A stretch of 64,000 nucleotides of DNA from Phototrophicus methaneseepsis (GTDB lineage Bacteria > Chloroflexota > Anaerolineae > Aggregatilineales > Phototrophicaceae). Under the pieces are notes generated by a model. That model saw only the letters and a list, made by a program, of their open reading frames with translations, made no database searches and was not told where the DNA came from. The stretch's first letter is position 1. Each line of letters opens with the position of its first letter. This document shows, in pieces, positions 1 to 64,000 of the stretch. Both the position numbers and the translations under genes were made by a program. The DNA is taken from positions 3,782,001 to 3,846,000 of the forward strand of contig NZ_CP062983.1 of assembly GCF_015500095.1 (NCBI RefSeq), in the 5' to 3' direction.

Positions 1-138
1 GAATTTGAGGGAACAGGTATCGGCTTAGCGACAGTTCAGCGGATTATTCATCAGCATGGCGGGACGATCCGTGCTGAAGGGGTACTTCATGAAGGTGCCA
101 CATTCTACTTTAGTTTAGGAAGAGAAAGCTGCGCATAG
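1..138 (+). CDS. Sensor histidine kinase, C-terminal fragment
   Basis: The window opens inside a reading frame (frame 1) that ends at a TAG at 136-138. The 45 visible residues are the end of a HATPase_c domain: a G2-box-like [12 protein letters not shown] segment, followed by HGGTIRAEG and a final beta strand reading GATFYFSLG. This is the ATP-lid and C-terminal part of a sensor kinase; its sensor and His domains lie upstream of the window. It sits 34 bp before an Rcp1-type response regulator, the usual partner arrangement for phytochrome- or PAS-type kinases that end in HATPase_c. Signal and family beyond this cannot be read from the fragment. Confidence 0.85.
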
Positions 139-172
139 GCACACAAGTGAGCCATAAATGGAGAGATACAAA

Positions 173-598
173 ATGAGTACGATTTTAATCGTTGAAGATA
201 ACCCCAGTGATCTTCGATTAATGATGCGAGCATTTAAAAAGAGTAATTTAACCAATGATCTGGCAACAGCTATCGATGGTGAGCAGGCCCTAGACTATCT
301 TTTTGGTCAGGATGGCGACGAATATCGTCACGCTTTACCCGTATTGATCTTGCTGGATATCAAGCTACCGAAGATAGACGGCCTTGAAGTCCTTGAGAAA
401 ATCCGTAACCATGAAAGAACGCAGATGCTCCCCGTTGTAATCTTGACTTCCTCAAAAGAACAAGAGGATGTCGCCAGAAGCTATAAGCTCGGCGTTAACA
501 GTTATATCCGAAAACCTGTGGACTTTAATCATTTCGTAGAAGCCGTTCAACAGATGGGGTTGTACTGGCTGGTATTGAACGAAAGTCCCTTTCATTAA
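173..598 (+). CDS. Single-domain response regulator, Rcp1 type
   Basis: This is a stand-alone receiver domain of about 141 residues with no output domain. The acidic pair is in ILIVEDNPSD, the phosphoacceptor Asp in LILLDIKLP (residue 62 from the chosen start), the conserved Thr/Ser in VVILTSS and the Lys in YIRKPVDF. The insertion between beta-2 and alpha-3 (YLFGQDGDEYRHALP) and the N-terminal EDNPSD are typical of Rcp1-like regulators that serve phytochrome-family kinases. An ATG at 158 gives five more residues, but the ATG at 173 has GGAGA at 160-164 with 8-nt spacing and is preferred. It lies between two kinases and could relay phosphate from either one. Confidence 0.88.
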   Translation: MSTILIVEDNPSDLRLMMRAFKKSNLTNDLATAIDGEQALDYLFGQDGDEYRHALPVLILLDIKLPKIDGLEVLEKIRNHERTQMLPVVILTSSKEQEDVARSYKLGVNSYIRKPVDFNHFVEAVQQMGLYWLVLNESPFH

Positions 599-609
599 AG
601 AGAGACACA

Positions 610-3531
610 ATGGACAAGCTTTTGCGCGCTTTAATTTTAGAAGATTCACAGAGTGATACCCTCTTATTGGTAAGGCAGTTACAACGCGCAGGCTATCTGG
701 TTGAATACACTCGAGTTGAATCCGCCGAAAGTATGACATCGGCACTTGAACAACAAGAATGGGATATCATCCTTTCTGACTTTTCAATGCCGAACTTTAG
801 CGCAACGGCAGGGCTGGAACTATTGAAGCAAAAGGGGCTCGATATCCCCTTTATTATTATCTCAGGCACCATGGGCGAAGAAAATGCCGTCACAGCGATG
901 AAGGCTGGTGCGCAGGATTATTTCCCTAAGGGGAAAACAACACGTCTGGCTGCGGCTATTGACCGCGAATTACGCGAAAAGCGAGACAGAGACCAGCGAC
1001 GGATTACGGAACAAGAACTAAGACAAGCTGAAGAACGCTTTTCAAAAGCGTTCCAGGTCAGCCCGATTGGGATTACTATCAGCAGCAGCGAAGGCTATTT
1101 CTTGTCTGTCAATGATGCTTTCCGGCGCATGTTAGATGCTAATTCCGGGGAGATTGTTGGACGCACGGCGTTCGAACTGGATATCTGGGTAAATCAAGAT
1201 GATCAGGAGTTGTTGGATACATCGAACACATCAAAAAAACCTGTACGCGATGCTGAAATTATCATCCAGACCGTGTCAAAGAAAACCAAATATGTGACTG
1301 TCTCCACTGAGTTTATCGAAGTCAGCCAGGAAAATTGCGTCCTGGCTATGTGGCAAGACATCACAGGCCGTAAACAGGCCGAACAAACACTCAAGCAAAA
1401 TACGGAACTGATTCAACTTTTGCAGGTCGTAACCGTTGCCGCCAACGAAGCTGACAACATCAATGAGCTGCTACAATTTGCCATTGATCGCATCTGCGAA
1501 TATGCAAACTGGCCTCTGGGACATGTGTATTTGCTCTCTAGGGGTACCGATACACAGTTGATCTCATCGAAGATATGGTATTGTTCCGACCCAGAAAAAT
1601 ACGGTGACTTCCAACGTCGGTCAGAGAGAATCCATTTTGACAAAGCAGTAGGCGGGCTTGTACATAGGGTTTTCATGAGGCAGGCCCCAGAGTGGATATT
1701 AGGGCTGCAACCGGATTCCAAATTTCTACGGGCAAATATGACCTTAGAAGTCGGTTTACAATCCGTCTTCGCCTTCCCCATCTTTGCCCAACACGATGTT
1801 GTCGCAATCATGGAATTCTTCTCAACGAAAGCGGATGAACCACACCTGGCATTGTTAGACACGATCCCTCATATCGCAGCCCAGATCGGGCACATGATCG
1901 AACGTGAGTGGAGCAATAGTGAAATACGCGCGCTTTATCAGGCAACAGGTTATCTATTCAACGCTGAAAGCATTCATGAGCTCTCGCAGCAAATTGTCCG
2001 TGGCGTGGTCCAGGAGTTCCAGCAGGTTGATTGTGGGCTTCTATTGGTCGATCAGCAGCTTGGGAAGATTAACCGAATGGCCCGAGCGGGTGAATATCAG
2101 GTCGATCTTCAGGCCCCATTAGAGCTTGACGGCCCCGGTTTAGTCCCTAGAGCCATACGAGAAGACCGAATCATCTATTCACCAGATGTTCAAAAGGATG
2201 AAGAGTATATACCCAACGTTCCGACCACCCTATCGGAGATGGTTGTCCCTCTAAAGACGCGTGATGGCATCATCGGCGTGCTAGATTTACAAAGCCGCCA
2301 ACGCGATTACTTCAACCAGCGTGATCAACGCATTCTAGCCGCTTTCGCAGAACGTGCCGCCGCTGCATTAGAAATTACCCGGCTCTATGAAGAACTTAAC
2401 CAATATGCCGCGCAGCTTGAATTACGCGTTGAAGAGCGCACACAGGAACTACAAAAAGCAAAAGAGCGTGTCGAAGCGATCCTCAATAATAGCAGTGACG
2501 CCATTATCCTCGTTGATGGCAACGGAGCCATCCAGCAGACAAATCCACGGTTCGTCCAGGTTGTCGGCTACAATTATGATGAACTCTTTGGCGCGAGCCT
2601 CTCACGGATTATGACGCTTGAAAATGGCGAGGATCTCAGCGAAATTCTAGCATCAGTCTCTCATAACCATGAATATCGTCGTGCAGAAGCGATTGTTAGG
2701 CGCAAAAACGGCACAAGCTTCCCTACGGATGCTGCCTTTGCAATATTTGCTCGCAATCACGAAACAGGCATCGTATGCAGCCTGCGAGATATATCCGAAC
2801 AGAAGCAACTTGAACAAGAGCTGCGTTCCGCTTTCGAACGCCAGAAAGAACTGGCAGATCTTAAAACGCGCTTTATCTCAACAGTCTCTCATGAATATCG
2901 GACGCCGCTTGCTATCATCCAGACGAGCACGACGCTTTTACAGCGTTACAGCGAGCGTATGACGCCCGAAAAGAAGCAAGATCAATTCGAGAAAATCCTG
3001 GGGAATGTCAGGCGCTTGACAGATCTACTTGATGATGTGCTTCAGATCAGCCGAGCAGAAACGATGGGCGTAGCATTTAATCCGCATCAACTGGATATTG
3101 CCAAGCTCTTTAAAGAAATGATCGATGACATTCAACAGATTCATACGCATCATCATATCGACTTCACAATCGTTGGTGAGCCCAAATCCATAGCCGGCGA
3201 CGAAAAACTACTCCGACAGATTGTCTCTAACCTGCTCTCGAATGCAATCAAGTATTCTCCTGGTCAGGGGACAGTACACGTCACGCTTGAGTTCGAAGAA
3301 AGCGAAGTTCGTCTGCTCGTACGCGATGAAGGCATGGGTATCCCGCCAGAAGACCTTGAAAAACTATTCACACTCTTTCACCGTGCCCAGAATGTCGGCC
3401 AGATCCAGGGCAGCGGCCTGGGCTTAGCCATCGTCAAGCAAGCCGTCGAAGCACATAACGCTACAATCACTGTGCAAAGTGAAGTCGGGACCGGAACAAC
3501 GTTCACGATCGTTTTCCCGGTCGAAGTATAA
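610..3531 (+). CDS. Hybrid sensor kinase: REC-PAS-GAF-GAF-PAS-HisKA-HATPase
   Basis: This is a 973-residue cytosolic sensor kinase with no transmembrane segment. Order of domains: receiver at about 5-125 (phosphoacceptor D57 in LSDFSMP, Lys in YFPKGK), PAS at about 140-260, GAF at about 270-435, GAF at about 445-600, a short coiled coil, PAS at about 625-745, HisKA with H761 in VSHEYRTPL, and HATPase_c at about 865-970 with the N box (LLSNAIKYS), DEGMGIPPE and GSGLGLAIV. An N-terminal receiver suggests it is itself a phosphorelay target, probably of the kinase and Rcp-type regulator just upstream (11-bp gap, AGAGAGA ribosome site). GAF and PAS ligands cannot be predicted; no phytochrome-type bilin Cys was identified. 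No DNA-binding output lies nearby. Confidence 0.92.
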   Translation: MDKLLRALILEDSQSDTLLLVRQLQRAGYLVEYTRVESAESMTSALEQQEWDIILSDFSMPNFSATAGLELLKQKGLDIPFIIISGTMGEENAVTAMKAGAQDYFPKGKTTRLAAAIDRELREKRDRDQRRITEQELRQAEERFSKAFQVSPIGITISSSEGYFLSVNDAFRRMLDANSGEIVGRTAFELDIWVNQDDQELLDTSNTSKKPVRDAEIIIQTVSKKTKYVTVSTEFIEVSQENCVLAMWQDITGRKQAEQTLKQNTELIQLLQVVTVAANEADNINELLQFAIDRICEYANWPLGHVYLLSRGTDTQLISSKIWYCSDPEKYGDFQRRSERIHFDKAVGGLVHRVFMRQAPEWILGLQPDSKFLRANMTLEVGLQSVFAFPIFAQHDVVAIMEFFSTKADEPHLALLDTIPHIAAQIGHMIEREWSNSEIRALYQATGYLFNAESIHELSQQIVRGVVQEFQQVDCGLLLVDQQLGKINRMARAGEYQVDLQAPLELDGPGLVPRAIREDRIIYSPDVQKDEEYIPNVPTTLSEMVVPLKTRDGIIGVLDLQSRQRDYFNQRDQRILAAFAERAAAALEITRLYEELNQYAAQLELRVEERTQELQKAKERVEAILNNSSDAIILVDGNGAIQQTNPRFVQVVGYNYDELFGASLSRIMTLENGEDLSEILASVSHNHEYRRAEAIVRRKNGTSFPTDAAFAIFARNHETGIVCSLRDISEQKQLEQELRSAFERQKELADLKTRFISTVSHEYRTPLAIIQTSTTLLQRYSERMTPEKKQDQFEKILGNVRRLTDLLDDVLQISRAETMGVAFNPHQLDIAKLFKEMIDDIQQIHTHHHIDFTIVGEPKSIAGDEKLLRQIVSNLLSNAIKYSPGQGTVHVTLEFEESEVRLLVRDEGMGIPPEDLEKLFTLFHRAQNVGQIQGSGLGLAIVKQAVEAHNATITVQSEVGTGTTFTIVFPVEV

Positions 3532-3545
3532 AATAGCAATCTGCT

Positions 3546-3577
3546 CATTGAACTGGCCTCGACAGGCCAGTTCAATG
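3546..3577. terminator. Bidirectional terminator, 14-bp perfect stem
   Basis: A perfect inverted repeat with 14-bp arms (3546-3559 and 3564-3577) and a 4-nt CGAC loop lies between the convergent kinase and GH13 genes, 15 bp after the kinase stop. No long T run follows on the plus strand, so termination is inferred from the stem and its position. Confidence 0.75.
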
Positions 3578-3596
3578 AATGTCAGTTCCCTTATTT

Positions 3597-4946
3597 TCAG
3601 CTTACTTGCAAAATACGAAGCCAATTGCTATCTACATCAATTGACGCCTTGCCACTCATCACATCAAAGCTTTGCCCAGGGTTGAGCAAATCGACCAGGC
3701 GTCGCCCAGAAATGGACTCTAGAGGCACTTCAACTTTTTGTGACGATGCATTGAGGACAATGATAAGCGTCTGATCTGGCGCTTGCCTTTCAAAAGCGAA
3801 TTGTTCATGTGTCACATAGCGTTGTCGATAGGAACCATATTTCAATGCCGGGGCATTTCGCCTTATAGAGGCAAAACGCTGAAGGGTCTTCGGCAAATCA
3901 GGCTGAGGGATTTTCAGATCATCAATAGAAAGAGCCGGACGCAACATCTTATCACTTTGTGAAGTTCGTTCACCCTCTATGCCCCATTCGCTGCCATAAT
4001 AAATGGAAGGCACGCCCGGCATGGTAAACAGCAAGCCATAGAGTGTATAGAGATGTGCCGGGTTTTGAAGTTGGCTGGCTACCCGGTCCACATCGTGATT
4101 ATCCGCGAAGTTATAGAGCCATAGGTCACGGTACAGGCCTTCTTCACCAAACTGACGGTTCAGGGAGTAAGCAATCTCAAAATAGTTGCAATCCGCATGG
4201 CTTGAATAAAGCCCCTTATAGCATTCATAATTAGTCGTTGCATCCAGCATGCCAGGGTTTGCCCACTGACGATAATCTCCGTGGACAACCTCCCCCATCA
4301 GCCAGAAATCAGACTTCATCTGGTTACAAGAAGTGCGCAAATCACGGAAGAATCCAAAATCAATGCTATCAGCCGCATCCAACCGTAACCCATCAATATC
4401 AAATGTCTCAATCCAATAACGAGCAGCTTCCAGTAAATGATTTTTCACATCCGGGTTACGCAAATTCAACTTGACCAGATCATAATGTCCGGCCCACCCT
4501 TCGTAGGAGAAAGGATCACCATAAGCATTTGTCTGCCCAAAGGTCAGGTTAGCAAACCAATCGCAATAAGGGGACTGCTGGCCATTCTGCAATACATCAC
4601 GGAATGCCCAAAAGTCTCGCCCTACATGATTAAATACCCCATCCAGAATCACGTGCAAACCGCGTGACTTCATCACATGGATGAGCGCCCGTAGATCGTC
4701 TATCGTACCCAGGCGGCGATCAACATGGAAATAATCAGCGGTATCATAGCCATGTGCTGATGACTCAAACCCCGGCCCTAGATAGATCGCGTTGACACCC
4801 AACGACTGAATATGATCCAGCCAACTGTACAGTGCATTCAAGCGAGCAACAGGCACCGCGTTGAAATCATTCCTCTGGGGCGCATCACAAAGGCCAAGCG
4901 GATAAATATGATAGAAAATAGCTTCTTTCACCCATTGAGGCGTCAT
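3597..4946 (-). CDS. GH13 alpha-amylase family hydrolase, cytoplasmic
   Basis: The four GH13 motifs are present in order: region I in DGVFNHVG, region II with the nucleophile in GLRLDAADS, region III with the acid/base in LMGEVVHGD, and region IV in NFADNHDVDR. The 449-residue protein has no signal peptide, so it probably acts on imported malto-oligosaccharides like cyclomaltodextrinase/neopullulanase-type or alpha-glucosidase enzymes, although the N-terminal CBM34 domain of neopullulanases is absent. The frame is open to 4988, but that extension runs across the TetR operator. ATG codons at 4949 and 4946 follow AAAGGG, and 4946 has the better spacing. The gene lies 48 bp after the TetR gene, with an operator between them. 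Exact substrate is uncertain. Confidence 0.88.
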   Translation of the reverse strand: MTPQWVKEAIFYHIYPLGLCDAPQRNDFNAVPVARLNALYSWLDHIQSLGVNAIYLGPGFESSAHGYDTADYFHVDRRLGTIDDLRALIHVMKSRGLHVILDGVFNHVGRDFWAFRDVLQNGQQSPYCDWFANLTFGQTNAYGDPFSYEGWAGHYDLVKLNLRNPDVKNHLLEAARYWIETFDIDGLRLDAADSIDFGFFRDLRTSCNQMKSDFWLMGEVVHGDYRQWANPGMLDATTNYECYKGLYSSHADCNYFEIAYSLNRQFGEEGLYRDLWLYNFADNHDVDRVASQLQNPAHLYTLYGLLFTMPGVPSIYYGSEWGIEGERTSQSDKMLRPALSIDDLKIPQPDLPKTLQRFASIRRNAPALKYGSYRQRYVTHEQFAFERQAPDQTLIIVLNASSQKVEVPLESISGRRLVDLLNPGQSFDVMSGKASIDVDSNWLRILQVS

Positions 4947-4960
4947 CATCTCACCCTTTA

Positions 4961-4976
4961 TATACCGAACGGTATA
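4961..4976. promoter_or_regulatory. TetR-type operator in front of the GH13 gene
   Basis: TATACCGAACGGTATA has 7-bp inverted arms around a 2-bp centre and lies 15 bp upstream of the GH13 start. The identical 16-mer occurs in the tetR promoter at 5592-5607. Its TATA ends overlap plausible -10 hexamers on the minus strand (TATATA at 4959-4964 or TATTAT at 4974-4979), so a bound repressor would block initiation. Confidence 0.82.
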
Positions 4977-4994
4977 ATAAACAGACAAAAAAAC

Positions 4995-5567
4995 TCACGA
5001 GAAAATGCCATGCATAAATTGATGAACAATCCGATAAACAGTATGGTCATCGTCCAGTTCAATGTACCCCTGCAGCGCTAAGCCTACGTAAGTATCGATC
5101 ATACCCCTCAGGCTAGCCGCGTACTGCTTGTGTCGCCCTCGCATATTGCCATGGTCTGGCACTGCCTCAAGGAACATCTTCTCAAGCAATCCATATTGCT
5201 TTGCATGTAAAGCAGATACCGATTGGAAAATCTCGCTGGATGGCGGCACAAAAGAAGTCACCAGCATAAGGCGGTAAAAAGCGGAATTTTCTTGCTGAAA
5301 GTCGAAGTAGAACTGCGTCACTCGTGTAATGGAGAGCGTCACATCATGTTGATAATCACACGCCTCCCGTAACCCCAATATCAGGCCAACTGCTTTTTCT
5401 TCTACTATTGATTCGAACAAACCCAGCTTACTCTGGAAGTAGTAGTAAAGCGTTGGTTTCGTCACACCAGCTTCTGCAACAATCTGCTGCACCCCCACAG
5501 CGTCATAGCCATGCGCGGCAAATAGATTCAAAGCCGTGTGAAGGATAATTGAACGATTATCTGGCAT
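4995..5567 (-). CDS. TetR/AcrR family transcriptional regulator
   Basis: The 190-residue protein has the usual length for the family. Its N-terminal TetR_N helix-turn-helix spans about residues 5-52, with hallmark segments ALNLFAAHGYDAVGVQ, IVAEAGVTKPTLYYYF and SKLGLFESIV. The remainder is a helical ligand and dimer domain of unknown ligand. The ATG at 5567 follows AGAAAGAGAG. The gene is followed by the GH13 gene, and both carry the same operator, so it very probably represses itself and the hydrolase; the inducer may be a sugar, which would be unusual for a family that more often senses hydrophobic compounds. Confidence 0.9.
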   Translation of the reverse strand: MPDNRSIILHTALNLFAAHGYDAVGVQQIVAEAGVTKPTLYYYFQSKLGLFESIVEEKAVGLILGLREACDYQHDVTLSITRVTQFYFDFQQENSAFYRLMLVTSFVPPSSEIFQSVSALHAKQYGLLEKMFLEAVPDHGNMRGRHKQYAASLRGMIDTYVGLALQGYIELDDDHTVYRIVHQFMHGIFS

Positions 5568-5589
5568 CTTGCTCTCTTTCTACAGCGTC

Positions 5590-5618
5590 AATATACCGAA
5601 CGGTATAAGGCTTGTCAA
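5590..5618 (-). promoter_or_regulatory. tetR promoter with embedded operator
   Basis: On the minus strand a TTGACA -35 (5613-5618) and a TATATT -10 (5590-5595) are separated by exactly 17 bp. The operator TATACCGAACGGTATA (5592-5607) fills most of the spacer and overlaps the -10, an arrangement for tight autorepression. The predicted transcript starts about 17 bp before the tetR ATG. Confidence 0.82.
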
Positions 5619-5651
5619 GGGCCTCCAGAATATGCACAGCGCTATAATATA

Positions 5652-5684
5652 AACAGCCACGACTCTGATCGGGCCGTGGCTGTT
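5652..5684 (-). terminator. Terminator-like hairpin after the HPF gene
   Basis: Perfect 10-bp arms AACAGCCACG (5652-5661) and CGTGGCTGTT (5675-5684) lie 28 bp after the stop of the minus-strand HPF gene. Reading the minus strand, the stem is followed by a TTTATATTATA tract. Confidence 0.65.
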
Positions 5685-5711
5685 ATCACAGGTTATTCAG
5701 CACTGCATGGG

Positions 5712-6044
5712 TTAATGACGTAACTGTTCCCGTTTATCGCGTATTTGGCGTTCGGCTGCTTTAAGGGCTCCCCTTAAGGCTGTCGCTGCATCACCATGTT
5801 TCTCAGTCGCAGCAATATTCTTAGGGCGAGCATAGATGACGACTGTTGCTTCATAAATATAAGGCGTCTCCCGAGATTGCGCAGGCTGAGTAATATCAAC
5901 CGCAGCACCTGTTATATCCGTATGATGCTTGGCAAGCTTCTTCAAGTGATCTTCAGCATCAATATAAAGGCGCTTCTCTAGGTCATCCCCTAGTTCAGGT
6001 TCGATATGCATCTCAATCGGGAAATTAACATATTCACGTACCAT
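5712..6044 (-). CDS. hpf: Ribosome hibernation promoting factor-like, short form
   Basis: This 110-residue protein matches the S30AE/HPF fold: an N-terminal beta strand and helix (about 1-37), further strands with YIYEATVVIYARPKNIAATE, and a C-terminal helix with ALRGALKAAERQIRDKREQLRH, where family members carry basic residues that contact 16S rRNA. It lacks the C-terminal dimerisation domain of long HPF, so it would resemble the short HPF/YfiA type that inactivates ribosomes in stationary phase. It is monocistronic, divergent from gnd, and followed by its own hairpin. The match is by pattern and the sequence is divergent, so the exact subgroup is uncertain. Confidence 0.7.
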   Translation of the reverse strand: MVREYVNFPIEMHIEPELGDDLEKRLYIDAEDHLKKLAKHHTDITGAAVDITQPAQSRETPYIYEATVVIYARPKNIAATEKHGDAATALRGALKAAERQIRDKREQLRH

Positions 6045-6172
6045 TATTCAATGAGCTTTCAACTTTGAACAAGTCATCTAGCTACTATCGACTATAGGCT
6101 GACAGTATAGGAATGAGATAAAAGCCTCTTTAAGAGTAGATAATGCTCGCACTATGCTGAAATAAAACACGT

Positions 6173-6178
6173 TATAAT
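6173..6178 (+). promoter_or_regulatory. Probable -10 element of the gnd promoter
   Basis: A consensus TATAAT lies 36 bp upstream of the gnd GTG start, in the 170-bp region between the divergent HPF and gnd genes. No good -35 hexamer is visible at the right distance. Confidence 0.45.
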
Positions 6179-6214
6179 AGAGATGCTTAATTCAGCCAGG
6201 AAGAGGAGCATATT

Positions 6215-7633
6215 GTGGCTGATTGTGATATTGGTATTTATGGACTCGCCGTGATGGGCCAGAATTTTGCCCTGAACATCGCAGACCATGGTTTTAAGGT
6301 CGCCGTATATAATCGTACCAAATCGAAAATTACAGACTTCATGGCAGAGGAAGCCGCTGACAAACCGATTGAAGCGGCATATGAACTACAGGATTTCGTT
6401 AATCTCATCCGCAAACCCCGTGTTATCGTCCTTATCGTCAAAGCGGGTCCCGCTACAGATGCCATTATTGATAACCTCATTCCCTATCTGGAAGAAGGCG
6501 ACATCATCATCGACAGTGGCAACTCCTATTATAAAGATACTGAGCGCCGTGCCGCGATGCTGACAGAGAAGGGCTTTAATTTCCTCGGCATGGGTATATC
6601 TGGCGGTGAAGAAGGCGCTCGTCATGGGCCTAGCCTGATGCCAGGAGGACCTTCCGAAGTCTATGCGCGTGTCCAGCCCATGTTAGAAGCTGTCGCAGCC
6701 AAGGCTGAAGGCGAACCATGCGTGACCTACCTGGGACCAGGGAGCGCGGGACATTACGTCAAGATGGTACACAATGGCATCGAATATGGCATCATGCAGG
6801 CCATCGCAGAAGTTTATGACGTGCTATCACGCGGCGCTGGCATGGGTGCCGGGCAAATTGGCGATATTTTCCAGCGTTGGAGTAAGGGGCTGCTTTCTTC
6901 CTTCCTGGTAGATATCACGGGGAACATCCTGGTTTATACAGCGCCAGAGGATGACAAGCCCCTGGTAGATATCATCACAGACAGTGCACAACAGAAAGGT
7001 ACAGGTAAGTGGACAACCCAAGACGCGCTTGATTTAGGCGTCTCTGTACCCACAATCAGCGCGGCAATAGAAGCACGCATTATCTCCGCGCTGAAAAGTG
7101 AGCGTGTTAAGGCCGCTACGATTCTACAGGGTCCAACGCCTAGCTTTGACGGCGATCAGGCTCAATTGGTGGATGCATTGGAACAAGCCCTGCTCGCCAC
7201 AGAAATCTGCGCCTATGCCCAGGGATTTGCAGCGCTCCATTCAGCCAGTGAAGAATACAATTATCACCTGAATATGGCAGATATTGCGCGTATCTGGCGT
7301 AATGGCTGTATTATCCGCGCGACACTGCTTAATGATATGAGCCGTGCCTTTACAGCAGATAACGCATTATCAAACCTGATGATTGCCCCGTACTTCGCGG
7401 AACTGCTTGCAAAAGCACAATCTGGCTGGCGAGAATCCCTTAAGATCGCAGTGGGTATGGGTATACCGACACCTGCCCTGAGCTCCGCCCTGGCCTATTA
7501 CGATAGCTACCGTAGCGGTCGCTTACCAGCCAACTTAATCCAGGCACAACGCGATTTCTTTGGTGCACATACCTATGAGCGCCTCGACAACACAGAAGGT
7601 ACGGCTTTCCATACCATCTGGCAAGAAATTTAG
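6215..7633 (+). CDS. gnd: 6-phosphogluconate dehydrogenase, decarboxylating
   Basis: The enzyme converts 6-phosphogluconate and NADP+ to ribulose 5-phosphate, CO2 and NADPH in the oxidative pentose phosphate pathway. At 472 residues it has the length of the classical long, dimeric form. Visible hallmarks are the dinucleotide motif GLAVMGQNFALNI and VAVYNRT, the substrate loop GGEEGARHGPSLMPGG, the catalytic Lys and Asn in VKMVHNGIEYG, and the C-terminal FFGAHTYERLD that closes over substrate of the partner subunit. The start is GTG, supported by AGGAAGAGGAG 6 bp upstream; no ATG lies nearby. A cupin gene follows after 26 bp and is probably cotranscribed. Confidence 0.96.
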   Translation: MADCDIGIYGLAVMGQNFALNIADHGFKVAVYNRTKSKITDFMAEEAADKPIEAAYELQDFVNLIRKPRVIVLIVKAGPATDAIIDNLIPYLEEGDIIIDSGNSYYKDTERRAAMLTEKGFNFLGMGISGGEEGARHGPSLMPGGPSEVYARVQPMLEAVAAKAEGEPCVTYLGPGSAGHYVKMVHNGIEYGIMQAIAEVYDVLSRGAGMGAGQIGDIFQRWSKGLLSSFLVDITGNILVYTAPEDDKPLVDIITDSAQQKGTGKWTTQDALDLGVSVPTISAAIEARIISALKSERVKAATILQGPTPSFDGDQAQLVDALEQALLATEICAYAQGFAALHSASEEYNYHLNMADIARIWRNGCIIRATLLNDMSRAFTADNALSNLMIAPYFAELLAKAQSGWRESLKIAVGMGIPTPALSSALAYYDSYRSGRLPANLIQAQRDFFGAHTYERLDNTEGTAFHTIWQEI

Positions 7634-7659
7634 GGGCCGCATTTTTGAGGAGAAATGAC

Positions 7660-8181
7660 ATGCCAGAGGATAAGATCCAGACATTCACATTCACAGATGA
7701 TGGAAAAATCCCTAACAATCCGGATCTGCCTCTGGTTGTATATCGGCAGGCATTGTCAGAATCGTCAGATCACGTCGATGCCTGCCAACGCCTTTTCTCC
7801 AAGCATAATTGGCGTGGCATTTGGGTCAATGGTATCTATAGCTATCATCACTATCACAGCACATCACATGAAGTACTGGGTATTGTAGAAGGCAATGCTG
7901 AAGTCCAGTTTGGGGGTGAAGAAGGCGAATCTGTTCAAGTCTATGCAGGTGATGTCGTCGTTATCCCGGCAGGTGTTGGACACTGTCGTCTCCATGCTTC
8001 GAACGATTTTCGCGTGGTTGGAGCTTACCCAGCAGGCCAGGAAAATTGGGATTTACAGACTGGTAAGCCAGATGAGCGTCCCCAAGTATTGGAGAACATT
8101 CAGGCTGTTCCCTTACCAGAACAAGACCCTGTTTTTGGCAACACAGGCCCCCTCCTCGATGCCTGGAAGAAGACGTCTTAG
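7660..8181 (+). CDS. Cupin-domain protein, YjlB-like
   Basis: This 173-residue protein carries one double-stranded beta-helix. The metal-site signature is visible as YSYHHYHSTSHEVLGIVEG (two His and one Glu, about residues 65-83) and the second cupin motif as GDVVVIPAGVGHCRL with the last His. Proteins of this layout (YjlB family) are uncharacterised; some cupins of this type bind metal and act on small molecules. The ATG at 7660 follows GAGGAG at 7647-7652 with 7-nt spacing and is preferred over the in-frame TTG at 7645. The close link to gnd suggests shared transcription, not necessarily a shared pathway. Confidence 0.8.
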   Translation: MPEDKIQTFTFTDDGKIPNNPDLPLVVYRQALSESSDHVDACQRLFSKHNWRGIWVNGIYSYHHYHSTSHEVLGIVEGNAEVQFGGEEGESVQVYAGDVVVIPAGVGHCRLHASNDFRVVGAYPAGQENWDLQTGKPDERPQVLENIQAVPLPEQDPVFGNTGPLLDAWKKTS

Positions 8182-8519
8182 GCAGATAATACAAAGAGGG
8201 TAATTTACAAACGGTACGCCTCTTGACGTTGCCGGCATCATTTGTTATAAATTTCACTATGAAAGCTTAACCTCTCACCTACCCCGACGAAATCCTTATC
8301 ACACAACATCATGTTGTGGTGTATTGGTTTTTCGTCAAACAAAGTCGTCTGATGAGCAGCATCTTCGGACGCCAGAGTATCCCTCAACATCCAAAGCAAT
8401 TTTCATGGTCTTTCAGGGCCTCTTTCTGTGCATCCGCTGTTTGTTATCATCAAACGTGTTCAGCTTGATGACAGCTTGTCATCCCCATGAAGTCATTATT
8501 TTGCAATAGAGGAATACGC
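8182..8519. other. Intergenic region with two short inverted repeats
   Basis: No convincing gene is seen in these 338 bp; the longest frame (8324-8509) has no ribosome site and no recognisable protein. The region holds a 7-bp inverted repeat ACAACAT/ATGTTGT at 8303-8317, enclosed by GACGAAA (8286-8292) and TTTCGTC (8330-8336), so that 8286-8336 could fold into a longer interrupted stem. A second repeat GATGACA/TGTCATC (8467-8483) lies 36 bp before the methyltransferase start and could be an operator. Confidence 0.5.
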
Positions 8520-9320
8520 ATGTTTACAGCCCTGTTGAACCGCCGTACTATTTGCCCAGAATGGCAGAAAATTCCGTGGCATGAAGCCGATTTTAGCCGT
8601 CGGATGCTGGCAGAGCATTTAAACCAGATGCACGACCTTGCCAGTCGTCGCTTTAGTGTCATTGACCAGCACGTTCATTGGATTCATCGGAAGGTGCTTA
8701 AGAGCCAAGCTGCTAATGTGCTTGATTTAGGCTGTGGGCCGGGCTTTTATACAGGTCGCCTTGCAGCTCTGGGTCATACCTGTGTGGGTGTGGATATTTC
8801 ACCAGCATCTATTGCCTATGCTCGCGAGCATAATCCAGGAGCAGAATACATTCTCAACGACGTCCGTTTGGTTGACTATGCGAAGAATCAGGATCTCATT
8901 TTGATGATTTATGGCGAGCTTAACGCCTTCTCCCCACAGGATGCCAAAACCATCATCAAGAAAGCATACGCGGCCCTCAAACCAGGGGGCAAACTGCTTC
9001 TGGAAGTCCATACTGCTGAAGCAACACAGCGATTCGGCAAAGAACCAGCGACATGGCATACAGCCCAGAGCGGCTTATTCTCCGATGAGCCATACCTATG
9101 CTTGATGGAAACGACTTATGAGGCAGACCATACGGTATTCAACTACTACGTCTACGCAGCCGATTCTGGCGAAATGACGCGATATACAAGTATGCTGCAC
9201 ACCTATACAGATGACGAATATCGCCAGCTCCTGCAGGATTTTAGCCATGTGCTATTTTACCCTTCACTGACTGGCATAATCGAAACGTCGGATCTATTCG
9301 TGATTGTTGCGGAAAAATAG
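8520..9320 (+). CDS. Class I SAM-dependent methyltransferase
   Basis: The 266-residue protein has the Rossmann-like methyltransferase core after an 85-residue N-terminal region. Motif I is VLDLGCGPGFYTGRL and motif II ends in HTCVGVDISPASIAYA (acidic residue binding the ribose of SAM). An acidic/aromatic segment QDLILMIYGELNAF occupies the motif IV position, and LKPGGKLLLEVHT is typical of the methyltransferase 11/25 group. The substrate is unknown. The ATG at 8520 follows AGAGGAA; an upstream ATG at 8487 would add 11 poorly conserved residues and overlaps a possible operator region. The gene is alone and converges on crtI across a shared terminator. Confidence 0.88.
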   Translation: MFTALLNRRTICPEWQKIPWHEADFSRRMLAEHLNQMHDLASRRFSVIDQHVHWIHRKVLKSQAANVLDLGCGPGFYTGRLAALGHTCVGVDISPASIAYAREHNPGAEYILNDVRLVDYAKNQDLILMIYGELNAFSPQDAKTIIKKAYAALKPGGKLLLEVHTAEATQRFGKEPATWHTAQSGLFSDEPYLCLMETTYEADHTVFNYYVYAADSGEMTRYTSMLHTYTDDEYRQLLQDFSHVLFYPSLTGIIETSDLFVIVAEK

Positions 9321-9340
9321 GTTGTGTTTATTCAGGAAGC

Positions 9341-9368
9341 AAAAAAGCCAGCATAAGCTGGCTTTTTT
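9341..9368. terminator. Bidirectional rho-independent terminator
   Basis: A 12-bp stem AAAAAAGCCAGC / GCTGGCTTTTTT with an ATAA loop sits between the convergent methyltransferase and crtI genes. The flanking A6 and T6 runs give U tracts on both strands. Confidence 0.95.
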
Positions 9369-9391
9369 GTTCTGGCGCGACCCATTGCCGA

Positions 9392-10882
9392 TTAATTGCT
9401 CATATGCAGATCATCCATAACGCGGTCTGCTACCTGGTGCCCACAGATCAACGCAGTTGGCACACCTGTCCCAGGATGTGTACTCGCACCAGCAAAATAC
9501 ACATTATGGTAGCGAGCATGGCGATTATGGGGCCGCATATAGGCCAACTGCATCAACGTATGAGAAAGACCATGTGTTGCACCTTTGACGAGGTTGTAAC
9601 GCTTGCGCCATGATAAAGGCGTGTAGTTCGTCTCAAACTTAATATGATCCTGCAAATCCGTGATACCCATCTGCGCAAGCCGATCAAACACCGCCTGACG
9701 AGCTCGCTCTCGTGTATCTACCCAATCTTGCTCCGTCTTCTTGCCCATGTGCCCTACCGGGACAATCGCAATGAGCGTATCTTCGCCTTCAGGCGCGAGT
9801 GACGAATCCAGCCGAGTCGGAGCATGGATATATAAGCTGGGGTGCTGTGGCAGTGAAAGCTCATCAATGATGCTGACGAAGTTTTCGCGATAATCATCTG
9901 CCAGGAACAGTGTATGCGCCCCTAGCTGCGAATAGACTTTATCCACACCCCAGAAAAAGCTGATAACGGAGCATGAATAGCGCTTATTTTCCATCGCCTT
10001 CGCCGCCTTTTGATCTGGCAGCAAATTCTGATAGACATAAGGCAAATCCGCGTTGGCAATAACGATATCCGCCGCGACATAACGTCCATCTTCCAGGACC
10101 ACACCGCGAGCCTGCTTCCCATGTACGTCAATCTGTTCAACGGCTGTTTCATACACAAACTCAACGCCCGCTTCTGTCGCGATATCCACAAGTGCATCTA
10201 CGACGCGGGACATGCCGCCTTTCGGATACCAAACCCCATGAGCAAGCTCTGTATATGGCATCATGGAGAAGGTTGCAGGGGCTTCAAACGGGCTCAACCC
10301 CATATACACATCCTGGAATGTGAAAGCCGCCTTCAGTCTGGGTTCTTTAAAGTAAGACGACATATTGCGATAATGCGGCACCAGTGGCTTGACATTGATC
10401 AGCAAGGGAATATTCGCCGGTGAGAAAAAATCCCACGCCCGACGAAAATCTCGGTTGACTAAGTGAGCCATCGCCGCATCATAATGCCGCTGCCCTTCCT
10501 GCAAATAGCGCAGCAACCCCGCAAAACTCCCCGGCTCAATAGATTCCACCTGGTCCCGCAGGGCTTTCATGTCGGAAGTGAGGGCAATGTGGCTCCCATC
10601 ATCGAACACCAGGTGATATGTTGGGTCAACGCGCTGCAGCTCCAGGCGTTCACTAAGCGAAGTACCCAGAGCAGCGAACTCCGCCTCATACACCTTTGGC
10701 ATGATCAGGAGCGTTGGCCCCGTGTCAAACCGATGCCCTTCTCGTATGAAGTAATCGCAGCGCCCCCCTGGACGTTGATTCTTCTCAAAGACGGTCACCT
10801 TCATCCCATGCTGTGCCAGATGTGCAGCCGTGGTAATCCCAGCGATACCGGCGCCAATAACAATAACAGATGATTGTTTCAT
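9392..10882 (-). CDS. crtI: Phytoene desaturase (CrtI family)
   Basis: This 496-residue FAD-dependent carotene desaturase inserts double bonds into phytoene. The N-terminal dinucleotide fold is clear (VIVIGAGIAGITTAAHLA, acidic residue in VFEKNQRPGGRCD), followed by GHRFDTGPTLL typical of CrtI, and a C-terminal FAD segment FAGASTHPGTGVPTALICG. No signal peptide is present; the enzyme is membrane-associated in the family. Its ATG overlaps the stop of crtB by one base (TAATG), indicating translational coupling. How many double bonds it inserts cannot be read from sequence; neighbouring genes provide no cyclase, ketolase or glycosyltransferase, so the end product may be linear or finished by genes elsewhere. 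Confidence 0.93.
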   Translation of the reverse strand: MKQSSVIVIGAGIAGITTAAHLAQHGMKVTVFEKNQRPGGRCDYFIREGHRFDTGPTLLIMPKVYEAEFAALGTSLSERLELQRVDPTYHLVFDDGSHIALTSDMKALRDQVESIEPGSFAGLLRYLQEGQRHYDAAMAHLVNRDFRRAWDFFSPANIPLLINVKPLVPHYRNMSSYFKEPRLKAAFTFQDVYMGLSPFEAPATFSMMPYTELAHGVWYPKGGMSRVVDALVDIATEAGVEFVYETAVEQIDVHGKQARGVVLEDGRYVAADIVIANADLPYVYQNLLPDQKAAKAMENKRYSCSVISFFWGVDKVYSQLGAHTLFLADDYRENFVSIIDELSLPQHPSLYIHAPTRLDSSLAPEGEDTLIAIVPVGHMGKKTEQDWVDTRERARQAVFDRLAQMGITDLQDHIKFETNYTPLSWRKRYNLVKGATHGLSHTLMQLAYMRPHNRHARYHNVYFAGASTHPGTGVPTALICGHQVADRVMDDLHMSN

Positions 10883-11835
10883 TATGCCCTCAATGATCCT
10901 AATAGTGCTGCGCTCATCATGCGCGTCGCCGCGTATAAACTTTTCCGTTCGGGATAATCTCGCCGCAGCCGAAAATGATCCCGCTCAATCGCGTTGAGTA
11001 CCTGCTCAAAGCGCACAGTATAGGCATACCCCGCCATACGGCAGCGTGCACTCTTCACCTGCGCCAGATAGTCCTTACCAGCTCTGAAGCACGCACGTGC
11101 CTGCTGCACCCGTTGCTCGGCCCATTCCCGATAATGCTCGCTCGCAACATCCATAGGATCCAGCCCTGTGGCAGAGATAAACTCACTGGATATATTGAAA
11201 TAGCCAGCTTCAGCATCTTCGAGCGTGTCGCGCAGCATATGCGTGATATGTGCGCCAATCACAGCCAAGTAGCGCGCCTGCCCTTGTGGTGAATACCGAT
11301 CATGCCCGATGAAATAATGCAGCGCTTCTGTCACCGCTACGGAAAGCCACTGTGAATAATCAGCTAGCTCTTTCTCAGTGATAATCTGGCGCCGCCGATT
11401 CGCATCGAAAGCCATGACGGCCATCATATTCTGGAGATATGCCTGTAAACCTTCTTCTTGCCCTGGGCGACTATGTAAAAGGTCTGCGAGCAACTGCTCT
11501 TCTGGCATCAGATCAAAAGGCCATACGCGCTCCATCGCACAAGCTAACAACTGCTGTTGACGATCAACAAAGGCCAGCCGCTCAGCAAGAGACATATCAC
11601 TCTGATCGAGCGTATCGTCCACCCAGCGAAAATAGGCATAGGCCCGGTATGCATCCAGAACACGATCCCGATCAACGAGAAAACGAATCGTATAATAGGT
11701 CTGCTTGCTGGCCGCCCTGGTAATCGCCATAGGCAGTGCAGCGATATCGCCGGGCTCTTGAGGATAATTTCGTAAATATGGGTCCTGTTTTGGCTGCACC
11801 ATTATCAGCGGACCTACAAGCGAGAGCTTCAACAT
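10882..11835 (-). CDS. crtB: Phytoene synthase (squalene/phytoene synthase family)
   Basis: The enzyme condenses two geranylgeranyl diphosphates to phytoene. The 317-residue protein contains both metal-binding aspartate motifs: VDDTLDQ in the first (after YAYFRW) and RDTLEDAEAGYFN in the second, where most homologues read RDVxED. Pairing with crtI in one operon argues for phytoene rather than squalene synthesis. The ATG at 11835 is preceded by GGGAGGAGC; an internal ATG at 11802 is possible. The promoter lies in the 262-bp region shared with the divergent lacI gene, but no operator for crtB was recognised. Confidence 0.9.
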   Translation of the reverse strand: MLKLSLVGPLIMVQPKQDPYLRNYPQEPGDIAALPMAITRAASKQTYYTIRFLVDRDRVLDAYRAYAYFRWVDDTLDQSDMSLAERLAFVDRQQQLLACAMERVWPFDLMPEEQLLADLLHSRPGQEEGLQAYLQNMMAVMAFDANRRRQIITEKELADYSQWLSVAVTEALHYFIGHDRYSPQGQARYLAVIGAHITHMLRDTLEDAEAGYFNISSEFISATGLDPMDVASEHYREWAEQRVQQARACFRAGKDYLAQVKSARCRMAGYAYTVRFEQVLNAIERDHFRLRRDYPERKSLYAATRMMSAALLGSLRA

Positions 11836-12028
11836 AGCGGTTTTTGCTCCTCCCGAAGCACAATTGACACCTTGAAAAGTATGTGAAAATGGTTATTGTT
11901 CCATTTATCACAATCTAATACGCGGCTTCGGGGCTAAAGTTACAAAAATTGTTGATATATCCCCGCAAACAATGACAAATATTGTGAAATCCTATGAAAT
12001 TTATCCCCTTTTATGCAATCCTCCATGC

Positions 12029-12058
12029 TTGACACACCGCCTAAACTTATGCTACTCT
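12029..12058 (+). promoter_or_regulatory. Promoter of the laminarin-locus lacI gene
   Basis: A consensus TTGACA -35 (12029-12034) is followed after 18 bp by TACTCT (12053-12058) with an extended TG element (TGC at 12050-12052). The predicted start of transcription falls at about 12065, directly at the LacI operator. Confidence 0.6.
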
Positions 12059-12065
12059 CATGCTA

Positions 12066-12081
12066 TTGAAACCGGTTTCAA
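12066..12081. promoter_or_regulatory. LacI-family operator, perfect 16-bp palindrome
   Basis: TTGAAACCGGTTTCAA is a perfect palindrome with the central CG step usual for LacI-family operators. It lies 16 bp before the lacI ATG and next to the predicted transcription start. The core AACCGGTT recurs at 13169-13178 before the binding-protein gene. Confidence 0.88.
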
Positions 12082-12097
12082 AAAAATTTGAAAAATA

Positions 12098-13111
12098 ATG
12101 AAAAAGCTTACTATCTCACAAATTGCAAATCTGGCAGGCGTTTCTAAAGCAACAGTTTCACGTGTTCTCAATGGATACCCGCACATCAGCCCAGAAATTC
12201 GTGAGAAGGTACAAGCAGTCATTCAGGAAACCGGCTTTCAAAGGAACAATGTTGCCAGGTTACTCGCTTCAAACCGCTCAAATATCATCGGTTTAGTAAT
12301 CCCAAGCGGTGCAAAAGCTGTCTTTACAGATCCGTACTTCCCTGCCGTTACACAAGGAATTACACAATTCTGTAACCAGAACCAACTAACGCTCGCACTC
12401 TTTGTCTTCCATTCCGAGGATGAAGGGATGGATACCATTAAAAATATCCTGACCGCTGGCTTGGTTGATGGACTTGTGATCACAGCAGACCGCAAAGATG
12501 ATTATTTCATACCAAGATTGATTGAGCACCAAATGCCTTTTGTTGTACTGGGGCGACCAGAAAAAAACATTCAGGATATCAGTTACGTCGATACAGATAA
12601 TGTTGGCGGGGCCTATATGGCAACCAAGCACCTGCTAGAGCTTGGTCATCGTCGTATCGGCATTGTCGCTTGCAACACCAACTCTGCGGGCGATGATCGC
12701 TACAAAGGCTATCTGCAAGCCCTGGAAGAATATGATATCGACACAAACCCATGCCTGATCGCTTACGGCGACTTTTCCTTAAATAGCGGGTACGAAGCAA
12801 CGAGGCGACTCATCCCAGAGAAGCCAGACGCCATTTTTGTCTCATCAGATACGATGGCATTAGGCGGATTACAGGCACTCAGAGAAGTTGGGCTCACCGT
12901 CCCGGATGACATAGCCATTGTTGGTTACGATGACTTGCCACCCGCAGTTCAGGCTGGCCCACCATTGACCACCGTGCGACAGCCTATTGAAAAATCGGGC
13001 TTGCTCGCAGCAGAAATTCTCATGGGGATACTAGACGAGGAGATTACCCCGCCTCATCAGGTGGTCCTTCCAAATCAGTTAATTATTCGTGCCAGTAGTG
13101 GCGCGACATAA
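12098..13111 (+). CDS. LacI family transcriptional regulator
   Basis: This 337-residue protein has the standard family layout. The N-terminal helix-turn-helix is at 3-25 (TISQIANLAGVSKATVSRVLNG), followed by the hinge region with NVARLLASNRSNIIGLVIP, and a periplasmic-binding-protein-like ligand domain to the C-terminus, with VSSDTMALGGLQALRE and VGYDDLP segments. It probably represses itself and the adjacent importer plus GH16 gene, because the same AACCGGTT core occurs before both transcription units. The inducer is likely a beta-1,3-glucan oligosaccharide, inferred only from the linked GH16 enzyme. Confidence 0.94.
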   Translation: MKKLTISQIANLAGVSKATVSRVLNGYPHISPEIREKVQAVIQETGFQRNNVARLLASNRSNIIGLVIPSGAKAVFTDPYFPAVTQGITQFCNQNQLTLALFVFHSEDEGMDTIKNILTAGLVDGLVITADRKDDYFIPRLIEHQMPFVVLGRPEKNIQDISYVDTDNVGGAYMATKHLLELGHRRIGIVACNTNSAGDDRYKGYLQALEEYDIDTNPCLIAYGDFSLNSGYEATRRLIPEKPDAIFVSSDTMALGGLQALREVGLTVPDDIAIVGYDDLPPAVQAGPPLTTVRQPIEKSGLLAAEILMGILDEEITPPHQVVLPNQLIIRASSGAT

Positions 13112-13168
13112 TTATGAAGCGTGATCAAAAAACGAAAGGAGCTGCAAAGCTACATATCGTTAGTTTAG

Positions 13169-13178
13169 GAACCGGTTC
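13169..13178. promoter_or_regulatory. Second LacI operator before the importer operon
   Basis: GAACCGGTTC is a perfect 10-bp palindrome sharing the 8-bp core of the operator at 12066-12081. It lies about 95 bp upstream of the binding-protein start, with a further degenerate AACCGGCTTC at 13212-13221. Confidence 0.75.
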
Positions 13179-13272
13179 TACAACAGGAGCTAATTAAATC
13201 GCAAAGACCGTAACCGGCTTCCCAAGTAGTCTCTAAGGTCATACGGAATATTTATTCATATTGGAGTTTGAC

Positions 13273-14676
13273 ATGCGCAACAACAGAAGTATCTCTTTAT
13301 TCACCATTATCAGCATTTTGATCGCCCTCACCTTTGGTTCCGTCCAAGCTCAGGAACCCGTTCAGATTCGCTGGTATGTTGGTCTGGGTGCTGGTACCGA
13401 CGCACCGCTCGTAGAAGCACAACAAGCTATCGTTGACGAATTCAACGCATCACAAAGCGACATCGTCGTCACCCTGGAAATCGTTGATAACGACCAGGCT
13501 TATGACGTACTCAGCACGCAGATTGCAGCCGGTAATGCCCCGGACATCATTGGTCCGATGGGTATCCGTGGTCGCGCATCCTACCCCGGTGCATGGCTGG
13601 ACCTGGAACCGCTGATCGAAAGCACAAGCTATGATCTGAGCGACTTCGATGAAGCGCTTGTTGATTCCTACTACATTGAAGGCGAAGGCCAGCTGGGTAT
13701 TCCGTTTGCTGTGTATCCTTCCTTCATGCTGTACAACAAAGAACTCTTCGACGAAGCAGGCATCCCCTACCCGCCCAGCGAATACGGTGAACCGTATGTT
13801 GACTGGGAAGGCAACGAACGTGAGTGGAACATTGAAACCATGAGCGAAATTGCCAAAATCCTGACCGTCGATGGCGAGGGCAACGACGCCACGATGGAAG
13901 AATTCAACACAGAAGACGTCGTTCAGTTTGGTTATGCAACCATGATGACCGATGTTCGTGGCCGCGACACCCTGTTTGGTGCTGGCAACTTCGTCGATGA
14001 AGAAGGCAACGCCGTCATCCCAGAGAACTGGCGCGAAGCTGAACATTGGTTCCACAACGCGATGTGGGAAGAATACTACGTCCCGAATGCAGTCTATGGC
14101 ACCAGCGAACTGATGGGTGGCTCCAGCGGTAACCCGTTCAATACCGGCAACCTCGGTATGGGCACCATCCATGTTTGGTACCTCGGCTGGGGTACAGCAG
14201 ACCTGGACGCTGAATGGGACTTCGCTCCTGTACCTTCCTACAATGGCACCGCAACCGCAAAACTGCACTCAGATACATTCGGTATCCTGAACACCACCGA
14301 TCATCCTGAAGAAGCTTTCACCGTCCTCAGCTACCTGCTGGGTGAAAAAGCACAGGAACTGACCGCCCTCTATGGTGGCATGCCCGCACGCCTCAGCCTG
14401 CAGGAAAGCTACTTCGAAAACTTGATCTCCACCCTGTCCGATGGTTACCCCAACACCGATTGGGCTTCCAAGAACTGGGATGTGGTTGTCGCTGGCCTGA
14501 GCTATCCTGACAACCCGAACCATGAAGAAGGTATGCCTGCCTTCCTCGAAGCCAGTGCCCGTTACGGCGAATATTCGCAGTTTGTTGATAACAACGCGGA
14601 TGCAGATGTTGATGCCGAACTGGATAAACTGCGCGACGATCTCCAGGCAATCTTTGACGCCGCAGCAGATCAATAG
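13273..14676 (+). CDS. Sugar ABC transporter substrate-binding protein
   Basis: This 467-residue extracytoplasmic solute-binding protein (family 1, MalE-like) captures an oligosaccharide for the two permeases downstream. A Sec signal peptide covers about residues 1-26 (basic start, hydrophobic core, cleavage after VQA); no lipobox Cys is seen, so membrane anchoring is not by lipidation. Residues after it show the cluster-B fold pattern, including AAGNAPDIIG and FAVYPSFMLYNKELFDEAGI. The ATG at 13273 follows GGAG at 13263-13266 and is preferred to the in-frame TTG at 13261. Linkage to a GH16 gene suggests a beta-glucan oligomer as ligand. A strong stem-loop follows its stop. Confidence 0.92.
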   Translation: MRNNRSISLFTIISILIALTFGSVQAQEPVQIRWYVGLGAGTDAPLVEAQQAIVDEFNASQSDIVVTLEIVDNDQAYDVLSTQIAAGNAPDIIGPMGIRGRASYPGAWLDLEPLIESTSYDLSDFDEALVDSYYIEGEGQLGIPFAVYPSFMLYNKELFDEAGIPYPPSEYGEPYVDWEGNEREWNIETMSEIAKILTVDGEGNDATMEEFNTEDVVQFGYATMMTDVRGRDTLFGAGNFVDEEGNAVIPENWREAEHWFHNAMWEEYYVPNAVYGTSELMGGSSGNPFNTGNLGMGTIHVWYLGWGTADLDAEWDFAPVPSYNGTATAKLHSDTFGILNTTDHPEEAFTVLSYLLGEKAQELTALYGGMPARLSLQESYFENLISTLSDGYPNTDWASKNWDVVVAGLSYPDNPNHEEGMPAFLEASARYGEYSQFVDNNADADVDAELDKLRDDLQAIFDAAADQ

Positions 14677-14684
14677 AACTTTAT

Positions 14685-14722
14685 CTGGAAGGCTCTTCCT
14701 CTTCATAGGGAGAGTCTTCCAG
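14685..14722 (+). other. Stem-loop between binding protein and permease genes
   Basis: Arms 14685-14700 and 14707-14722 pair over 16 positions with two interruptions compatible with wobble or mismatch. The structure starts 9 bp after the binding-protein stop and is not followed by a T run, so it more probably stabilises the upstream mRNA or causes partial termination. Confidence 0.7.
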
Positions 14723-14753
14723 GACTTCTTGCTACATAGCTGAGGAAACCATA

Positions 14754-15752
14754 ATGGAATTTATTTCTGAATTTAACAACTTAAGGGGCGGACGCAGACA
14801 GGGTTTACGAGATAGCCTCAGGCTTTCCCCTATGCGTTGGCAAGAAGCACGGTGGGGTCTCTTTTTTATTAGTCCCTGGCTTATCGGATTCGCGATCTTC
14901 TATCTGGTTCCAATGATCGCTTCTCTGGTCTTTTCGACCTATAATTTTACCCTTTCCGCCCCTGATGAAGCGCGATTTGTCGGTTTGCAAAACTGGCAGC
15001 GCATGCTGTTTGAAGATCCCAAAACCTGGGAATCGCTCTTTGTAACGTTCCGCTTTGCCCTCATCTCTCTGCCTGTCGGCATGGTGACGGCCTTCTTACT
15101 AGCGGTCCTGCTAAACTCGAAAAATCTCATCGGGCGTAACATATTCCGCACCCTGTTCTACGCCCCAACGATGGTTCCGTTAATTGCTGCCATTTTGATC
15201 TGGTCAGCCGTATTGAACCCGCAAACAGGCTGGATCAACCGCGTTGTTGAGTTCTTCGGCGTCCAAGCCGTCGGGGTTAATGGCCTACGCTGGCTGGATG
15301 ATCCCTCCCTCATTTATATTGCCTATACGTTCATTGGCCTCTATGGCATCGGCAATGCGATTCTGATCAACTTGGCAAGCTTACAGGGTGTTCCAACTGA
15401 ATTATACGAAGCAGCAGAAATTGATGGTGCAAACTGGCTGCGTCGTCTGTGGACAATCACAATTCCGATGGTCACGCCCGTGATTTTCTATAATCTCATC
15501 CTGAGCGTCGTCGGTCTATTGCAATACTTCATTGTCCCGTGGGTTTTGAATGGTGGTAGCGGCTATCCAGAAGGTATGACCAACTTCTACATGATCTACT
15601 TCTACAAACAGGCCTTTACCTTCCAAAATATGGGCTATGGCGCAGCACTAGCCTGGTTAATGTTCATTGTAGCGCTGGTGATCACACTCTTCCTATTCGC
15701 CACAGGCCGCTACTGGGTTTATTACTCTGGGGATACCGGCAATGACGACTAA
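14754..15752 (+). CDS. Sugar ABC transporter permease, MalF/UgpA type
   Basis: This 332-residue integral membrane protein has about six transmembrane helices, the first at about 38-60 (GLFFISPWLIGFAIFYLVP). The cytoplasmic EAA loop that docks the ATPase reads EAAEIDGANWLRRLWTITIP, close to consensus. It begins 77 bp after the binding protein, beyond the stem-loop, and overlaps the next permease gene by 11 bp. Together they form the membrane channel of a carbohydrate importer of the CUT1 family. No ATPase gene accompanies them. Confidence 0.93.
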   Translation: MEFISEFNNLRGGRRQGLRDSLRLSPMRWQEARWGLFFISPWLIGFAIFYLVPMIASLVFSTYNFTLSAPDEARFVGLQNWQRMLFEDPKTWESLFVTFRFALISLPVGMVTAFLLAVLLNSKNLIGRNIFRTLFYAPTMVPLIAAILIWSAVLNPQTGWINRVVEFFGVQAVGVNGLRWLDDPSLIYIAYTFIGLYGIGNAILINLASLQGVPTELYEAAEIDGANWLRRLWTITIPMVTPVIFYNLILSVVGLLQYFIVPWVLNGGSGYPEGMTNFYMIYFYKQAFTFQNMGYGAALAWLMFIVALVITLFLFATGRYWVYYSGDTGNDD

Positions 15753-16812
15753 ATCAAAAGACCTGTCCTACTACCAGAGGGCAAAACGGCAGCGGGAAAT
15801 ATTAGTTAGTGGTGCGGTAACCCTGCTTGGCATCATCCTGCTCTCCATTTATTTGATGCCATTGGGCTATGGAGTCATCACCTCACTGAAAACCAAGGCG
15901 CAGGTATCGGACCCCGATGCACCGATCTTACCTTCGGAAAATGTCGTCTTCACCTACGAAGGTGAAAGATACGATGTACTCAACGTACCGACAGATGATG
16001 GCATTCAAGAATGGGCACTTGTTAAAAAAGGCCGTGGTAGCAGCACATTCCTGGATATCAACAATCCAGAAGCTGGCCCAATCGAATGGGAAGGTAACTG
16101 GCGCAGTCTGGAGCCCGTCCGTGAGCTGGACGTGCAATGGAGCAACTACCCGGATGCATGGAACACGATTCGCTTCCCACGTCTGTTGTGGAACACGCTC
16201 GTTTATGCTTTCGTCACGATGATTGGTACGCTCATTGCTTCATCAATGGTCGCCTACGGCTTTGCAAGGTTCCGGTTCCCGTTTAAGAACATCCTGTTTG
16301 TGGTGCTCATTTCAACGATCATCTTGCCGCCAGCGGTTACACTCGTGCCGACATATGCCTTCTTTGTGAATGTACTCCATTGGGGTGGTACGTGGCTGCC
16401 ACTCATCGTACCACAGATGTTTGGTAACGCTTATAACGTCTTCTTGCTGCGGCAGTACTTCATGACGATCCCGAAAGAAATGGAAGAAGCCGCCCGTATT
16501 GATGGTGCAGGCCCAATCCGCACCTTCATTTCGGTGATCTTGCCACAGGCGGCCCCTGCCCTGACGGCTGTTGCGCTGTTCCACTTCTTCTTCGCGTGGA
16601 ACGATTTCTTCGGCCCATTGATCTACCTAGCTGGTAACCGTGATGCAAACCCCATCACCGTTGGCTTGACCGAGTTCAACGGTCTGTACAACTCAGATAC
16701 GCAGCTCATTCTGGCAGCAGCCATTATCTCGATGGTCCTGCCGCTGACGATCTTCTTCATCGCACAGCGCGTATTCATCCAGGGTATCGTCATCACAGGC
16801 GTTGATAAATAA
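15742..16812 (+). CDS. Sugar ABC transporter permease, MalG type, with extra loop
   Basis: This is the second CUT1 permease, 356 residues, with TM1 at about 22-47, the remaining five helices from about 150 onward and the EAA loop EAARIDGAGPIRTFISVILP. It is longer than the usual 270-300 residues because of about 65 additional residues at 66-130, in the extracytoplasmic loop between TM1 and TM2. The insertion looks beta-rich and hydrophilic (segments VVFTYEGERYDVL, EWALVKKG) and could form a small domain that contacts the binding protein. Translation is coupled to the upstream permease by an 11-bp overlap. Confidence 0.92.
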   Translation: MTTKSKDLSYYQRAKRQREILVSGAVTLLGIILLSIYLMPLGYGVITSLKTKAQVSDPDAPILPSENVVFTYEGERYDVLNVPTDDGIQEWALVKKGRGSSTFLDINNPEAGPIEWEGNWRSLEPVRELDVQWSNYPDAWNTIRFPRLLWNTLVYAFVTMIGTLIASSMVAYGFARFRFPFKNILFVVLISTIILPPAVTLVPTYAFFVNVLHWGGTWLPLIVPQMFGNAYNVFLLRQYFMTIPKEMEEAARIDGAGPIRTFISVILPQAAPALTAVALFHFFFAWNDFFGPLIYLAGNRDANPITVGLTEFNGLYNSDTQLILAAAIISMVLPLTIFFIAQRVFIQGIVITGVDK

Positions 16813-16866
16813 GACAGCAAGCCGGATTCTGTTGTGTTGCCAAAATTAAAGGAGTTCTTTTAACAA

Positions 16867-18981
16867 ATGAAGCAATCCCAAAGATGGCTCACTTTTGTTT
16901 CGCTAGTAGTCAGTGTGATGTTCGTGGGTGTGGCTGCCGCACAAGGCCCGCAGCTCGCCCCAGAAGGTGAAGCAAACGAAACTTATAACGCGCCCTTCCC
17001 CGTCCACATCACACTAGATGGTGACTTCAATGATTGGAATGGCGTCCCACGTGTCCAGATGGGCCAGGGCGTCGGGCGACCTGCTGTTAACTTCGCCGCT
17101 GCTGCCGATCAAGAGAACCTCTATCTATGGGGAGAAGTCATTGACGACAACATCATCAGTGGCGAGCATGAGGAAAACTACTGGAATGAAGACTCTCTTG
17201 AATTTTACCTCAACGGAACTGGCGATTTAGACCTGACAAGCTATACGGATGGGATCGCTCAACTGACGATCCCACCGCTTAACATCGGCGCAGCGTCAGA
17301 AGATATGGTCTTCGCAGGCGTCAACTATGAATCGCTCAACGCAGATGTCATTGTGGTAGAGACGAATCGTGGTTGGGCTGTAGAAGTCGCCATTCCACTC
17401 AAAAGCGACACCTGGGAAATTGTACCAGAACAAGATTTGCAAATGGGTTTTCAGGTGCATCTGAATGCTGCGTCGGAATCCAACCGTGATACCAAGCTAA
17501 TCTGGTCAAAATTCGACACCAGTGATGCGTCTTACCAGAACCCAAGCGTTTTTGGTCGCCTGACCTTTTATGAAGTCGCCAGCGAGCCGGAAATGACCGG
17601 GGAATACTTCTTCCGCTCAGAACTAAGCGAAGATGGCCTCGTCGATGATTTTGAAAATGGCATCTGGATGGGTAACGCAGGCCCAGATAGCCGGATTGGC
17701 CTGGTACCCGGCGATAGTACAACACTGGCGATACAGCAAGTATTACCAGAAACAGCCCTTGCCCTACCGGAACAAGATACAGTCAAAAATATCCTCGCTG
17801 TGCAATATGACGCTGAGGATAGCAGCTACACTCACGCCTTCACAAACGGCCTCAATGCCACCACACAGGATTGGTCTGTCTATAATGCTCTCGGCATGTG
17901 GCTCTATGGGACGGGCGCGCCTGTAGATGTTATTGTGAATGCAAACGGCACTTATCGTTACAACCTTGAAGCCACACAAAGCGGCTGGCAATACATCATC
18001 ATTCCCTTTACCCTCTTCACCAATGAAGCAGACGATGATGCCCTTGATGCATCGGCTGTAGAAGGGTATGGCGTTTCCCTATCCAGCGTAACCACCAGCG
18101 GCACACTCTATCTCGACACCGTGCAACTCTACATTGCAGAAGATACCAGCGTCATCCACATAAGTGACGCCCACCCCTTAGAGACCTTCATCGTCGATGA
18201 AAGCATCGGTTGGGAAAGCCGCGAATGGAATCTCGTCTGGTCAGATGACTTTGATGGAGATAGTGGAGAGCCTATTAACGACGAATACTGGACCTGTGAA
18301 ATAGGTGGCGAAGGCTGGGGCAATAACGAGTGGGAATACTACACCACCAGCCTGGATAACGTCTCCCAAACAGGCGATGGCACGCTCGCCATAACAGCCC
18401 TACGGGGCCAGCCAGAAAATGGCGACCGCTGCTGGTATGGGCAATGTGCCTTCACGTCGGCACGCTGTACCACGCAGGATAAAGTCGAATTTACATATGG
18501 GCGTGTCGAAGCACGGATTAAGATACCAGGTACTCAGGCTATCTGGCCTGCATTCTGGATGCTGGCTGCGAACTTCCAGCAAGTTCCCTGGCCGAACTCC
18601 GGTGAAATCGACATTATGGAAAACGTCGGTTACGAACCTGAAGCGGTACATGGCACCATTCATGGCCCAGGCTATAGCGGCGCTAGCGGCATCGGCAACA
18701 GCTATCGTATGGATGATCTCTCCGCATTCGCAGACGATTTTCATACCTACGCCATTGATTGGGATCCTTATGTGATTCGCTGGTATGTCGACGGCGAGTT
18801 GTTCAGCACCATCAGCATGAATGATGTCGGTGGTTACGAATGGGTCTACGATCATGACTTCTTCATCATTATGAATGTTGCGGTCGGTGGCTCCTGGCCG
18901 GGCACTCCGGATGAAACAACCGAGATGCCACAGCAAATGCTCATTGATTACGTGCGCGTTTATGAGGCCGCTTCGGAATAA
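16867..18981 (+). CDS. Secreted GH16 beta-glucanase (laminarinase-like), multidomain
   Basis: This 704-residue enzyme has a Sec signal peptide (about 1-25, ending VAAAQG). Residues about 30-235 resemble the CBM9/DOMON-type module (start ITLDGDFNDWNG). Residues about 240-425 form a second beta-sandwich that starts with a DDFENG motif, like CBM11/CIA30-type modules. The catalytic GH16 domain runs from about 450 to the end, with the active-site motif GEIDIMENVG (nucleophile E580, D582, acid/base E585) and the bulged beta-strand form with Met usual in laminarinases. It probably cleaves beta-1,3-glucan outside the cell and feeds oligomers to the importer upstream. The gene ends at a strong hairpin. 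Confidence 0.9.
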   Translation: MKQSQRWLTFVSLVVSVMFVGVAAAQGPQLAPEGEANETYNAPFPVHITLDGDFNDWNGVPRVQMGQGVGRPAVNFAAAADQENLYLWGEVIDDNIISGEHEENYWNEDSLEFYLNGTGDLDLTSYTDGIAQLTIPPLNIGAASEDMVFAGVNYESLNADVIVVETNRGWAVEVAIPLKSDTWEIVPEQDLQMGFQVHLNAASESNRDTKLIWSKFDTSDASYQNPSVFGRLTFYEVASEPEMTGEYFFRSELSEDGLVDDFENGIWMGNAGPDSRIGLVPGDSTTLAIQQVLPETALALPEQDTVKNILAVQYDAEDSSYTHAFTNGLNATTQDWSVYNALGMWLYGTGAPVDVIVNANGTYRYNLEATQSGWQYIIIPFTLFTNEADDDALDASAVEGYGVSLSSVTTSGTLYLDTVQLYIAEDTSVIHISDAHPLETFIVDESIGWESREWNLVWSDDFDGDSGEPINDEYWTCEIGGEGWGNNEWEYYTTSLDNVSQTGDGTLAITALRGQPENGDRCWYGQCAFTSARCTTQDKVEFTYGRVEARIKIPGTQAIWPAFWMLAANFQQVPWPNSGEIDIMENVGYEPEAVHGTIHGPGYSGASGIGNSYRMDDLSAFADDFHTYAIDWDPYVIRWYVDGELFSTISMNDVGGYEWVYDHDFFIIMNVAVGGSWPGTPDETTEMPQQMLIDYVRVYEAASE

Positions 18982-18996
18982 TGCCACAACACAATT

Positions 18997-19021
18997 AGAC
19001 CGACCTTGCTAAGGTCGGTCT
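18997..19021. terminator. Hairpin between convergent GH16 and S8 genes
   Basis: Perfect 11-bp arms AGACCGACCTT and AAGGTCGGTCT flank a GCT loop, 16 bp after the GH16 stop; the 3' end overlaps the S8 gene's stop codon. There is no T run, so it is a likely but imperfect terminator. Confidence 0.72.
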
Positions 19022-20615
19022 ATCTGATTGACTCCCCTGCCCTAACAGCCTGCCGCATAAACTCTACGGAACAGGTTGCGGCACAACTTCTTGCTGCTGC
19101 ACCATCAATCTGTGGTAAATCTGTCTTGAGCTTCGTATTTGCTTCTGCCGCTGTTAACCCCCGCAGGCATAACCACGCCATATATCCCGTGACAACTGCC
19201 GTCGCAAATGAAGTCCCGGCCCATTGGGCGATACCGCATGTATTATCGATTTGTTTACCATTTTCCAGATTGATGAAATCATTGATGAACAAACCCAACA
19301 AACCTGCATTCGCTGTGCCACCATAGGCATAAATGCCGTTATCTGTCACGATATCGAGGCGATCGAGAGATTCCTGAATCGCGGCGATCTGTGGGATCTG
19401 CGGCAAATTCGAGTAATCGGTCCGCATACCATCGGAGCGAACAGCCCCCACGCCAACGACACCCTTCATATATGCTGGGAACTTAGGCCACGGCGGGATA
19501 ATCGTACTTGTCCAGTCGTTGCCTGCTGCCACGATCAACCGCCGATCTTCTGCCGCGAAGTTCGCCACCGTATTACGGACATTATCGGGTATGCCATTCA
19601 TTTCGATAAGCTGATCACGAATAAAATCGGAGACAACGGGCGCATTACGACCCTCTGCCATCCCCAACTCCTGGAGAACTTTCTGCGTCAATTCGGTAAT
19701 GTCATCAACACCAAACATCAAACGCGCATTCGCACTCAGATTCACCAAAACCTGCGAGCCTTGTAGCGCCTTGTCTTGCGCTAGCTCATTTAGAACATCC
19801 GCAACAGTAAATATCGACCCTACCCCAACACGCGACATCACGGGGATAATGGTCACATTCGCTTCCGGCGCAATCGTCTTGATGATGCTGGCAATGAAAA
19901 TGCCATGATTCGAGATACTCTGAACAGGGGTCGGGGCGCGGCTACCCATGTCTACAAATGCCACCTCCTCAATCGGAATAGGCGATGGATCTGCAATAGT
20001 CTCACTCAAAAATCGCTGTACAAATGGGAAGACCCCACTTATGCCCTCAAAATCATTAAGCCGATGGCGAAGCTGCACATCATGATTCATATCAAATGGG
20101 CTGGTATCCAGCACAAACACATTGACTGTACGCCCGGCTATCGGCTGTAAAGATTCACCCGCATCATTAACCAGCACGAGATCATTGGCAACAAAACGAA
20201 TATCTTTATCGCACTCCCCAACTGCCTGGGGAGTAGTACCCGGTCCGCCTGTCGTAGAAGGTCCTGGTGCACTGCCAGGCCGCGGAATGAGCATTTCGAA
20301 TGAGGGTACCGCATTCGATGTTTCCGTCTGAGGTAAAACATCTGGCAAGCGTCTCACCGCAGAAAAATCTGCTGGTGGGGGATCCGGTACGGGTGCGTCA
20401 GGCTCAGGTGGTTCCGGGGATGGCGCGTCTTCAAAGGGGAAGAAAATCAATCCGGCGACCTGATCTATTATGATAGCCTCGTTCAGTACAGCGATATTCT
20501 GGTCCGCGAGATGCCGTGATACGCCAGCTACAATCATACTCGCGTCCACCAACGATGGGTCAAATCGAACTTTTAGCCCAGGTGCTGTTAGCGCCTGAAT
20601 CGGACTCGACATCAT
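19020..20615 (-). CDS. Subtilisin-like S8 serine peptidase with N-terminal adaptor region
   Basis: This 531-residue protein (from ATG 20615; ATG 20612 is equally good behind CAGGAG) has no signal peptide and is probably cytosolic. A roughly 70-residue N-terminal domain of unknown type is followed by a Pro/Glu/Asp-rich linker (about 72-95) and a second low-complexity Pro/Gly stretch, then the S8 domain. The catalytic triad is complete: D170 in VFVLDTSPF, H237 in SNHGIFIAS and S469 in AGTSFATAVV, with the oxyanion Asn in VAAGND. The His-Ser spacing (232 residues) is longer than in classic subtilisins. It is the last gene of the XRE/unknown/CHAT operon, which suggests it is a target or partner of the CHAT protease. 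Confidence 0.9.
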   Translation of the reverse strand: MMSSPIQALTAPGLKVRFDPSLVDASMIVAGVSRHLADQNIAVLNEAIIIDQVAGLIFFPFEDAPSPEPPEPDAPVPDPPPADFSAVRRLPDVLPQTETSNAVPSFEMLIPRPGSAPGPSTTGGPGTTPQAVGECDKDIRFVANDLVLVNDAGESLQPIAGRTVNVFVLDTSPFDMNHDVQLRHRLNDFEGISGVFPFVQRFLSETIADPSPIPIEEVAFVDMGSRAPTPVQSISNHGIFIASIIKTIAPEANVTIIPVMSRVGVGSIFTVADVLNELAQDKALQGSQVLVNLSANARLMFGVDDITELTQKVLQELGMAEGRNAPVVSDFIRDQLIEMNGIPDNVRNTVANFAAEDRRLIVAAGNDWTSTIIPPWPKFPAYMKGVVGVGAVRSDGMRTDYSNLPQIPQIAAIQESLDRLDIVTDNGIYAYGGTANAGLLGLFINDFINLENGKQIDNTCGIAQWAGTSFATAVVTGYMAWLCLRGLTAAEANTKLKTDLPQIDGAAARSCAATCSVEFMRQAVRAGESIR

Positions 20616-20650
20616 ATTTCTCCTGAATAGGTGTTGCAGTACAAAAGCGA

Positions 20651-23422
20651 TTAAAGAGGATGTGTATTCCCTGAAAGCTGGAATGCCCCCCAATAAGCCG
20701 GATGATGAAAACGCTCATCATGCATCAACTTGATCTGCGTATGCTGCATGGCGTTCGATTTTGTAGCCCCCTGCCTCAGACGCGCATAAAACCCATCTGT
20801 AAATGCTTCTGCCGCTGCGTCGTCTACATCCCACAAACTGCTGACCAACGCTTGAGCACCTGCGTAAAGAAAGCTATGTCCTAACCCAATCAGTTCATCA
20901 CCGCCGGACGGATGGCTAAACCCCACGCTACAAGCACTCAACATTACGAGATCGTAGCTCAGGTCAAACTGCCACAAGTCCTCCATAAACAGCAATCCGT
21001 CGGCCAACTTTAAGTGCGATAAGCGCGGCTGATTTAAGTTATGTTTGCCATGTGCCGCGAGATGTAAGACTTGGCAGGCCGATGTCGATAGCTGCTGACT
21101 GACTGCTTGAACCCCCACAAAGCAACTCCCCCCAAGGACATCTGCAATCCGAGATGCCTCCCTCTCCATACGGAACTCACTATTCCCCCCGTTATATCCA
21201 AGCGCCAACAACCCAGCCTTATCGGGTTGACTTTGCGCATGTCGATAACCACTCGCAGGGCGCAGCACAATCTGCAGCTGCTCCACCAGGTATTGATGAT
21301 CGTCATAAAGCATATGAAATGGTATCAGGTGCAAGATGCCATAAGGAACGACCAACAACGACTCATAACATTGGGTAAAATCTCGCACAGGCAGCAGCAA
21401 GGCATCATAAAGCTGCTTCAATAAACGGTTGGTCTGGTCAAGATATAATTGCTCGGCATCCACTGGGCCCACAGCCAACGCACGACCTATTGAGCGCCGG
21501 AACTGACGCAACAAAGTATCAATACCTTCATAAGTCACGCCTTCTAGCAAGAGCACGTGTAAATCAGCATCATGGGCCAGCGTAAAAACATAAATATGCT
21601 GTCCATCGCTATAATATTCGACCATGCCCATACCCATCGTCATGGAGGCTCGCACATCGTCAAGCGTTGGTGCAATCGTTTCAAACGCTTGTTGCGGCCA
21701 CTGCAAACGCATCTCTGCAAGCAAATCTGTCATACGACGCTCAAGTGCTTGCTTTTCTTCGTTGTACGCATCAGCATCTATTGTTTGGTTTACGAGTTCG
21801 AGATAACGCTCGCGGGCGACTTGCAATGCTGCCTCAGCTTCCTGCTGCTGATTATCCTGCGATAAGCGCCGGGACCGCGTTTCGTGCAGGTGCTGCTGCA
21901 CAACGAGAGATTTCATCTCCTCCAATGTGCCAAAAGCCGCCTCAATCTGTCTTTGCTGCAATGAAATCCCGATGAGACGATGCAAAGCATCCTGAGCACT
22001 TTCCAGGTAGCCAGGGCGATAATCCTGCGTCAGCCCGCGTTGAACCCTAAGCACACGCTGATTCGCTCGTCGATAATGGGCGACGGCTTTGTCCAGGCGT
22101 TGGTCCGCCTCTCGTACAGCACCCAACAAGATCAAAGCCTGATAGCGAAGCAGTTCCATACCCAATTGGCGAGCCGCCATATAGGCTTTTAGGGCCGCTT
22201 CCTTAGCCTTCTTGAACTGCTGAGCTCGTAAAGCCGCAGTACCTAACACAAGATTGGCCCGAGCAATAACGTATCTCGTCTGGCCCTGAGCTGCCTTTTC
22301 AGCATCCATCATGGCCGCTTCAAAATCGCCCGCTTTAAGGTGGACATAAGCCCTACGGGCATACGTTTCTAACAAAAGCTCTTGCGAGTCATCCTCTTGC
22401 AAGATGACTTCAGCATGATTGAACGAGTCAATCGCTAAAGCATAATCGGATAGTTCAGCAAGGCTCTCGCCCAGGTACATATAAATCGTCGCTTGGTCTA
22501 AGCGCGTGGCATTAACATGAGCAAATAGGAGCTGCCGAGCCGTGTCTTGGGCCTTCTGATGCGCACCCAATAGCTGGAAGCAAATAATCTGATTACAGCT
22601 ATTCGTCACCTGCATAAACGCATCCAACTCAGCATGGATGGACTGCATAAGATAGAGTGCCTGCCGATAGTCCCCCTGCAACATCCACATTGACGCACGA
22701 TTGGCGACGACCCTTGCGACCTCAAAAGGCTGGCCGAATTCAACGAACAGCGCCTCCGCACGCCGATAGCAATCCAGCGCAGCGGTATAATGCCCTTCAG
22801 ATTGTTCCAAAATGCCCAGGTTTTGCAGTAAGCGCGCATGATGCACGCTTCGTTCTTCATTAATCAGGTCAATAGCAAAGACCAGGGCATCGCGCGCCTG
22901 TTGGGATTCAGAGCGCCATTCATGGAAAGCAGACAAATTGACAGAAAGTCGCACGAGGAAATCAATTTCCTGATGGCGGAGAAAAATATGGCGAGCCTGT
23001 TCCACATCCACAAGCGCTTTTTGCAGGGCTTCTGGGCCCATTTCCTGGCTCGTCAGCAACCGGCCAATGCGCGTCCGTGCCCATCCGACCTCATCCCCCA
23101 TGGCTTTGAATATGCGACCCGATTCTTCTAATGTCGTATGCGCTTCCTGGATGCGCTGCATAAACCGCAGCGCATCGCCTTTCGCCATCATCCCCATTGC
23201 ACGATACTGCTCATCTGACGCCAGATCACCTAATGCGATCATCAATTGTGCAATCACGTAAGAAACACGCGGGTCTTTACCCCAATGCAAATCAGCTTGC
23301 TTCTTTAATTGTGATAGCAACAAAGGGCGGTTTGATGGATCAGCAGCAGAGCTAACCATGCTCATCAGAGCATCGGGGAGGCATTCAAGTTCAGAGAATT
23401 GAGGCGTGATGTAGTCTGACAT
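20651..23422 (-). CDS. TPR-CHAT protein (caspase-like cysteine protease domain)
   Basis: This 923-residue soluble protein is built of tetratricopeptide-like helical repeats at about 60-500 (repeats visible around HYTAALDCYRRAEALFVEFG, YALAIDSFNHAEVIL and DFEAAMMDAEKAAQ), a coiled region, and a C-terminal CHAT domain at about 600-915. The caspase-type dyad is intact: H791 in LHLAAHGKHN and C831 in MLSACSVG. The block GGDELIGLGHSFLYAGAQALVSSLW is the standard CHAT signature. TPR-CHAT proteins act as regulated proteases, for example the Csx29 subunit of type III-E CRISPR complexes, and other CHAT proteins sit in conflict systems. The gene follows the unknown gene by 6 bp and precedes the S8 gene by 35 bp. 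Confidence 0.92.
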   Translation of the reverse strand: MSDYITPQFSELECLPDALMSMVSSAADPSNRPLLLSQLKKQADLHWGKDPRVSYVIAQLMIALGDLASDEQYRAMGMMAKGDALRFMQRIQEAHTTLEESGRIFKAMGDEVGWARTRIGRLLTSQEMGPEALQKALVDVEQARHIFLRHQEIDFLVRLSVNLSAFHEWRSESQQARDALVFAIDLINEERSVHHARLLQNLGILEQSEGHYTAALDCYRRAEALFVEFGQPFEVARVVANRASMWMLQGDYRQALYLMQSIHAELDAFMQVTNSCNQIICFQLLGAHQKAQDTARQLLFAHVNATRLDQATIYMYLGESLAELSDYALAIDSFNHAEVILQEDDSQELLLETYARRAYVHLKAGDFEAAMMDAEKAAQGQTRYVIARANLVLGTAALRAQQFKKAKEAALKAYMAARQLGMELLRYQALILLGAVREADQRLDKAVAHYRRANQRVLRVQRGLTQDYRPGYLESAQDALHRLIGISLQQRQIEAAFGTLEEMKSLVVQQHLHETRSRRLSQDNQQQEAEAALQVARERYLELVNQTIDADAYNEEKQALERRMTDLLAEMRLQWPQQAFETIAPTLDDVRASMTMGMGMVEYYSDGQHIYVFTLAHDADLHVLLLEGVTYEGIDTLLRQFRRSIGRALAVGPVDAEQLYLDQTNRLLKQLYDALLLPVRDFTQCYESLLVVPYGILHLIPFHMLYDDHQYLVEQLQIVLRPASGYRHAQSQPDKAGLLALGYNGGNSEFRMEREASRIADVLGGSCFVGVQAVSQQLSTSACQVLHLAAHGKHNLNQPRLSHLKLADGLLFMEDLWQFDLSYDLVMLSACSVGFSHPSGGDELIGLGHSFLYAGAQALVSSLWDVDDAAAEAFTDGFYARLRQGATKSNAMQHTQIKLMHDERFHHPAYWGAFQLSGNTHPL

Positions 23423-23428
23423 CAGGCG

Positions 23429-23941
23429 CTATCCAGAGTCTATCTTAACGTCCTTGAGTAGGATTACTTCGTGTGAGGAGGAAATAAACTTCAAAATAGC
23501 TGGTTTGTTACCCTTCAACTGAAGCGTAAAATCCTCACCTTGTGCAATCTCAGCGAAATCTTCAATCACCTCTTCTTGCGATACCAAGACGGTATACTCC
23601 GACCAGGGCGATTTTGTATCTGCATGCAGCACGCCGATAAGCTGTAGCCCTTCACCATGGTGTGCACATTCCAGGACAATCTTAATCGTATGCCCAAGGC
23701 TGTCTTCCGCACTGATGGCAACAGGTGTCTCGCTGATACGGATCTCGCCTTCTAACTCACGCCCTCGTGTCGCGGAACGATTCAACATCGCAGAAAGCGG
23801 CGTTTCCCACTCTGCTTCGGATTCAATCAACCGAGAAAGGAGCGCCTGCGTTTCGTCCATCGCATGATGGTTGGGCCTATTTGTAAGTTCCCGGCTTAAT
23901 CGAAACAGTTTTTCGACATCGTCCAGTTCATATTTTTTCAT
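23429..23941 (-). CDS. Conserved-context protein of unknown function
   Basis: I do not recognise this 170-residue protein. Residues 1-60 look helical and charged, and residues about 65-165 look like a beta-rich globular domain (strands at EGEIRISETPVAI, HTIKIVLEC, LQLIGVLHA, YTVLVSQE, DFTLQLKG, ILKFISS). There is no signal peptide or membrane helix. It overlaps the upstream XRE gene by 14 bp and lies 6 bp before the CHAT gene, so it is translationally coupled and surely functions with them. A substrate, inhibitor or sensor of the CHAT protease are all possible; the sequence does not decide. Confidence 0.75.
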   Translation of the reverse strand: MKKYELDDVEKLFRLSRELTNRPNHHAMDETQALLSRLIESEAEWETPLSAMLNRSATRGRELEGEIRISETPVAISAEDSLGHTIKIVLECAHHGEGLQLIGVLHADTKSPWSEYTVLVSQEEVIEDFAEIAQGEDFTLQLKGNKPAILKFISSSHEVILLKDVKIDSG

Positions 23942-24266
23942 CGTTAAGACCTTGCATTTTCATCACTGTGCAAATGAACGCAGCAACTAAACGTCCGGTC
24001 TGTGATTCCGTACACTCCAGGATGTGGGCAATCCTCGCAATTTGCTGGTAATTCACCCATCGCGGCAGACTCGGTTTTGTAATCAATCGTGAAACGACAC
24101 TATCGCTGTAGCCAATTTGCTGAGCAAACATAGATTGAGTGAGATCTTTTTCGTACAAGATATCGCTCAACGCATCGCCAAAACTGAGAACGTCAACGCA
24201 TTCATCCTGCAGCAACTTTTGTATTCGATGCACGGGTGTTCTCCTCGGGTCATGGGATGCTTTCAT
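23928..24266 (-). CDS. Small XRE-type helix-turn-helix protein
   Basis: This 112-residue protein has one DNA-binding domain at about 35-90: LTQSMFAQQIGYSDSVVSR is the helix-turn-helix, followed by YQQIARIAHILECTESQTGRL typical of XRE/Cro-type domains. It is the first gene of the CHAT/S8 operon. Its start codon overlaps one side of a TTATTA-CC-TAATAA palindrome, and a related half-site lies 20 bp upstream, which points to autorepression. The ATG at 24266 follows AGG at 7-nt spacing within that palindrome, so translation initiation could also be affected by the DNA or RNA structure. It could be either a repressor or an antitoxin-like partner. Confidence 0.8.
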   Translation of the reverse strand: MKASHDPRRTPVHRIQKLLQDECVDVLSFGDALSDILYEKDLTQSMFAQQIGYSDSVVSRLITKPSLPRWVNYQQIARIAHILECTESQTGRLVAAFICTVMKMQGLNDEKI

Positions 24267-24309
24267 TATTACCTAATAAAGACTTTTTGACGAATTGTCT
24301 TATTAGGTA
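24266..24309. promoter_or_regulatory. Inverted-repeat operator of the XRE/CHAT/S8 operon
   Basis: TACCTAATAA (24270-24279) and TTATTAGGTA (24300-24309) are perfect 10-bp inverted repeats 20 bp apart, extended by GAC/GTC after a one-base bulge. The proximal copy is itself part of the palindrome TTATTACCTAATAA (24266-24279) that includes the first base of the XRE start codon and its ribosome site. This suits two adjacent binding sites of a dimeric XRE regulator, or an mRNA hairpin covering the start. Confidence 0.75.
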
Positions 24310-24511
24310 GAAGTGAATCCTGGCTGCAATCACTCATGACTACCCACATCATATATGACTTTCGCCCACGTCGGATACTTTTGCGTTTTTGTGCAAAACT
24401 CGCCTCCGCATAAAAGAAGCCCCTATGCTGAATGCATCGAACAGCGCCCAACAGTCATGATGAGCTGTAAGCGCTTCGAGAAGCAATCAATAAAGAGGGA
24501 GAGGAGAGGAT

Positions 24512-25063
24512 ATGGAAGTTTCTGTTGTGGAGGCCGTTGCACCATTATTGATGCTCAGCATTTTGATTGAGCGCCTGCTGGAAGTCGTCTTCATCCTGAT
24601 AGAAAGCGTATGGATTCGCAATCCAAACGATCCATCCTACATCCGCAAGAAAGTGATCTATACGTTGTTCATAGGTGGGGTGATTGGCGTGTGGCTCGCA
24701 GCCACGGCTCAATTGAATTTTTTCCCGGCGTTCGAGTCGCCCATAGGGGGCATTCTTGCAACGGGTATCGTGGGTGGTGCCATTTCACCATATGCGCACC
24801 AGATTGTCGAAGTTCTAACGAAGGCACAGAAGCAGCTCGACCCAGCCAATGATCACCCGCAGGTAGTGGCCGTCGGGGGGCGGCAGCATCTGCAGATCAA
24901 AGCTGACCAGCAGACGATCACCGTTGATAAGGTGGAAAACCACAATCCTACTAATGATGGCTTTGATACTGAACCGCTCAGGCCCATGACAGCTGAACAC
25001 GAGTCCTCCAGCGATCGATCAAAGGCATTTGGGATCCGTGTCGGGCATGCAGAACCAAGATGA
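24512..25063 (+). CDS. Small membrane protein of unknown function
   Basis: This 183-residue protein has three hydrophobic segments at about 5-33, 49-72 and 80-98, and then a hydrophilic, probably cytosolic, C-terminal tail of about 80 residues with a short beta-like stretch (QHLQIKADQQTITVDKV). I do not recognise a family. The ATG follows a very strong site, GAGAGGAGAGG, at 24499-24509. The gene is divergent from the XRE/CHAT operon and precedes the peroxidase gene by 129 bp, so it could belong with either. No signal peptide is cleaved as far as can be seen. Confidence 0.72.
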   Translation: MEVSVVEAVAPLLMLSILIERLLEVVFILIESVWIRNPNDPSYIRKKVIYTLFIGGVIGVWLAATAQLNFFPAFESPIGGILATGIVGGAISPYAHQIVEVLTKAQKQLDPANDHPQVVAVGGRQHLQIKADQQTITVDKVENHNPTNDGFDTEPLRPMTAEHESSSDRSKAFGIRVGHAEPR

Positions 25064-25083
25064 CGCATGCATCACAATAGGCT

Positions 25084-25102
25084 CCCATCTTTCATAGATG
25101 GG
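25084..25102 (+). other. Short hairpin between membrane protein and peroxidase genes
   Basis: CCCATCT (25084-25090) and AGATGGG (25096-25102) form a perfect 7-bp stem with a TTCAT loop, 20 bp after the membrane-protein stop. No T run follows. Confidence 0.45.
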
Positions 25103-25192
25103 TCGCAATATACGAAATGAAAGCATCTCATCGTTCGGCATCTATTTTGAAGCGTAATCAACAAAGCAATGCATACTATGGAAGGGAACCTC

Positions 25193-26824
25193 ATGAAAAA
25201 GTCTAAGATGGCACATCGCAGGCGGGGTCATGGCAGATCCCATTATTATATCGTGGGCGAAGGTATGTGCCCCGTCCAGATTGATTACACCTATGCACCT
25301 GGCGCAGAGAAACCTTATCTCCCGGCACCAGATGATGCTGTCACACCGGAAGGCTCTACCCTAACCTATGAGCCACCACCAGCAGAAGAAATCGAATTCC
25401 GGTTTATGCGCCTCTTCCCGGATGCCGGTAAGTTCGAGCCAGCAGATGCTGCACTCATCGCTCTGGGGCAAGTCATGGAAGACCTAGCCACAGAACAAAT
25501 CGACAACTCCAATATCCCGGCTGGTTATACCTATCTAGGCCAGTTCATCGACCATGACATTACCTTCACAGGTAACGGTGACATCGAAGGCCAAGCGATA
25601 GAACCGCAGAATGTCATCAATCGGCGGTCACCATTCCTGGACCTGGATTCGGTGTATAACGGTGGTCCTGATGTTTCGCCAGCGCTCTATGAAGCGGATA
25701 AGGTTCACTTTAAGATCGGCACGACCCTGGGGCGTCCCTTATTCGGCGTGACGCAATCACTACCAAATGACCTGCCACGTCAGGGCAATGGAAACGCTGT
25801 GCCTAAGCAGGCCATCATCGGCGACCCGCGCAATGATGAAAACCTAGCAGTAGCCCAGATTCATCTGCACATGCTCAAGTTCCATAATAAGGTCGCTGAT
25901 AGTGGCAGCCTGGCGAACGAAACCAATGCCAAGAAACGCTTCGAAGAAGCACGTAAGATCGTCACTCAACATTATCAATCCGTTGTGCTTCACGATTTCG
26001 TACCACGGATTGTCGATCCAGATGTCTACAACGACATCATGGCTAACGGGCGTCACTTTTATTGCCATGACGATCCAAAAGTACCAGCCATGCCTGTTGA
26101 GTTCTCAGTTGCGGCATTCCGCCTGGGCCACAGCATGATTCGCAATCAGTACGAATGGAACCGTGTGTTCAGTACAACCGGGCCCGGCCCTGTCGCATCC
26201 CTGGCACTGCTCTTTGAGTTCTCCCAGCTTTCCGGGGACCTGGGCGGTGACGATACGCTGCCGACGGATTGGGTCGCAGATTGGACGCGCCTGTTCGACT
26301 TCACAGGTGTCAATGGCATCGAGAATAACCCAATTTTCAACTTCGCTCGGTTGATTGATACGCAGTTGGCAACTAAATTGATGGACCTGCCAGAATTTGC
26401 AACGGCTTCTGCACCGCATCTGATGTCACTATCTGTGCGGAACCTGCTTCGTGGGCGCTTAATCGGCCTACCTTCCGGCCAGGAAGTCGCAAAACTGGTG
26501 GGCGCGACTGCCCTGACACCTGATGAAATCAAAACAGGGCCGCATGCAGCCATCTTAGAAGCCAACAACTTCCTTGAGGATACGCCCTTGTGGTACTACG
26601 TCCTCAAGGAGGCACATGTGCAGCAAGGTGGTCAAAAGCTTGGGCAAGTCGGCAGCCGCATCGTTGTGGAAACATTCCATGGCCTTGTTGAAGTCAGCCG
26701 TCACTCCATCTTGCAGGAGCAAGGCTGGGCACCAAGCTTGCCATCAGTCGACCCGGATCGCTTCACAATGGCGGATCTGCTGGCATTCGTTGACGAAGTG
26801 AACCCGTTGGGGGTGGGGAACTAG
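25193..26824 (+). CDS. Animal-type haem peroxidase (peroxidase-cyclooxygenase superfamily)
   Basis: This 543-residue protein matches the bacterial branch of the superfamily that includes myeloperoxidase and peroxinectin. The distal-site motif is YLGQFIDHDITF (distal His about residue 121, with the haem-linking Asp next to it). Further marks are DPRNDENLAVAQIHLHMLKFHNKV and the proximal His region AAFRLGHSMIRNQYEWN. It would oxidise halides or small organic substrates with H2O2. It has no Sec or Tat signal; the N-terminus is very basic (MAHRRRGHGR). The start at 25193 follows GGAAGGGA; the ATG at 25169 is less likely. A good terminator follows. It may act in oxidative defence or in making toxic hypohalites. 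Confidence 0.9.
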   Translation: MKKSKMAHRRRGHGRSHYYIVGEGMCPVQIDYTYAPGAEKPYLPAPDDAVTPEGSTLTYEPPPAEEIEFRFMRLFPDAGKFEPADAALIALGQVMEDLATEQIDNSNIPAGYTYLGQFIDHDITFTGNGDIEGQAIEPQNVINRRSPFLDLDSVYNGGPDVSPALYEADKVHFKIGTTLGRPLFGVTQSLPNDLPRQGNGNAVPKQAIIGDPRNDENLAVAQIHLHMLKFHNKVADSGSLANETNAKKRFEEARKIVTQHYQSVVLHDFVPRIVDPDVYNDIMANGRHFYCHDDPKVPAMPVEFSVAAFRLGHSMIRNQYEWNRVFSTTGPGPVASLALLFEFSQLSGDLGGDDTLPTDWVADWTRLFDFTGVNGIENNPIFNFARLIDTQLATKLMDLPEFATASAPHLMSLSVRNLLRGRLIGLPSGQEVAKLVGATALTPDEIKTGPHAAILEANNFLEDTPLWYYVLKEAHVQQGGQKLGQVGSRIVVETFHGLVEVSRHSILQEQGWAPSLPSVDPDRFTMADLLAFVDEVNPLGVGN

Positions 26825-26885
26825 AATTTGTTCACTTCGCACGGATCAGACCCTGGCTCACAGTAAGAGTCTGCCATAGGAAGTC

Positions 26886-26932
26886 GGCGGTAGGACGTGC
26901 AGCGCACATACTGTACACCCTACCGTCTTTTT
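26886..26932 (+). terminator. Rho-independent terminator of the peroxidase gene
   Basis: An imperfect 17-bp stem (26886-26902 with 26911-26927) holding CGGTAGG/CCTACCG is followed by TTTTT, 61 bp after the peroxidase stop. Confidence 0.82.
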
Positions 26933-26988
26933 AGTTACTTAACAGGCACACTTTACTTAAAGGACAAGTAGCCACGCCGATTGCTGCG

Positions 26989-29340
26989 CTATTCGTAAGC
27001 GAGGGCTTCACGGATGCTGATTTCAGAGGCTCTCTGGGCTGGCACGATACTAGCAAATATGGATACGAGCAAAACCATCACAAGCCAGATCAGGGGTCCG
27101 TCTATCGTCGGCGCATAGCTGAGCGGTTGTTCAAAGATGATATTGCCCAGCAACCCACCGAAAAAATATGTTGCCGGTATACTGAGGGGCAGCGCAACCA
27201 AGAAGCTCAGCAGCCCGATCATGACGCCCTCCCCCACAAACATAAACCGCAGCGTATTCGTCCCTGCACCAACAGCACGCATCACGCCGATCTCACGCGT
27301 TCGCTCAAGAACGTTCAAGCTCATCGTTCCGGTCAAGCCCAGGCCAGCCACAAAGGCAATCAACACACCCATGGCTAATAAGACGAGAACCAACACATTG
27401 AAGCCACCTGTCAAACCGGCCAGGACATCTGTTCGCAACGTCGTACGCGCAACTTCAAGTCCTTGCTGCTCAAGCGAAGCCTCTAACTGATTGGCAACAG
27501 TACTATCCGCATTGATGACTTTGACAGCGACTCGATCAGCCAGATTTGGCCGCCCAACCAAACGTGCAACGCTATCATAGTAAGTGTATGCCGATGCACC
27601 AAAGCTATCGATAACGCCTATAACATGCCAGTCGTCTTCCACATCCCCATATTTCAGGATGAGTATATCGCCCACTTCAATTCCAGCATCGCTGAGCAAA
27701 TCATCGCTCACAATGATGTCATTCCGATTGTTATAAGTGGGTGCCTCCAGCCAACGACCTGCTAGCAACGGAGGGTCCACAAAGGTCGAATCATAGGGAA
27801 TGCCTGTCAGCGAGAAGTTCGACCCTTGTGTATCACCAGGTAACGATTGAGCGACAGATGCGCCAATCCAGCTCTCCGCATCTGTGACACCGGACAATGA
27901 CATCACACGACGTTCAACAGCCTCCTGATTAAAATAACCAGAGAAGGAATAGAGAATATCGTACTCAGACATCCGCGCCAGGACATTCAAGTCGACATTC
28001 AGGCCATTGCGCACGTTCATGATGCTGATGAAAAAGGCACCAGCTAGTGTCAGTGTGATTAGCGTGACAAGTAAGCGCGTCTTGCGCCGGAATGTGTTGC
28101 GGATTGAGAGCAACACGGGGCGCGATAAGCCTTTAATACGCGCGAGCAACAAATCCAGTGGATTGTGGCTGTTCTGCACCGCGTAATCACTGATAGCCTG
28201 TGCAGGTGGAATACTCGTCCCCGATAGCACAGGAAACAACGCCGCTATCATTGGTGTGCCGATAGCTACAGCAATCTCCATGACGAAGATATAAGGCGGC
28301 ATATAAAAATTAACGATATCGAGATTGAGGTAAACATTCACAATCCCCAGCAGTTGTCCCGCAAAAAGCAAACTCGTCGGCATCGCCAGAATGAGCGCCA
28401 TCACACCAAAACAAGCAACCATCACCATGTAAATACTGATGATTTGACCACGAGAAGCGCCAATGATCTTCATGATACCAATTGGGCGCTTTTGCTGTGC
28501 CATAAAGCCGGAGATGGTATTCACAACGAGGAAAGTACTCAAAAGCAGTGAGACCAACCCCACAAAGACCAGAACCGTCGCTAACCCATTGAAAATGCCG
28601 CTTGCCCAGTGACCATCCTCATTGATGGTAATTCCACTTACATTGACGCCCATATGCAGCAAATCGTCACGCAACAAGTTAGCACGTTCACTCAGTGTCA
28701 TGGTCGAATCATCGACCGTGACCATGAGTTGATTGTAATAAGTGGGTAGGCCAATACGGTGCAGCGTTTCAGGCGTTACATAAGCGGAAACCGTCGTCTG
28801 GATGCCTCCAGGCCGAATGCTGAAATCATAGACTGTGCCACCATAGATGAGTGTTTCGCGCCTGCCATCTGGCATATCCAGCGTGACTTCATCACCAATG
28901 GAGAAGCCTAAATTATCAGCAAAAGTCCGTTCAACATAAAGCTCACCTGTCTTAAGAGGCCATGCACCTTCCTCAGGTGAAATCCGATTAATGACGATAT
29001 TTTCATAATCGGCATAAGCCGTTAACGACATGCCAAACGACTTGCCATCTTTCCCGATGAGCGTGGTGTTACTGATCGTAACGGCTTCACTGCCCGTGAC
29101 ACCCGGTTGTCTCGCTGCCCAACGAACAAGATCATCATCGAAACCAGGGATTGTGAAGGTAATGTCATTGACGTTGGTATAAGCCAGGGTGTCATCGAGA
29201 TCGTTGTTAGAAACGTAGCGCGCGATGAACAAACTACCAAAAGCAAATACGCCAATCGCAATCGATAGCACAACCAGCATCGTGCGGCTTTTGTTATCCC
29301 ACAGATCGCGAAAGACCTTACGCCAGCGTGGACTGAGCAT
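26989..29340 (-). CDS. ABC exporter permease, MacB/FtsX family
   Basis: This 783-residue protein has the duplicated FtsX layout of about eight to ten transmembrane helices. It starts with a helix at about 18-40, then a large extracytoplasmic MacB_PCD-like domain to about 260, a three-helix FtsX unit with a fourth helix nearby (about 262-375), a second helix and extracytoplasmic domain at about 415-640, and the final FtsX unit with RTREIGVMRAVGAG (coupling helix) at about 690. The first unit has an equivalent coupling segment QKRPIGIMKIIGASRG. It exports or extracts lipids, peptides or small molecules by mechanotransmission. It lies 2 bp after the ATPase gene, last in an operon with two adaptor genes. 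Confidence 0.92.
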   Translation of the reverse strand: MLSPRWRKVFRDLWDNKSRTMLVVLSIAIGVFAFGSLFIARYVSNNDLDDTLAYTNVNDITFTIPGFDDDLVRWAARQPGVTGSEAVTISNTTLIGKDGKSFGMSLTAYADYENIVINRISPEEGAWPLKTGELYVERTFADNLGFSIGDEVTLDMPDGRRETLIYGGTVYDFSIRPGGIQTTVSAYVTPETLHRIGLPTYYNQLMVTVDDSTMTLSERANLLRDDLLHMGVNVSGITINEDGHWASGIFNGLATVLVFVGLVSLLLSTFLVVNTISGFMAQQKRPIGIMKIIGASRGQIISIYMVMVACFGVMALILAMPTSLLFAGQLLGIVNVYLNLDIVNFYMPPYIFVMEIAVAIGTPMIAALFPVLSGTSIPPAQAISDYAVQNSHNPLDLLLARIKGLSRPVLLSIRNTFRRKTRLLVTLITLTLAGAFFISIMNVRNGLNVDLNVLARMSEYDILYSFSGYFNQEAVERRVMSLSGVTDAESWIGASVAQSLPGDTQGSNFSLTGIPYDSTFVDPPLLAGRWLEAPTYNNRNDIIVSDDLLSDAGIEVGDILILKYGDVEDDWHVIGVIDSFGASAYTYYDSVARLVGRPNLADRVAVKVINADSTVANQLEASLEQQGLEVARTTLRTDVLAGLTGGFNVLVLVLLAMGVLIAFVAGLGLTGTMSLNVLERTREIGVMRAVGAGTNTLRFMFVGEGVMIGLLSFLVALPLSIPATYFFGGLLGNIIFEQPLSYAPTIDGPLIWLVMVLLVSIFASIVPAQRASEISIREALAYE

Positions 29341-29342
29341 CG

Positions 29343-30152
29343 TTACACGCTTTCCTTTTCCGTCTCACCGTCGGATTCAGTATCCGCTTCAACATCGAGT
29401 TCAGCGCTAGAGGCTGCCGGGCGAGAATCCGCAACCAATTCACCGTCAGCAATGGTGATGACACGACTCATCTGTTCAGCCAGATCATCATCATGTGTCA
29501 CCATGAGGAAGGTCTTACCCTGAGCAACCAGATTCTCAAAAAGGTGGAAGACCTGCTCTGCTGTACGCGAATCAAGGTTACCAGTTGGCTCATCAGCCAC
29601 CACGATAGGCGGATCATTTGCCAGAGCACGCGCAATCGCGACACGCTGCTGTTGACCACCGGAAATCATTGTGGGTAGTTTATTCGCCTGAGCTTCAACA
29701 TCCATCAATGAGAGCAATTCCATTGCACGATCATGACGCTCATGAGAGCTATACATATTGCAAAAATCCATCGGCAGCATCACGTTTTCGATGACTGTCA
29801 GAGTGGGTAGGAGCTGGAAGAACTGGAACACCACACCCATCGTCACACCGCGCCACTTTGCCATCTGCCCTTCATTGAAGTGATGGATCGCCGTGCCATT
29901 CATGATGACTTCGCCACTGCTCGGTCGATCAATACCGGTTATCATATTAACCAGCGTCGATTTACCACTGCCGGATTTACCAATAATGCCGACGAATTCC
30001 CCTCGGTCGATTGTCAGGTCGATACCCTTCAGTGCGTAGAAATCACCCGCTTCGGTCTTATACGCTTTTTTCACATCACCCAGGGTGATCAGGTACTCGT
30101 TTTCTGCTTTGTAATCGGCTGCTTCGCTGCGCCTGTTGAATGCTTTAAACAT
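29343..30152 (-). CDS. ABC exporter ATP-binding protein, LolD/MacB type
   Basis: This 269-residue ATPase has Walker [10 protein letters not shown], signature [14 protein letters not shown] and Walker [12 protein letters not shown], the last being typical for LolD/MacB/FtsE-type export ATPases. The H-loop is in [14 protein letters not shown]-terminal acidic tail of about 25 residues ([15 protein letters not shown]) is not part of the usual domain. It powers the FtsX permease encoded 2 bp downstream and lies 6 bp after the second adaptor gene. Confidence 0.95.
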
Positions 30153-30158
30153 CTTGTT

Positions 30159-31319
30159 TTAGCTCTCCGCCTCAATCACTGCTGTACCGCTCATACCAAT
30201 TCGCACCACCACATCACCCGGATCAAACGTTACCTGCGTCTCATAGGAGGGAACCGCTTCCCCTACTGCTGGTAGCAGGCCAATATACGTGATCGTACCC
30301 GGCAATTCTGTACCCGGCAGCGCTTCTAATGTAATCGCCACAGTCTGGCCCACCTGGAGGTAGACGACATCGGTTTCATCAATGGTGAGGTCAACAACGT
30401 AAGCGCTGGAATCCGCAAGGACTATGGCAGGCTGGTTTGTAGGAGGCAACTCCCCAACAGTGAGGTTACTCGTCACGACAAGTCCATCAAAAGGTGCCAC
30501 CAAAACGGCATCTTCAAGCATATATTCTGCTTGCTGCAAAGCCAGATGCGTGGTTTCCAATGCGATTTCAGCCAAACGTTGATCTGTTGCATCTGGTCCA
30601 TCCATCAGGCGATCAAGCTGAATCTGTGCCTGAGTGATACCCGCATTGGCTTGCCCAAGCCGCGTTAGATTCGGCCCCTCATTCTGGACAGCAGCATAAT
30701 TCGTTTCCGCAATGCTGATGCCCATATCGGCCTGCGTCAGGCCAGAATTAATCTGGATATCCTGGGCCATCGCCGAGTTATTGGCCGAATTGCGGAATTC
30801 AGGGTTCACAGCCAGGGTCATATCCCGCTGCAATTGCGCCTGCCAGAGCTGATTACGAGCCTGTTCTGTTTGCAAGCGAGCGATTTCAACTTCGTTCTGG
30901 CTCGGCTGAGCAGAATAAGCCGCATTGGCGTTGGCCTGGGCTGTATTGAGTGCCGCCTCTGCGACAGCGATATCAACATCGCGAGCCGGGTCCATAAGCT
31001 GATTATAACGAATCTGCTGTTCATTAAGCCGATTCTGTGCATCCTGTATCGCGAGTTCCAGATCAATCGTATCCAGACGCGCCAGGACATCCCCCTGATG
31101 AACGAAATCACCTTCTTCAACGAGGACTTCGCTCACTGTGCCCGTCATCCCAAACGTCAGCGGAACCGTCTTACTGGCCTGAATCGTACCCGTTTCCGTG
31201 ATGGTCACGCTCTCTGGTGAAGTCTGCGCACTCACAACTTGCGCACCCATTAATCCTAGGCATAACCCCATCATGAGGGCGATCTGACCCAAGCGGCGAT
31301 TTTTTGTCGTCATGTTCAT
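30159..31319 (-). CDS. HlyD/MacA-type membrane fusion adaptor (second of two)
   Basis: This 386-residue protein has an N-terminal hydrophobic segment (about 10-32, GQIALMMGLCLGLMGAQVVSA) that may be cleaved, a lipoyl-like half motif (VEEGDFVHQGDVLARLDTID), a long Gln/Ala-rich helical hairpin at about 80-250, the second lipoyl half (APFDGLVVTSN) and a beta-barrel end. It belongs to the periplasmic-adaptor family that links inner-membrane transporters to outer-membrane exit ducts. The ATG at 31319 follows AGAGG; the frame also opens with TTG at 31340. The gene sits between the first adaptor and the ATPase. Confidence 0.9.
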   Translation of the reverse strand: MNMTTKNRRLGQIALMMGLCLGLMGAQVVSAQTSPESVTITETGTIQASKTVPLTFGMTGTVSEVLVEEGDFVHQGDVLARLDTIDLELAIQDAQNRLNEQQIRYNQLMDPARDVDIAVAEAALNTAQANANAAYSAQPSQNEVEIARLQTEQARNQLWQAQLQRDMTLAVNPEFRNSANNSAMAQDIQINSGLTQADMGISIAETNYAAVQNEGPNLTRLGQANAGITQAQIQLDRLMDGPDATDQRLAEIALETTHLALQQAEYMLEDAVLVAPFDGLVVTSNLTVGELPPTNQPAIVLADSSAYVVDLTIDETDVVYLQVGQTVAITLEALPGTELPGTITYIGLLPAVGEAVPSYETQVTFDPGDVVVRIGMSGTAVIEAES

Positions 31320-31346
31320 CCTATTTACCTCTTTACCCAACTTGGC

Positions 31347-32687
31347 CTACGCTAACTCACGGACAATGGTCTCGCCTGCGCTCAGGCCAGATATAATTTC
31401 AATAGTGTTGGTATTACGGATGCCTAATGTGACGGCGCGTTCTTCGATCTTGCCATCTGCCAGCAAGACATCAACATAAGATTGGCCTGCCTCATCGCTA
31501 TAAACAAACTGCACGGGTACAATCAGGACATCCTGCTTATCATTGAGGATGAGGTCCGCATCGGCGCTCATCCCAGGCCGCAAACGCCCATCTTCGGTTG
31601 TCAACTCTATCTGGACGTCATAAACGACAATGCCATTTTGATCACGCCCTTGTGGTGCAATCTGGCTTAACGTACCCGCGAATTGCAAGCCCGGTAATGC
31701 ATCCAGCTCAACTTGTGCATTCATCCCTTGCGTGAGGTCTTGAACATTATTTTCATCAACCTCCCCCAGGAAGTGCAGCGGATCGACATCAACAAGCTGC
31801 ACAATCGGCACGCCAGCGCTCACACGTTGCCCAACTTCGACGGTGACATCTGCAACGAAACCATCAAACGGGGCTGTCAGCATGGTACGGTCATAATTTA
31901 CCTGCGCCTGATCCAGCGTCAGTTGGGCCTGTTCAACAGCATTCTCCGCCTGCTCAATCTGATATTCAGTCACGCCAGATTGTGCTTGCTCCAGAGCTGC
32001 CTGTGCTTGCAAAACATTAGCCCAGGCAGCGCCCAGCTCACCCTGATTCGCCGTCTGTAATTCTTCTACCCGCAAACGAGCAATCTCCGCGTTGAAGGAC
32101 GCCTCACCAATCTGCGCATCCATCAGCGTAATCGTCTCATCAGATTGCACATTGGGGTTTGCATATTGGCGCGCCTCTTGGGCTGCGGTGAGCGCCTCTT
32201 GGGCCTGGTCATATTGCAACTGGGCTGCTGCAATGTCTTCATCTGTAATAGCGTTATTCACGTCAGCATAGGCACTTTGTGCCGCCCGGAGGTTCGCTTC
32301 CGCGATGCTTATGGCGTCATCATCTGGGGTCTGTAAATCTTCAAGTTGGCGTACGGCCAGCTCATAATTGAGATTCGCCTGCTCATAAGTGGCATATTGT
32401 GTGCGGCTATCGACACGTATCAGCGCATCACCTGCCTGCACCCAATCACCATCTTCAACGAGCACTTCTACCACCTGGCCGCTCGTCTGGAAGCTCAAAT
32501 TCACGATCTCTTCCGCTTCAATTGTGCCGTAGGCAGCAATACCAGTAGCGATTTCGCTCTCACTCACCACATAAGTCTGTAATTCCGGGCTGTTAGCAGC
32601 AGAAAGGCTTGGATAGCCCCACACCACTGCCGCTGGCAAGATCAGCACCAACAGCACCAGTAGAATCAACGTCCGTCGAACACTCAC
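31347..32687 (-). CDS. HlyD/MacA-type membrane fusion adaptor (first of two)
   Basis: This 446-residue adaptor has a single N-terminal transmembrane helix (about 5-28). It is followed by a lipoyl half domain (VLVEDGDWVQAGDALIRVDS), a long coiled-coil hairpin at about 100-260 rich in Ala, Gln and Glu, a second lipoyl half (APFDGFVADVTVEVGQRV), a beta-barrel domain and a membrane-proximal domain. The start codon is GTG at 32687. It is the first gene of the exporter operon. It differs clearly from the second adaptor in sequence, so the pair may form a mixed ring or serve different partners. Confidence 0.9.
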   Translation of the reverse strand: MSVRRTLILLVLLVLILPAAVVWGYPSLSAANSPELQTYVVSESEIATGIAAYGTIEAEEIVNLSFQTSGQVVEVLVEDGDWVQAGDALIRVDSRTQYATYEQANLNYELAVRQLEDLQTPDDDAISIAEANLRAAQSAYADVNNAITDEDIAAAQLQYDQAQEALTAAQEARQYANPNVQSDETITLMDAQIGEASFNAEIARLRVEELQTANQGELGAAWANVLQAQAALEQAQSGVTEYQIEQAENAVEQAQLTLDQAQVNYDRTMLTAPFDGFVADVTVEVGQRVSAGVPIVQLVDVDPLHFLGEVDENNVQDLTQGMNAQVELDALPGLQFAGTLSQIAPQGRDQNGIVVYDVQIELTTEDGRLRPGMSADADLILNDKQDVLIVPVQFVYSDEAGQSYVDVLLADGKIEERAVTLGIRNTNTIEIISGLSAGETIVRELA

Positions 32688-32903
32688 TACGTCATCTCGC
32701 TTTCAATCGATAAACGAACTGTTCTGATTGAACTCGACAACGCCTATCACCCATAGTGCATGCGGTCAGCAGTCGATATGACTGGGGTCATATCAGCACC
32801 TGACGAGCGGCACCATCCCTCATGACCCACGTAAATACCAGGACACACACCTTCAGGCTTAGAATGCAATCTGTATTGATCAGAAATCAGGAGTACAGGT
32901 TTG

Positions 32904-33749
32904 ATGAACTTACCGCCATTCGTTGCTGCTGGGATTGGCTGCGCCATCCTACTCTTTATTCTCACAGGGGTGCGCTTCATCATGCGGCAGCCAACATGGT
33001 CCTTCCTCCAGTTTTTGCTGGCAGCAGCCGCGATAGGCCTGGCGTTTTTGGGCCTGACAATGACAGAGATCGACAACAGTATGACGCAGGATATGCAGAC
33101 CATCATCCTGGCTGTGGCTGGTGCACTCATCGTGCTGGGGGTTATTTTTGCACTTGTACAGCGTGTGCGCAGTACACCCGCAGCACCAACGATGTGGGCT
33201 TATTCTTCAGGTATTGCTTTAAGTGTGACGGGTGTGATCTTTGGATTGACGATTATCCTTGCACAGGTGACGGCCTCACTAACGCCGGAAACATCACAGA
33301 CATACCAGGAGATGACGTTAGCGTCCCCCGATAAACAATCACAGCCCGTATCTTTTGTTGGGCGCACGTCATCGACAACAAATGAAAATGCAGAGACAGG
33401 CCTATCGACACGTCAATTTGTGCTGACGCCTCTGCCAACACAGTATGTCTATGATCCTGACGCCACGCCTACTGTAGTAGAGAGTACAGGCACCCCCAAC
33501 GCAGGGAGTGAAATCGTCACGCGCACATCATGCAGCGGGATCGTGCAAAACAACCTGAACCTGCGTACAGAACCAGGCATGAACCAAACGCTCATCCTGA
33601 CGATTCCATATAACACGTATGTACCCGTATACGCTGCCAGCGAGGATGCAGCATGGCTACAAGTGGACTATGATGGAAATATCGGTTGGGTCAGCGCAGA
33701 TTATATTGTGCTAAATACAAACGGGTGTGATGAGTTAACGACATCATAA
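32904..33749 (+). CDS. Membrane protein with C-terminal bacterial SH3 domain
   Basis: This 281-residue protein has four hydrophobic segments within the first 125 residues (about 7-27, 33-53, 66-86 and 99-121), a low-complexity Thr/Ser/Pro linker (about 125-205), and a C-terminal SH3b-like domain at about 210-275 with NLRTEPGMNQTLI, VYAASEDAAWLQVDYDGNIGWVSADYIV. SH3b domains bind cell-wall peptides or other ligands, so the domain probably faces outward. The ATG at 32904 follows CAGGAG at 32888-32893. It is divergent from the exporter operon; no further context reveals its function. Confidence 0.85.
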   Translation: MNLPPFVAAGIGCAILLFILTGVRFIMRQPTWSFLQFLLAAAAIGLAFLGLTMTEIDNSMTQDMQTIILAVAGALIVLGVIFALVQRVRSTPAAPTMWAYSSGIALSVTGVIFGLTIILAQVTASLTPETSQTYQEMTLASPDKQSQPVSFVGRTSSTTNENAETGLSTRQFVLTPLPTQYVYDPDATPTVVESTGTPNAGSEIVTRTSCSGIVQNNLNLRTEPGMNQTLILTIPYNTYVPVYAASEDAAWLQVDYDGNIGWVSADYIVLNTNGCDELTTS

Positions 33750-33772
33750 AGCAGCAACTTAGCTAATAAAAA

Positions 33773-33817
33773 GCCAGATTCTGCCCGGCCTACAGAACCA
33801 TTTCATCAGAATCTGGC
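33773..33817. terminator. Long-loop inverted repeat after the SH3b gene
   Basis: Perfect 11-bp arms GCCAGATTCTG and CAGAATCTGGC are separated by 23 nt. Only the minus-strand reading has a T run (TTTTTATT after the stem), so it may act mainly on antisense transcripts or simply as a weak plus-strand terminator. Confidence 0.5.
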
Positions 33818-33843
33818 ATAATAAAAATAGTCATCTGGAATAT

Positions 33844-35127
33844 ATGATCATGTTCGCGAAACGGCAAACGGTCAATCCAACACTTCTATCCTTATTCCGC
33901 ATGTTCGTCTGGATAAGAATCAGTCTGGCCGTGCTCGCCGTCATTTTGCGTGCAGCCAGCACGCCACCACGCTATGGATACCTGCAAATACTGGTGCTGC
34001 TCATCTTCATCGCCATGGTGCTCTATCTTTACTCTGATTATTTACAAGAGCAATTAGGCAGTCTGTATCTACCGATTGCATTGGCTACAGTCACAATCGG
34101 GTTATCCCTTTCACGCCCTGTTGTACAACTGAGCGATTTGCAAAATGGCACAGGCCCCATTGTAGAAACACTCAGGTCCATCTCCTATGCGCAGATGGAA
34201 AGCCTATGGAACAATGAAACTACGCCGATGTTCTTCTTCCCGCTTGTACTCATCGCATGGCAGTACAGCTACCGCGAAGTTCTATTATTCATAGCAACAG
34301 TGGTTGGCATTGACTTTATCATTTATTTCAATCTCGCCATTGACCCGCCACAGGGCTTGCTCAATCTGCTGATGATCACGACCAGCCAGAGCGTGACGTT
34401 TATGTTCGTAGGTTATATTGTGACTGTGCTCTCACGTATTTTGAAAGAACAACGAGATGCGCTGCAAGATGCCAATCGCAACTTACGCCACTATATGACC
34501 ACCCTGGACCAACTGGCAACCAGCCGAGAACGCAACCGTCTCGCAAGAGAACTACATGATACATTGGCACATTCCCTGAGCGCCACCACACTCCAACTAG
34601 AAGCCAGCAGTGCCTTATGGGAAACAAATCCAGAAAAATCACGGGCTTTGCTGGATCAATCACTAAAAACAACGCGTGCAGGGCTAACAGAAACACGTCG
34701 TGCATTAGAAGCCTTGCGCGCCTCGCCGCTGGATGACCTGGGGTTATTGCTTTCGTTGCGGCAGCTTGCACTCAACGATGCAGAACAAGCAGGTTACCAA
34801 CTTCATATGGATCTACCAGATCAGGTTGAATCCATGCCGTTTGATGTTGAGCAAACGATCTATCGCTGCGCACAGGAAACATTCTCCAACATTGGGCGCC
34901 ATGCTGGTGCAAAACATGTCTCTATGCAGCTCATTGATAATGATTCAACCGTAGATCTGTTCATCAAAGATGACGGGGTCGGCTTCAATATGCAAGAAGT
35001 TGATCCGACAATGCACTTTGGCATCGTAGGCATGCAAGAGCGAGTCGCTATCTTTGGTGGCACATTGGACGTCACAAGTAAGCCTGATGAAGGCACGTCC
35101 ATCCACCTGCATATGGGAGTTAAATAA
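33844..35127 (+). CDS. Membrane sensor histidine kinase, NarL/DesK type (HisKA_3)
   Basis: This 427-residue kinase has an N-terminal region of about six transmembrane helices (residues 15-200) without a large sensory loop, then a coiled coil. The dimerisation/phosphoacceptor domain has H238 in RLARELHDTLAHSLS, the hallmark of the HisKA_3 class. The HATPase domain shows the N box TFSNIGRHAGAKHV and DDGVGFNM. It phosphorylates the LuxR-type regulator encoded next, whose ATG overlaps its stop by 1 bp. Multi-helix sensors of this kind often detect membrane state or membrane-bound ligands. Confidence 0.94.
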   Translation: MIMFAKRQTVNPTLLSLFRMFVWIRISLAVLAVILRAASTPPRYGYLQILVLLIFIAMVLYLYSDYLQEQLGSLYLPIALATVTIGLSLSRPVVQLSDLQNGTGPIVETLRSISYAQMESLWNNETTPMFFFPLVLIAWQYSYREVLLFIATVVGIDFIIYFNLAIDPPQGLLNLLMITTSQSVTFMFVGYIVTVLSRILKEQRDALQDANRNLRHYMTTLDQLATSRERNRLARELHDTLAHSLSATTLQLEASSALWETNPEKSRALLDQSLKTTRAGLTETRRALEALRASPLDDLGLLLSLRQLALNDAEQAGYQLHMDLPDQVESMPFDVEQTIYRCAQETFSNIGRHAGAKHVSMQLIDNDSTVDLFIKDDGVGFNMQEVDPTMHFGIVGMQERVAIFGGTLDVTSKPDEGTSIHLHMGVK

Positions 35128-35783
35128 TGATGGTAAAAGTATTGATTTGTGATGATCAGGATTTTGCCAGAGAAGGCCTTCAGCTTATTCTGGAAACAGA
35201 CCCCGAGCTGCAGGTCGTTGGTGTCGCCCAAGATGGGGCCGATGCCATCGAAAAAGTCGATCAACTTCAGCCTGACCTGGTGCTCATGGACCTGAAAATG
35301 CCGGGCATCAACGGTATCCAGGCAACACAGGCTATCCACGATAAACATCCAGAGATCTTTGTGCTCGTATTAACCACCTATGACGGAGATGCTTGGGTCT
35401 TCGATGCCATCCGCAGTGGGGCTTCGGGCTATTTACTCAAAGATAGCCCACGTGACCGTTTGATTGCAGCTATCAAAGAGACTGTTCAGGGCAAAACGCA
35501 CGTGGACCCCGGCGTTGCGGGTAAGCTCCTCACCCATATTGCGCATACACGCGTCGCAACAGATACAACACTTGCCAAATCCCTCAGCGACCGCGAAAAA
35601 GACGTCCTTAAACTGCTGGCACATGGCTTAACCAATACAGAAATTGCCCAACAACTTTACTTGTCAGAAGGCACCGTCAAGAACTACGTCAGTTCTTTAT
35701 TCACCAAGCTCGATGTTGCTGATCGAACGCAAGCAGCCGTCAAGGCACTGCGTTATGGGCTGGTCAACTTAAACGACCTATAG
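35127..35783 (+). CDS. Response regulator, NarL/FixJ (LuxR-HTH) family
   Basis: This 218-residue regulator has a receiver domain at 1-120 (acidic pair DD at 9-10, phosphoacceptor D55 in LVLMDLKMPG, Thr in LVLTTYDGD, Lys in YLLKDSPRD) and a LuxR-type HTH at about 150-210 (LSDREKDVLKLLAHGLTNTEIA, LSEGTVKNYVSSLFTKL). It pairs with the overlapping kinase gene. The two-base offset means ATG 35127 or ATG 35130 could start. Target genes cannot be inferred from the sequence here. Confidence 0.95.
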   Translation: MMVKVLICDDQDFAREGLQLILETDPELQVVGVAQDGADAIEKVDQLQPDLVLMDLKMPGINGIQATQAIHDKHPEIFVLVLTTYDGDAWVFDAIRSGASGYLLKDSPRDRLIAAIKETVQGKTHVDPGVAGKLLTHIAHTRVATDTTLAKSLSDREKDVLKLLAHGLTNTEIAQQLYLSEGTVKNYVSSLFTKLDVADRTQAAVKALRYGLVNLNDL

Positions 35784-35817
35784 CGAAATCAACCAGTCAG
35801 GGACCTTCACCCTACAT

Positions 35818-37488
35818 CTATTCAGCTAGATAACGCACGGTTATGGCCTCAGGTAATTGGGACTCATAATCGTGCAAGCCCGCCAGCATTGTTTCGGCTC
35901 TTTGAGAATCCGCCGCATAGAATGCAATTGTTTCACCATAGTTGATCGTGTAATTTGGCATGCTCCATTGTGCGACAGGAACCCATCCAGGTGGGATCAA
36001 TCGTTGGACCCAGTCATCATATACGATCGCATATTCCGCGTGACGTTCCTCAAAGAGGTTCCAGGCATCTTCCGCAGGGATCGTATACATGCCGCCAGCA
36101 CGAGCAATCTCGACATTTGCAAGGCCATACAAATCAAGATACGGAATATCGGTGTAGTAGCTCGTTGTACCGATGTCATTAATGGCAACAACAGTCCCCG
36201 GTGGTAATTCTTGATCCATAAAGCGCATAAACTGGTACTGCTGCCAGTAAATATCCTGTACCCAATCCGGCGTGAGTAGTGCACTTGCGCTGCGCAGCGC
36301 CGGGTTCACGTAGGTAGGCATCAGGCAGAGTGCGACAAGCATCAGCCCAACAGCGATAGACACGCGACGCCGAGCTGATAATGGCGCAACCTTAAGTATT
36401 TTGGTGAGCAAAATCCCACAAATGAGGAAGAAACCGCCCATGAGATAGGCTTCATAGCGTAGGAAACTGGTATGTGTGAATTGATTGTGCAAAATCGTGT
36501 TACCTATGAACAGCAAGACGAGCACATTTTCAGGCGTCCAGAATTGCTGAAGGCGACTTTGCCACGATACAGTCTCTCCGTTTACAGCGTGTGCATTGCG
36601 CCAGCGGAACACCGCTAGCACGGCACCAAGGACAACCACAATGACCATCAACCATAGAACTGATGATTGATAGGTGCTGGCAAGAACCACATCTGGCCGG
36701 ATTGCATTCAGATAATCTGCAAACGTATTGTAAGTACCTACACTGCCTTTTAGATAAACAGAATTAGGGATGGGTAAACTGCCCTCGCTGACGGAGTAAA
36801 CCCCAAATAGGACCAGCGGCAAGGAGCCGATCAACAGGGTGCCAAGAGCGGGTAAAATACGTAATCGCAGCAAAAACACAACCGCCACACAAACTAAAGT
36901 GAAAATACCCTCATAGCGAATCCCTGTTTGTAATATCGCCAGGAAGAATAACCAGCCATAATCCCTGAGCGTAACTGTGCCACGTTCCGCCGCCGCAACT
37001 TTTGACACGTGATAGATAAAGAGGATAAAGAACCATATCTGGAAGATATGTTCCATCCCCATAAAAGCAACCGCAATAATGGGCGACGCCATAACAAACA
37101 GCACCAGGAATATAAATGTAACGCGGTCGCTTGCACCCTCTTGTTGCAAGATGCGGTAGAAAGTTACGACGACGCCATAACTTGCAACGACATTGAGCAC
37201 AAGGGCCACCCAATCATGGCCGGAACCAATTACAGCGTAAACAATGGCAATCATAATCGGATATAACAACGAAGAGGTTGCAGCACTAAAGCCTGTTGCC
37301 TGGGTGCCCCACACGCCATGATCTACGAGATTTTGTCCCACCGCCATGTGAATGTAGGCATCGTCAATCGCGTAAATAAAGTGACCATCCATCCGGTTGA
37401 CGATTTGGAAATAAGTCAGTACAAAAAGTCCGGTCAGGAAAATCAAAATGACAACAAGCGGCGTGTGCTTCATCAGTTTACCAAACAT
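35818..37488 (-). CDS. Polytopic membrane protein, GT-C glycosyltransferase-like
   Basis: This 556-residue protein has about ten to twelve transmembrane helices and a soluble C-terminal domain of about 150 residues. In the first extracytoplasmic loop it has YAIDDAYIHMA, an acidic DD pair at the position where GT-C enzymes (PMT/ArnT-like, using lipid-linked sugars) have their catalytic Asp. This supports but does not prove a glycosyltransferase activity. The ATG at 37488 follows CAGGGAA; the frame is open to 37533. It converges on the two-component genes with only 34 bp between stops and no clear terminator. Confidence 0.72.
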   Translation of the reverse strand: MFGKLMKHTPLVVILIFLTGLFVLTYFQIVNRMDGHFIYAIDDAYIHMAVGQNLVDHGVWGTQATGFSAATSSLLYPIMIAIVYAVIGSGHDWVALVLNVVASYGVVVTFYRILQQEGASDRVTFIFLVLFVMASPIIAVAFMGMEHIFQIWFFILFIYHVSKVAAAERGTVTLRDYGWLFFLAILQTGIRYEGIFTLVCVAVVFLLRLRILPALGTLLIGSLPLVLFGVYSVSEGSLPIPNSVYLKGSVGTYNTFADYLNAIRPDVVLASTYQSSVLWLMVIVVVLGAVLAVFRWRNAHAVNGETVSWQSRLQQFWTPENVLVLLFIGNTILHNQFTHTSFLRYEAYLMGGFFLICGILLTKILKVAPLSARRRVSIAVGLMLVALCLMPTYVNPALRSASALLTPDWVQDIYWQQYQFMRFMDQELPPGTVVAINDIGTTSYYTDIPYLDLYGLANVEIARAGGMYTIPAEDAWNLFEERHAEYAIVYDDWVQRLIPPGWVPVAQWSMPNYTINYGETIAFYAADSQRAETMLAGLHDYESQLPEAITVRYLAE

Positions 37489-37652
37489 ACAAATTCCCTG
37501 ATTTGTTTTGTGTCTCATGATAAGAACAGACACTTATAAGCCCAGGCACATTATATACTTGGTTGTCGTTCTCAAGCGTTGATTTCCGGCTACCCACGCA
37601 CTAGATTGATGAGCAGTAGCTTTCCACGTTTGACCTGGAAACGTAGAGCAAT

Positions 37653-37686
37653 AAAAAACGCCAGAGACATCGATTCGTCACTGGCG
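37653..37686 (-). terminator. Terminator of the GNAT gene
   Basis: Reading the minus strand, CGCCAG-T-GAC pairs with GTC-T-CTGGCG across one internal mismatch (37659-37668 with 37677-37686), directly followed by TTTTTT (A6 at 37653-37658 on the plus strand). It lies 26 bp after the stop of the gene at 37712-38314. Confidence 0.88.
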
Positions 37687-37711
37687 CTTCTATCAGATTG
37701 TTGAACATCGA

Positions 37712-38314
37712 TTAGCTGACCAGAGATTTTTCAGCTTCAAGGCGCTCCAGTAAGGCATCGTACTCTTCGCGCAGCAGACCAAAGATCAATTCATCGTAGT
37801 ATTGGCCCTCAGTATAAATGTGCCGACGAATACGTCCTTCTGCCTGGCAGCCAAGCCGTTTAGCATGGTGAATCATGGGCTCATTCGTCTCAAGGCAGCG
37901 AATGTTATACTTCTGAAAGCGCAGTTCATGGAACGCATAACGCAAAATAAGGATTTTTGCGTCAAAGCCATAGCCATGTCCTCTGTATGCACGGTAGATA
38001 CGGCTGCCTGTCTCGAAGGTACCATTTTTACGGTCCATAGAATGAATATTGACCCCACCGATCAATTCACCTTCAAGCGTCTCTATGGAAAACATAATGC
38101 GTTCATCAATATGGTTGAATTCAGCGTAACGTTCACCAAACGCCTTAGCCGATTGTTCTGATTTTGGCAGTTCAATCCCATAGTTCAAGAAGCGCACGGC
38201 TTCACTATCAGAGCCTTCCTCTGCCAACCACAGTTCTATATCATCCATATGGAGTGGGCGCAAGCGAATACGCCCATATTCCCAATAGTATGGGTTCACT
38301 AAAATGGCATCCAT
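37712..38314 (-). CDS. GNAT acetyltransferase, RimJ/RimL-like
   Basis: This 200-residue protein has the GNAT fold: N-terminal RIRLRPLHMDDIELW, a beta strand with EGELIGGVNIHS, the acetyl-CoA motif A with YRGHGYGFDAKILILRYAFHELRF (R/Q-x-x-G-x-G/A), and the final IHHAKRLGCQAEGRIRRHIYTEGQYYDEL that is typical of RimJ/RimL-type N-acetyltransferases. The substrate may be a protein N-terminus or a small molecule. It is monocistronic with its own terminator. Confidence 0.88.
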   Translation of the reverse strand: MDAILVNPYYWEYGRIRLRPLHMDDIELWLAEEGSDSEAVRFLNYGIELPKSEQSAKAFGERYAEFNHIDERIMFSIETLEGELIGGVNIHSMDRKNGTFETGSRIYRAYRGHGYGFDAKILILRYAFHELRFQKYNIRCLETNEPMIHHAKRLGCQAEGRIRRHIYTEGQYYDELIFGLLREEYDALLERLEAEKSLVS

Positions 38315-38546
38315 TATGGGTTTCTCATCCTTAGGTAAAGGCCTAATCGACCTGTTGTATTAAACTTATATCCCGTATCAGATAAATTTCAACGAAACTT
38401 CTACAACCTTATAACCATTTTAAGAACTCCTTTGGCACATTGTGACCCAATATATCTATTATAATCAAAGAGAGAGCGATAGGGATCACGATTATCAGGT
38501 GATATTTGTCTTATAACGCAGAGGATTTAGATTGAAATCATAACTG

Positions 38547-39263
38547 CTATGTGTCTAACATGGCCTTCAAACGCAAGGCATCACGTGGCGCATAACCCGC
38601 CTGATCATTATCGAAGAAACAATAGACATCTTTGCCTTGCCGGAGCCAGCTAGAAATAGCGCCTGCCCATCCACTAAGCGCCGGGTTGCCATATTCCCCT
38701 TCATATGGGGTTTCATTGGGGCCATGTAAGCGTATATAGACGAAATCCGCCGTCACCTCTTTAGGAGAAACGTAACCAGCAAATTCGTAAACACAAAATG
38801 CGGCATCGTATGCTGCTAGCAGGTCGTAAGCCTGCTGCGTGTGCCAGCTTTTATCTCTGAATTCAAAAGCATAGCGATGGTCATCTGGCAACCTACGGAG
38901 AAACTGTTCTAAACGCTCTGCATTAAAGTGCCATTTGCCCGGCAGTTGGAACAGTACAGGCCCCAGCTTATCTCCTAATGGCTCAACAGATCCCAAAAAT
39001 CGTGCAATCGGTTCATCCGGGTCTTTGAGCTTTTTCATATGTGTCATGTAACGACTGGCTTTGACAGCAAATTCAAAATCATGAGGAGTCGCTTCGTACC
39101 ATGCCTCGAATGTCGATTTTTCCGGCAGTTGGTAAAATGTATTGTTAACCTCTACGCTCTTGAACTGCGATGTATAGAACCCCAGCATATCCTTGACATC
39201 ATCTGGATAGAAATTCCCGCGCCAATGGTCATAATGCCAGCCAGATGTACCGATAGATAACAT
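38547..39263 (-). CDS. DUF72 (YecE-like) protein
   Basis: This 238-residue protein matches the DUF72 TIM-barrel-like family. Recognisable segments are IGTSGWHYDHWRG, FYPDD, SVEVNNTFYQLPE, FAVKASRYMTHMKKL, LGPVLFQLPGKW, YAFEFRDKSWH, YIRLHGP and the C-terminal DVYCFFDNDQAGYAPRDALRL. The biochemical function of the family is unknown. It is followed on the other side by the acylphosphatase gene 18 bp upstream in the transcript, so the two are likely cotranscribed. Confidence 0.93.
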   Translation of the reverse strand: MLSIGTSGWHYDHWRGNFYPDDVKDMLGFYTSQFKSVEVNNTFYQLPEKSTFEAWYEATPHDFEFAVKASRYMTHMKKLKDPDEPIARFLGSVEPLGDKLGPVLFQLPGKWHFNAERLEQFLRRLPDDHRYAFEFRDKSWHTQQAYDLLAAYDAAFCVYEFAGYVSPKEVTADFVYIRLHGPNETPYEGEYGNPALSGWAGAISSWLRQGKDVYCFFDNDQAGYAPRDALRLKAMLDT

Positions 39264-39281
39264 TTCGCACCCTATACTATG

Positions 39282-39554
39282 TCAACGCTGCACAGTAAAT
39301 TCATAGAACGTCCCTGCCGCATCGGACCAATTGACATCAACAGAACTATCGCGAGCAGAAGGCGGCCCTTGGAGCAAGAAATTATGAAGCACTTCTAGCT
39401 TATCCTTTGAGCCTTCTGCTATGACCTCCACCGTTCCATCCGCATTGTTACGAACCCATCCCGTAATACTCAGTTGGACCGCGCGGTCCTGAGTCGTCGC
39501 ACGGAAATAAACACCCTGAACATGACCGTGAACAATCGCGTGGAGCCTTTTCAT
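39282..39554 (-). CDS. acyP: Acylphosphatase
   Basis: This 90-residue enzyme hydrolyses carboxyl-phosphate bonds such as acetyl phosphate or 1,3-bisphosphoglycerate. The N-terminal phosphate loop GHVQGVYFRATTQ carries the catalytic Arg, and WVRNNADGTVEV carries the catalytic Asn. Size is standard. It lies 18 bp before the DUF72 gene in the same direction. Confidence 0.95.
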   Translation of the reverse strand: MKRLHAIVHGHVQGVYFRATTQDRAVQLSITGWVRNNADGTVEVIAEGSKDKLEVLHNFLLQGPPSARDSSVDVNWSDAAGTFYEFTVQR

Positions 39555-39693
39555 AGGTACAGCACTTCCTCAACCAACCAAAGTCCGAGCTAATAAAGTC
39601 TTCACTACCATAACATGCCATTCTGACCTAGACGAGACACATGAGACCCGGTTGCATTGAGCCAATCTACCCATTTGACGAACCCCAGAAAGC

Positions 39694-39728
39694 AAAACAG
39701 CCGCCCGTGATTAATGGGTGGCTGTTTT
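39694..39728. terminator. Bidirectional terminator after the GH51 operon
   Basis: A 13-bp stem AAAACAGCCGCCC (39694-39706) / GGGTGGCTGTTTT (39716-39728) with one wobble pair has A4 and T4 ends. It lies 29 bp after the GH51 stop and probably closes the whole lacI-to-GH51 transcript. Confidence 0.85.
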
Positions 39729-39756
39729 AAAGATCGACTATTAAGTCGTCGATAAG

Positions 39757-41280
39757 CTAAAGGGTGAACGTGATGACGTTGACAGATGCGGGTTCGAAAG
39801 TGTGTACCCACTCACCATCAGGCACATCTAACGAAGTCAAGCGAGGTTCAACCTGGGACGGCGCAGCAAAGGTATTGTGTGAATAGATGTCCTCACCTAC
39901 CAATGTGCTCAGTTCCGCCTGCTTTATCTTGATCCCGCCTAAATCGATTGTCGTTTCAATCGGTTGGTCAATGTGTGAGTTGACGATACTTAGTGTAAGC
40001 GTGCGCCCTTTAAGTGAAGCGGAACCACTCAATGCCGGGAGGTCATATTGTTTGCCATTGATTTCAAAGGGAATCACGTCAGAATCAACCTGCAAGAGTA
40101 TGCTCTGCCCACCCTGATGCGCCTGATACATATCATAAACATGATATGTCGGTGTCGTTAGCATCTGATCGCCATCTGTAAGGATCATGGCCTGCAAAAC
40201 GTTGATTGTCTGGGCGATATTCCCCATGACGACTTTATCAGCATGGCGGTTGAAGATATCCAATGTCGTCGCAGCAACGAGGGCATCGCGGATGGTGTTC
40301 TGCTGCCACAAGTGACGCGGATGATGGCCTTCTGTCGGTGGGTGCCATGTCCCCCATTCATCGACAATCAACCCAATTTGTCGATCTGGATCATAGCTAT
40401 CCATTGCAGCGCGCTGCTGCATCACGAGACGCTCCATCTCCAAGCCAACGTAAATCTGATAATACCATTGTGCGTCTGTATAATCGGTTGCAGTACCTGT
40501 AAACGCTGAATAAGACTCCCGCCCCTGGGGATCACGGGCACGCGCATAATAATGCGCCGCAAAACCGTGAATCTTCGGACGCCAGGCAGGTTTTAGCTTC
40601 TCCAGAAAACGCAGCGTCCAGTCGATATCATTATTCCGGGGGCCACATGCAATCAGATAGAGTGGCGTTTGACCAAACTCCCGCAGATAAGTTGAAAATT
40701 GCCGATAAGCTGCCGCATAATCTTCCGGGTCGAACGAACCACCACACCCCCAGTTTTCATTGCCGACACCCCAGTATCGCACCCCAAAAGGCTCCGGCGA
40801 ACCATTGGCAGCACGTTCACGAGAAAGCGTGCTATCCCCTGCGAAGTTGCAGTACTCAACCCAATCACGCAGTTCACCCGGTGTCCCACTACCAACGTTA
40901 CCGACCAGATAGGGTTCAGCGCCCACCAGACGGCAAAATTGCAAGAACTCATGCGTGCCAAAATGATTATTTTCGATGTCTTCGCCCCACCAGATATTGA
41001 TCCGATCCGGGCGACTATCACGTGGGCCGATACCATCACGCCAATGATAATCATCGGCGAAGCAACCGCCAGGCCAACGAATGACGGGTGGGGCGATCTT
41101 CTTCATAGCAGCGATCACATCATTACGCATGCCATTTGTATTCGGGATAGGCGAATCTTCACCAACCCAGATGCCTTCGTAGATACAAGCCCCTAAGTGC
41201 TCGGCAAAGTGCCCATAAATATTGGGATTGATCTGGCCCACTGCGTGCTGCAAATTGACTGAAATGTGATGTTCTGGCAT
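39757..41280 (-). CDS. GH51 alpha-L-arabinofuranosidase
   Basis: This 507-residue enzyme removes terminal alpha-L-arabinofuranosyl residues. The acid/base E175 is in WGVGNENWGCGG and the nucleophile E308 in GLIVDEWGTWH, both in the canonical GH51 contexts; RWPGGCFADDYHWRDGIGP is the substrate-site signature. There is no signal peptide, so it acts on imported oligosaccharides, as in most intracellular GH51 enzymes. The C-terminal beta-domain starts at about 385. The gene is last in an operon with importer components and a sulfatase, 45 bp after the latter. Confidence 0.95.
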   Translation of the reverse strand: MPEHHISVNLQHAVGQINPNIYGHFAEHLGACIYEGIWVGEDSPIPNTNGMRNDVIAAMKKIAPPVIRWPGGCFADDYHWRDGIGPRDSRPDRINIWWGEDIENNHFGTHEFLQFCRLVGAEPYLVGNVGSGTPGELRDWVEYCNFAGDSTLSRERAANGSPEPFGVRYWGVGNENWGCGGSFDPEDYAAAYRQFSTYLREFGQTPLYLIACGPRNNDIDWTLRFLEKLKPAWRPKIHGFAAHYYARARDPQGRESYSAFTGTATDYTDAQWYYQIYVGLEMERLVMQQRAAMDSYDPDRQIGLIVDEWGTWHPPTEGHHPRHLWQQNTIRDALVAATTLDIFNRHADKVVMGNIAQTINVLQAMILTDGDQMLTTPTYHVYDMYQAHQGGQSILLQVDSDVIPFEINGKQYDLPALSGSASLKGRTLTLSIVNSHIDQPIETTIDLGGIKIKQAELSTLVGEDIYSHNTFAAPSQVEPRLTSLDVPDGEWVHTFEPASVNVITFTL

Positions 41281-41325
41281 ATGGCCTTCCTTTAAAATAA
41301 GTGTAAGTGCGGCTGAATGTATTGA

Positions 41326-42813
41326 CTAACGATGCGGCGACCAATAGTTACGCGGGTCTGACTTAAATTTATAACGACGTCTGGGGTGCGGCAGTGGGTC
41401 CTGCGCGCGCAGCGTCCACGCGAGAAGCTCAGCGACCATCTCCGACTGAATATCCTGATAATCCGCGACACCATAGAGATTGTTTAATTCAACAGGGTCT
41501 TCAGAGAGGTGATAGAGCTGCCCCCTACCCTGCATATCGAACATCAGCTTCCAGTCGCCCTTACGCAACATACGCATGGTACCACTCTGGGACCAGCCAT
41601 TGAGCTCATCAAAGCTTACAACCGGATTGAGACCATCTTCATATGGGTCAAAATCATCATCCGCTGTATAGTGCAGGCCACCAAAGCCATGTTCAGCATA
41701 AGCGCTGGCAAACTCTTCTTTCGGGTAATCTTGCCCGGTCAGCAACGGCCACAAACTCTGTCCCTGAACGCCTGCGGGCAAATCAACACCAACCGCTTCG
41801 CAGATTGTTGGCATGATATCAACGATACTGATATGTGCATCATGGGGCTGATCAGATGCAACAACACCAGGGCCCATCACCTGGAAGGGAATACGGGTCA
41901 GGACTTCTGGCAGTTCAGCCCCTTTGCGAACCAGCCCATATTCACCAACGTAATCTCCATGGTCAGAAAGGAAGATAATCAGCGTATTTTCGCGCAGGTT
42001 CTGATTATCAAGATACTCTACGAAGCGTTGAATCTGGTCATCGATCAAACGCAGCATGCCAAAATAATTTGCACGAGCACGAGGCAGTTGTTCCGCATAA
42101 TCGGGGAAAGCTGTCTCACCAATATGTCGCAGCCATTGGAACTTAAAGCCTTTTTTCTCCAAAGCAGATTTATCGGAGCGTGTCGGCGGCAAAGTTTCCG
42201 GCGGGAACATCGAAAAATAGGGTTCTGGTACCTGATAAGGATTATGCGGCTCTGGGAATGATAGCCACAAGAAGAAAGGATCGTCCCCTTCCTTTATTGT
42301 ATCCAACCAATTCATCGCTGCCGAGACAGCCCGATATGGACACTGTACCTCGACGCCAAACGGCGCCGGATTAGAATCCGCGCGATGGCTCAGGCTGGAC
42401 AAATAATCATCAAAAGCTTTTTCATCATCCGTACGATCATCACCAAAACCACCGCCATGGCTGAGCTCAAAATAATAATCCATGCGATCTGGCTTCAAGT
42501 GCGAATGATTCTTACCACAGAGTGCTGTTTTGTAACCCTGTTCTCGCATCACATCGTATAAATCAGTTTCGTAAAAGGCATCTTCTTCATTATGATTCGT
42601 CCGCGCATGGGTCGCACTCGGATAGCGCCCCGTCAGCATACTGACTCGCGCAGGTAAACAGGCAGGCATAGAAGTATATGCACGATTAAACCAGGTGCCC
42701 TGTGTAGCTAGCGAATCAAGAAATGGTGTGGTATCCAGCGGGAAACCTTCTCGTTTAGAAACATCAGCCCGCTGTTGGTCCGTCATAATAATGACGACAT
42801 TCGGTTTAGACAT
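41326..42813 (-). CDS. Type I sulfatase (formylglycine-dependent)
   Basis: This 495-residue alkaline-phosphatase-superfamily sulfatase starts with KPNVVIIMTDQQRAD (metal ligands). The formylglycine signature is CLPARVSMLTGRYP: C52, P54, R56 fit C-x-P-x-R, so maturation would need a formylglycine-generating enzyme not encoded in this window. The second metal site is in FLSDHGDYVGEYGL. It has no signal peptide, so it probably desulfates imported oligosaccharides. The ATG at 42813 follows AAAGGTG; a GTG at 42822 is less likely. Association with GH51 and a sugar importer suggests a sulfated arabinose-containing glycan. Confidence 0.93.
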   Translation of the reverse strand: MSKPNVVIIMTDQQRADVSKREGFPLDTTPFLDSLATQGTWFNRAYTSMPACLPARVSMLTGRYPSATHARTNHNEEDAFYETDLYDVMREQGYKTALCGKNHSHLKPDRMDYYFELSHGGGFGDDRTDDEKAFDDYLSSLSHRADSNPAPFGVEVQCPYRAVSAAMNWLDTIKEGDDPFFLWLSFPEPHNPYQVPEPYFSMFPPETLPPTRSDKSALEKKGFKFQWLRHIGETAFPDYAEQLPRARANYFGMLRLIDDQIQRFVEYLDNQNLRENTLIIFLSDHGDYVGEYGLVRKGAELPEVLTRIPFQVMGPGVVASDQPHDAHISIVDIMPTICEAVGVDLPAGVQGQSLWPLLTGQDYPKEEFASAYAEHGFGGLHYTADDDFDPYEDGLNPVVSFDELNGWSQSGTMRMLRKGDWKLMFDMQGRGQLYHLSEDPVELNNLYGVADYQDIQSEMVAELLAWTLRAQDPLPHPRRRYKFKSDPRNYWSPHR

Positions 42814-42849
42814 GGAGAACACCTTTAAGAGTTAGAGAAGTAACGAACA

Positions 42850-42875
42850 GGAGGCTCACTATAAAGTGAGCCTCC
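42850..42875 (-). other. Stem-loop after the binding-protein gene
   Basis: Perfect 11-bp arms GGAGGCTCACT (42850-42860) and AGTGAGCCTCC (42865-42875) with an ATAA loop begin 12 bp after the binding-protein stop and end 37 bp before the sulfatase start. No T run, so partial termination or 3'-end protection is likely. Confidence 0.78.
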
Positions 42876-42886
42876 CCTATCTTAAA

Positions 42887-44173
42887 TTACAACAAATCAT
42901 TCACTTTTTCGACGATTGTATCCGCGACTTCCTGAGCATCCGCCTGCCCAATCCAGAGGCGATCCAATTCCGTTATCATCACCTGGGAAGCCTGAGTAAA
43001 CGCAGCATTCCGTGGATCTGGGTGGAGATAAGGAGCGCCCTCTGTAAAGACTGAAATATGCTCTGGGGGTTGGCCTGGCTGTAGGTAGACGTCACTTTCC
43101 GCAACAGATTGCAGCGGTGGCACGATGCCCATGATTTCCGTCCATTTTTCGGCAGCTTCCGTCGTCGCCATGAACTTGACGAATTCCCAGGCAGCGTCTT
43201 TATTCGGTGAGAAAGCAGAAATCACCTGGCCGGACCCACCACCTGCTGTCGATTTACCAGCCTTGCCAGCAGGGTGTGGTGCAACATCCCACACAAACTT
43301 ATCGCCGATGCTCTCACGCATACGGCCCATTGCCGGCCACCATGTTTCCATCGCTGTAATGCCAGATTCAAACAAGGTCGCGGAACCCATCTCAGAAGCG
43401 ACATCCAGCGGCGGAGCAACCTCATGCACATGGATCAGATCTGCGAGGAATTGCAGTGCCTCTACGGCTTCTGGCTCATTGATGACACAGGCGGTGCCAT
43501 CTTCGTTAAAGAAGCTGCCACCGTTCGAGGTAATCCAGATCCAGTTAGAACGGAAGTCATTCTTAACCTGGAAGCCCCATTTATTCTGGCTTTTATCCGT
43601 CAGAGCAATGGCTTTTTCCAAGAAAGAATCCCACGTCCAGGTCTCATCTTCCCAATCCGAAGGTGGACGTTCAACACCAGCTTCTTCAAAGCGGGTGACA
43701 TTATAGAATAGCTGCTGGCTTGGGGCATCCATAGGGAACCCATATTGCACACCATCAACGTTGTAGAGGGCCAGGTTAGCCGCAAAAATATCCGACGTGT
43801 CGAATGAGTCACGCTCAATATACGCATCAAGCGGCTCAAACTGACCACGCGCTACATAAGGCAGCACATCACCATTGCCGATGTAGATCACATCTGGATA
43901 ATCGCCACCCGCGAGCATCGTCTGTAACTTGGTGTTGTAATCATCCGGCGTATGCAAGAACTCGACTTTGATGTTCGGGAATGCTTCTTCAAACATCGCA
44001 ATCGTCGCTTCGCGCGCTTCAAATTCTGTTGGGTTACCCCAGGCTAACAGGCGTATCGTTGTTGTATCCTGAGCACGCGCGACAAAGGGAACTGCATTCG
44101 CTGCAAACATCCCTGCCGTTGCGGTTGCAGCTGTACGGAGAAAATCACGTCTTGAAAGTTTATATTTACTCAT
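42887..44173 (-). CDS. Sugar ABC transporter substrate-binding protein, Tat-exported
   Basis: This 428-residue family-1 binding protein has a twin-arginine signal (SRRDFLRTAATATAG, cleavage after VARAQ at about residue 34), unlike the Sec signals of the other binding proteins here. The mature part has IRLLAWGN, FPNIKVEFLHTPDDYNTKLQTMLAGGDYPDVIYIGNG and a C-terminal ITELDRLWIG typical of MalE-like proteins. It is the third transport gene of its operon, after both permeases. The ligand is probably an arabinose-rich, perhaps sulfated, oligosaccharide, inferred from its neighbours. Confidence 0.92.
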   Translation of the reverse strand: MSKYKLSRRDFLRTAATATAGMFAANAVPFVARAQDTTTIRLLAWGNPTEFEAREATIAMFEEAFPNIKVEFLHTPDDYNTKLQTMLAGGDYPDVIYIGNGDVLPYVARGQFEPLDAYIERDSFDTSDIFAANLALYNVDGVQYGFPMDAPSQQLFYNVTRFEEAGVERPPSDWEDETWTWDSFLEKAIALTDKSQNKWGFQVKNDFRSNWIWITSNGGSFFNEDGTACVINEPEAVEALQFLADLIHVHEVAPPLDVASEMGSATLFESGITAMETWWPAMGRMRESIGDKFVWDVAPHPAGKAGKSTAGGGSGQVISAFSPNKDAAWEFVKFMATTEAAEKWTEIMGIVPPLQSVAESDVYLQPGQPPEHISVFTEGAPYLHPDPRNAAFTQASQVMITELDRLWIGQADAQEVADTIVEKVNDLL

Positions 44174-44291
44174 GACAACCTCTCAACTAAGAAAACTTTA
44201 TTGGATAATCGCTATATAGATATTTGAGACATAATCAGTGCCGGATTGATACTCCTTTCCTAATTTGCGAATGCCGGAACCGAGCGCGGGC

Positions 44292-45173
44292 TTAACCCTT
44301 TACGCCAGTAATGACGACGCCCTGGATGAAATACTTTTGTGCAAAGAAGAAAACCAGGATCAACGGAATCATGAAAATGATATTTGCAGCCATCATCAGG
44401 TTCCACTCCGTGCCCCAGGTTTCCCCAATGAAGGTACGCAGCCCCAGCGAAACCGTGAACATATCAGAATTATTCAGGTAGATGAGGGGTGCGAGGAATT
44501 CTTTCCATTTAAACTGAGCAAACATAATCGCTGCAATAGCTAGGGCTGGCTTGCTCATTGGCAGGATGATGTACAGATAAATCTGGAAGTGGCTCGCACC
44601 ATCGATACGTGCTGCTTCATCCAGATCAAATGGAATCGTCATATAAAACTGCCGCAGCAAGAAAACATAGAAGGCATTCCTGGCAAAGAAGCCCGGCACG
44701 ATCAATGGTAGGAACGTATTCAGCCATCCTAACTCTCGGAACAGAATAAACGTCGGGATCAAAGTGACCTGTTCTGGCAGCATCATTGTCGCCAATAAGA
44801 TGAGGAACAGCACATTACGACCTGGCCAGCGCAAGCGAGCAAAAGCAAAAGCAACAATACTCGCAGAAACAACCGTGCCAAACGTCGAAACACCCACGAC
44901 AAACAACGTGTTGAGGAACCAACGGCCAAAGGGACGCGTTGTCACGGCCTCACTAAAGTTCGACCAGACAATCGGGTCTGGTATCCACTGTGGCGGGAAG
45001 GCAAAGACATCATCTTGCGCCTTCAGGGCGGTAGACAGCGTCCATGCAAATGGGATGAAGACGATCAACGCGCCGAATATCAGTACAGCATAAATCAAGC
45101 CACGTTTGATTCTTTCCGTCACACGGACGTCTTCTATTTTCACAGATGTTAGTTTTGCGACATTCTGGGCCAT
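44292..45173 (-). CDS. Sugar ABC transporter permease, MalG type
   Basis: This 293-residue permease has six predicted helices (first at about 27-50) and the EAA loop EAARIDGASHFQIYLYIILP. The C-terminus FAQKYFIQGVVITGVKG is standard. It lies 1 bp after the MalF-type gene and 118 bp before the binding-protein gene. Confidence 0.94.
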   Translation of the reverse strand: MAQNVAKLTSVKIEDVRVTERIKRGLIYAVLIFGALIVFIPFAWTLSTALKAQDDVFAFPPQWIPDPIVWSNFSEAVTTRPFGRWFLNTLFVVGVSTFGTVVSASIVAFAFARLRWPGRNVLFLILLATMMLPEQVTLIPTFILFRELGWLNTFLPLIVPGFFARNAFYVFLLRQFYMTIPFDLDEAARIDGASHFQIYLYIILPMSKPALAIAAIMFAQFKWKEFLAPLIYLNNSDMFTVSLGLRTFIGETWGTEWNLMMAANIIFMIPLILVFFFAQKYFIQGVVITGVKG

Positions 45174-45174
45174 A

Positions 45175-46122
45175 TCAGCGTCCTTTCATAGAGCCTTCGT
45201 AATAAACCCACATGCTTGAAGAGCGCAGAACAAGCCCCGTCAGCACCATGATGTAGATGAATAGAAGCCAGGCCAGTGCTGATGCATAACCCATTTTGAA
45301 GAATTCAAACGCATTGCGGTACAGATACAACACCAGGAAAAGGCTGGAATCCGCAGGGCCACCGCCCGTCATGATGAAAGGAATCACAAACTCTTGTAGG
45401 CCAGCGATAATACCCATCACCATATTAAAGAAAATCACAGGCGTCATCATGGGGATGGTGATGCGCATAAACTTGACAAATGAACCAGCCCCATCGACAT
45501 CTGCCGCTTCATACAAATCTGTCGGGATGCCCTGAAGTGCGCCCAGGTAGATCAACATGGATGAACCAGCGCCCCATAAACTCATCAAAATGAAGGAAGG
45601 CAGGACCCAGTTCGGATCACCAAGCCAGGATGGACCCTGAACACCAATCGAAGAAAGAAAGCCGTTAATCAGACCGAACTGACTGCCAAAGATCCAACGA
45701 AACATCACAGCTACAGCAATGCCGCCAATGACTGATGGCAGATAATAAACAGTACGGAAGAACCCCAGGAAGCGAATCTTCTGGTTCAATAAGGTTGCCA
45801 GCACCAGGCCTAAGCTAACCTGTAATGGCACGCCTATAAATGCATAGATTGTGGTCACCTTAAGCGACTGGATGAAGCTGGCATCATCAAATAACAGATT
45901 GGTATAATTATCCAGGCCAACCCACTTAGGGGCCGTGAATAAATCCCACCTTGTGAAAGATAAATAAAGGCTGGCAATCATGGGGCCTAGAACAAAAATG
46001 AGGAAGCCGATAATCCACGGGGAGGCCATCAAAATACCTGCAACCGCTTCACCACGCCGATTACTAGCAAAATACTTACCGAAATAACGACCAGGGCTCA
46101 TCACAGAGCGAGCGCTATTCAT
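45175..46122 (-). CDS. Sugar ABC transporter permease, MalF type
   Basis: This 315-residue permease has six predicted helices, the first at about 30-52 (ASPWIIGFLIFVLGPMIASLYLSF), and the EAA loop EAADVDGAGSFVKFMRITIP. The ATG at 46122 follows TTAGGAG. It is the first transport gene after the lacI gene (71-bp gap) and is followed directly by the MalG-type gene. Confidence 0.94.
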   Translation of the reverse strand: MNSARSVMSPGRYFGKYFASNRRGEAVAGILMASPWIIGFLIFVLGPMIASLYLSFTRWDLFTAPKWVGLDNYTNLLFDDASFIQSLKVTTIYAFIGVPLQVSLGLVLATLLNQKIRFLGFFRTVYYLPSVIGGIAVAVMFRWIFGSQFGLINGFLSSIGVQGPSWLGDPNWVLPSFILMSLWGAGSSMLIYLGALQGIPTDLYEAADVDGAGSFVKFMRITIPMMTPVIFFNMVMGIIAGLQEFVIPFIMTGGGPADSSLFLVLYLYRNAFEFFKMGYASALAWLLFIYIMVLTGLVLRSSSMWVYYEGSMKGR

Positions 46123-46193
46123 TTACAAAAACTCCTAAGTCAACAAATGATCTATTCCCAAAGACATAATTCACAGAGCGCGATCTGCTCACA

Positions 46194-47243
46194 TCATGGC
46201 AAAACGTCCTTTCGCGGTCGTGTGCTGCCACGTTCAATAAGCTCAGCACGGATAACAATATCCTGTGGTGAATCACTACCTTCAAGGCGTTGAAACAAAA
46301 GATTGACTGCTTCCGCCCCGATCTCGAACTTAGGTAGACGCAGCGTTGTTAAAGAAATACGAGGGAAGCTCGACAAACGAAGATCATCAAAACCGATGAT
46401 GGCCATCTGGTCAGGGATCGAAATCCCCAGGTCATCACAAGCCTGCATTGCACCGTAAGCAATCATATCGTTGAAGCAAATCAGGCCATCAATCTCAGGA
46501 TGTTCTGCCAACAACTTATGCGTCGCGAAATGACCATCATTAACGATGAATTTATCGTCAGACATATATTCCTGTGCGACGATAGGCACACCAAGCCGCG
46601 CAGCAGTCTCCATTACACCACGATACCGATCTTTAAACGCAAGGAAATGACTTTTCTGGCGGCTGACATACCCTAACGAACGACAACCTGTTGCCACAAG
46701 ATGTTCAACAGCCGTTCGGGCGGCACCATATGAATCAACGCGGACGACCCCGGCGAGGTCCCCCATCGGCTCTGCATCGACCAGAACAGCAGCACGCTGA
46801 TACTTCAGCACCTCTGTGAGCTTTTCACGCGTTAGGCGAGAAGGAAAATAAACGATCATGCCATCTGCACGATGCTCATTGAGAAAGCGATAAGCTTCCT
46901 CCTCTTTCTCAGCAGACAAAGACGTGTTGAAGGTAAACACCACATAATCATGCTCTGTGGCGGCATGTTCGATGCCCAGGACCACTTCAGGAAAAAAGAG
47001 GTTATTGATGTCCGGGATCACAAGGCCGATGACGCGGCTGCGGCTCGATACGAGGCTGCGCGCCGCTCTATTCGGACGATAATTTAGCTTTTCGATTGCT
47101 GCGCGGATACGTTCCTCAGTACCAGGATTGACGTAACCATTCTCATTCATCACGCGAGAAACTGTCCTTGGAGAGACTCCCGCTTCTCGTGCGACATCAA
47201 CAATCGTCGCTGCTTTTGGATTTTCCCGATTCTTTGCCGCCAT
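46194..47243 (-). CDS. LacI family regulator of the GH51/sulfatase locus
   Basis: This 349-residue protein has the N-terminal helix-turn-helix TIVDVAREAGVSPRTVSRVMNE (about 14-36), hinge helix NRAARSLVSSRSRVIGLVIPDINN, and a ligand-binding domain with ICFNDMIAYGAMQA and IGFDDLRLSSF. The frame remains open to 47321, but that stretch holds the promoter and operator, and the ATG at 47243 follows GGAAG at 9-nt spacing. It precedes both permeases, binding protein, sulfatase and GH51 on the same strand, so it probably controls the whole set together with itself. Confidence 0.93.
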   Translation of the reverse strand: MAAKNRENPKAATIVDVAREAGVSPRTVSRVMNENGYVNPGTEERIRAAIEKLNYRPNRAARSLVSSRSRVIGLVIPDINNLFFPEVVLGIEHAATEHDYVVFTFNTSLSAEKEEEAYRFLNEHRADGMIVYFPSRLTREKLTEVLKYQRAAVLVDAEPMGDLAGVVRVDSYGAARTAVEHLVATGCRSLGYVSRQKSHFLAFKDRYRGVMETAARLGVPIVAQEYMSDDKFIVNDGHFATHKLLAEHPEIDGLICFNDMIAYGAMQACDDLGISIPDQMAIIGFDDLRLSSFPRISLTTLRLPKFEIGAEAVNLLFQRLEGSDSPQDIVIRAELIERGSTRPRKDVLP

Positions 47244-47262
47244 AATATTACGCTTCCGTAAT

Positions 47263-47280
47263 TGTGCCAACGTTGGCACA
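47263..47280. promoter_or_regulatory. LacI-family operator, perfect 18-bp palindrome
   Basis: TGTGCCAACGTTGGCACA is a perfect palindrome with a central CG, 20 bp upstream of the lacI start and just downstream of the predicted transcription start. Its sequence differs from the operator at 12066-12081, so the two LacI proteins should not cross-regulate. Confidence 0.9.
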
Positions 47281-47292
47281 TTGACAAGAGTC

Positions 47293-47321
47293 AATTTAAC
47301 GTAGTTTTCAAGTTTCGTCAA
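47293..47321 (-). promoter_or_regulatory. Promoter of the lacI/GH51 operon
   Basis: On the minus strand TTGACG (47316-47321) and TAAATT (47293-47298) are 17 bp apart. The expected start at about 47286 places the 18-bp operator at roughly +7 to +24. Confidence 0.65.
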
Positions 47322-47512
47322 ATACCAATTCGTAAATTTAGAAAATGGAAGTCATGTGAAACCAAACAGAAGCAAAAGAAAACCACAAAAGGCAAAATGC
47401 CTGCCGAACGATCAATTCAACGGGACATATAACCTGGCTTTAAACAAGTCATTTGTAGGGAAGAGAATATGACACGAACCTGGAAGCGCTCAGCCTACGC
47501 TATCTAATACGC

Positions 47513-48391
47513 TTATTTATCACGTGTAAGCGTAAAGCCGCTCATGAACTGCTTTTGCAGCAGCAAGAACACAATCACAGGTGGAATACTCGCAATCACA
47601 GCGCCGAGCATCATAGGCCCATAGCGCGTCTGTGTATCGCCGCCCATCAATGTACGTAAACCGACCTGGACAACCTGCCGCTCCTGCCCGTTGATAATCA
47701 GCACGGGCCAAATATAGAAGTTCCACACATAAACAAACTGGATGACGGTCAACGCACCAATGGTATTCCAGCTAATCGGGATCAAAATCCTCAGCAAAAA
47801 CTGCATCGGGGTGGCCCCATCAAGCTGGGCCGCTTCGCTAAGTTCAGAGGGGATATTGGCGAAGTGCTGACGGAATAGAAAAGACCCGGTTGCACTGGCG
47901 AGAAACGGCACAATCAACGCCAGATAGGTGTTGCCCCACCCTAGCGAATTCACAAGGCGGAACAATGCCAGAATCAAAATTTCGGTCGGCATCATCAAAG
48001 TAATCAGAACAAAGCCAAATACCAGCCACTTACCAGGAAAGCGAAAATAGACAAAAGCCAGCCCTGCCAGCAGCGACAAAACGACCTTACCCACCGTCAC
48101 CACAATCGCGATAAACAAGCTGTTGACCATGTAGCCGCCCAATTTGGCAATGTTCATGACAACATTCCAATTTTCAGGCAGGGAGCTTCCGGGTAGAAAA
48201 CGGTAGGCGTAAATATCGGAATTCGTCTGTGTAGCAACGAGAATGGCATAAAACAACGGAAAACCAATAATAAAGCATACAATCCATAGCAACACATGGA
48301 TATACCAGCGCTCTGGTACCAAGCCGCGTAAACGCTCAGAGAGCGTCGGTCGAACCGCAGGCCGGGCCTGTTCTTGAGGGTAAGTCGCCAT
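47513..48391 (-). CDS. Sugar ABC transporter permease, MalG/UgpE type
   Basis: This 292-residue permease has six predicted helices (first at about 30-52) and an EAA loop EAAQLDGATPMQFLLRILIP. The gene lies 1 bp after the MalF-type permease gene and ends the operon; 269 bp separate it from the next gene, the lacI gene on the same strand (its start at 47243), with no clear terminator. No hydrolase is linked to this importer, so its sugar is unknown. Confidence 0.93.
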   Translation of the reverse strand: MATYPQEQARPAVRPTLSERLRGLVPERWYIHVLLWIVCFIIGFPLFYAILVATQTNSDIYAYRFLPGSSLPENWNVVMNIAKLGGYMVNSLFIAIVVTVGKVVLSLLAGLAFVYFRFPGKWLVFGFVLITLMMPTEILILALFRLVNSLGWGNTYLALIVPFLASATGSFLFRQHFANIPSELSEAAQLDGATPMQFLLRILIPISWNTIGALTVIQFVYVWNFYIWPVLIINGQERQVVQVGLRTLMGGDTQTRYGPMMLGAVIASIPPVIVFLLLQKQFMSGFTLTRDK

Positions 48392-48392
48392 G

Positions 48393-49589
48393 TTATGCTC
48401 CGTATGTTACCTGGTTGCCACTTGTACGGAATTGAATCACCGTCAGCCCGATGACCATCACAAACAAAATGATAGATTCCGCCGCGGCCTTACCCAGGTC
48501 GTTATTGCGAATGCCAATTTGATAGATGCGATACATCATCGTCGTTGTAGAATTTAAGGGACCACCACCCGTCAGATAATCAATGGTGCCAAATGTCTCG
48601 AAGAACGCATACGTTAGGTTAGTAATGACGAGGAAGAACGTAATCGGGCTCAGCAGCGGGATAGTAATCTGCAAAAAACGACGCACGAGATTTGCCCCAT
48701 CAATACTAGCCGCCTCTAGGAGGTCTTTCGGGACATTCTGCAAACCAGCAATATAGAACAAAATATTATAGCCCATCGACTTCCACACACTGGCTAATAT
48801 CACCGCCCAGGGAGCCACACTTGGGTCGTTGAGCCAGGGAATCTGGATACCGAAAACGCTGTCCAACCCATAGTTGATAATGCCACCCGTCGGGTTAAAC
48901 ATCAGGAGGAAAATTACCCCGGCAACGACTGGTGAAATTGCATACGGCCAGATCAACAGAGTGCGATAAATCCGCGCGCCCTTCACAGGCTGGTAAGCTA
49001 ATACGGCAACGAAAAGTGACAGAATCAACCCAATGACGACGATAGCCAGTGAGATCAGCAATGTGACTACGACAGTGTTAAAGTAGGTCGAATCATCAAC
49101 CAGCCGTGTGAAGTTATCCACACAGACAAAAGCCGTCCGTGGAGCACCCAGACGAGCCAATAACGTCGATAGACGGAAGGTTTCCAGCGAGGGATAATAT
49201 AAAAACACAGCCAGAATAATGAGTGTGGGGGCCAGGAACACAAATGGCAAAATGATGCCTTTAAACGCACCCGGGCTTGCATCAACAGCTAAGAATGATT
49301 GCTTATTGAGTAGCCGGGTTAACACCCATCGTGCAGGCAATAATGTAATTGCCATCCCAATCGCGATGAGCAACACTCCAAAAACCTGGTCGATAATGTC
49401 GTGCTCTTGCTCAAAGGTGCAAAAGTTGAGGGGGAGCATAAATAACAGCGCACCAGCTACCCCGGTCAGCGCGCCAGCCCCCAGCACAATCAAAGATGCC
49501 CGGTGGCCTCTCCCAACCGTGTTGTATAGAAAAACCGCACCCAGCAATGCAGCAATCCCCAGGATCAAAGCGGGAATCCATCCCTGCAT
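48393..49589 (-). CDS. Sugar ABC transporter permease, MalF/UgpA type, with N-terminal membrane extension
   Basis: This 398-residue permease is about 100 residues longer than usual. Residues 1-110 contain three additional hydrophobic segments (about 5-24, 33-54 and 69-92), before the normal TM1 at about 111-133 (IILPFVFLAPTLIILAVFLYYP). The EAA loop reads EAASIDGANLVRRFLQITIP. MalF proteins of enteric bacteria also carry an N-terminal extension, so this may be a comparable anchor. The ATG follows AAGAGGAG. It precedes the MalG-type gene by 1 bp and follows the binding-protein gene by 134 bp including a stem-loop. Confidence 0.92.
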   Translation of the reverse strand: MQGWIPALILGIAALLGAVFLYNTVGRGHRASLIVLGAGALTGVAGALLFMLPLNFCTFEQEHDIIDQVFGVLLIAIGMAITLLPARWVLTRLLNKQSFLAVDASPGAFKGIILPFVFLAPTLIILAVFLYYPSLETFRLSTLLARLGAPRTAFVCVDNFTRLVDDSTYFNTVVVTLLISLAIVVIGLILSLFVAVLAYQPVKGARIYRTLLIWPYAISPVVAGVIFLLMFNPTGGIINYGLDSVFGIQIPWLNDPSVAPWAVILASVWKSMGYNILFYIAGLQNVPKDLLEAASIDGANLVRRFLQITIPLLSPITFFLVITNLTYAFFETFGTIDYLTGGGPLNSTTTMMYRIYQIGIRNNDLGKAAAESIILFVMVIGLTVIQFRTSGNQVTYGA

Positions 49590-49665
49590 AAAGTTGACTC
49601 CTCTTTAGCCCGATGACGTATGATCGCGTTGTCGAGGCTGTTCATGGTATCTCTTATAAATCAAA

Positions 49666-49698
49666 TGATAAGAGCGCAGATGGACTGCGCCCTTATCA
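49666..49698 (-). other. Stem-loop after the binding-protein gene
   Basis: Arms 49666-49679 and 49685-49698 form a 14-bp stem with one mismatch (GCGCAG/CTGCGC inside, TGATAAG/CTTATCA outside) and a 5-nt loop. It lies 25 bp after the binding-protein stop. No T run follows on the minus strand. Confidence 0.75.
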
Positions 49699-49723
49699 CT
49701 ATTACTCTATGACCTGTCAGAGT

Positions 49724-51064
49724 TTACTCGCTGTAAAGCAGGTTGTATTCTTCCAGCATCGTGTTGGCTTCTTCTTGAGCAGACTGCAACACAGTCGCCG
49801 GATCTTCATCCGTCAGAAGAACGGTATCGATTGCCTGCGTCACAACGTTACGGATTGACGGGAAGGCACCCAGAATAGCACCTGCTGTTGCGGTCGTCAC
49901 GGTGCTCTGGGAAAGCTGGTCAGAAGCCACGCGGAAGTTCGGGTTTTCTTCGAACCAACCCTCATCGCTCAGAGCTTCAACAGCGCTTTCGCGGATCGCG
50001 ATATAGCCCGTTACCTGGTGCCAGGAAGCCGCATTTTCTGTGTTTGTCATGTAAACCAGGAAGCTCAACGCGCCATCTTCAACTTCTTCTGGCAGGCCGG
50101 CAGTCAGCCACAGGCTCGCGCCACCGATCAGGTTGCCAGTCCAGCCCGTTGCATCATTGTACGGCAGGAAGGAAGCCACAACTTCAAAGCCATTATCCAC
50201 ACCAACCTGGGTGTAGGTAGCGGTGTCGCTGCTGCTGTAAGCGGCCATTGCAATCTGCTGGCTGCTGAATGCTTGATCAACGGTAGCCCATGAAGCACCG
50301 CCCTGTGCGCCACTATAGTACAGGTAGCCCTTGTCCATCATGTCATTCAGCCATTCCAGGACAGCCACACCGGCTTCATTAGCGAATGTCACTTCGGTTG
50401 CACGAGCATCACGGCCATTGCCGTTATTGGCGAATTCAGCATCCTGCTGAGCCAACCACTGCTCGAAGAACCAACCATGATTCGGGAAGGTGAAGCAATA
50501 TTCAGGTGCGTTTTCCAGGGCCATGATAGCTTCGCAAGCGGCTTCAACTTCGGCCCAGGTTGTCGGGATTTCGACGCCTGCTTCGTTGAGGTAGTTCATA
50601 TTGTTGAACCAGATTGCGCTGGAAGTGTTCCACGGCATGGAGGTGAATTCACCATCCAGTGTGTAGTAAGCTGAAACAGGTGCTACATAATCGTCCAGAT
50701 TCACGCTCAGGCCATTGATTTCAGTACGATCACCCAGGGCTTCTGCAATGGAGGTGAAGTAACCGCTGTCACGTGCATCCTGTGTAGCAACTTCGAAGTA
50801 CTGCACAATCGCCGGCAGGGAATCCTGCTCAGCAGCCAGGGCTGTAGCAGCGAAGAGTTCTTCGTAGTTCGCATAACCCTCAATGATCACATTGTACTGA
50901 GGGAACATTTCATTGAATTCAGCAGCGCGGTCCTGTGCCCAACCCAAACGACCAGCATCTGTGAAAGCAATCCAAACATTGACATCAACGGGCTCTTGTG
51001 CAAAGGCGGGGATGGCTGAGAGCAACATAGCTACAGCAGCCAACAAAAGGGAAAATCGTTTCAT
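49724..51064 (-). CDS. Sugar ABC transporter substrate-binding protein
   Basis: This 446-residue family-1 binding protein has a Sec signal peptide (MKRFSLLLAAVAMLLSAIPAFAQ, described by its basic start, hydrophobic core and AFA-Q cleavage at about residue 22). The mature region contains INVWIAF-like start VNVWIAFTDAG, IWFNNMNYLNEAGVEIPTTW and a C-terminal helix EEANTMLEEYNLLYSE. UgpB-like features suggest a sugar or glycerol-phosphate type ligand but no specific one is supported. The ATG at 51064 follows GAGGAGAAG; the frame opens at a TTG at 51082. Confidence 0.91.
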   Translation of the reverse strand: MKRFSLLLAAVAMLLSAIPAFAQEPVDVNVWIAFTDAGRLGWAQDRAAEFNEMFPQYNVIIEGYANYEELFAATALAAEQDSLPAIVQYFEVATQDARDSGYFTSIAEALGDRTEINGLSVNLDDYVAPVSAYYTLDGEFTSMPWNTSSAIWFNNMNYLNEAGVEIPTTWAEVEAACEAIMALENAPEYCFTFPNHGWFFEQWLAQQDAEFANNGNGRDARATEVTFANEAGVAVLEWLNDMMDKGYLYYSGAQGGASWATVDQAFSSQQIAMAAYSSSDTATYTQVGVDNGFEVVASFLPYNDATGWTGNLIGGASLWLTAGLPEEVEDGALSFLVYMTNTENAASWHQVTGYIAIRESAVEALSDEGWFEENPNFRVASDQLSQSTVTTATAGAILGAFPSIRNVVTQAIDTVLLTDEDPATVLQSAQEEANTMLEEYNLLYSE

Positions 51065-51222
51065 TTGTAAGCTTCTCCTCAAAGTGTAATTCGAAAAAAG
51101 ATTTTATACAGATCACGTTAACACACGACACGCAAGCTATTAAAAATACTTAACGTAAAAAGTTATTATTTAACACAACAAATCATATCACAAATTTGCA
51201 ATAAATAGACAAACGACTCCGT

Positions 51223-51238
51223 TTAGACGCACGTCTAA
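51223..51238. promoter_or_regulatory. Inverted repeat upstream of the third importer
   Basis: TTAGACGCACGTCTAA has 7-bp arms around CA, 159 bp upstream of the binding-protein start in the 274-bp region before it. It has the symmetry of a repressor or activator site; no cognate regulator gene lies adjacent. Confidence 0.5.
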
Positions 51239-51282
51239 GCATATTCAGGTGGGAGATCACCTGTGTAAAGCTTGGCCCAGAA

Positions 51283-51309
51283 AAAGAAAAGCCAGCAAAA
51301 TGCTGGCTT
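51283..51309 (-). terminator. Terminator of the alpha/beta hydrolase gene
   Basis: On the minus strand AAGCCAGCA / TGCTGGCTT arms (51301-51309 and 51289-51297, AAA loop on the plus strand) are followed by TTCTTTTT. It lies 30 bp after the stop of the hydrolase at 51339. Confidence 0.85.
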
Positions 51310-51338
51310 GCAATCTCATAAGCATCATCGGTTTAAGG

Positions 51339-52169
51339 CTAAATGGCGGAAGCAATCCGCATTGTATCACGCCCAGAAGCTGATTTTTCCGTGTGCTTGA
51401 GGGCCCAATCCAACGCATAATCAGCCACTTCTTCCCAGCCTGGGCCTGCAATTACAGTATAGTGATTGCGCCCTGGGAATTCTTTGAAATCCACCACGGA
51501 AGACGACCCATCTTTATAACGCTTATAGTTCGCCTTATTCAACGACGCTGGCATAATATGGTCAATTTCGCCCGCGATGAAGAGCAGCGGTGCATGCGGT
51601 TTTTTATAATCAATATGCGCCGTACTACTGACCCCACCCCGCGCAATGCGGAGTGACTCCGGTACGATGGTTGAATCATAAGCGGCCTTCTGGTCAGCCA
51701 GTGACATGCCATTTGCAAACGCATACTGGAAGTGGTTAAAGGGCATGAGCCATGGCCGTCCGGCAGGATTCAGCGGGTTTAACACCGGGAACGTTGAGCG
51801 AAGAAAAGAGAATTTGAAGGAGAGTAGCCCCTGCGGGGGTACGGAATCAATCGCCACTGCTGCCGCTGCCAGATCACGTTTGACCATCTGCTGCGTAAGC
51901 TGGCCGCCAAACGAATGCCCGATGATGATGGGCTTTTCATCCAGCGCTTTAATATCCTGGACAATAGAGTCAATGGTTTGAGCCATCGTCACCTGCCCCA
52001 CTTTAGGATTCGGATGTTCATCCCTCAGGGCCTGGACGGATTTAGTACGCTCCGGGAACTTTACCGCAATACACCGATAGCCTTTATCTTCATAGCGCTC
52101 AACCCATTGATCCCAACATTCATAGTTCACGAAGTTGCCGTGGATGAACACAATCGTCTTGGTAGCCAT
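51339..52169 (-). CDS. Alpha/beta hydrolase
   Basis: This 276-residue cytosolic protein has the alpha/beta-hydrolase fold: VFIHGNF (oxyanion region), nucleophile elbow IIIGHSFGGQL, acidic residue in FIAGEIDHIMP and catalytic His in GRNHYTV. The substrate is unknown; esterase, lipase or haloperoxidase-like activities are possible. It stands alone with its own terminator. Confidence 0.9.
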   Translation of the reverse strand: MATKTIVFIHGNFVNYECWDQWVERYEDKGYRCIAVKFPERTKSVQALRDEHPNPKVGQVTMAQTIDSIVQDIKALDEKPIIIGHSFGGQLTQQMVKRDLAAAAVAIDSVPPQGLLSFKFSFLRSTFPVLNPLNPAGRPWLMPFNHFQYAFANGMSLADQKAAYDSTIVPESLRIARGGVSSTAHIDYKKPHAPLLFIAGEIDHIMPASLNKANYKRYKDGSSSVVDFKEFPGRNHYTVIAGPGWEEVADYALDWALKHTEKSASGRDTMRIASAI

Positions 52170-52264
52170 GAAACTTCCCTCTCAACTTATTTGTGCCTAT
52201 CCGCATGTTAGCCAAAGCGCAACAAGCTGTCGTGAGAGGTTCTACTCATTTTTCGAATCTGGGT

Positions 52265-52558
52265 TTAATAGCCCCAAGTGATTGTCTGGTATTCTGGATG
52301 CCGCCGAACATAAGCAGCAATAAACGGACACAATGCCTGGACCCGGTACCCTTCATCTTTAGCAAAATCGAGCGCCACACGCGCCATTTTCCCAGCGATG
52401 CCCTTACCTTCGAATTCCGGCGGCACTTCCGTGTGTGTAAACACGATATTTTTACCAGCAATCATGTACTGAACCATCGCGATCTGATCACCAAGGATCA
52501 CTTCAAAACGATTTTTCTCTGGGTTATTTTTGACTTCAATCTGTTCTGAATCCATCAT
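52265..52558 (-). CDS. Small GNAT acetyltransferase, YjdJ-like
   Basis: This 97-residue protein fits the short, single-domain acetyltransferase family that includes E. coli YjdJ and human NATD1: VFTHTEVPPEFEGKGIAGKMARVALDFA (acetyl-CoA loop) and the C-terminal VQALCPFIAAYVRRHPEY. Substrates of this group are not known. It lies 18 bp after the CDGSH-protein gene, the same pairing as yjdI-yjdJ in E. coli, which supports a linked role. Confidence 0.9.
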   Translation of the reverse strand: MMDSEQIEVKNNPEKNRFEVILGDQIAMVQYMIAGKNIVFTHTEVPPEFEGKGIAGKMARVALDFAKDEGYRVQALCPFIAAYVRRHPEYQTITWGY

Positions 52559-52576
52559 CAGTGCCTCGCAGCGCCT

Positions 52577-53233
52577 TTACTCAGCCTTAAAATGAATACG
52601 TTCATGGGTTCCATCACAAAATGGCTTATTGCCAGACCCACCGCAGCGGCATAAAGCAGTTCCATTGCCCTGGAAGAGAAATCCACCTGCTTCGTTGATA
52701 ATCTCAACAGGGCCATTCAATTCGAGAGGGCCATTTTCACAGGCTGTAATGACTAACTTGCCACTTTCGGACGGAGAAGGCACCTCATCAATCGACACAG
52801 CTTCGACCGGTTCAAACTGAATTTCCTTATGGGTATTATCACAAAATGGCTTGTTATTTGATGCGCCACAACGGCAAAGAGACGCTCTCGTCTCCTGGGC
52901 TAAAGCAACCGTTGCGCCTTCTATAGCAAGGTCGCCGCGCACTTCCAACGGTCCATTATGACGAATTTTGATCACGTTCTTTTCGGGGATAGCTTCCTGC
53001 ACACCATCTTTACGATCATAATGTAATGCACCGGAAGGGCACAACTCTACCACACTTGTCATCTCATCAGGGGATGCGCCATTGGCATTAATCCAGGGAC
53101 GAGCATTCTTATCAAACACAGCAGACAAACGCTTAACACAGAACTCTGCGTGAATACACCGCTTAAGACTATACGTAATATCAACGTCATCACCAGCGTA
53201 GCGGCGATCCTTACCGGTATACTGTTCAACCAT
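52577..53233 (-). CDS. YjdI-like Fe-S protein with two CDGSH domains
   Basis: This 218-residue protein has a divergent mono-cluster ferredoxin domain at about 10-80 (RCIHAEFC and ELCPSGAL; YjdI-type) followed by two CDGSH iron-sulfur domains, each with the C-x-C-x2-S/A-x3-P-x-C-D-G/N-x2-H ligands: CRCGASNNKPFCDNTH at about 118-134 and CRCGGSGNKPFCDGTH at about 194-210. All ligands are intact, predicting one ferredoxin-type and two [2Fe-2S] CDGSH clusters in one chain. It would act in electron transfer or redox sensing. It is cotranscribed with the YjdJ-like acetyltransferase. Confidence 0.93.
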   Translation of the reverse strand: MVEQYTGKDRRYAGDDVDITYSLKRCIHAEFCVKRLSAVFDKNARPWINANGASPDEMTSVVELCPSGALHYDRKDGVQEAIPEKNVIKIRHNGPLEVRGDLAIEGATVALAQETRASLCRCGASNNKPFCDNTHKEIQFEPVEAVSIDEVPSPSESGKLVITACENGPLELNGPVEIINEAGGFLFQGNGTALCRCGGSGNKPFCDGTHERIHFKAE

Positions 53234-53287
53234 AACGTATCCTGCCTAGCAACTGCCGTAAGATAGCTTAGATTCATCATGAAAATC

Positions 53288-53319
53288 ATGCCGTCCAGCA
53301 TATTCAATCCAGACGGCAT
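53288..53319 (-). terminator. Hairpin upstream of the CDGSH gene, after the lipase gene
   Basis: ATGCCGTC (53288-53295) and GACGGCAT (53312-53319) form an 8-bp stem 22 bp after the minus-strand lipase-like gene. Only TTTT follows on that strand, so the call is moderate. Confidence 0.5.
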
Positions 53320-53340
53320 ATTTCATCCATAGTCTATCCT

Positions 53341-54327
53341 TTAACTAGACGATATGACAACATCTTGGCCCTCAGCCACAGAAAATCTTTCTCGCAGCCA
53401 TGCCGTTGCCAGCGACATCGCGCCACGGGTCGCTGCTGTATCTGCCAGGGCATTCAACATCACAAAATCATGGATCGTGCCCTGGAATCGCGCTGCCGTC
53501 ACGCGCACACCAGCCTCACGCAATTTGTTAGCATATGCCTCGCCTTCGTCGCGGAGCACATCGGCTTCTGCCGTGATGACGAGCGCTTGAGGTAGCCCTT
53601 TGAGCTGATCAATACTAGCACGCAAAGGCGACGCCGTAATTTCCTCACGTTCGCCCGGGTCTGTCGTATATTGATCCCAAAACCACATCATCGCATCCTG
53701 CCGTAGGAAATAACCTTCGGCAAATTGTAGATAGGACGCTGTCTCAAACGAGGCATCCGTGACGGGGTAAAACAGTAATTGCGACTGAATGGATGGACCA
53801 CCGCGCTCTTTTGCCATGAGCGTCAAAGCAGCCGTCATATTACCACCCACGCTATCGCCAGCAACCGCGATACGGTTTGCATCCAGATCATAACCAGCCC
53901 CGGTTTCGGCCACCCATTTAAGCGTTGCATAGCATTCTTCAATGGCTGTCGGATACTTGGCCTCTGGCGACAAGCTGTAATTAGGGAACACAACAGCCGC
54001 GCTTGCACCTACTACAAGTTCACGAATGAGGCGGTCATGAGTGTGATTGTTGCCGAAAACCCACCCGGCACCATGCGTATAGAGGATGACAGGTAGGGGA
54101 CCCTGGCTGTTGAGAGGTCGCAGAATGCGAATCGAGACATTACCATTAGGACCACCTTCGATAAACAGATCTTCAATGTTGACCTCCGGCTTGGCAATTG
54201 GGCCAGATTGCACCTCATCAACGACGGCACGACCTTTTTCAGGGCCCAGGTCAAACAAGAAAGGCGGGTTTGCGTTTGCTTCTGCAAAAGCTTTTGCTTC
54301 TGGCTCTAGCTGCAACTTATTCATCAT
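53341..54327 (-). CDS. Alpha/beta hydrolase-3 family esterase/lipase (HSL-like)
   Basis: This 328-residue protein belongs to the hormone-sensitive-lipase-like esterases. The oxyanion motif reads YTHGAGWVFGN (usual HGGGW, here HGAGW), the nucleophile elbow GDSVGGNM, the Asp ITAEADVLRDEGEAYA and the His GTIHDFVML. It has no signal peptide. ATG 54327 and ATG 54324 are both possible behind AGAGAGGG. A stem-loop lies between it and the upstream hydrolase gene, so it is probably expressed alone. Confidence 0.91.
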   Translation of the reverse strand: MMNKLQLEPEAKAFAEANANPPFLFDLGPEKGRAVVDEVQSGPIAKPEVNIEDLFIEGGPNGNVSIRILRPLNSQGPLPVILYTHGAGWVFGNNHTHDRLIRELVVGASAAVVFPNYSLSPEAKYPTAIEECYATLKWVAETGAGYDLDANRIAVAGDSVGGNMTAALTLMAKERGGPSIQSQLLFYPVTDASFETASYLQFAEGYFLRQDAMMWFWDQYTTDPGEREEITASPLRASIDQLKGLPQALVITAEADVLRDEGEAYANKLREAGVRVTAARFQGTIHDFVMLNALADTAATRGAMSLATAWLRERFSVAEGQDVVISSS

Positions 54328-54392
54328 GAGATTCCCTCTCTTGTGTTGGCTCTATACTGTTTTTCTAGGATGTCTAGGAGTAAAAGATGGGA

Positions 54393-54431
54393 GGATACAG
54401 CCAGATGTACTGCCCTACGCTGGCTGTATCC
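54393..54431 (-). terminator. Terminator-like hairpin after the secreted hydrolase gene
   Basis: Perfect 12-bp arms GGATACAGCCAG (54393-54404) and CTGGCTGTATCC (54420-54431) lie 26 bp after the stop of the gene at 54458. A short TTTT occurs about 9 bp beyond the stem on the minus strand. Confidence 0.68.
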
Positions 54432-54457
54432 GTCTCAGGAATTAGCCTATGAAAAGG

Positions 54458-55285
54458 CTACTCCTCTGTTGTAGACAGAGCTTCCACAGCTGTGAGGATG
54501 AGGTCAACCACAGCGTCAGGGTGTGAGGCCATCGGCACATGACTTGATTCAATTTCGACGACAGTGGCGCCCATCCGCTGAGCAAATAAGCGCTCGACAT
54601 CTGCCGGGATTGCTTCGTCATTTGTTGCCACCAGATACCAGGATGGCAGCGACTTCCAGGCAGGGGTGCCGACCACATCTTCCAGTGCGCTGAGGTGCAG
54701 CGGTTGCTGGACCGCATACATTGCGCTAGAAACGACAGGGTCTACATCAGCGGCGAAGTGCCCGACGAAATCATCCTGAGGCAACCATACAAAACCCTGT
54801 TCGTCGACCATGAGATGCGCAAGTGCTGGGGTTGGTTCGCCCTGAGAGAGCAAGCCCCCAATAGATTCCCCTTCATCCAGGCCAAAAGCTGCAATATAGA
54901 CAAGCCCGACCACGTCTGGATCATCCCCACCACCAACGGTGATAATTTGCCCACCATATGAGTGCCCCACTAACAACGTCGGCCCCGTCAAACGGCTTAA
55001 GACAAGTTGCAGGCGCTCGATATTGGCTTGCAGGGAAGTATGCGGGAACTGAGGTGCAATCACGTTATAGCCAGCAGCCTGTAACGGCTCGATGACCCCG
55101 TTCCAACTGGAGCCATCAGCCCACGCGCCGTGAACCAACACAATATTCATTAGTCCCGCTTCCTCAGTTTCTGTTTCTTGTGCAAAAATAGAGATACTGC
55201 TCACTGCGAAAACAACGACGATGAGGACGATGGCACTCAGTAAAGAGCGCCCTTTTTTCATGATACCCAACGGATTACTTTGCAT
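54458..55285 (-). CDS. Exported alpha/beta hydrolase
   Basis: This 275-residue hydrolase has an N-terminal signal or anchor (about 9-35, hydrophobic run ending SIFAQ), then VLVHGAWADGSSWNG, nucleophile elbow LLVGHSYGGQI, Asp in LVATNDEAIPAD and His in SSHVPMASHP. It resembles the bacterial homologues of plant salicylate/methyl-esterase-type hydrolases (EstC-like). The ATG at 55285 follows CAGGAG at 8-nt spacing. It is preceded on the same strand by a small LuxR-type gene, 117 bp away. Confidence 0.9.
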   Translation of the reverse strand: MQSNPLGIMKKGRSLLSAIVLIVVVFAVSSISIFAQETETEEAGLMNIVLVHGAWADGSSWNGVIEPLQAAGYNVIAPQFPHTSLQANIERLQLVLSRLTGPTLLVGHSYGGQIITVGGGDDPDVVGLVYIAAFGLDEGESIGGLLSQGEPTPALAHLMVDEQGFVWLPQDDFVGHFAADVDPVVSSAMYAVQQPLHLSALEDVVGTPAWKSLPSWYLVATNDEAIPADVERLFAQRMGATVVEIESSHVPMASHPDAVVDLILTAVEALSTTEE

Positions 55286-55402
55286 TCTGTATTCTCCTGA
55301 TACGGACCTTACGTGCTCTCATGCTCGTGATAGACAGCTTCAGCGTTTGGTGATTTGCCGGCATCCTGTTGCTTCACTGTTATCCATAGCGTAATGAGGC
55401 AG

Positions 55403-55645
55403 CTATTCCGTGTCGTGAGAATTTCCACTCATTTCTGGGGCTGCGAGCAATCCCGTATGAATGGCATAGATCGCTGCTTCTGTACGAGAAGAGACGCCCA
55501 ATTTATCAAAAATGTGGTACAGATGGTTCTCAACAGTTCGGGTACTAATGCAAAGCTCCAGAGCAATTTTTGCATTACGCCGCCCTTTAGCGACGAGGAC
55601 CAATATCTTGCGTTCCTGATTTGTGAGATCGCTGAATGCTTTCAT
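55403..55645 (-). CDS. Stand-alone LuxR-type HTH protein
   Basis: This 80-residue protein consists almost only of a GerE/LuxR helix-turn-helix: LTNQERKILVLVAKGRRNAKIA and ISTRTVENHLYHIFDKLGV. No receiver or ligand domain precedes it; the ATG at 55645 follows GGGAGGAAAAA, so the short form seems genuine rather than truncated. Such solo HTH proteins can dimerise through the fourth helix. It may regulate the exported hydrolase next to it, or be a degraded response regulator. Confidence 0.78.
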   Translation of the reverse strand: MKAFSDLTNQERKILVLVAKGRRNAKIALELCISTRTVENHLYHIFDKLGVSSRTEAAIYAIHTGLLAAPEMSGNSHDTE

Positions 55646-55829
55646 TTTTCCTCCCTCTGGGAACAGTTATGGAAATGATGGATTCCTGCGAAGATGGCTG
55701 CGATGAGTTGCCCGATCTTAGGAAGTTGATATTGAGATACTTACATTAACGGTAAGCTGTTGTAAGTTACGCTGCACTTTTTACACCTTCGCGCCAACGA
55801 CAAGGATAGAAAGTGCCCTCGAAAAGTTC

Positions 55830-56243
55830 TTATGGCTCTCGGTAATTGCGCCAATCAGGATAGTATTTGCTCAGAATGCGACTGATATGTGATGGATGAT
55901 GAGCGACACCAAAGACCTGCTTAAAGACCATTGCAATACGTGCCGTCGTCCATTGATCATCAGCGAAGCCAAAGGCCATTGCACCCTGCGTCAATAAATC
56001 TGGGATTTGGCTGATCTGCTCATCCGTGAGCGACCTTTGCCGCCCAGGCGCAGGACGCTTCAGCAAGCCTTTTTCTCCACCTCCTTCACGTGCACGCTTG
56101 ATCCACTGGCATACAGCGCCTTGCGTCACACCCAATTCAGCCGCAATCTGCCGCTGCGACCACCCTAATTGATGCAATTGCCAAGCTTTCATACGCCGCT
56201 CTTCTCGCCAATCCGGCGATGAAGCTTTTTGCCTGCCGCCCAT
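55830..56243 (-). pseudogene. IS630-type transposase N-terminal HTH remnant
   Basis: This 137-residue frame matches the N-terminal DNA-binding part of IS630-family transposases: MKAWQLHQLGWSQRQIAAELGVTQGAVCQWIKRA, then LTDEQISQIPDLL, a second winged-helix part and HPSHISRILSKYYPDW. The catalytic DDE domain, which normally follows (either in-frame or by frameshift), is not found downstream of 55830, and no terminal inverted repeats were recognised. It is therefore a remnant, or less likely a domesticated DNA-binding protein. The residual frame is intact from ATG 56243. Confidence 0.72.
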
Positions 56244-56467
56244 ATGACCACAGACCTCTTAAAAACTATATGATTAGCGATCAATGCAGCGATTCTTTGT
56301 AATTCGCAGTATAATATTTGTAGTGGAGTTAGTCAGTCGACATACAGTTCCCATCGGTTCCCATTTCCAGTGTGCGTTCTTAGATTCCTACTTAATTTGG
56401 ATAAAAATTGGTTTTCTAGGCAGTTTGATACCGGATTATTATCCAAATAAGCTGTTGGGGGACATAA

Positions 56468-59400
56468 ATGAACCAGTTTCCATATCGCGACCAGGATTAC
56501 GCGTTTGGTCAAATGATGTTGACACTGCGTATGGCAATTGGGCTGACACAGGCAGAACTCGCACGCAAACTACATGTATCTCGTAGGACAGTCGGCTCCT
56601 GGGAAGCTGGCAGTAAATACCCCAAATTAGAAAATCTCAAACAATTCATTACCCTCGCCGTAGAAAATCGCGCTTTTACCGGGGATAGCCAGGTTGACGA
56701 GATCCGCACCTTATGGAAGGCGTCTCAGCAAAAAGTGCTGTTCGATGAAGCATGGCTGACAGCGCTCTTATCCCACATGCAAACACAACACCTAACAGCA
56801 ACTCAGCCAGCCAGCGATACGCGCCTCCCAGAAAGGCCCATGGTCGATTGGGGCGATGCGCTTTCCGTGCCCAGCTTCTACGGACGTAAGCGCGAGCTCG
56901 CATTATTAAAAGAATGGGTCATTGCCGAACGCTGCCAGGTCATAAGCATTCTAGGGCTTGGTGGTATTGGCAAATCCGCCCTGGCTATTAAGCTGATGCA
57001 TGAAGTCGCCGAGGATTTTGATATTGTCATCTGGCGGTCAATGCGTGATCTGCTCTATTGTGAGCGACTGTCAATGGATCTAGTCCAGATCTTCACACCG
57101 CATCTACCCAGCAGCGCCCACGAAACATTCGAACAACGCCTCGCTATCATTGCGGAGACCTTCCGCAACAAGCGCGTTTTGCTCGTCATAGATAATCTTG
57201 AGACGGCCCTCCAGGAAGGCGAAAATGTCGGCTATGTTCGCCCTGGTTATGAAGGCCTAGAACGCTTTTTACGCCATATCTCGCAAACCACACATCAAAG
57301 TTGTGTACTGCTAACAAGCCGAGAAAAATCCGCCGTTTTGGCCGCCCAGGAAGGGAGACAATCACCAGTACGGACACTGAGGCTCTCACATCTTGAATCA
57401 GAAGCATGTAACCAGCTCTTGGCAGAACGCGATGTCGTCGGCAGCAATCAAGAACGCATCCAACTCGTCAAAGCCTATGCAGGTAATCCTCTTGCATTGA
57501 AGATCGTCGCCCAGACAATCGTCGATTTATTCGGCGGCGAAATTGGACAATTTCTGGAACATGGCGAAGTCATCTTCGGTGGTATTCGCAAGTTACTCCA
57601 CGAGCAATTTGTAAGGATTTCTCACTTAGAGCAAACAGTACTGCTCTGGCTGGCTATCATGCGCGAGCCTGCCACACTGGATGAGCTGCTTTCTCTCGTA
57701 GCTACCCCCCTATCACGTTCCAGGTTGCTAGAAGCTCTGGAATCACTCCACGCACGCTCATTAATTGAACGAGGCCATAGACAAAGCAGTTTTACATTAC
57801 AATCCGTCGTGCTTGAATACGCTACGACCCAGCTCATCGCAGAAGCAACCCAGGAATTACAATCAGGTCAATTCAACCGCCTGTTGCAACATGGGCTAGA
57901 AGTTGCCCAAGCAAGAGAATACATCCGACAAACACAAGAACGACTGATAATCATGCCAATCCTCGCTGAGCTCAGCAGTCGGCATTTACAAAATGCAGAT
58001 GTGGAAAATATCTTGCTAGACTTGCTTGACCAGCTCAGGGTGAGACCCCCTAAAGAGCAAGGTTATGCCCCAGCAAACATCATCACCATGCTCAACCTGC
58101 TGCGTGGTAACCTGAATAATCTCGATCTTTCCCACCTGGCACTACGCAATATGCATCTCCAAAATGTCCAAATACAAGATAGTTCCTTAGTTAAGGCCAT
58201 TATTCAGGACACTATTTTCACAGAGACATTTGATGCACTGACAGGGTTGGCCGTCAGCCCAGATGGCATATATTGGGCAGCTTCGTGTACACGTGGGGAA
58301 ATCAGATTATGGTCAGCAAGCGGGCTAACGCTCAATCGCGTCTGGCAGGCCCACAGCGATATGATATGGGCGCTTGTCTTCAGCCCGGACGGCAGCACAT
58401 TACTTTCAGGCAGTTGGGACGGCATGCTCAAGCTATGGAACGTTGCCGATGATCGTATGATATGGGGCGCGCGACATGGGAGTTATATTAATAGCGTGGC
58501 ATTTTCTCCTGATGGTCAGTCTGTAGCGAGCAGCGGCACCGATGCCGCCGTCAGATTGTGGGATGTCGCCAATGGCACAGAATACGATGTACTGCCGCAC
58601 CCTGCCCCGGTTACATCCGTAGTATGGAGCCCGGACCAGCGTCACATTGCCACTGGCGATATTGACGGGGTACTCCGACTCTGGGAAGTTCACACAGAAG
58701 AGTCTGTTATCTGTGTTCAAGCCCTTTCGGCCCATACCAATTGGATCGACGGGCTCGCTTTCTCCCCTGATAGTCAGACATTAGCCAGTGCGAGCTGGGA
58801 CGGCACTGTCAAACTCTGGACAATGCCAGATGCACAACTCAAGCAAACACTCCAGGGACATTCAGACCAGGTCAGCCGGGTTGCATGGAGCACCGATGGC
58901 CGTCTGTTAGCCAGCAGCAGCCGCGACACATCAATCCGCATATGGGATGCAGAGCAAGAGAATTATCGTGCCATGCTGCGCGGTCATACAGCCAGTGCCA
59001 AAGGGCTTGTATTTACGCCAGATAACCGCCTGCTTAGCGGGAGTGAAGATGGCACGTTACGTGTATGGGATATTTCGAACGGAGCTTGTGTTCGTACAAT
59101 CTATGGCTATACAGCCTCTCTGTATGATGTTGACTGGGACCCCGGCAGCACACAGTTGGTTAGTGGCAGCACCGACGCCCTGGTAACAATTTATGACACC
59201 ACAGAGGCATCTTCCCCACTGGCCCTAGCTGGTCACATTGGCGTCGTCCTCAGTTCTGTCTGGAGCCCGGATGGCCGCTATCTAGCGACTAGCGAATGGA
59301 ATAACATCATCAGGCTGTGGGATGCTCGGACTGGCAACTGTTTGCATGTCCTTCATCATCCCGATACAGAGAGTAACTTCATCTATGGCCTTGCCTGGAG

Positions 59401-60106
59401 CCCGGATAGCAAATACCTTGCTTGCGGTACAAATCAGCGCGGGGCCCTGCTATGGGACGTCACCAATGGGCAACTCCTCAGGGAGGAGCAAAACTTCCCC
59501 ACATGGATACGTCCGGTTGCATGGCACCCAGATGGCACATTCATTGCAGGCGGTGGTGATAACGGCATCGTCTACATCTGGAATGCAAGCAATGACAGAG
59601 TTCTTCATAAACTAGAGGGCCACTCTAGTATGATCACCAGTATTGCATACAGCCCGGACGGAACGCTGCTTGCATCTGGAAGCAGCAGCCAGAATGGTGG
59701 CGAACTCTTCATATGGGATACAAAAAGTGGTCAACTGCAGGATACATTCATAGAAGAATCCGGCATTGTTTGTGCTGTAGCCTGGGGGATAGATGCAAAC
59801 CAGATCATAACAGGGGGTGGTGATGGCAAGCTGCGCTGGTGGGATATACAAACAGCGACACACCATCTACTGCAAGGTGATCATCAAGGCACGGTACAAG
59901 CCCTACGTCGCAGCCCGGATGGGAAGAAGCTCGCCAGTGCTGGCGACGATGGTAAGATCATGTTATGGGACCTGCAAACGAGCCAGTATATCAAATCTCT
60001 ACGTCGGGATCGTCCCTACGAACGGCTCGATATCACAGGCATTCAGGGTCTAAACAAGGTTCAGAAAGCAACCCTGGCTACCCTTGGAGCTGTACAAACC
60101 CTTTAG
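56468..60106 (+). CDS. XRE-NB-ARC-WD40 STAND protein
   Basis: This 1212-residue cytosolic protein joins an XRE-type helix-turn-helix (about 10-62, TQAELARKLHVSRRTVGSWEAG), an NB-ARC ATPase at about 135-400 and a large WD40 region. The P loop is GLGGIGKS (163-170, K169), Walker B is VLLVIDNLE, and sensor-1 is in VLLTSREK. A winged-helix and helical section (about 385-570) links to fourteen WD40 repeats (about 575-1175), enough for two seven-bladed propellers. It closes with RPYERLDITGIQGL and a final helix. STAND proteins oligomerise when a ligand releases the propeller-held inactive state; here the output could be DNA binding or a recruited effector. The ATG follows GGGGGAC. Confidence 0.93.
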   Translation: MNQFPYRDQDYAFGQMMLTLRMAIGLTQAELARKLHVSRRTVGSWEAGSKYPKLENLKQFITLAVENRAFTGDSQVDEIRTLWKASQQKVLFDEAWLTALLSHMQTQHLTATQPASDTRLPERPMVDWGDALSVPSFYGRKRELALLKEWVIAERCQVISILGLGGIGKSALAIKLMHEVAEDFDIVIWRSMRDLLYCERLSMDLVQIFTPHLPSSAHETFEQRLAIIAETFRNKRVLLVIDNLETALQEGENVGYVRPGYEGLERFLRHISQTTHQSCVLLTSREKSAVLAAQEGRQSPVRTLRLSHLESEACNQLLAERDVVGSNQERIQLVKAYAGNPLALKIVAQTIVDLFGGEIGQFLEHGEVIFGGIRKLLHEQFVRISHLEQTVLLWLAIMREPATLDELLSLVATPLSRSRLLEALESLHARSLIERGHRQSSFTLQSVVLEYATTQLIAEATQELQSGQFNRLLQHGLEVAQAREYIRQTQERLIIMPILAELSSRHLQNADVENILLDLLDQLRVRPPKEQGYAPANIITMLNLLRGNLNNLDLSHLALRNMHLQNVQIQDSSLVKAIIQDTIFTETFDALTGLAVSPDGIYWAASCTRGEIRLWSASGLTLNRVWQAHSDMIWALVFSPDGSTLLSGSWDGMLKLWNVADDRMIWGARHGSYINSVAFSPDGQSVASSGTDAAVRLWDVANGTEYDVLPHPAPVTSVVWSPDQRHIATGDIDGVLRLWEVHTEESVICVQALSAHTNWIDGLAFSPDSQTLASASWDGTVKLWTMPDAQLKQTLQGHSDQVSRVAWSTDGRLLASSSRDTSIRIWDAEQENYRAMLRGHTASAKGLVFTPDNRLLSGSEDGTLRVWDISNGACVRTIYGYTASLYDVDWDPGSTQLVSGSTDALVTIYDTTEASSPLALAGHIGVVLSSVWSPDGRYLATSEWNNIIRLWDARTGNCLHVLHHPDTESNFIYGLAWSPDSKYLACGTNQRGALLWDVTNGQLLREEQNFPTWIRPVAWHPDGTFIAGGGDNGIVYIWNASNDRVLHKLEGHSSMITSIAYSPDGTLLASGSSSQNGGELFIWDTKSGQLQDTFIEESGIVCAVAWGIDANQIITGGGDGKLRWWDIQTATHHLLQGDHQGTVQALRRSPDGKKLASAGDDGKIMLWDLQTSQYIKSLRRDRPYERLDITGIQGLNKVQKATLATLGAVQTL

Positions 60107-60134
60107 TCACAGTGCTTTGGGGCTACCTGGAACA

Positions 60135-60166
60135 ATAACAGCCACACCTTAGGGTATGGCTGCTAT
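60135..60166. terminator. Terminator between convergent STAND and GH genes
   Basis: AGCCACACC / GGTATGGCT form a 9-bp stem with one mismatch and a TTAG loop, flanked by further ATAA/TTAT-like complementarity. It lies about 30 bp beyond both stops. Confidence 0.65.
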
Positions 60167-60198
60167 TTCTCAGGTCGCAACAAGCTAGGGTCTACGAA

Positions 60199-61464
60199 TT
60201 ATAGTTCAACGGTCTTCTCAATAACTTTGCCATCAAACTGGGTGACGCGTGCCGTAAAGACCTTATCATCTGGCTGCATCATGATCGGCGTCTGAATCCA
60301 CGTTTCAACGTAGTCTGGGTAGAACGGCTCCTCATAAGCAATACCCATCGGCTCACCATTGCGGAAGTATTCTACCGTATCAATCTTTTCAGGATAGAGT
60401 GCGGCTAAGCGGATCCAGCGCTTGCCATCCTGGACCATATGCGACTCAAGTCCTTGCAAGTAATACTGCTCATCCTCCGGCAGTGGGTCCAGTTGAATAC
60501 CAATTCCTTCGGCCATCCGATGAGCAAAATAGGTATCTTCACCCTTTGTAATCGTCCAGTCAGGAGGGACATCTTGCTTGGTGTGGTTGTTATAGTATCC
60601 CCAGGATGTTTGTGTCTGGTAGGCGACTTTAAACTGCGTAAAGCAAGGTGAATCTTCATTACAAACAATAGGCTTGTCGAGATTCCATTCTTGTACCTTA
60701 CGGATCAAGTTGTAGTAACGCTGCCGATGCAAGCCATTCCCATGGATGAGAATCACGTCGCTTGCTTCCGCAACTTCTTTATTAGCATAGCCGCCTGTGC
60801 CGCTGGAGCCAACAGGCAGACCGCCGGATTCTTTACGTGCCAGATCAATCAGCGAAGCAATACCTTCGTCCGTCTGGACAATCGGATGTATTGCAAAGCC
60901 GGGCAAATTATATTCGTTTGCGACTTCAATGATGACATTACTATAACCGCCCTCTTTTAAGAAGCGAGAAGCATTCGTCACCGCATGCCGAACAGCACGA
61001 CCGTCCTGCAAACGTGGCCCCTGTGATGCGTATAAAAAGCTCACAATGACGGTCATCCCCACTTTATCCGCAGCATGAATCAGCCGATCAAGCCGATCAG
61101 CGTAGGCTCGATCTAACGACTTACCATCCGAGCCATAAGGGTTGTTGTCAATTGTGCTCCAGTCATCTAGCGTGAGGACAGGGCCACCGCCTTGCAAACC
61201 AACTGTAAAAGCCCTCAAGCCGTGATCATACCACTGAGGCAGCGCCGCTATCAGTCGGTCTGTATTCGCCTCTGGGTCCCAATGATCATGCCCGAAGATC
61301 GCGAAACGTTCAGGGGCGGCTTTATCGTCGAAGATCCCTTGAATGAAACGAGCATTCATCAAGAGGCCATGAGCCTCCGGTTTCGAGTTTTTAATGTCAG
61401 AGTAGACGAGCGCCCCATTGATGAGGAACTTCGAGCCCTGTATATCTAAAGATGTATTTGTCAT
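60199..61464 (-). CDS. Putative glycoside hydrolase, clan GH-A (GH5-like)
   Basis: This 421-residue protein looks like a (beta/alpha)8 barrel hydrolase: the acid/base candidate is the Glu in VIIEVANEYN, the Asn-Glu pair typical of clan GH-A, and the nucleophile candidate is the Glu in KPIVCNEDSP. Between them lies IHGNGLHRQRYY. A beta-sandwich C-terminal section (about 340-421) follows. There is no signal peptide, so it acts on imported sugar. It sits 48 bp after the permease genes of an importer and would hydrolyse its cargo. The family within the clan is not certain, and other GH-A families remain possible. ATG 61464 or 61467 could start. Confidence 0.72.
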   Translation of the reverse strand: MTNTSLDIQGSKFLINGALVYSDIKNSKPEAHGLLMNARFIQGIFDDKAAPERFAIFGHDHWDPEANTDRLIAALPQWYDHGLRAFTVGLQGGGPVLTLDDWSTIDNNPYGSDGKSLDRAYADRLDRLIHAADKVGMTVIVSFLYASQGPRLQDGRAVRHAVTNASRFLKEGGYSNVIIEVANEYNLPGFAIHPIVQTDEGIASLIDLARKESGGLPVGSSGTGGYANKEVAEASDVILIHGNGLHRQRYYNLIRKVQEWNLDKPIVCNEDSPCFTQFKVAYQTQTSWGYYNNHTKQDVPPDWTITKGEDTYFAHRMAEGIGIQLDPLPEDEQYYLQGLESHMVQDGKRWIRLAALYPEKIDTVEYFRNGEPMGIAYEEPFYPDYVETWIQTPIMMQPDDKVFTARVTQFDGKVIEKTVEL

Positions 61465-61514
61465 CATGTCTCCGTTAAAAATGAAGTCTTTATTCAGTGC
61501 TTATCCCACAGGAA

Positions 61515-62429
61515 CTAACCTTTGATGGCACCTGCTGAAATACCGTTAATCATGTAACGCTGTAAGAAGATGAAGAGGATCACAGCCGGAATCGTCGCCA
61601 GGACACAAGCAGCCATAAATACATTCGCATTCTGGATCGTACCGCCCTCGCCCATGAATTCACGCAGCCCGACCTGCAGCGTCTTCAGTTCACCCCGGTT
61701 CAGTAATAGGCTTGCCCACAGGAAGTCATTCCACGCACCCAGGAACGTAAACGTACCAATCGCAACAATCCCAGGCAGCGATACAGGCAGCACAATACGC
61801 CAAAATGCACCAAAGTAGCTGCACCCATCGATCATGCCAGCCTCTTCAAGTTCCGGCGGGCAGCTAGACCGGAAGTAACTTTGCAGCATCATCACTGCAT
61901 ACGGAATCGAGAAGCCTGTATATGCAAAAATCAAGCCAAAGTAGGTATTGAGCAAACCCAGGTCCTGCAAGAAGAAGTAGATCGGGAACACACGGGTAAT
62001 GTGAGGGATCAACTGGGTAAACAGGATGATTCCCAGGATCAGACTTGCAAAACGAAAGCGGAACCGTGCCAGAACGTAAGCAGCCATAGCCGCAATTGTC
62101 GTCGCAAAAACAGCCGTCAAGCTGGAAACAAACAATGAATTGAGCATATAGCGCCCAATTGGGATGAGTGTCACGGCATCGCGATATGTATCCAATGAAA
62201 ACTGTGTCGGCAACCACAGCGGTGGCACAGATTGGATCTCGTAATTGGTCTGGAAGGAGCTTTTTACCATCCAATAAATGGGTAGCAGCACATAGACCAG
62301 AACAAAGAAGCCCAGCAAAAGCGCGAGAGCAATCGTGCCGATCTGGCTAATACGTTTCGTAAACGTGATGGTCTCTGTCACTTTTGGCTGCTGTTTGCGG
62401 ATAGACTGTGTTGTTACTGTCTGCATCAT
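61515..62429 (-). CDS. Sugar ABC transporter permease, MalG type
   Basis: This 304-residue permease has six predicted helices (first at about 31-56) and an EAA loop that departs from consensus, EEAGMIDGCSYFGAFWRIVLP. It overlaps nothing but lies 1 bp after the MalF-type permease gene, and 50 bp before the GH-A-like gene. Confidence 0.94.
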   Translation of the reverse strand: MMQTVTTQSIRKQQPKVTETITFTKRISQIGTIALALLLGFFVLVYVLLPIYWMVKSSFQTNYEIQSVPPLWLPTQFSLDTYRDAVTLIPIGRYMLNSLFVSSLTAVFATTIAAMAAYVLARFRFRFASLILGIILFTQLIPHITRVFPIYFFLQDLGLLNTYFGLIFAYTGFSIPYAVMMLQSYFRSSCPPELEEAGMIDGCSYFGAFWRIVLPVSLPGIVAIGTFTFLGAWNDFLWASLLLNRGELKTLQVGLREFMGEGGTIQNANVFMAACVLATIPAVILFIFLQRYMINGISAGAIKG

Positions 62430-62430
62430 C

Positions 62431-63330
62431 TTAGTCCCCCTTCAACATATAGCGGATGTAAAAGAATGCAATCACGCTCGTGAGGATCAGGATGACCGAA
62501 CTCGCCGTCGCGGCATAGTCAAATCGATAGAAAGTAAACGCCTGATCATAGGCGTAAACGCCCAGGATATTGGTTAAGTCTCGCGGGCCACCTCCTGTCA
62601 TAACGTAGTTGACTTCAAAGTAGCCAATACCAGAGATTGAAAGCAGCGTCGCAACAACGATGATAATGGGCCGTACCAGTGGGAGTGTAATATCCGTAAA
62701 CCGGCGGAAGGCAGATGCACCATCGATCTTGGCGGCTTCGTAAACTTCGCTGGGGATGGATTGCAAACCCGCCAACAGCATCACTGTAACGAAGGGCAGC
62801 CCATTCCAGGTACGTACCAGCGAAACAACCAGCATAGGCAGGCTGAACGGCCCGACCGTGTTGGTATCTGTTAAAAAGCCAATATTGGTCTGGATCAAAC
62901 CGACATCGCGCAGGACAGCATTAATGGGGCTGAGGTTCGTATTGAGCAGCCACTTCCAGATGCCTGCTGCGATCACAGGGGGGATAAACCAGGGCAGCAA
63001 GAACAGCGTCCGAATGGCAGACCGCCCAAGGAAGTTCTGATTCAACACCTGAGAGGCTAACAGGCCCAGTATGATGACAAAGCCAACGACGATGACGACA
63101 AAGAGAATCGTCTGCACCAACGTTTGCAAGAAAAGCGGCTCAGAGAAGAGCGTTGTAAAATTATCCAGGCCGACAAACGGCGTACCAACACGCCGGATCG
63201 TCAGCAGATTATATTCCTGAAAAGCCATCACCAATGATTGCAGCATGGGCAAAATGCCAAGCAGGACTACCAGGATCAAGGCTGGCGAAACCATCAAATA
63301 ACAAAAGAGATTTTTCCGTGATTCACTCAT
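62431..63330 (-). CDS. Sugar ABC transporter permease, MalF type
   Basis: This 299-residue permease has six predicted helices and an EAA loop EAAKIDGASAFRRFTDITLP. The frame stays open to 63375, but the ATG at 63330 follows AAAGGAC at suitable spacing, and the longer version would run through the stem-loop after the binding-protein gene. It is the first permease of this operon. Confidence 0.93.
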   Translation of the reverse strand: MSESRKNLFCYLMVSPALILVVLLGILPMLQSLVMAFQEYNLLTIRRVGTPFVGLDNFTTLFSEPLFLQTLVQTILFVVIVVGFVIILGLLASQVLNQNFLGRSAIRTLFLLPWFIPPVIAAGIWKWLLNTNLSPINAVLRDVGLIQTNIGFLTDTNTVGPFSLPMLVVSLVRTWNGLPFVTVMLLAGLQSIPSEVYEAAKIDGASAFRRFTDITLPLVRPIIIVVATLLSISGIGYFEVNYVMTGGGPRDLTNILGVYAYDQAFTFYRFDYAATASSVILILTSVIAFFYIRYMLKGD

Positions 63331-63355
63331 AAAAATGTCCTTTTGATGACAAGAA

Positions 63356-63397
63356 AATTTACCTGGCAAGCACAATTTATGGCCTGCCAGGTAAATT
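63356..63397 (-). other. Stem-loop after the binding-protein gene
   Basis: Perfect 13-bp arms AATTTACCTGGCA (63356-63368) and TGCCAGGTAAATT (63385-63397) with a 16-nt loop lie 15 bp after the binding-protein stop and 25 bp before the permease start. A TTTTCTT tract follows on the minus strand, so partial termination is possible. Confidence 0.82.
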
Positions 63398-63412
63398 ACC
63401 GAGCTCTAAGGA

Positions 63413-64000
63413 TTAAAGCGCGGACTGATCCATAACTTCTTGCATCTGCTGTTGTGCACGCGTTACAACTTCGTCAATATCCTGTTGCAACACAAGGGTA
63501 TCGTAGAAAAGATCGTAGAGGACTGAGCCACGAGTTTGCGCTGAAATGATAGACCAGCCAGGGGCAGCATGTTGGGATGTGTGTGCATAGTCTATCGTTT
63601 CGACGATGACCCGCTTCCATTCTGCGTCCTGCCAGAAGTCAGCATTCATGACAGCCTTATTCGCGCTGACACGAGCCGTACGCTCTGCAAACTTGAGCAT
63701 ATTTTCATCACGAGCCAGGAACTGAATGAGCTGTAAGGATTCTTCAACGTGCTCTGTGCCCCGCAGCAAACCCCAGTAACCAGCACCGCTGAAGGCAACA
63801 CGGCGTTCCGGCCCCATTGGCGGGATTGCCATCATCCATTGACCATCAAGTTCGGGGTAATCCCGCGTCAGGTCCTGCCCATAGCTATCGCTAACACCAC
63901 CGATCATGGCGAGACGACCATTCTGGAACTCAGCAGCAGGATCATAGCCTTCTTCCATGAAGTTTGGATCAACAACCTGATGCGTCCAGATGAGATCATA
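63413..64000 (-). CDS. Sugar ABC transporter substrate-binding protein, C-terminal part
   Basis: The frame is open to the right edge of the window and continues beyond it; 195 residues are visible (the ATG at 63958 is internal). The visible part has FQNGRLAMIGGV, DLTRDYPELDGQWMMAIPPMGP, AFSGAGYWGLL (the usual hinge region) and a C-terminal helix EVVTRAQQQMQEVMD, all of the family-1 sugar-binding type. The signal peptide lies outside. It is the first transport gene of the operon with the two permeases and GH-A-like hydrolase. Confidence 0.9.
   Translation of the reverse strand, partial: YDLIWTHQVVDPNFMEEGYDPAAEFQNGRLAMIGGVSDSYGQDLTRDYPELDGQWMMAIPPMGPERRVAFSGAGYWGLLRGTEHVEESLQLIQFLARDENMLKFAERTARVSANKAVMNADFWQDAEWKRVIVETIDYAHTSQHAAPGWSIISAQTRGSVLYDLFYDTLVLQQDIDEVVTRAQQQMQEVMDQSAL

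Follow-up and report, generated by a model that had tools for sequence, protein, structure and literature searches.

The window analysed here, a stretch of 64,000 nucleotides from Phototrophicus methaneseepsis, encodes on its minus strand an XRE regulator, a 170-residue partner protein (P0003), a TPR-CHAT protease and an S8 subtilisin-like protease in one compact operon. The four genes form a single functional, conserved unit, and the operon is a variant of the known sigma/CHAT/subtilase cluster, the context noted for ECF54 sigma factors. It could be a cytoplasmic protease-coupled transcription switch in which an XRE regulator has replaced the ECF-type sigma factor of a sigma/partner/TPR-CHAT/S8 cluster; the prospects of this preferred reading, drawn from sequence and analogy, are judged to be evenly balanced. 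The most informative part of the operon is P0003, whose kinship places the operon with sigma/anti-sigma control of transcription, not with an executioner cascade. The features of the operon and its divergent neighbour are listed in Table 1.

Table 1. Features of the XRE/P0003/TPR-CHAT/S8 operon and its surroundings in the window.
Feature	Position	Strand	Basis
Terminator-like hairpin	18996..19022	-	directly past the S8 stop; 12-pair stem; tail without strong T-run
S8 subtilisin-like protease (P0001), 531 aa	19020..20615	-	Peptidase_S8 2e-7; triad D170/H237/S469
TPR-CHAT caspase-like cysteine protease (P0002), 923 aa	20651..23422	-	CHAT 1.2e-52; dyad H791/C831
P0003, partner protein (gene 2), 170 aa	23429..23941	-	gene-2 profile match 19.3 bits; bridges L153, L154, L163; AlphaFold model
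XRE/Cro-type regulator	23928..24233	-	101 aa from the more likely start GTG 24233 (112 aa if ATG 24266); Pfam HTH_26 1.6e-4
Inverted repeat, candidate operator	24270..24309		perfect 10-bp arms, 20-bp spacer: TACCTAATAA-N20-TTATTAGGTA
Animal-type haem peroxidase, divergent neighbour	25169..26824	+	PF03098 6.7e-27

All four open reading frames were found on the minus strand with the spacings given in a first-pass annotation of this DNA: the XRE and P0003 genes overlap by 14 bp (23928-23941), and gaps of 6 bp (23423-23428) and 35 bp (20616-20650) precede the CHAT gene and the S8 gene, respectively, the latter starting at 20615. The genes and spacing of that description stood; the start of the XRE gene was revised, and the inverted repeat and the hairpin, which had been overlooked, were added. 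Terminator-like sites are overall not enriched in the region. The XRE protein probably starts at GTG 24233, which has AGGAG seven bases upstream, because the operon at locus L153, which is 49% identical, retains this VHRI start and has a ribosome-binding site (GGAGG) of its own before it. The 40-bp inverted repeat is a single site in the 5.63-Mb genome, even when 3 mismatches are allowed, and its expectation in shuffles of the window was 0. It is overlapped by sigma-70-like -35/-10 elements at 24293/24265 (minus strand), of a promoter-like kind that shows no enrichment in the region. The XRE protein would bind this repeat as its candidate operator. Inverted repeats were also observed upstream of homologous XRE genes (L154 11037-11100 and L153 4817-4831); the half-sites of L154 (TTACCTATTAC) are similar to the half-site of the window (TACCTAATA), with opposite orientation and another spacing. 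The matches of the XRE protein to PDC-M69A and other PADLOC models look like generic helix-turn-helix matches and were set aside.

The active sites of both proteases had been described as intact, and the aligned relatives bear this out. In P0002, in which TPRs were found besides the CHAT domain by Pfam, the aligned relatives are invariant at H791 (99/99 residues) and C831 (98/98), and 96% of them keep D868. In the S8 protease the triad residues (171/238/470 in P0001 numbering) are conserved among aligned relatives in 25/25 (D), 25/25 (H) and 24/25 (S) cases, and the oxyanion Asn in 25/25. By inspection no signal peptide is evident, in agreement with the earlier description, and the sole hydrophobic stretch near the N terminus (residues 41-59, score 1.85) is borderline. 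The N-terminal part and the catalytic domain are joined by a proline-rich linker with a conserved GGPGT motif, and the structure model is of low confidence over the first 126 residues. The earlier parallel with Csx29 of type III-E CRISPR was a good lead, as P0002 matches the Csx29 family model NF041237 at 8.6e-11; the score of 41.4 bits lies far under the family cut-off of 300 bits.

The genome contains a single CHAT match and two S8 matches, one of which adjoins the CHAT gene. Rarity of CHAT-S8 adjacency in other genomes had been named as grounds against the system; adjacency proved almost universal in two scans whose sets share a few contigs. For the S8-first scan, 84,980 species genomes were searched with the S8 alignment as query, and CHAT was called in the 80 resulting loci with profiles from the first sets. 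A CHAT gene lay at most 3 kb from S8 in 70 of the 72 evaluable loci; two lacked it despite enough flank, and eight contigs were too short to judge. The loci with CHAT belong to Chloroflexota, Actinomycetota and Zixibacteria. In the CHAT-first scan, covering 154 genomes of the order, a CHAT match was present in 32 genomes and 29 loci were opened, and S8 adjoined CHAT in 25 of the 26 that could be evaluated; S8 was missing three times by contig end and once by true absence. Among 301 genomes of the phylum a close S8 was found in ten foreign genomes, adjoined by CHAT in five and without CHAT, in a common neighbourhood, in the other five. Loci L032, L033, L034, L036 and L038 represent a second, related S8 lineage without CHAT and with a conserved neighbourhood, in genomes that look Ktedonobacter-like by eye.

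Most of the relatives are headed by a sigma factor gene. Most Chloroflexota sets have one fixed order, namely sigma, gene 2, CHAT and S8 (14 loci of the S8-first set and most CHAT-first loci). The same four kinds of genes occur in Actinomycetota in many orders and orientations, and this shuffling argues that function, more than an inherited arrangement, holds the genes together; many Streptomyces, Nonomuraea and Nocardioides carry the set on chromosomal contigs. The sigma genes of Actinomycetota and Zixibacteria match the sigma70-ECF model TIGR02937 at 2e-19 (L071) and 4e-20 (L062); of two from Chloroflexota, that of L048 matches it at 6e-5 and that of the more diverged L031 not at all. Gene 2 of Chloroflexota carries zf-HC2 fingers (5e-10). 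Its counterpart in Actinomycetota, of about 150-170 aa, shares the C-terminal domain, which matches CarboxypepD_reg weakly; a zinc-finger match was looked for in this counterpart and none was found. A sigma-headed set is also present in a genome of the same genus as the window (G001, L169 9461-10141), where gene 2 lacks the zinc-finger cysteines and keeps the Arg-Gly of the linker.

P0003 had been called unrecognised, and indeed no match in Pfam or other family libraries names it; it is nevertheless related to gene 2 by profile and by bridging sequences. A direct sequence search for its relatives in the phylum gave noise alone, and its kinship was reached through gene neighbourhoods and profiles. 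P0003 was not reached by a first gene-2 profile built from four sequences, whereas a later one, made from the last 105 residues of 17 gene-2 proteins of Chloroflexota, hits its residues 85-168 (E 6e-4 with all ORFs searched). Gene 2 of L153 matches P0003 at 1e-46, and gene 2 of L163 matches the C-terminal profile at 2e-14 and the full anti-sigma-like profile at 6e-9. Since the profile match is bridged in this way by L153 and L163, sequence comparison identifies P0003 as a homologue of gene 2 in the sigma-headed sets. As this homology extends to the zf-HC2 anti-sigma-like protein of Chloroflexota, gene 2 is a candidate anti-sigma factor. The AlphaFold model of P0003 (mean pLDDT 89.5) shows helices at the N terminus and a confidently predicted beta-sandwich, with a linker of low confidence between them; a fold search with it returned generic Ig/fibronectin-like beta-sandwiches, none at E < 0.001. 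P0003 gives no zf-HC2 match, and with its single Cys it does not contain the HxxxCxxC finger.

XRE homologues stand at the head of three other CHAT loci, L153 (G405), L154 and L163 (G444), in the order XRE, gene 2 and CHAT. An S8 gene comes next in L153 and L154, and L163 is cut off at this point by its contig end. Locus L124 (G384), which is counted with the XRE-headed sets, shows gene 2 and CHAT before its contig end. The complete order XRE-P0003-CHAT-S8 is kept in L153 at 49% CHAT identity. In a maximum-likelihood tree of the CHAT proteins, the window, L153, L154, L163, L124 and L155 form one clade (support 97/97), which is nested inside the Chloroflexota sigma-headed CHATs. This pattern is consistent with one switch from sigma to XRE. 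L155, a CHAT and S8 pair without recognisable XRE or partner, counts against the switch model. Genome G444 contains three CHAT sets of the clade (L154, L155 and L163), and a TIR-like ORF was seen by eye upstream of L155. An XRE-type search of 396 evenly drawn genomes of the class revealed no further XRE-headed set; the sole extra XRE match was in G031, with no CHAT set within its short flanks.

The exchange of the regulator coincides with a difference in the linker of gene 2. In alignment A2 the Arg of the Arg-Gly pair is present in 27 of 28 sigma-headed forms versus 0 of 5 XRE-headed forms at that column, a correlation that counts as one event because it is confined to one small clade. This Arg may take part in contact with sigma, or it may mark a cleavage site whose position has shifted. 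Arg-Gly was considered as a universal CHAT cleavage site ('ATRG' in P0003; 69/70 relatives) and is a lead at most, failing in 5/5 aligned XRE-headed forms; a common cleavage site is unsupported because the linker Arg is absent from all five.

The divergent haem peroxidase gene has a 58% identical homologue in G405 (L153 3013-4608), which likewise lies divergently beside the operon there, so that two genera share the arrangement. The gene is absent from genomes G001 and G384 and was not found near other XRE-headed or sigma-headed sets fetched. It is possibly a fifth component, or a regulated gene, of the XRE-headed version. Between operon and peroxidase, a 183-aa protein with hydrophobic stretches and a weak holin-like match below cut-off is encoded at 24512-25063; no counterpart was found in L153. 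Encoded on the flanks are a sugar ABC system together with a LacI regulator, a GH16 enzyme, proteins of the phytoene-synthase/desaturase type and, as an operon, an efflux ABC system. No gasdermin match was obtained among the operon proteins and the 10 flanking proteins scanned.

The view in the first-pass annotation that such a set of genes lacks a described counterpart is not supported. ECF54 sigma factors have a conserved context of CHAT, subtilase and 'carboxypeptidase' proteins, for which proteolytic control without an anti-sigma factor was proposed (PMC8999054, where the context is reported from Huang 2015 and Casas-Pastor 2021). The adjacent TPR-CHAT and subtilase genes of the window correspond to this context, and so does P0003 if 'carboxypeptidase' is read as the carboxypeptidase-regulatory-like beta domain, given its profile match, bridges and beta-sandwich model; Pfam CarboxypepD_reg is weakly matched in its relatives. 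In contrast to the ECF54 cluster, to which the sigma-headed sets were assigned by gene content, no sigma match was found in the operon, an XRE regulator takes the place of the sigma factor, and gene 2 is a candidate anti-sigma factor where the review describes control without one. Neither an XRE-headed version nor gene 2 as an anti-sigma relative is described in the literature searched, the primary ECF papers lying outside that search.

Csx29, also a TPR-CHAT protein, cleaves Csx30, the inhibitor of the ECF-like CASP-sigma, in Craspase (PMC10028731, in which CRISPR-T and its sigma neighbour are also mentioned). Both systems place a TPR-CHAT protein beside a two-domain, linker-containing inhibitor of an ECF-like sigma factor or its relative. 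They differ in the CHAT score, far below the Csx29 cut-off, in the presence of S8 and in the XRE regulator standing in place of sigma; no Cas7-11 was found among 18 window proteins in a general Pfam scan. By analogy, the best model is that the operon would work like Craspase, yet it is not a member. In Myxococcus xanthus, inactivation of DdvA frees its ECF sigma partner DdvS (PMC4374960). A PDB chain named 'CHAT domain-containing protein' (8RLZ, 8ROT) begins with the anti-sigma finger of DdvA, and the 8ROT/8RW5 protein looks as if two parts of the window module had been fused. An anti-sigma domain and CHAT are thus found in one pathway there as well, but fused in one protein and not in separate genes, and we know of no S8 in that system. 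In CalpL-CalpT-CalpS, the type III CRISPR Lon-protease system, a protease likewise releases a sigma factor from its partner, but it is a Lon-like SAVED protease with a cyclic nucleotide as trigger.

In the transcription switch preferred here, the XRE protein would bind the inverted repeat and control its own operon and possibly the haem peroxidase gene. The helical N-terminal part of P0003 would contact XRE in the way that sigma would be contacted by the zinc-finger part, and the TPRs of the CHAT protein would perceive a signal of stress or of an intruder. CHAT would then cleave the P0003 linker, which would alter XRE activity and induce the operon, and S8 would act downstream, where it would either complete the partner's removal or, as an effector, degrade cell proteins. 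Since XRE proteins are often repressors and sigma factors activate, the logic of the switch may be inverted. Anatomy and precedent together suggest that gene 2 would restrain the transcription factor, that CHAT cleavage would relieve the restraint and that S8 would follow; the Csx29-Csx30-CASP-sigma precedent shows that a TPR-CHAT protein can play such a role (PMC10028731). More tentatively, the operon may exemplify a general non-CRISPR signalling module in which TPR-CHAT gates transcription through cleavage of a two-domain partner, the factor being exchangeable (mostly ECF sigma, XRE in one clade) and the linker Arg-Gly being tied to the sigma version, with Csx29/Csx30/CASP-sigma as a CRISPR-captured relative.

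The conflict or cell-death cascade put forward in the first-pass annotation, in which TPR-CHAT would sense an invader and cleave and activate S8, S8 would kill or dismantle the cell, and XRE and P0003 would keep the system silent, is doubtful. It is in keeping with two proteases that have intact sites and no evident secretion signal, with a long S8 linker whose GGPGT motif could be processed, with TPR-CHAT as the activated defence protease of type III-E CRISPR and with the patchy distribution of CHAT in the order. However, no PADLOC system was recognised in the operon and no defence gene among the flanking genes checked, which serve metabolism or transport, the near-constant partner has its kinship with a regulator of transcription factors and not with a toxin, and the Actinomycetota sets sit in chromosomal contigs. 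A defence or death role, drawn from analogy, is accordingly left unsupported. Regulated proteolysis in an ordinary response, such as to oxidative stress or in development, with the haem peroxidase as target and no conflict role, is unlikely: the peroxidase adjoining the operon in two genera hints at a regulated target, and the sigma/anti-sigma heritage and ordinary flanking genes suit this view, yet the peroxidase stays confined to these two settings among the sets fetched, and with the inverted repeat occurring once in the genome no wider regulon is visible. Chance neighbours or a decayed remnant, to which the occurrence of P0003 itself in few genomes might point, are ruled against as highly improbable by the near-universal S8-CHAT linkage across phyla, the conserved catalytic residues, the compact operon and the gene order kept in G405.

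Actinomycetota and Chloroflexota commonly carry the sigma/CHAT/subtilase cluster, which is without characterisation in the literature searched. The exchange of sigma for XRE, with the partner and both proteases kept, offers a direct handle on the targets of the proteases, and the operon provides a non-CRISPR setting for asking how sigma factors fell under the control of TPR-CHAT proteases in Craspase.
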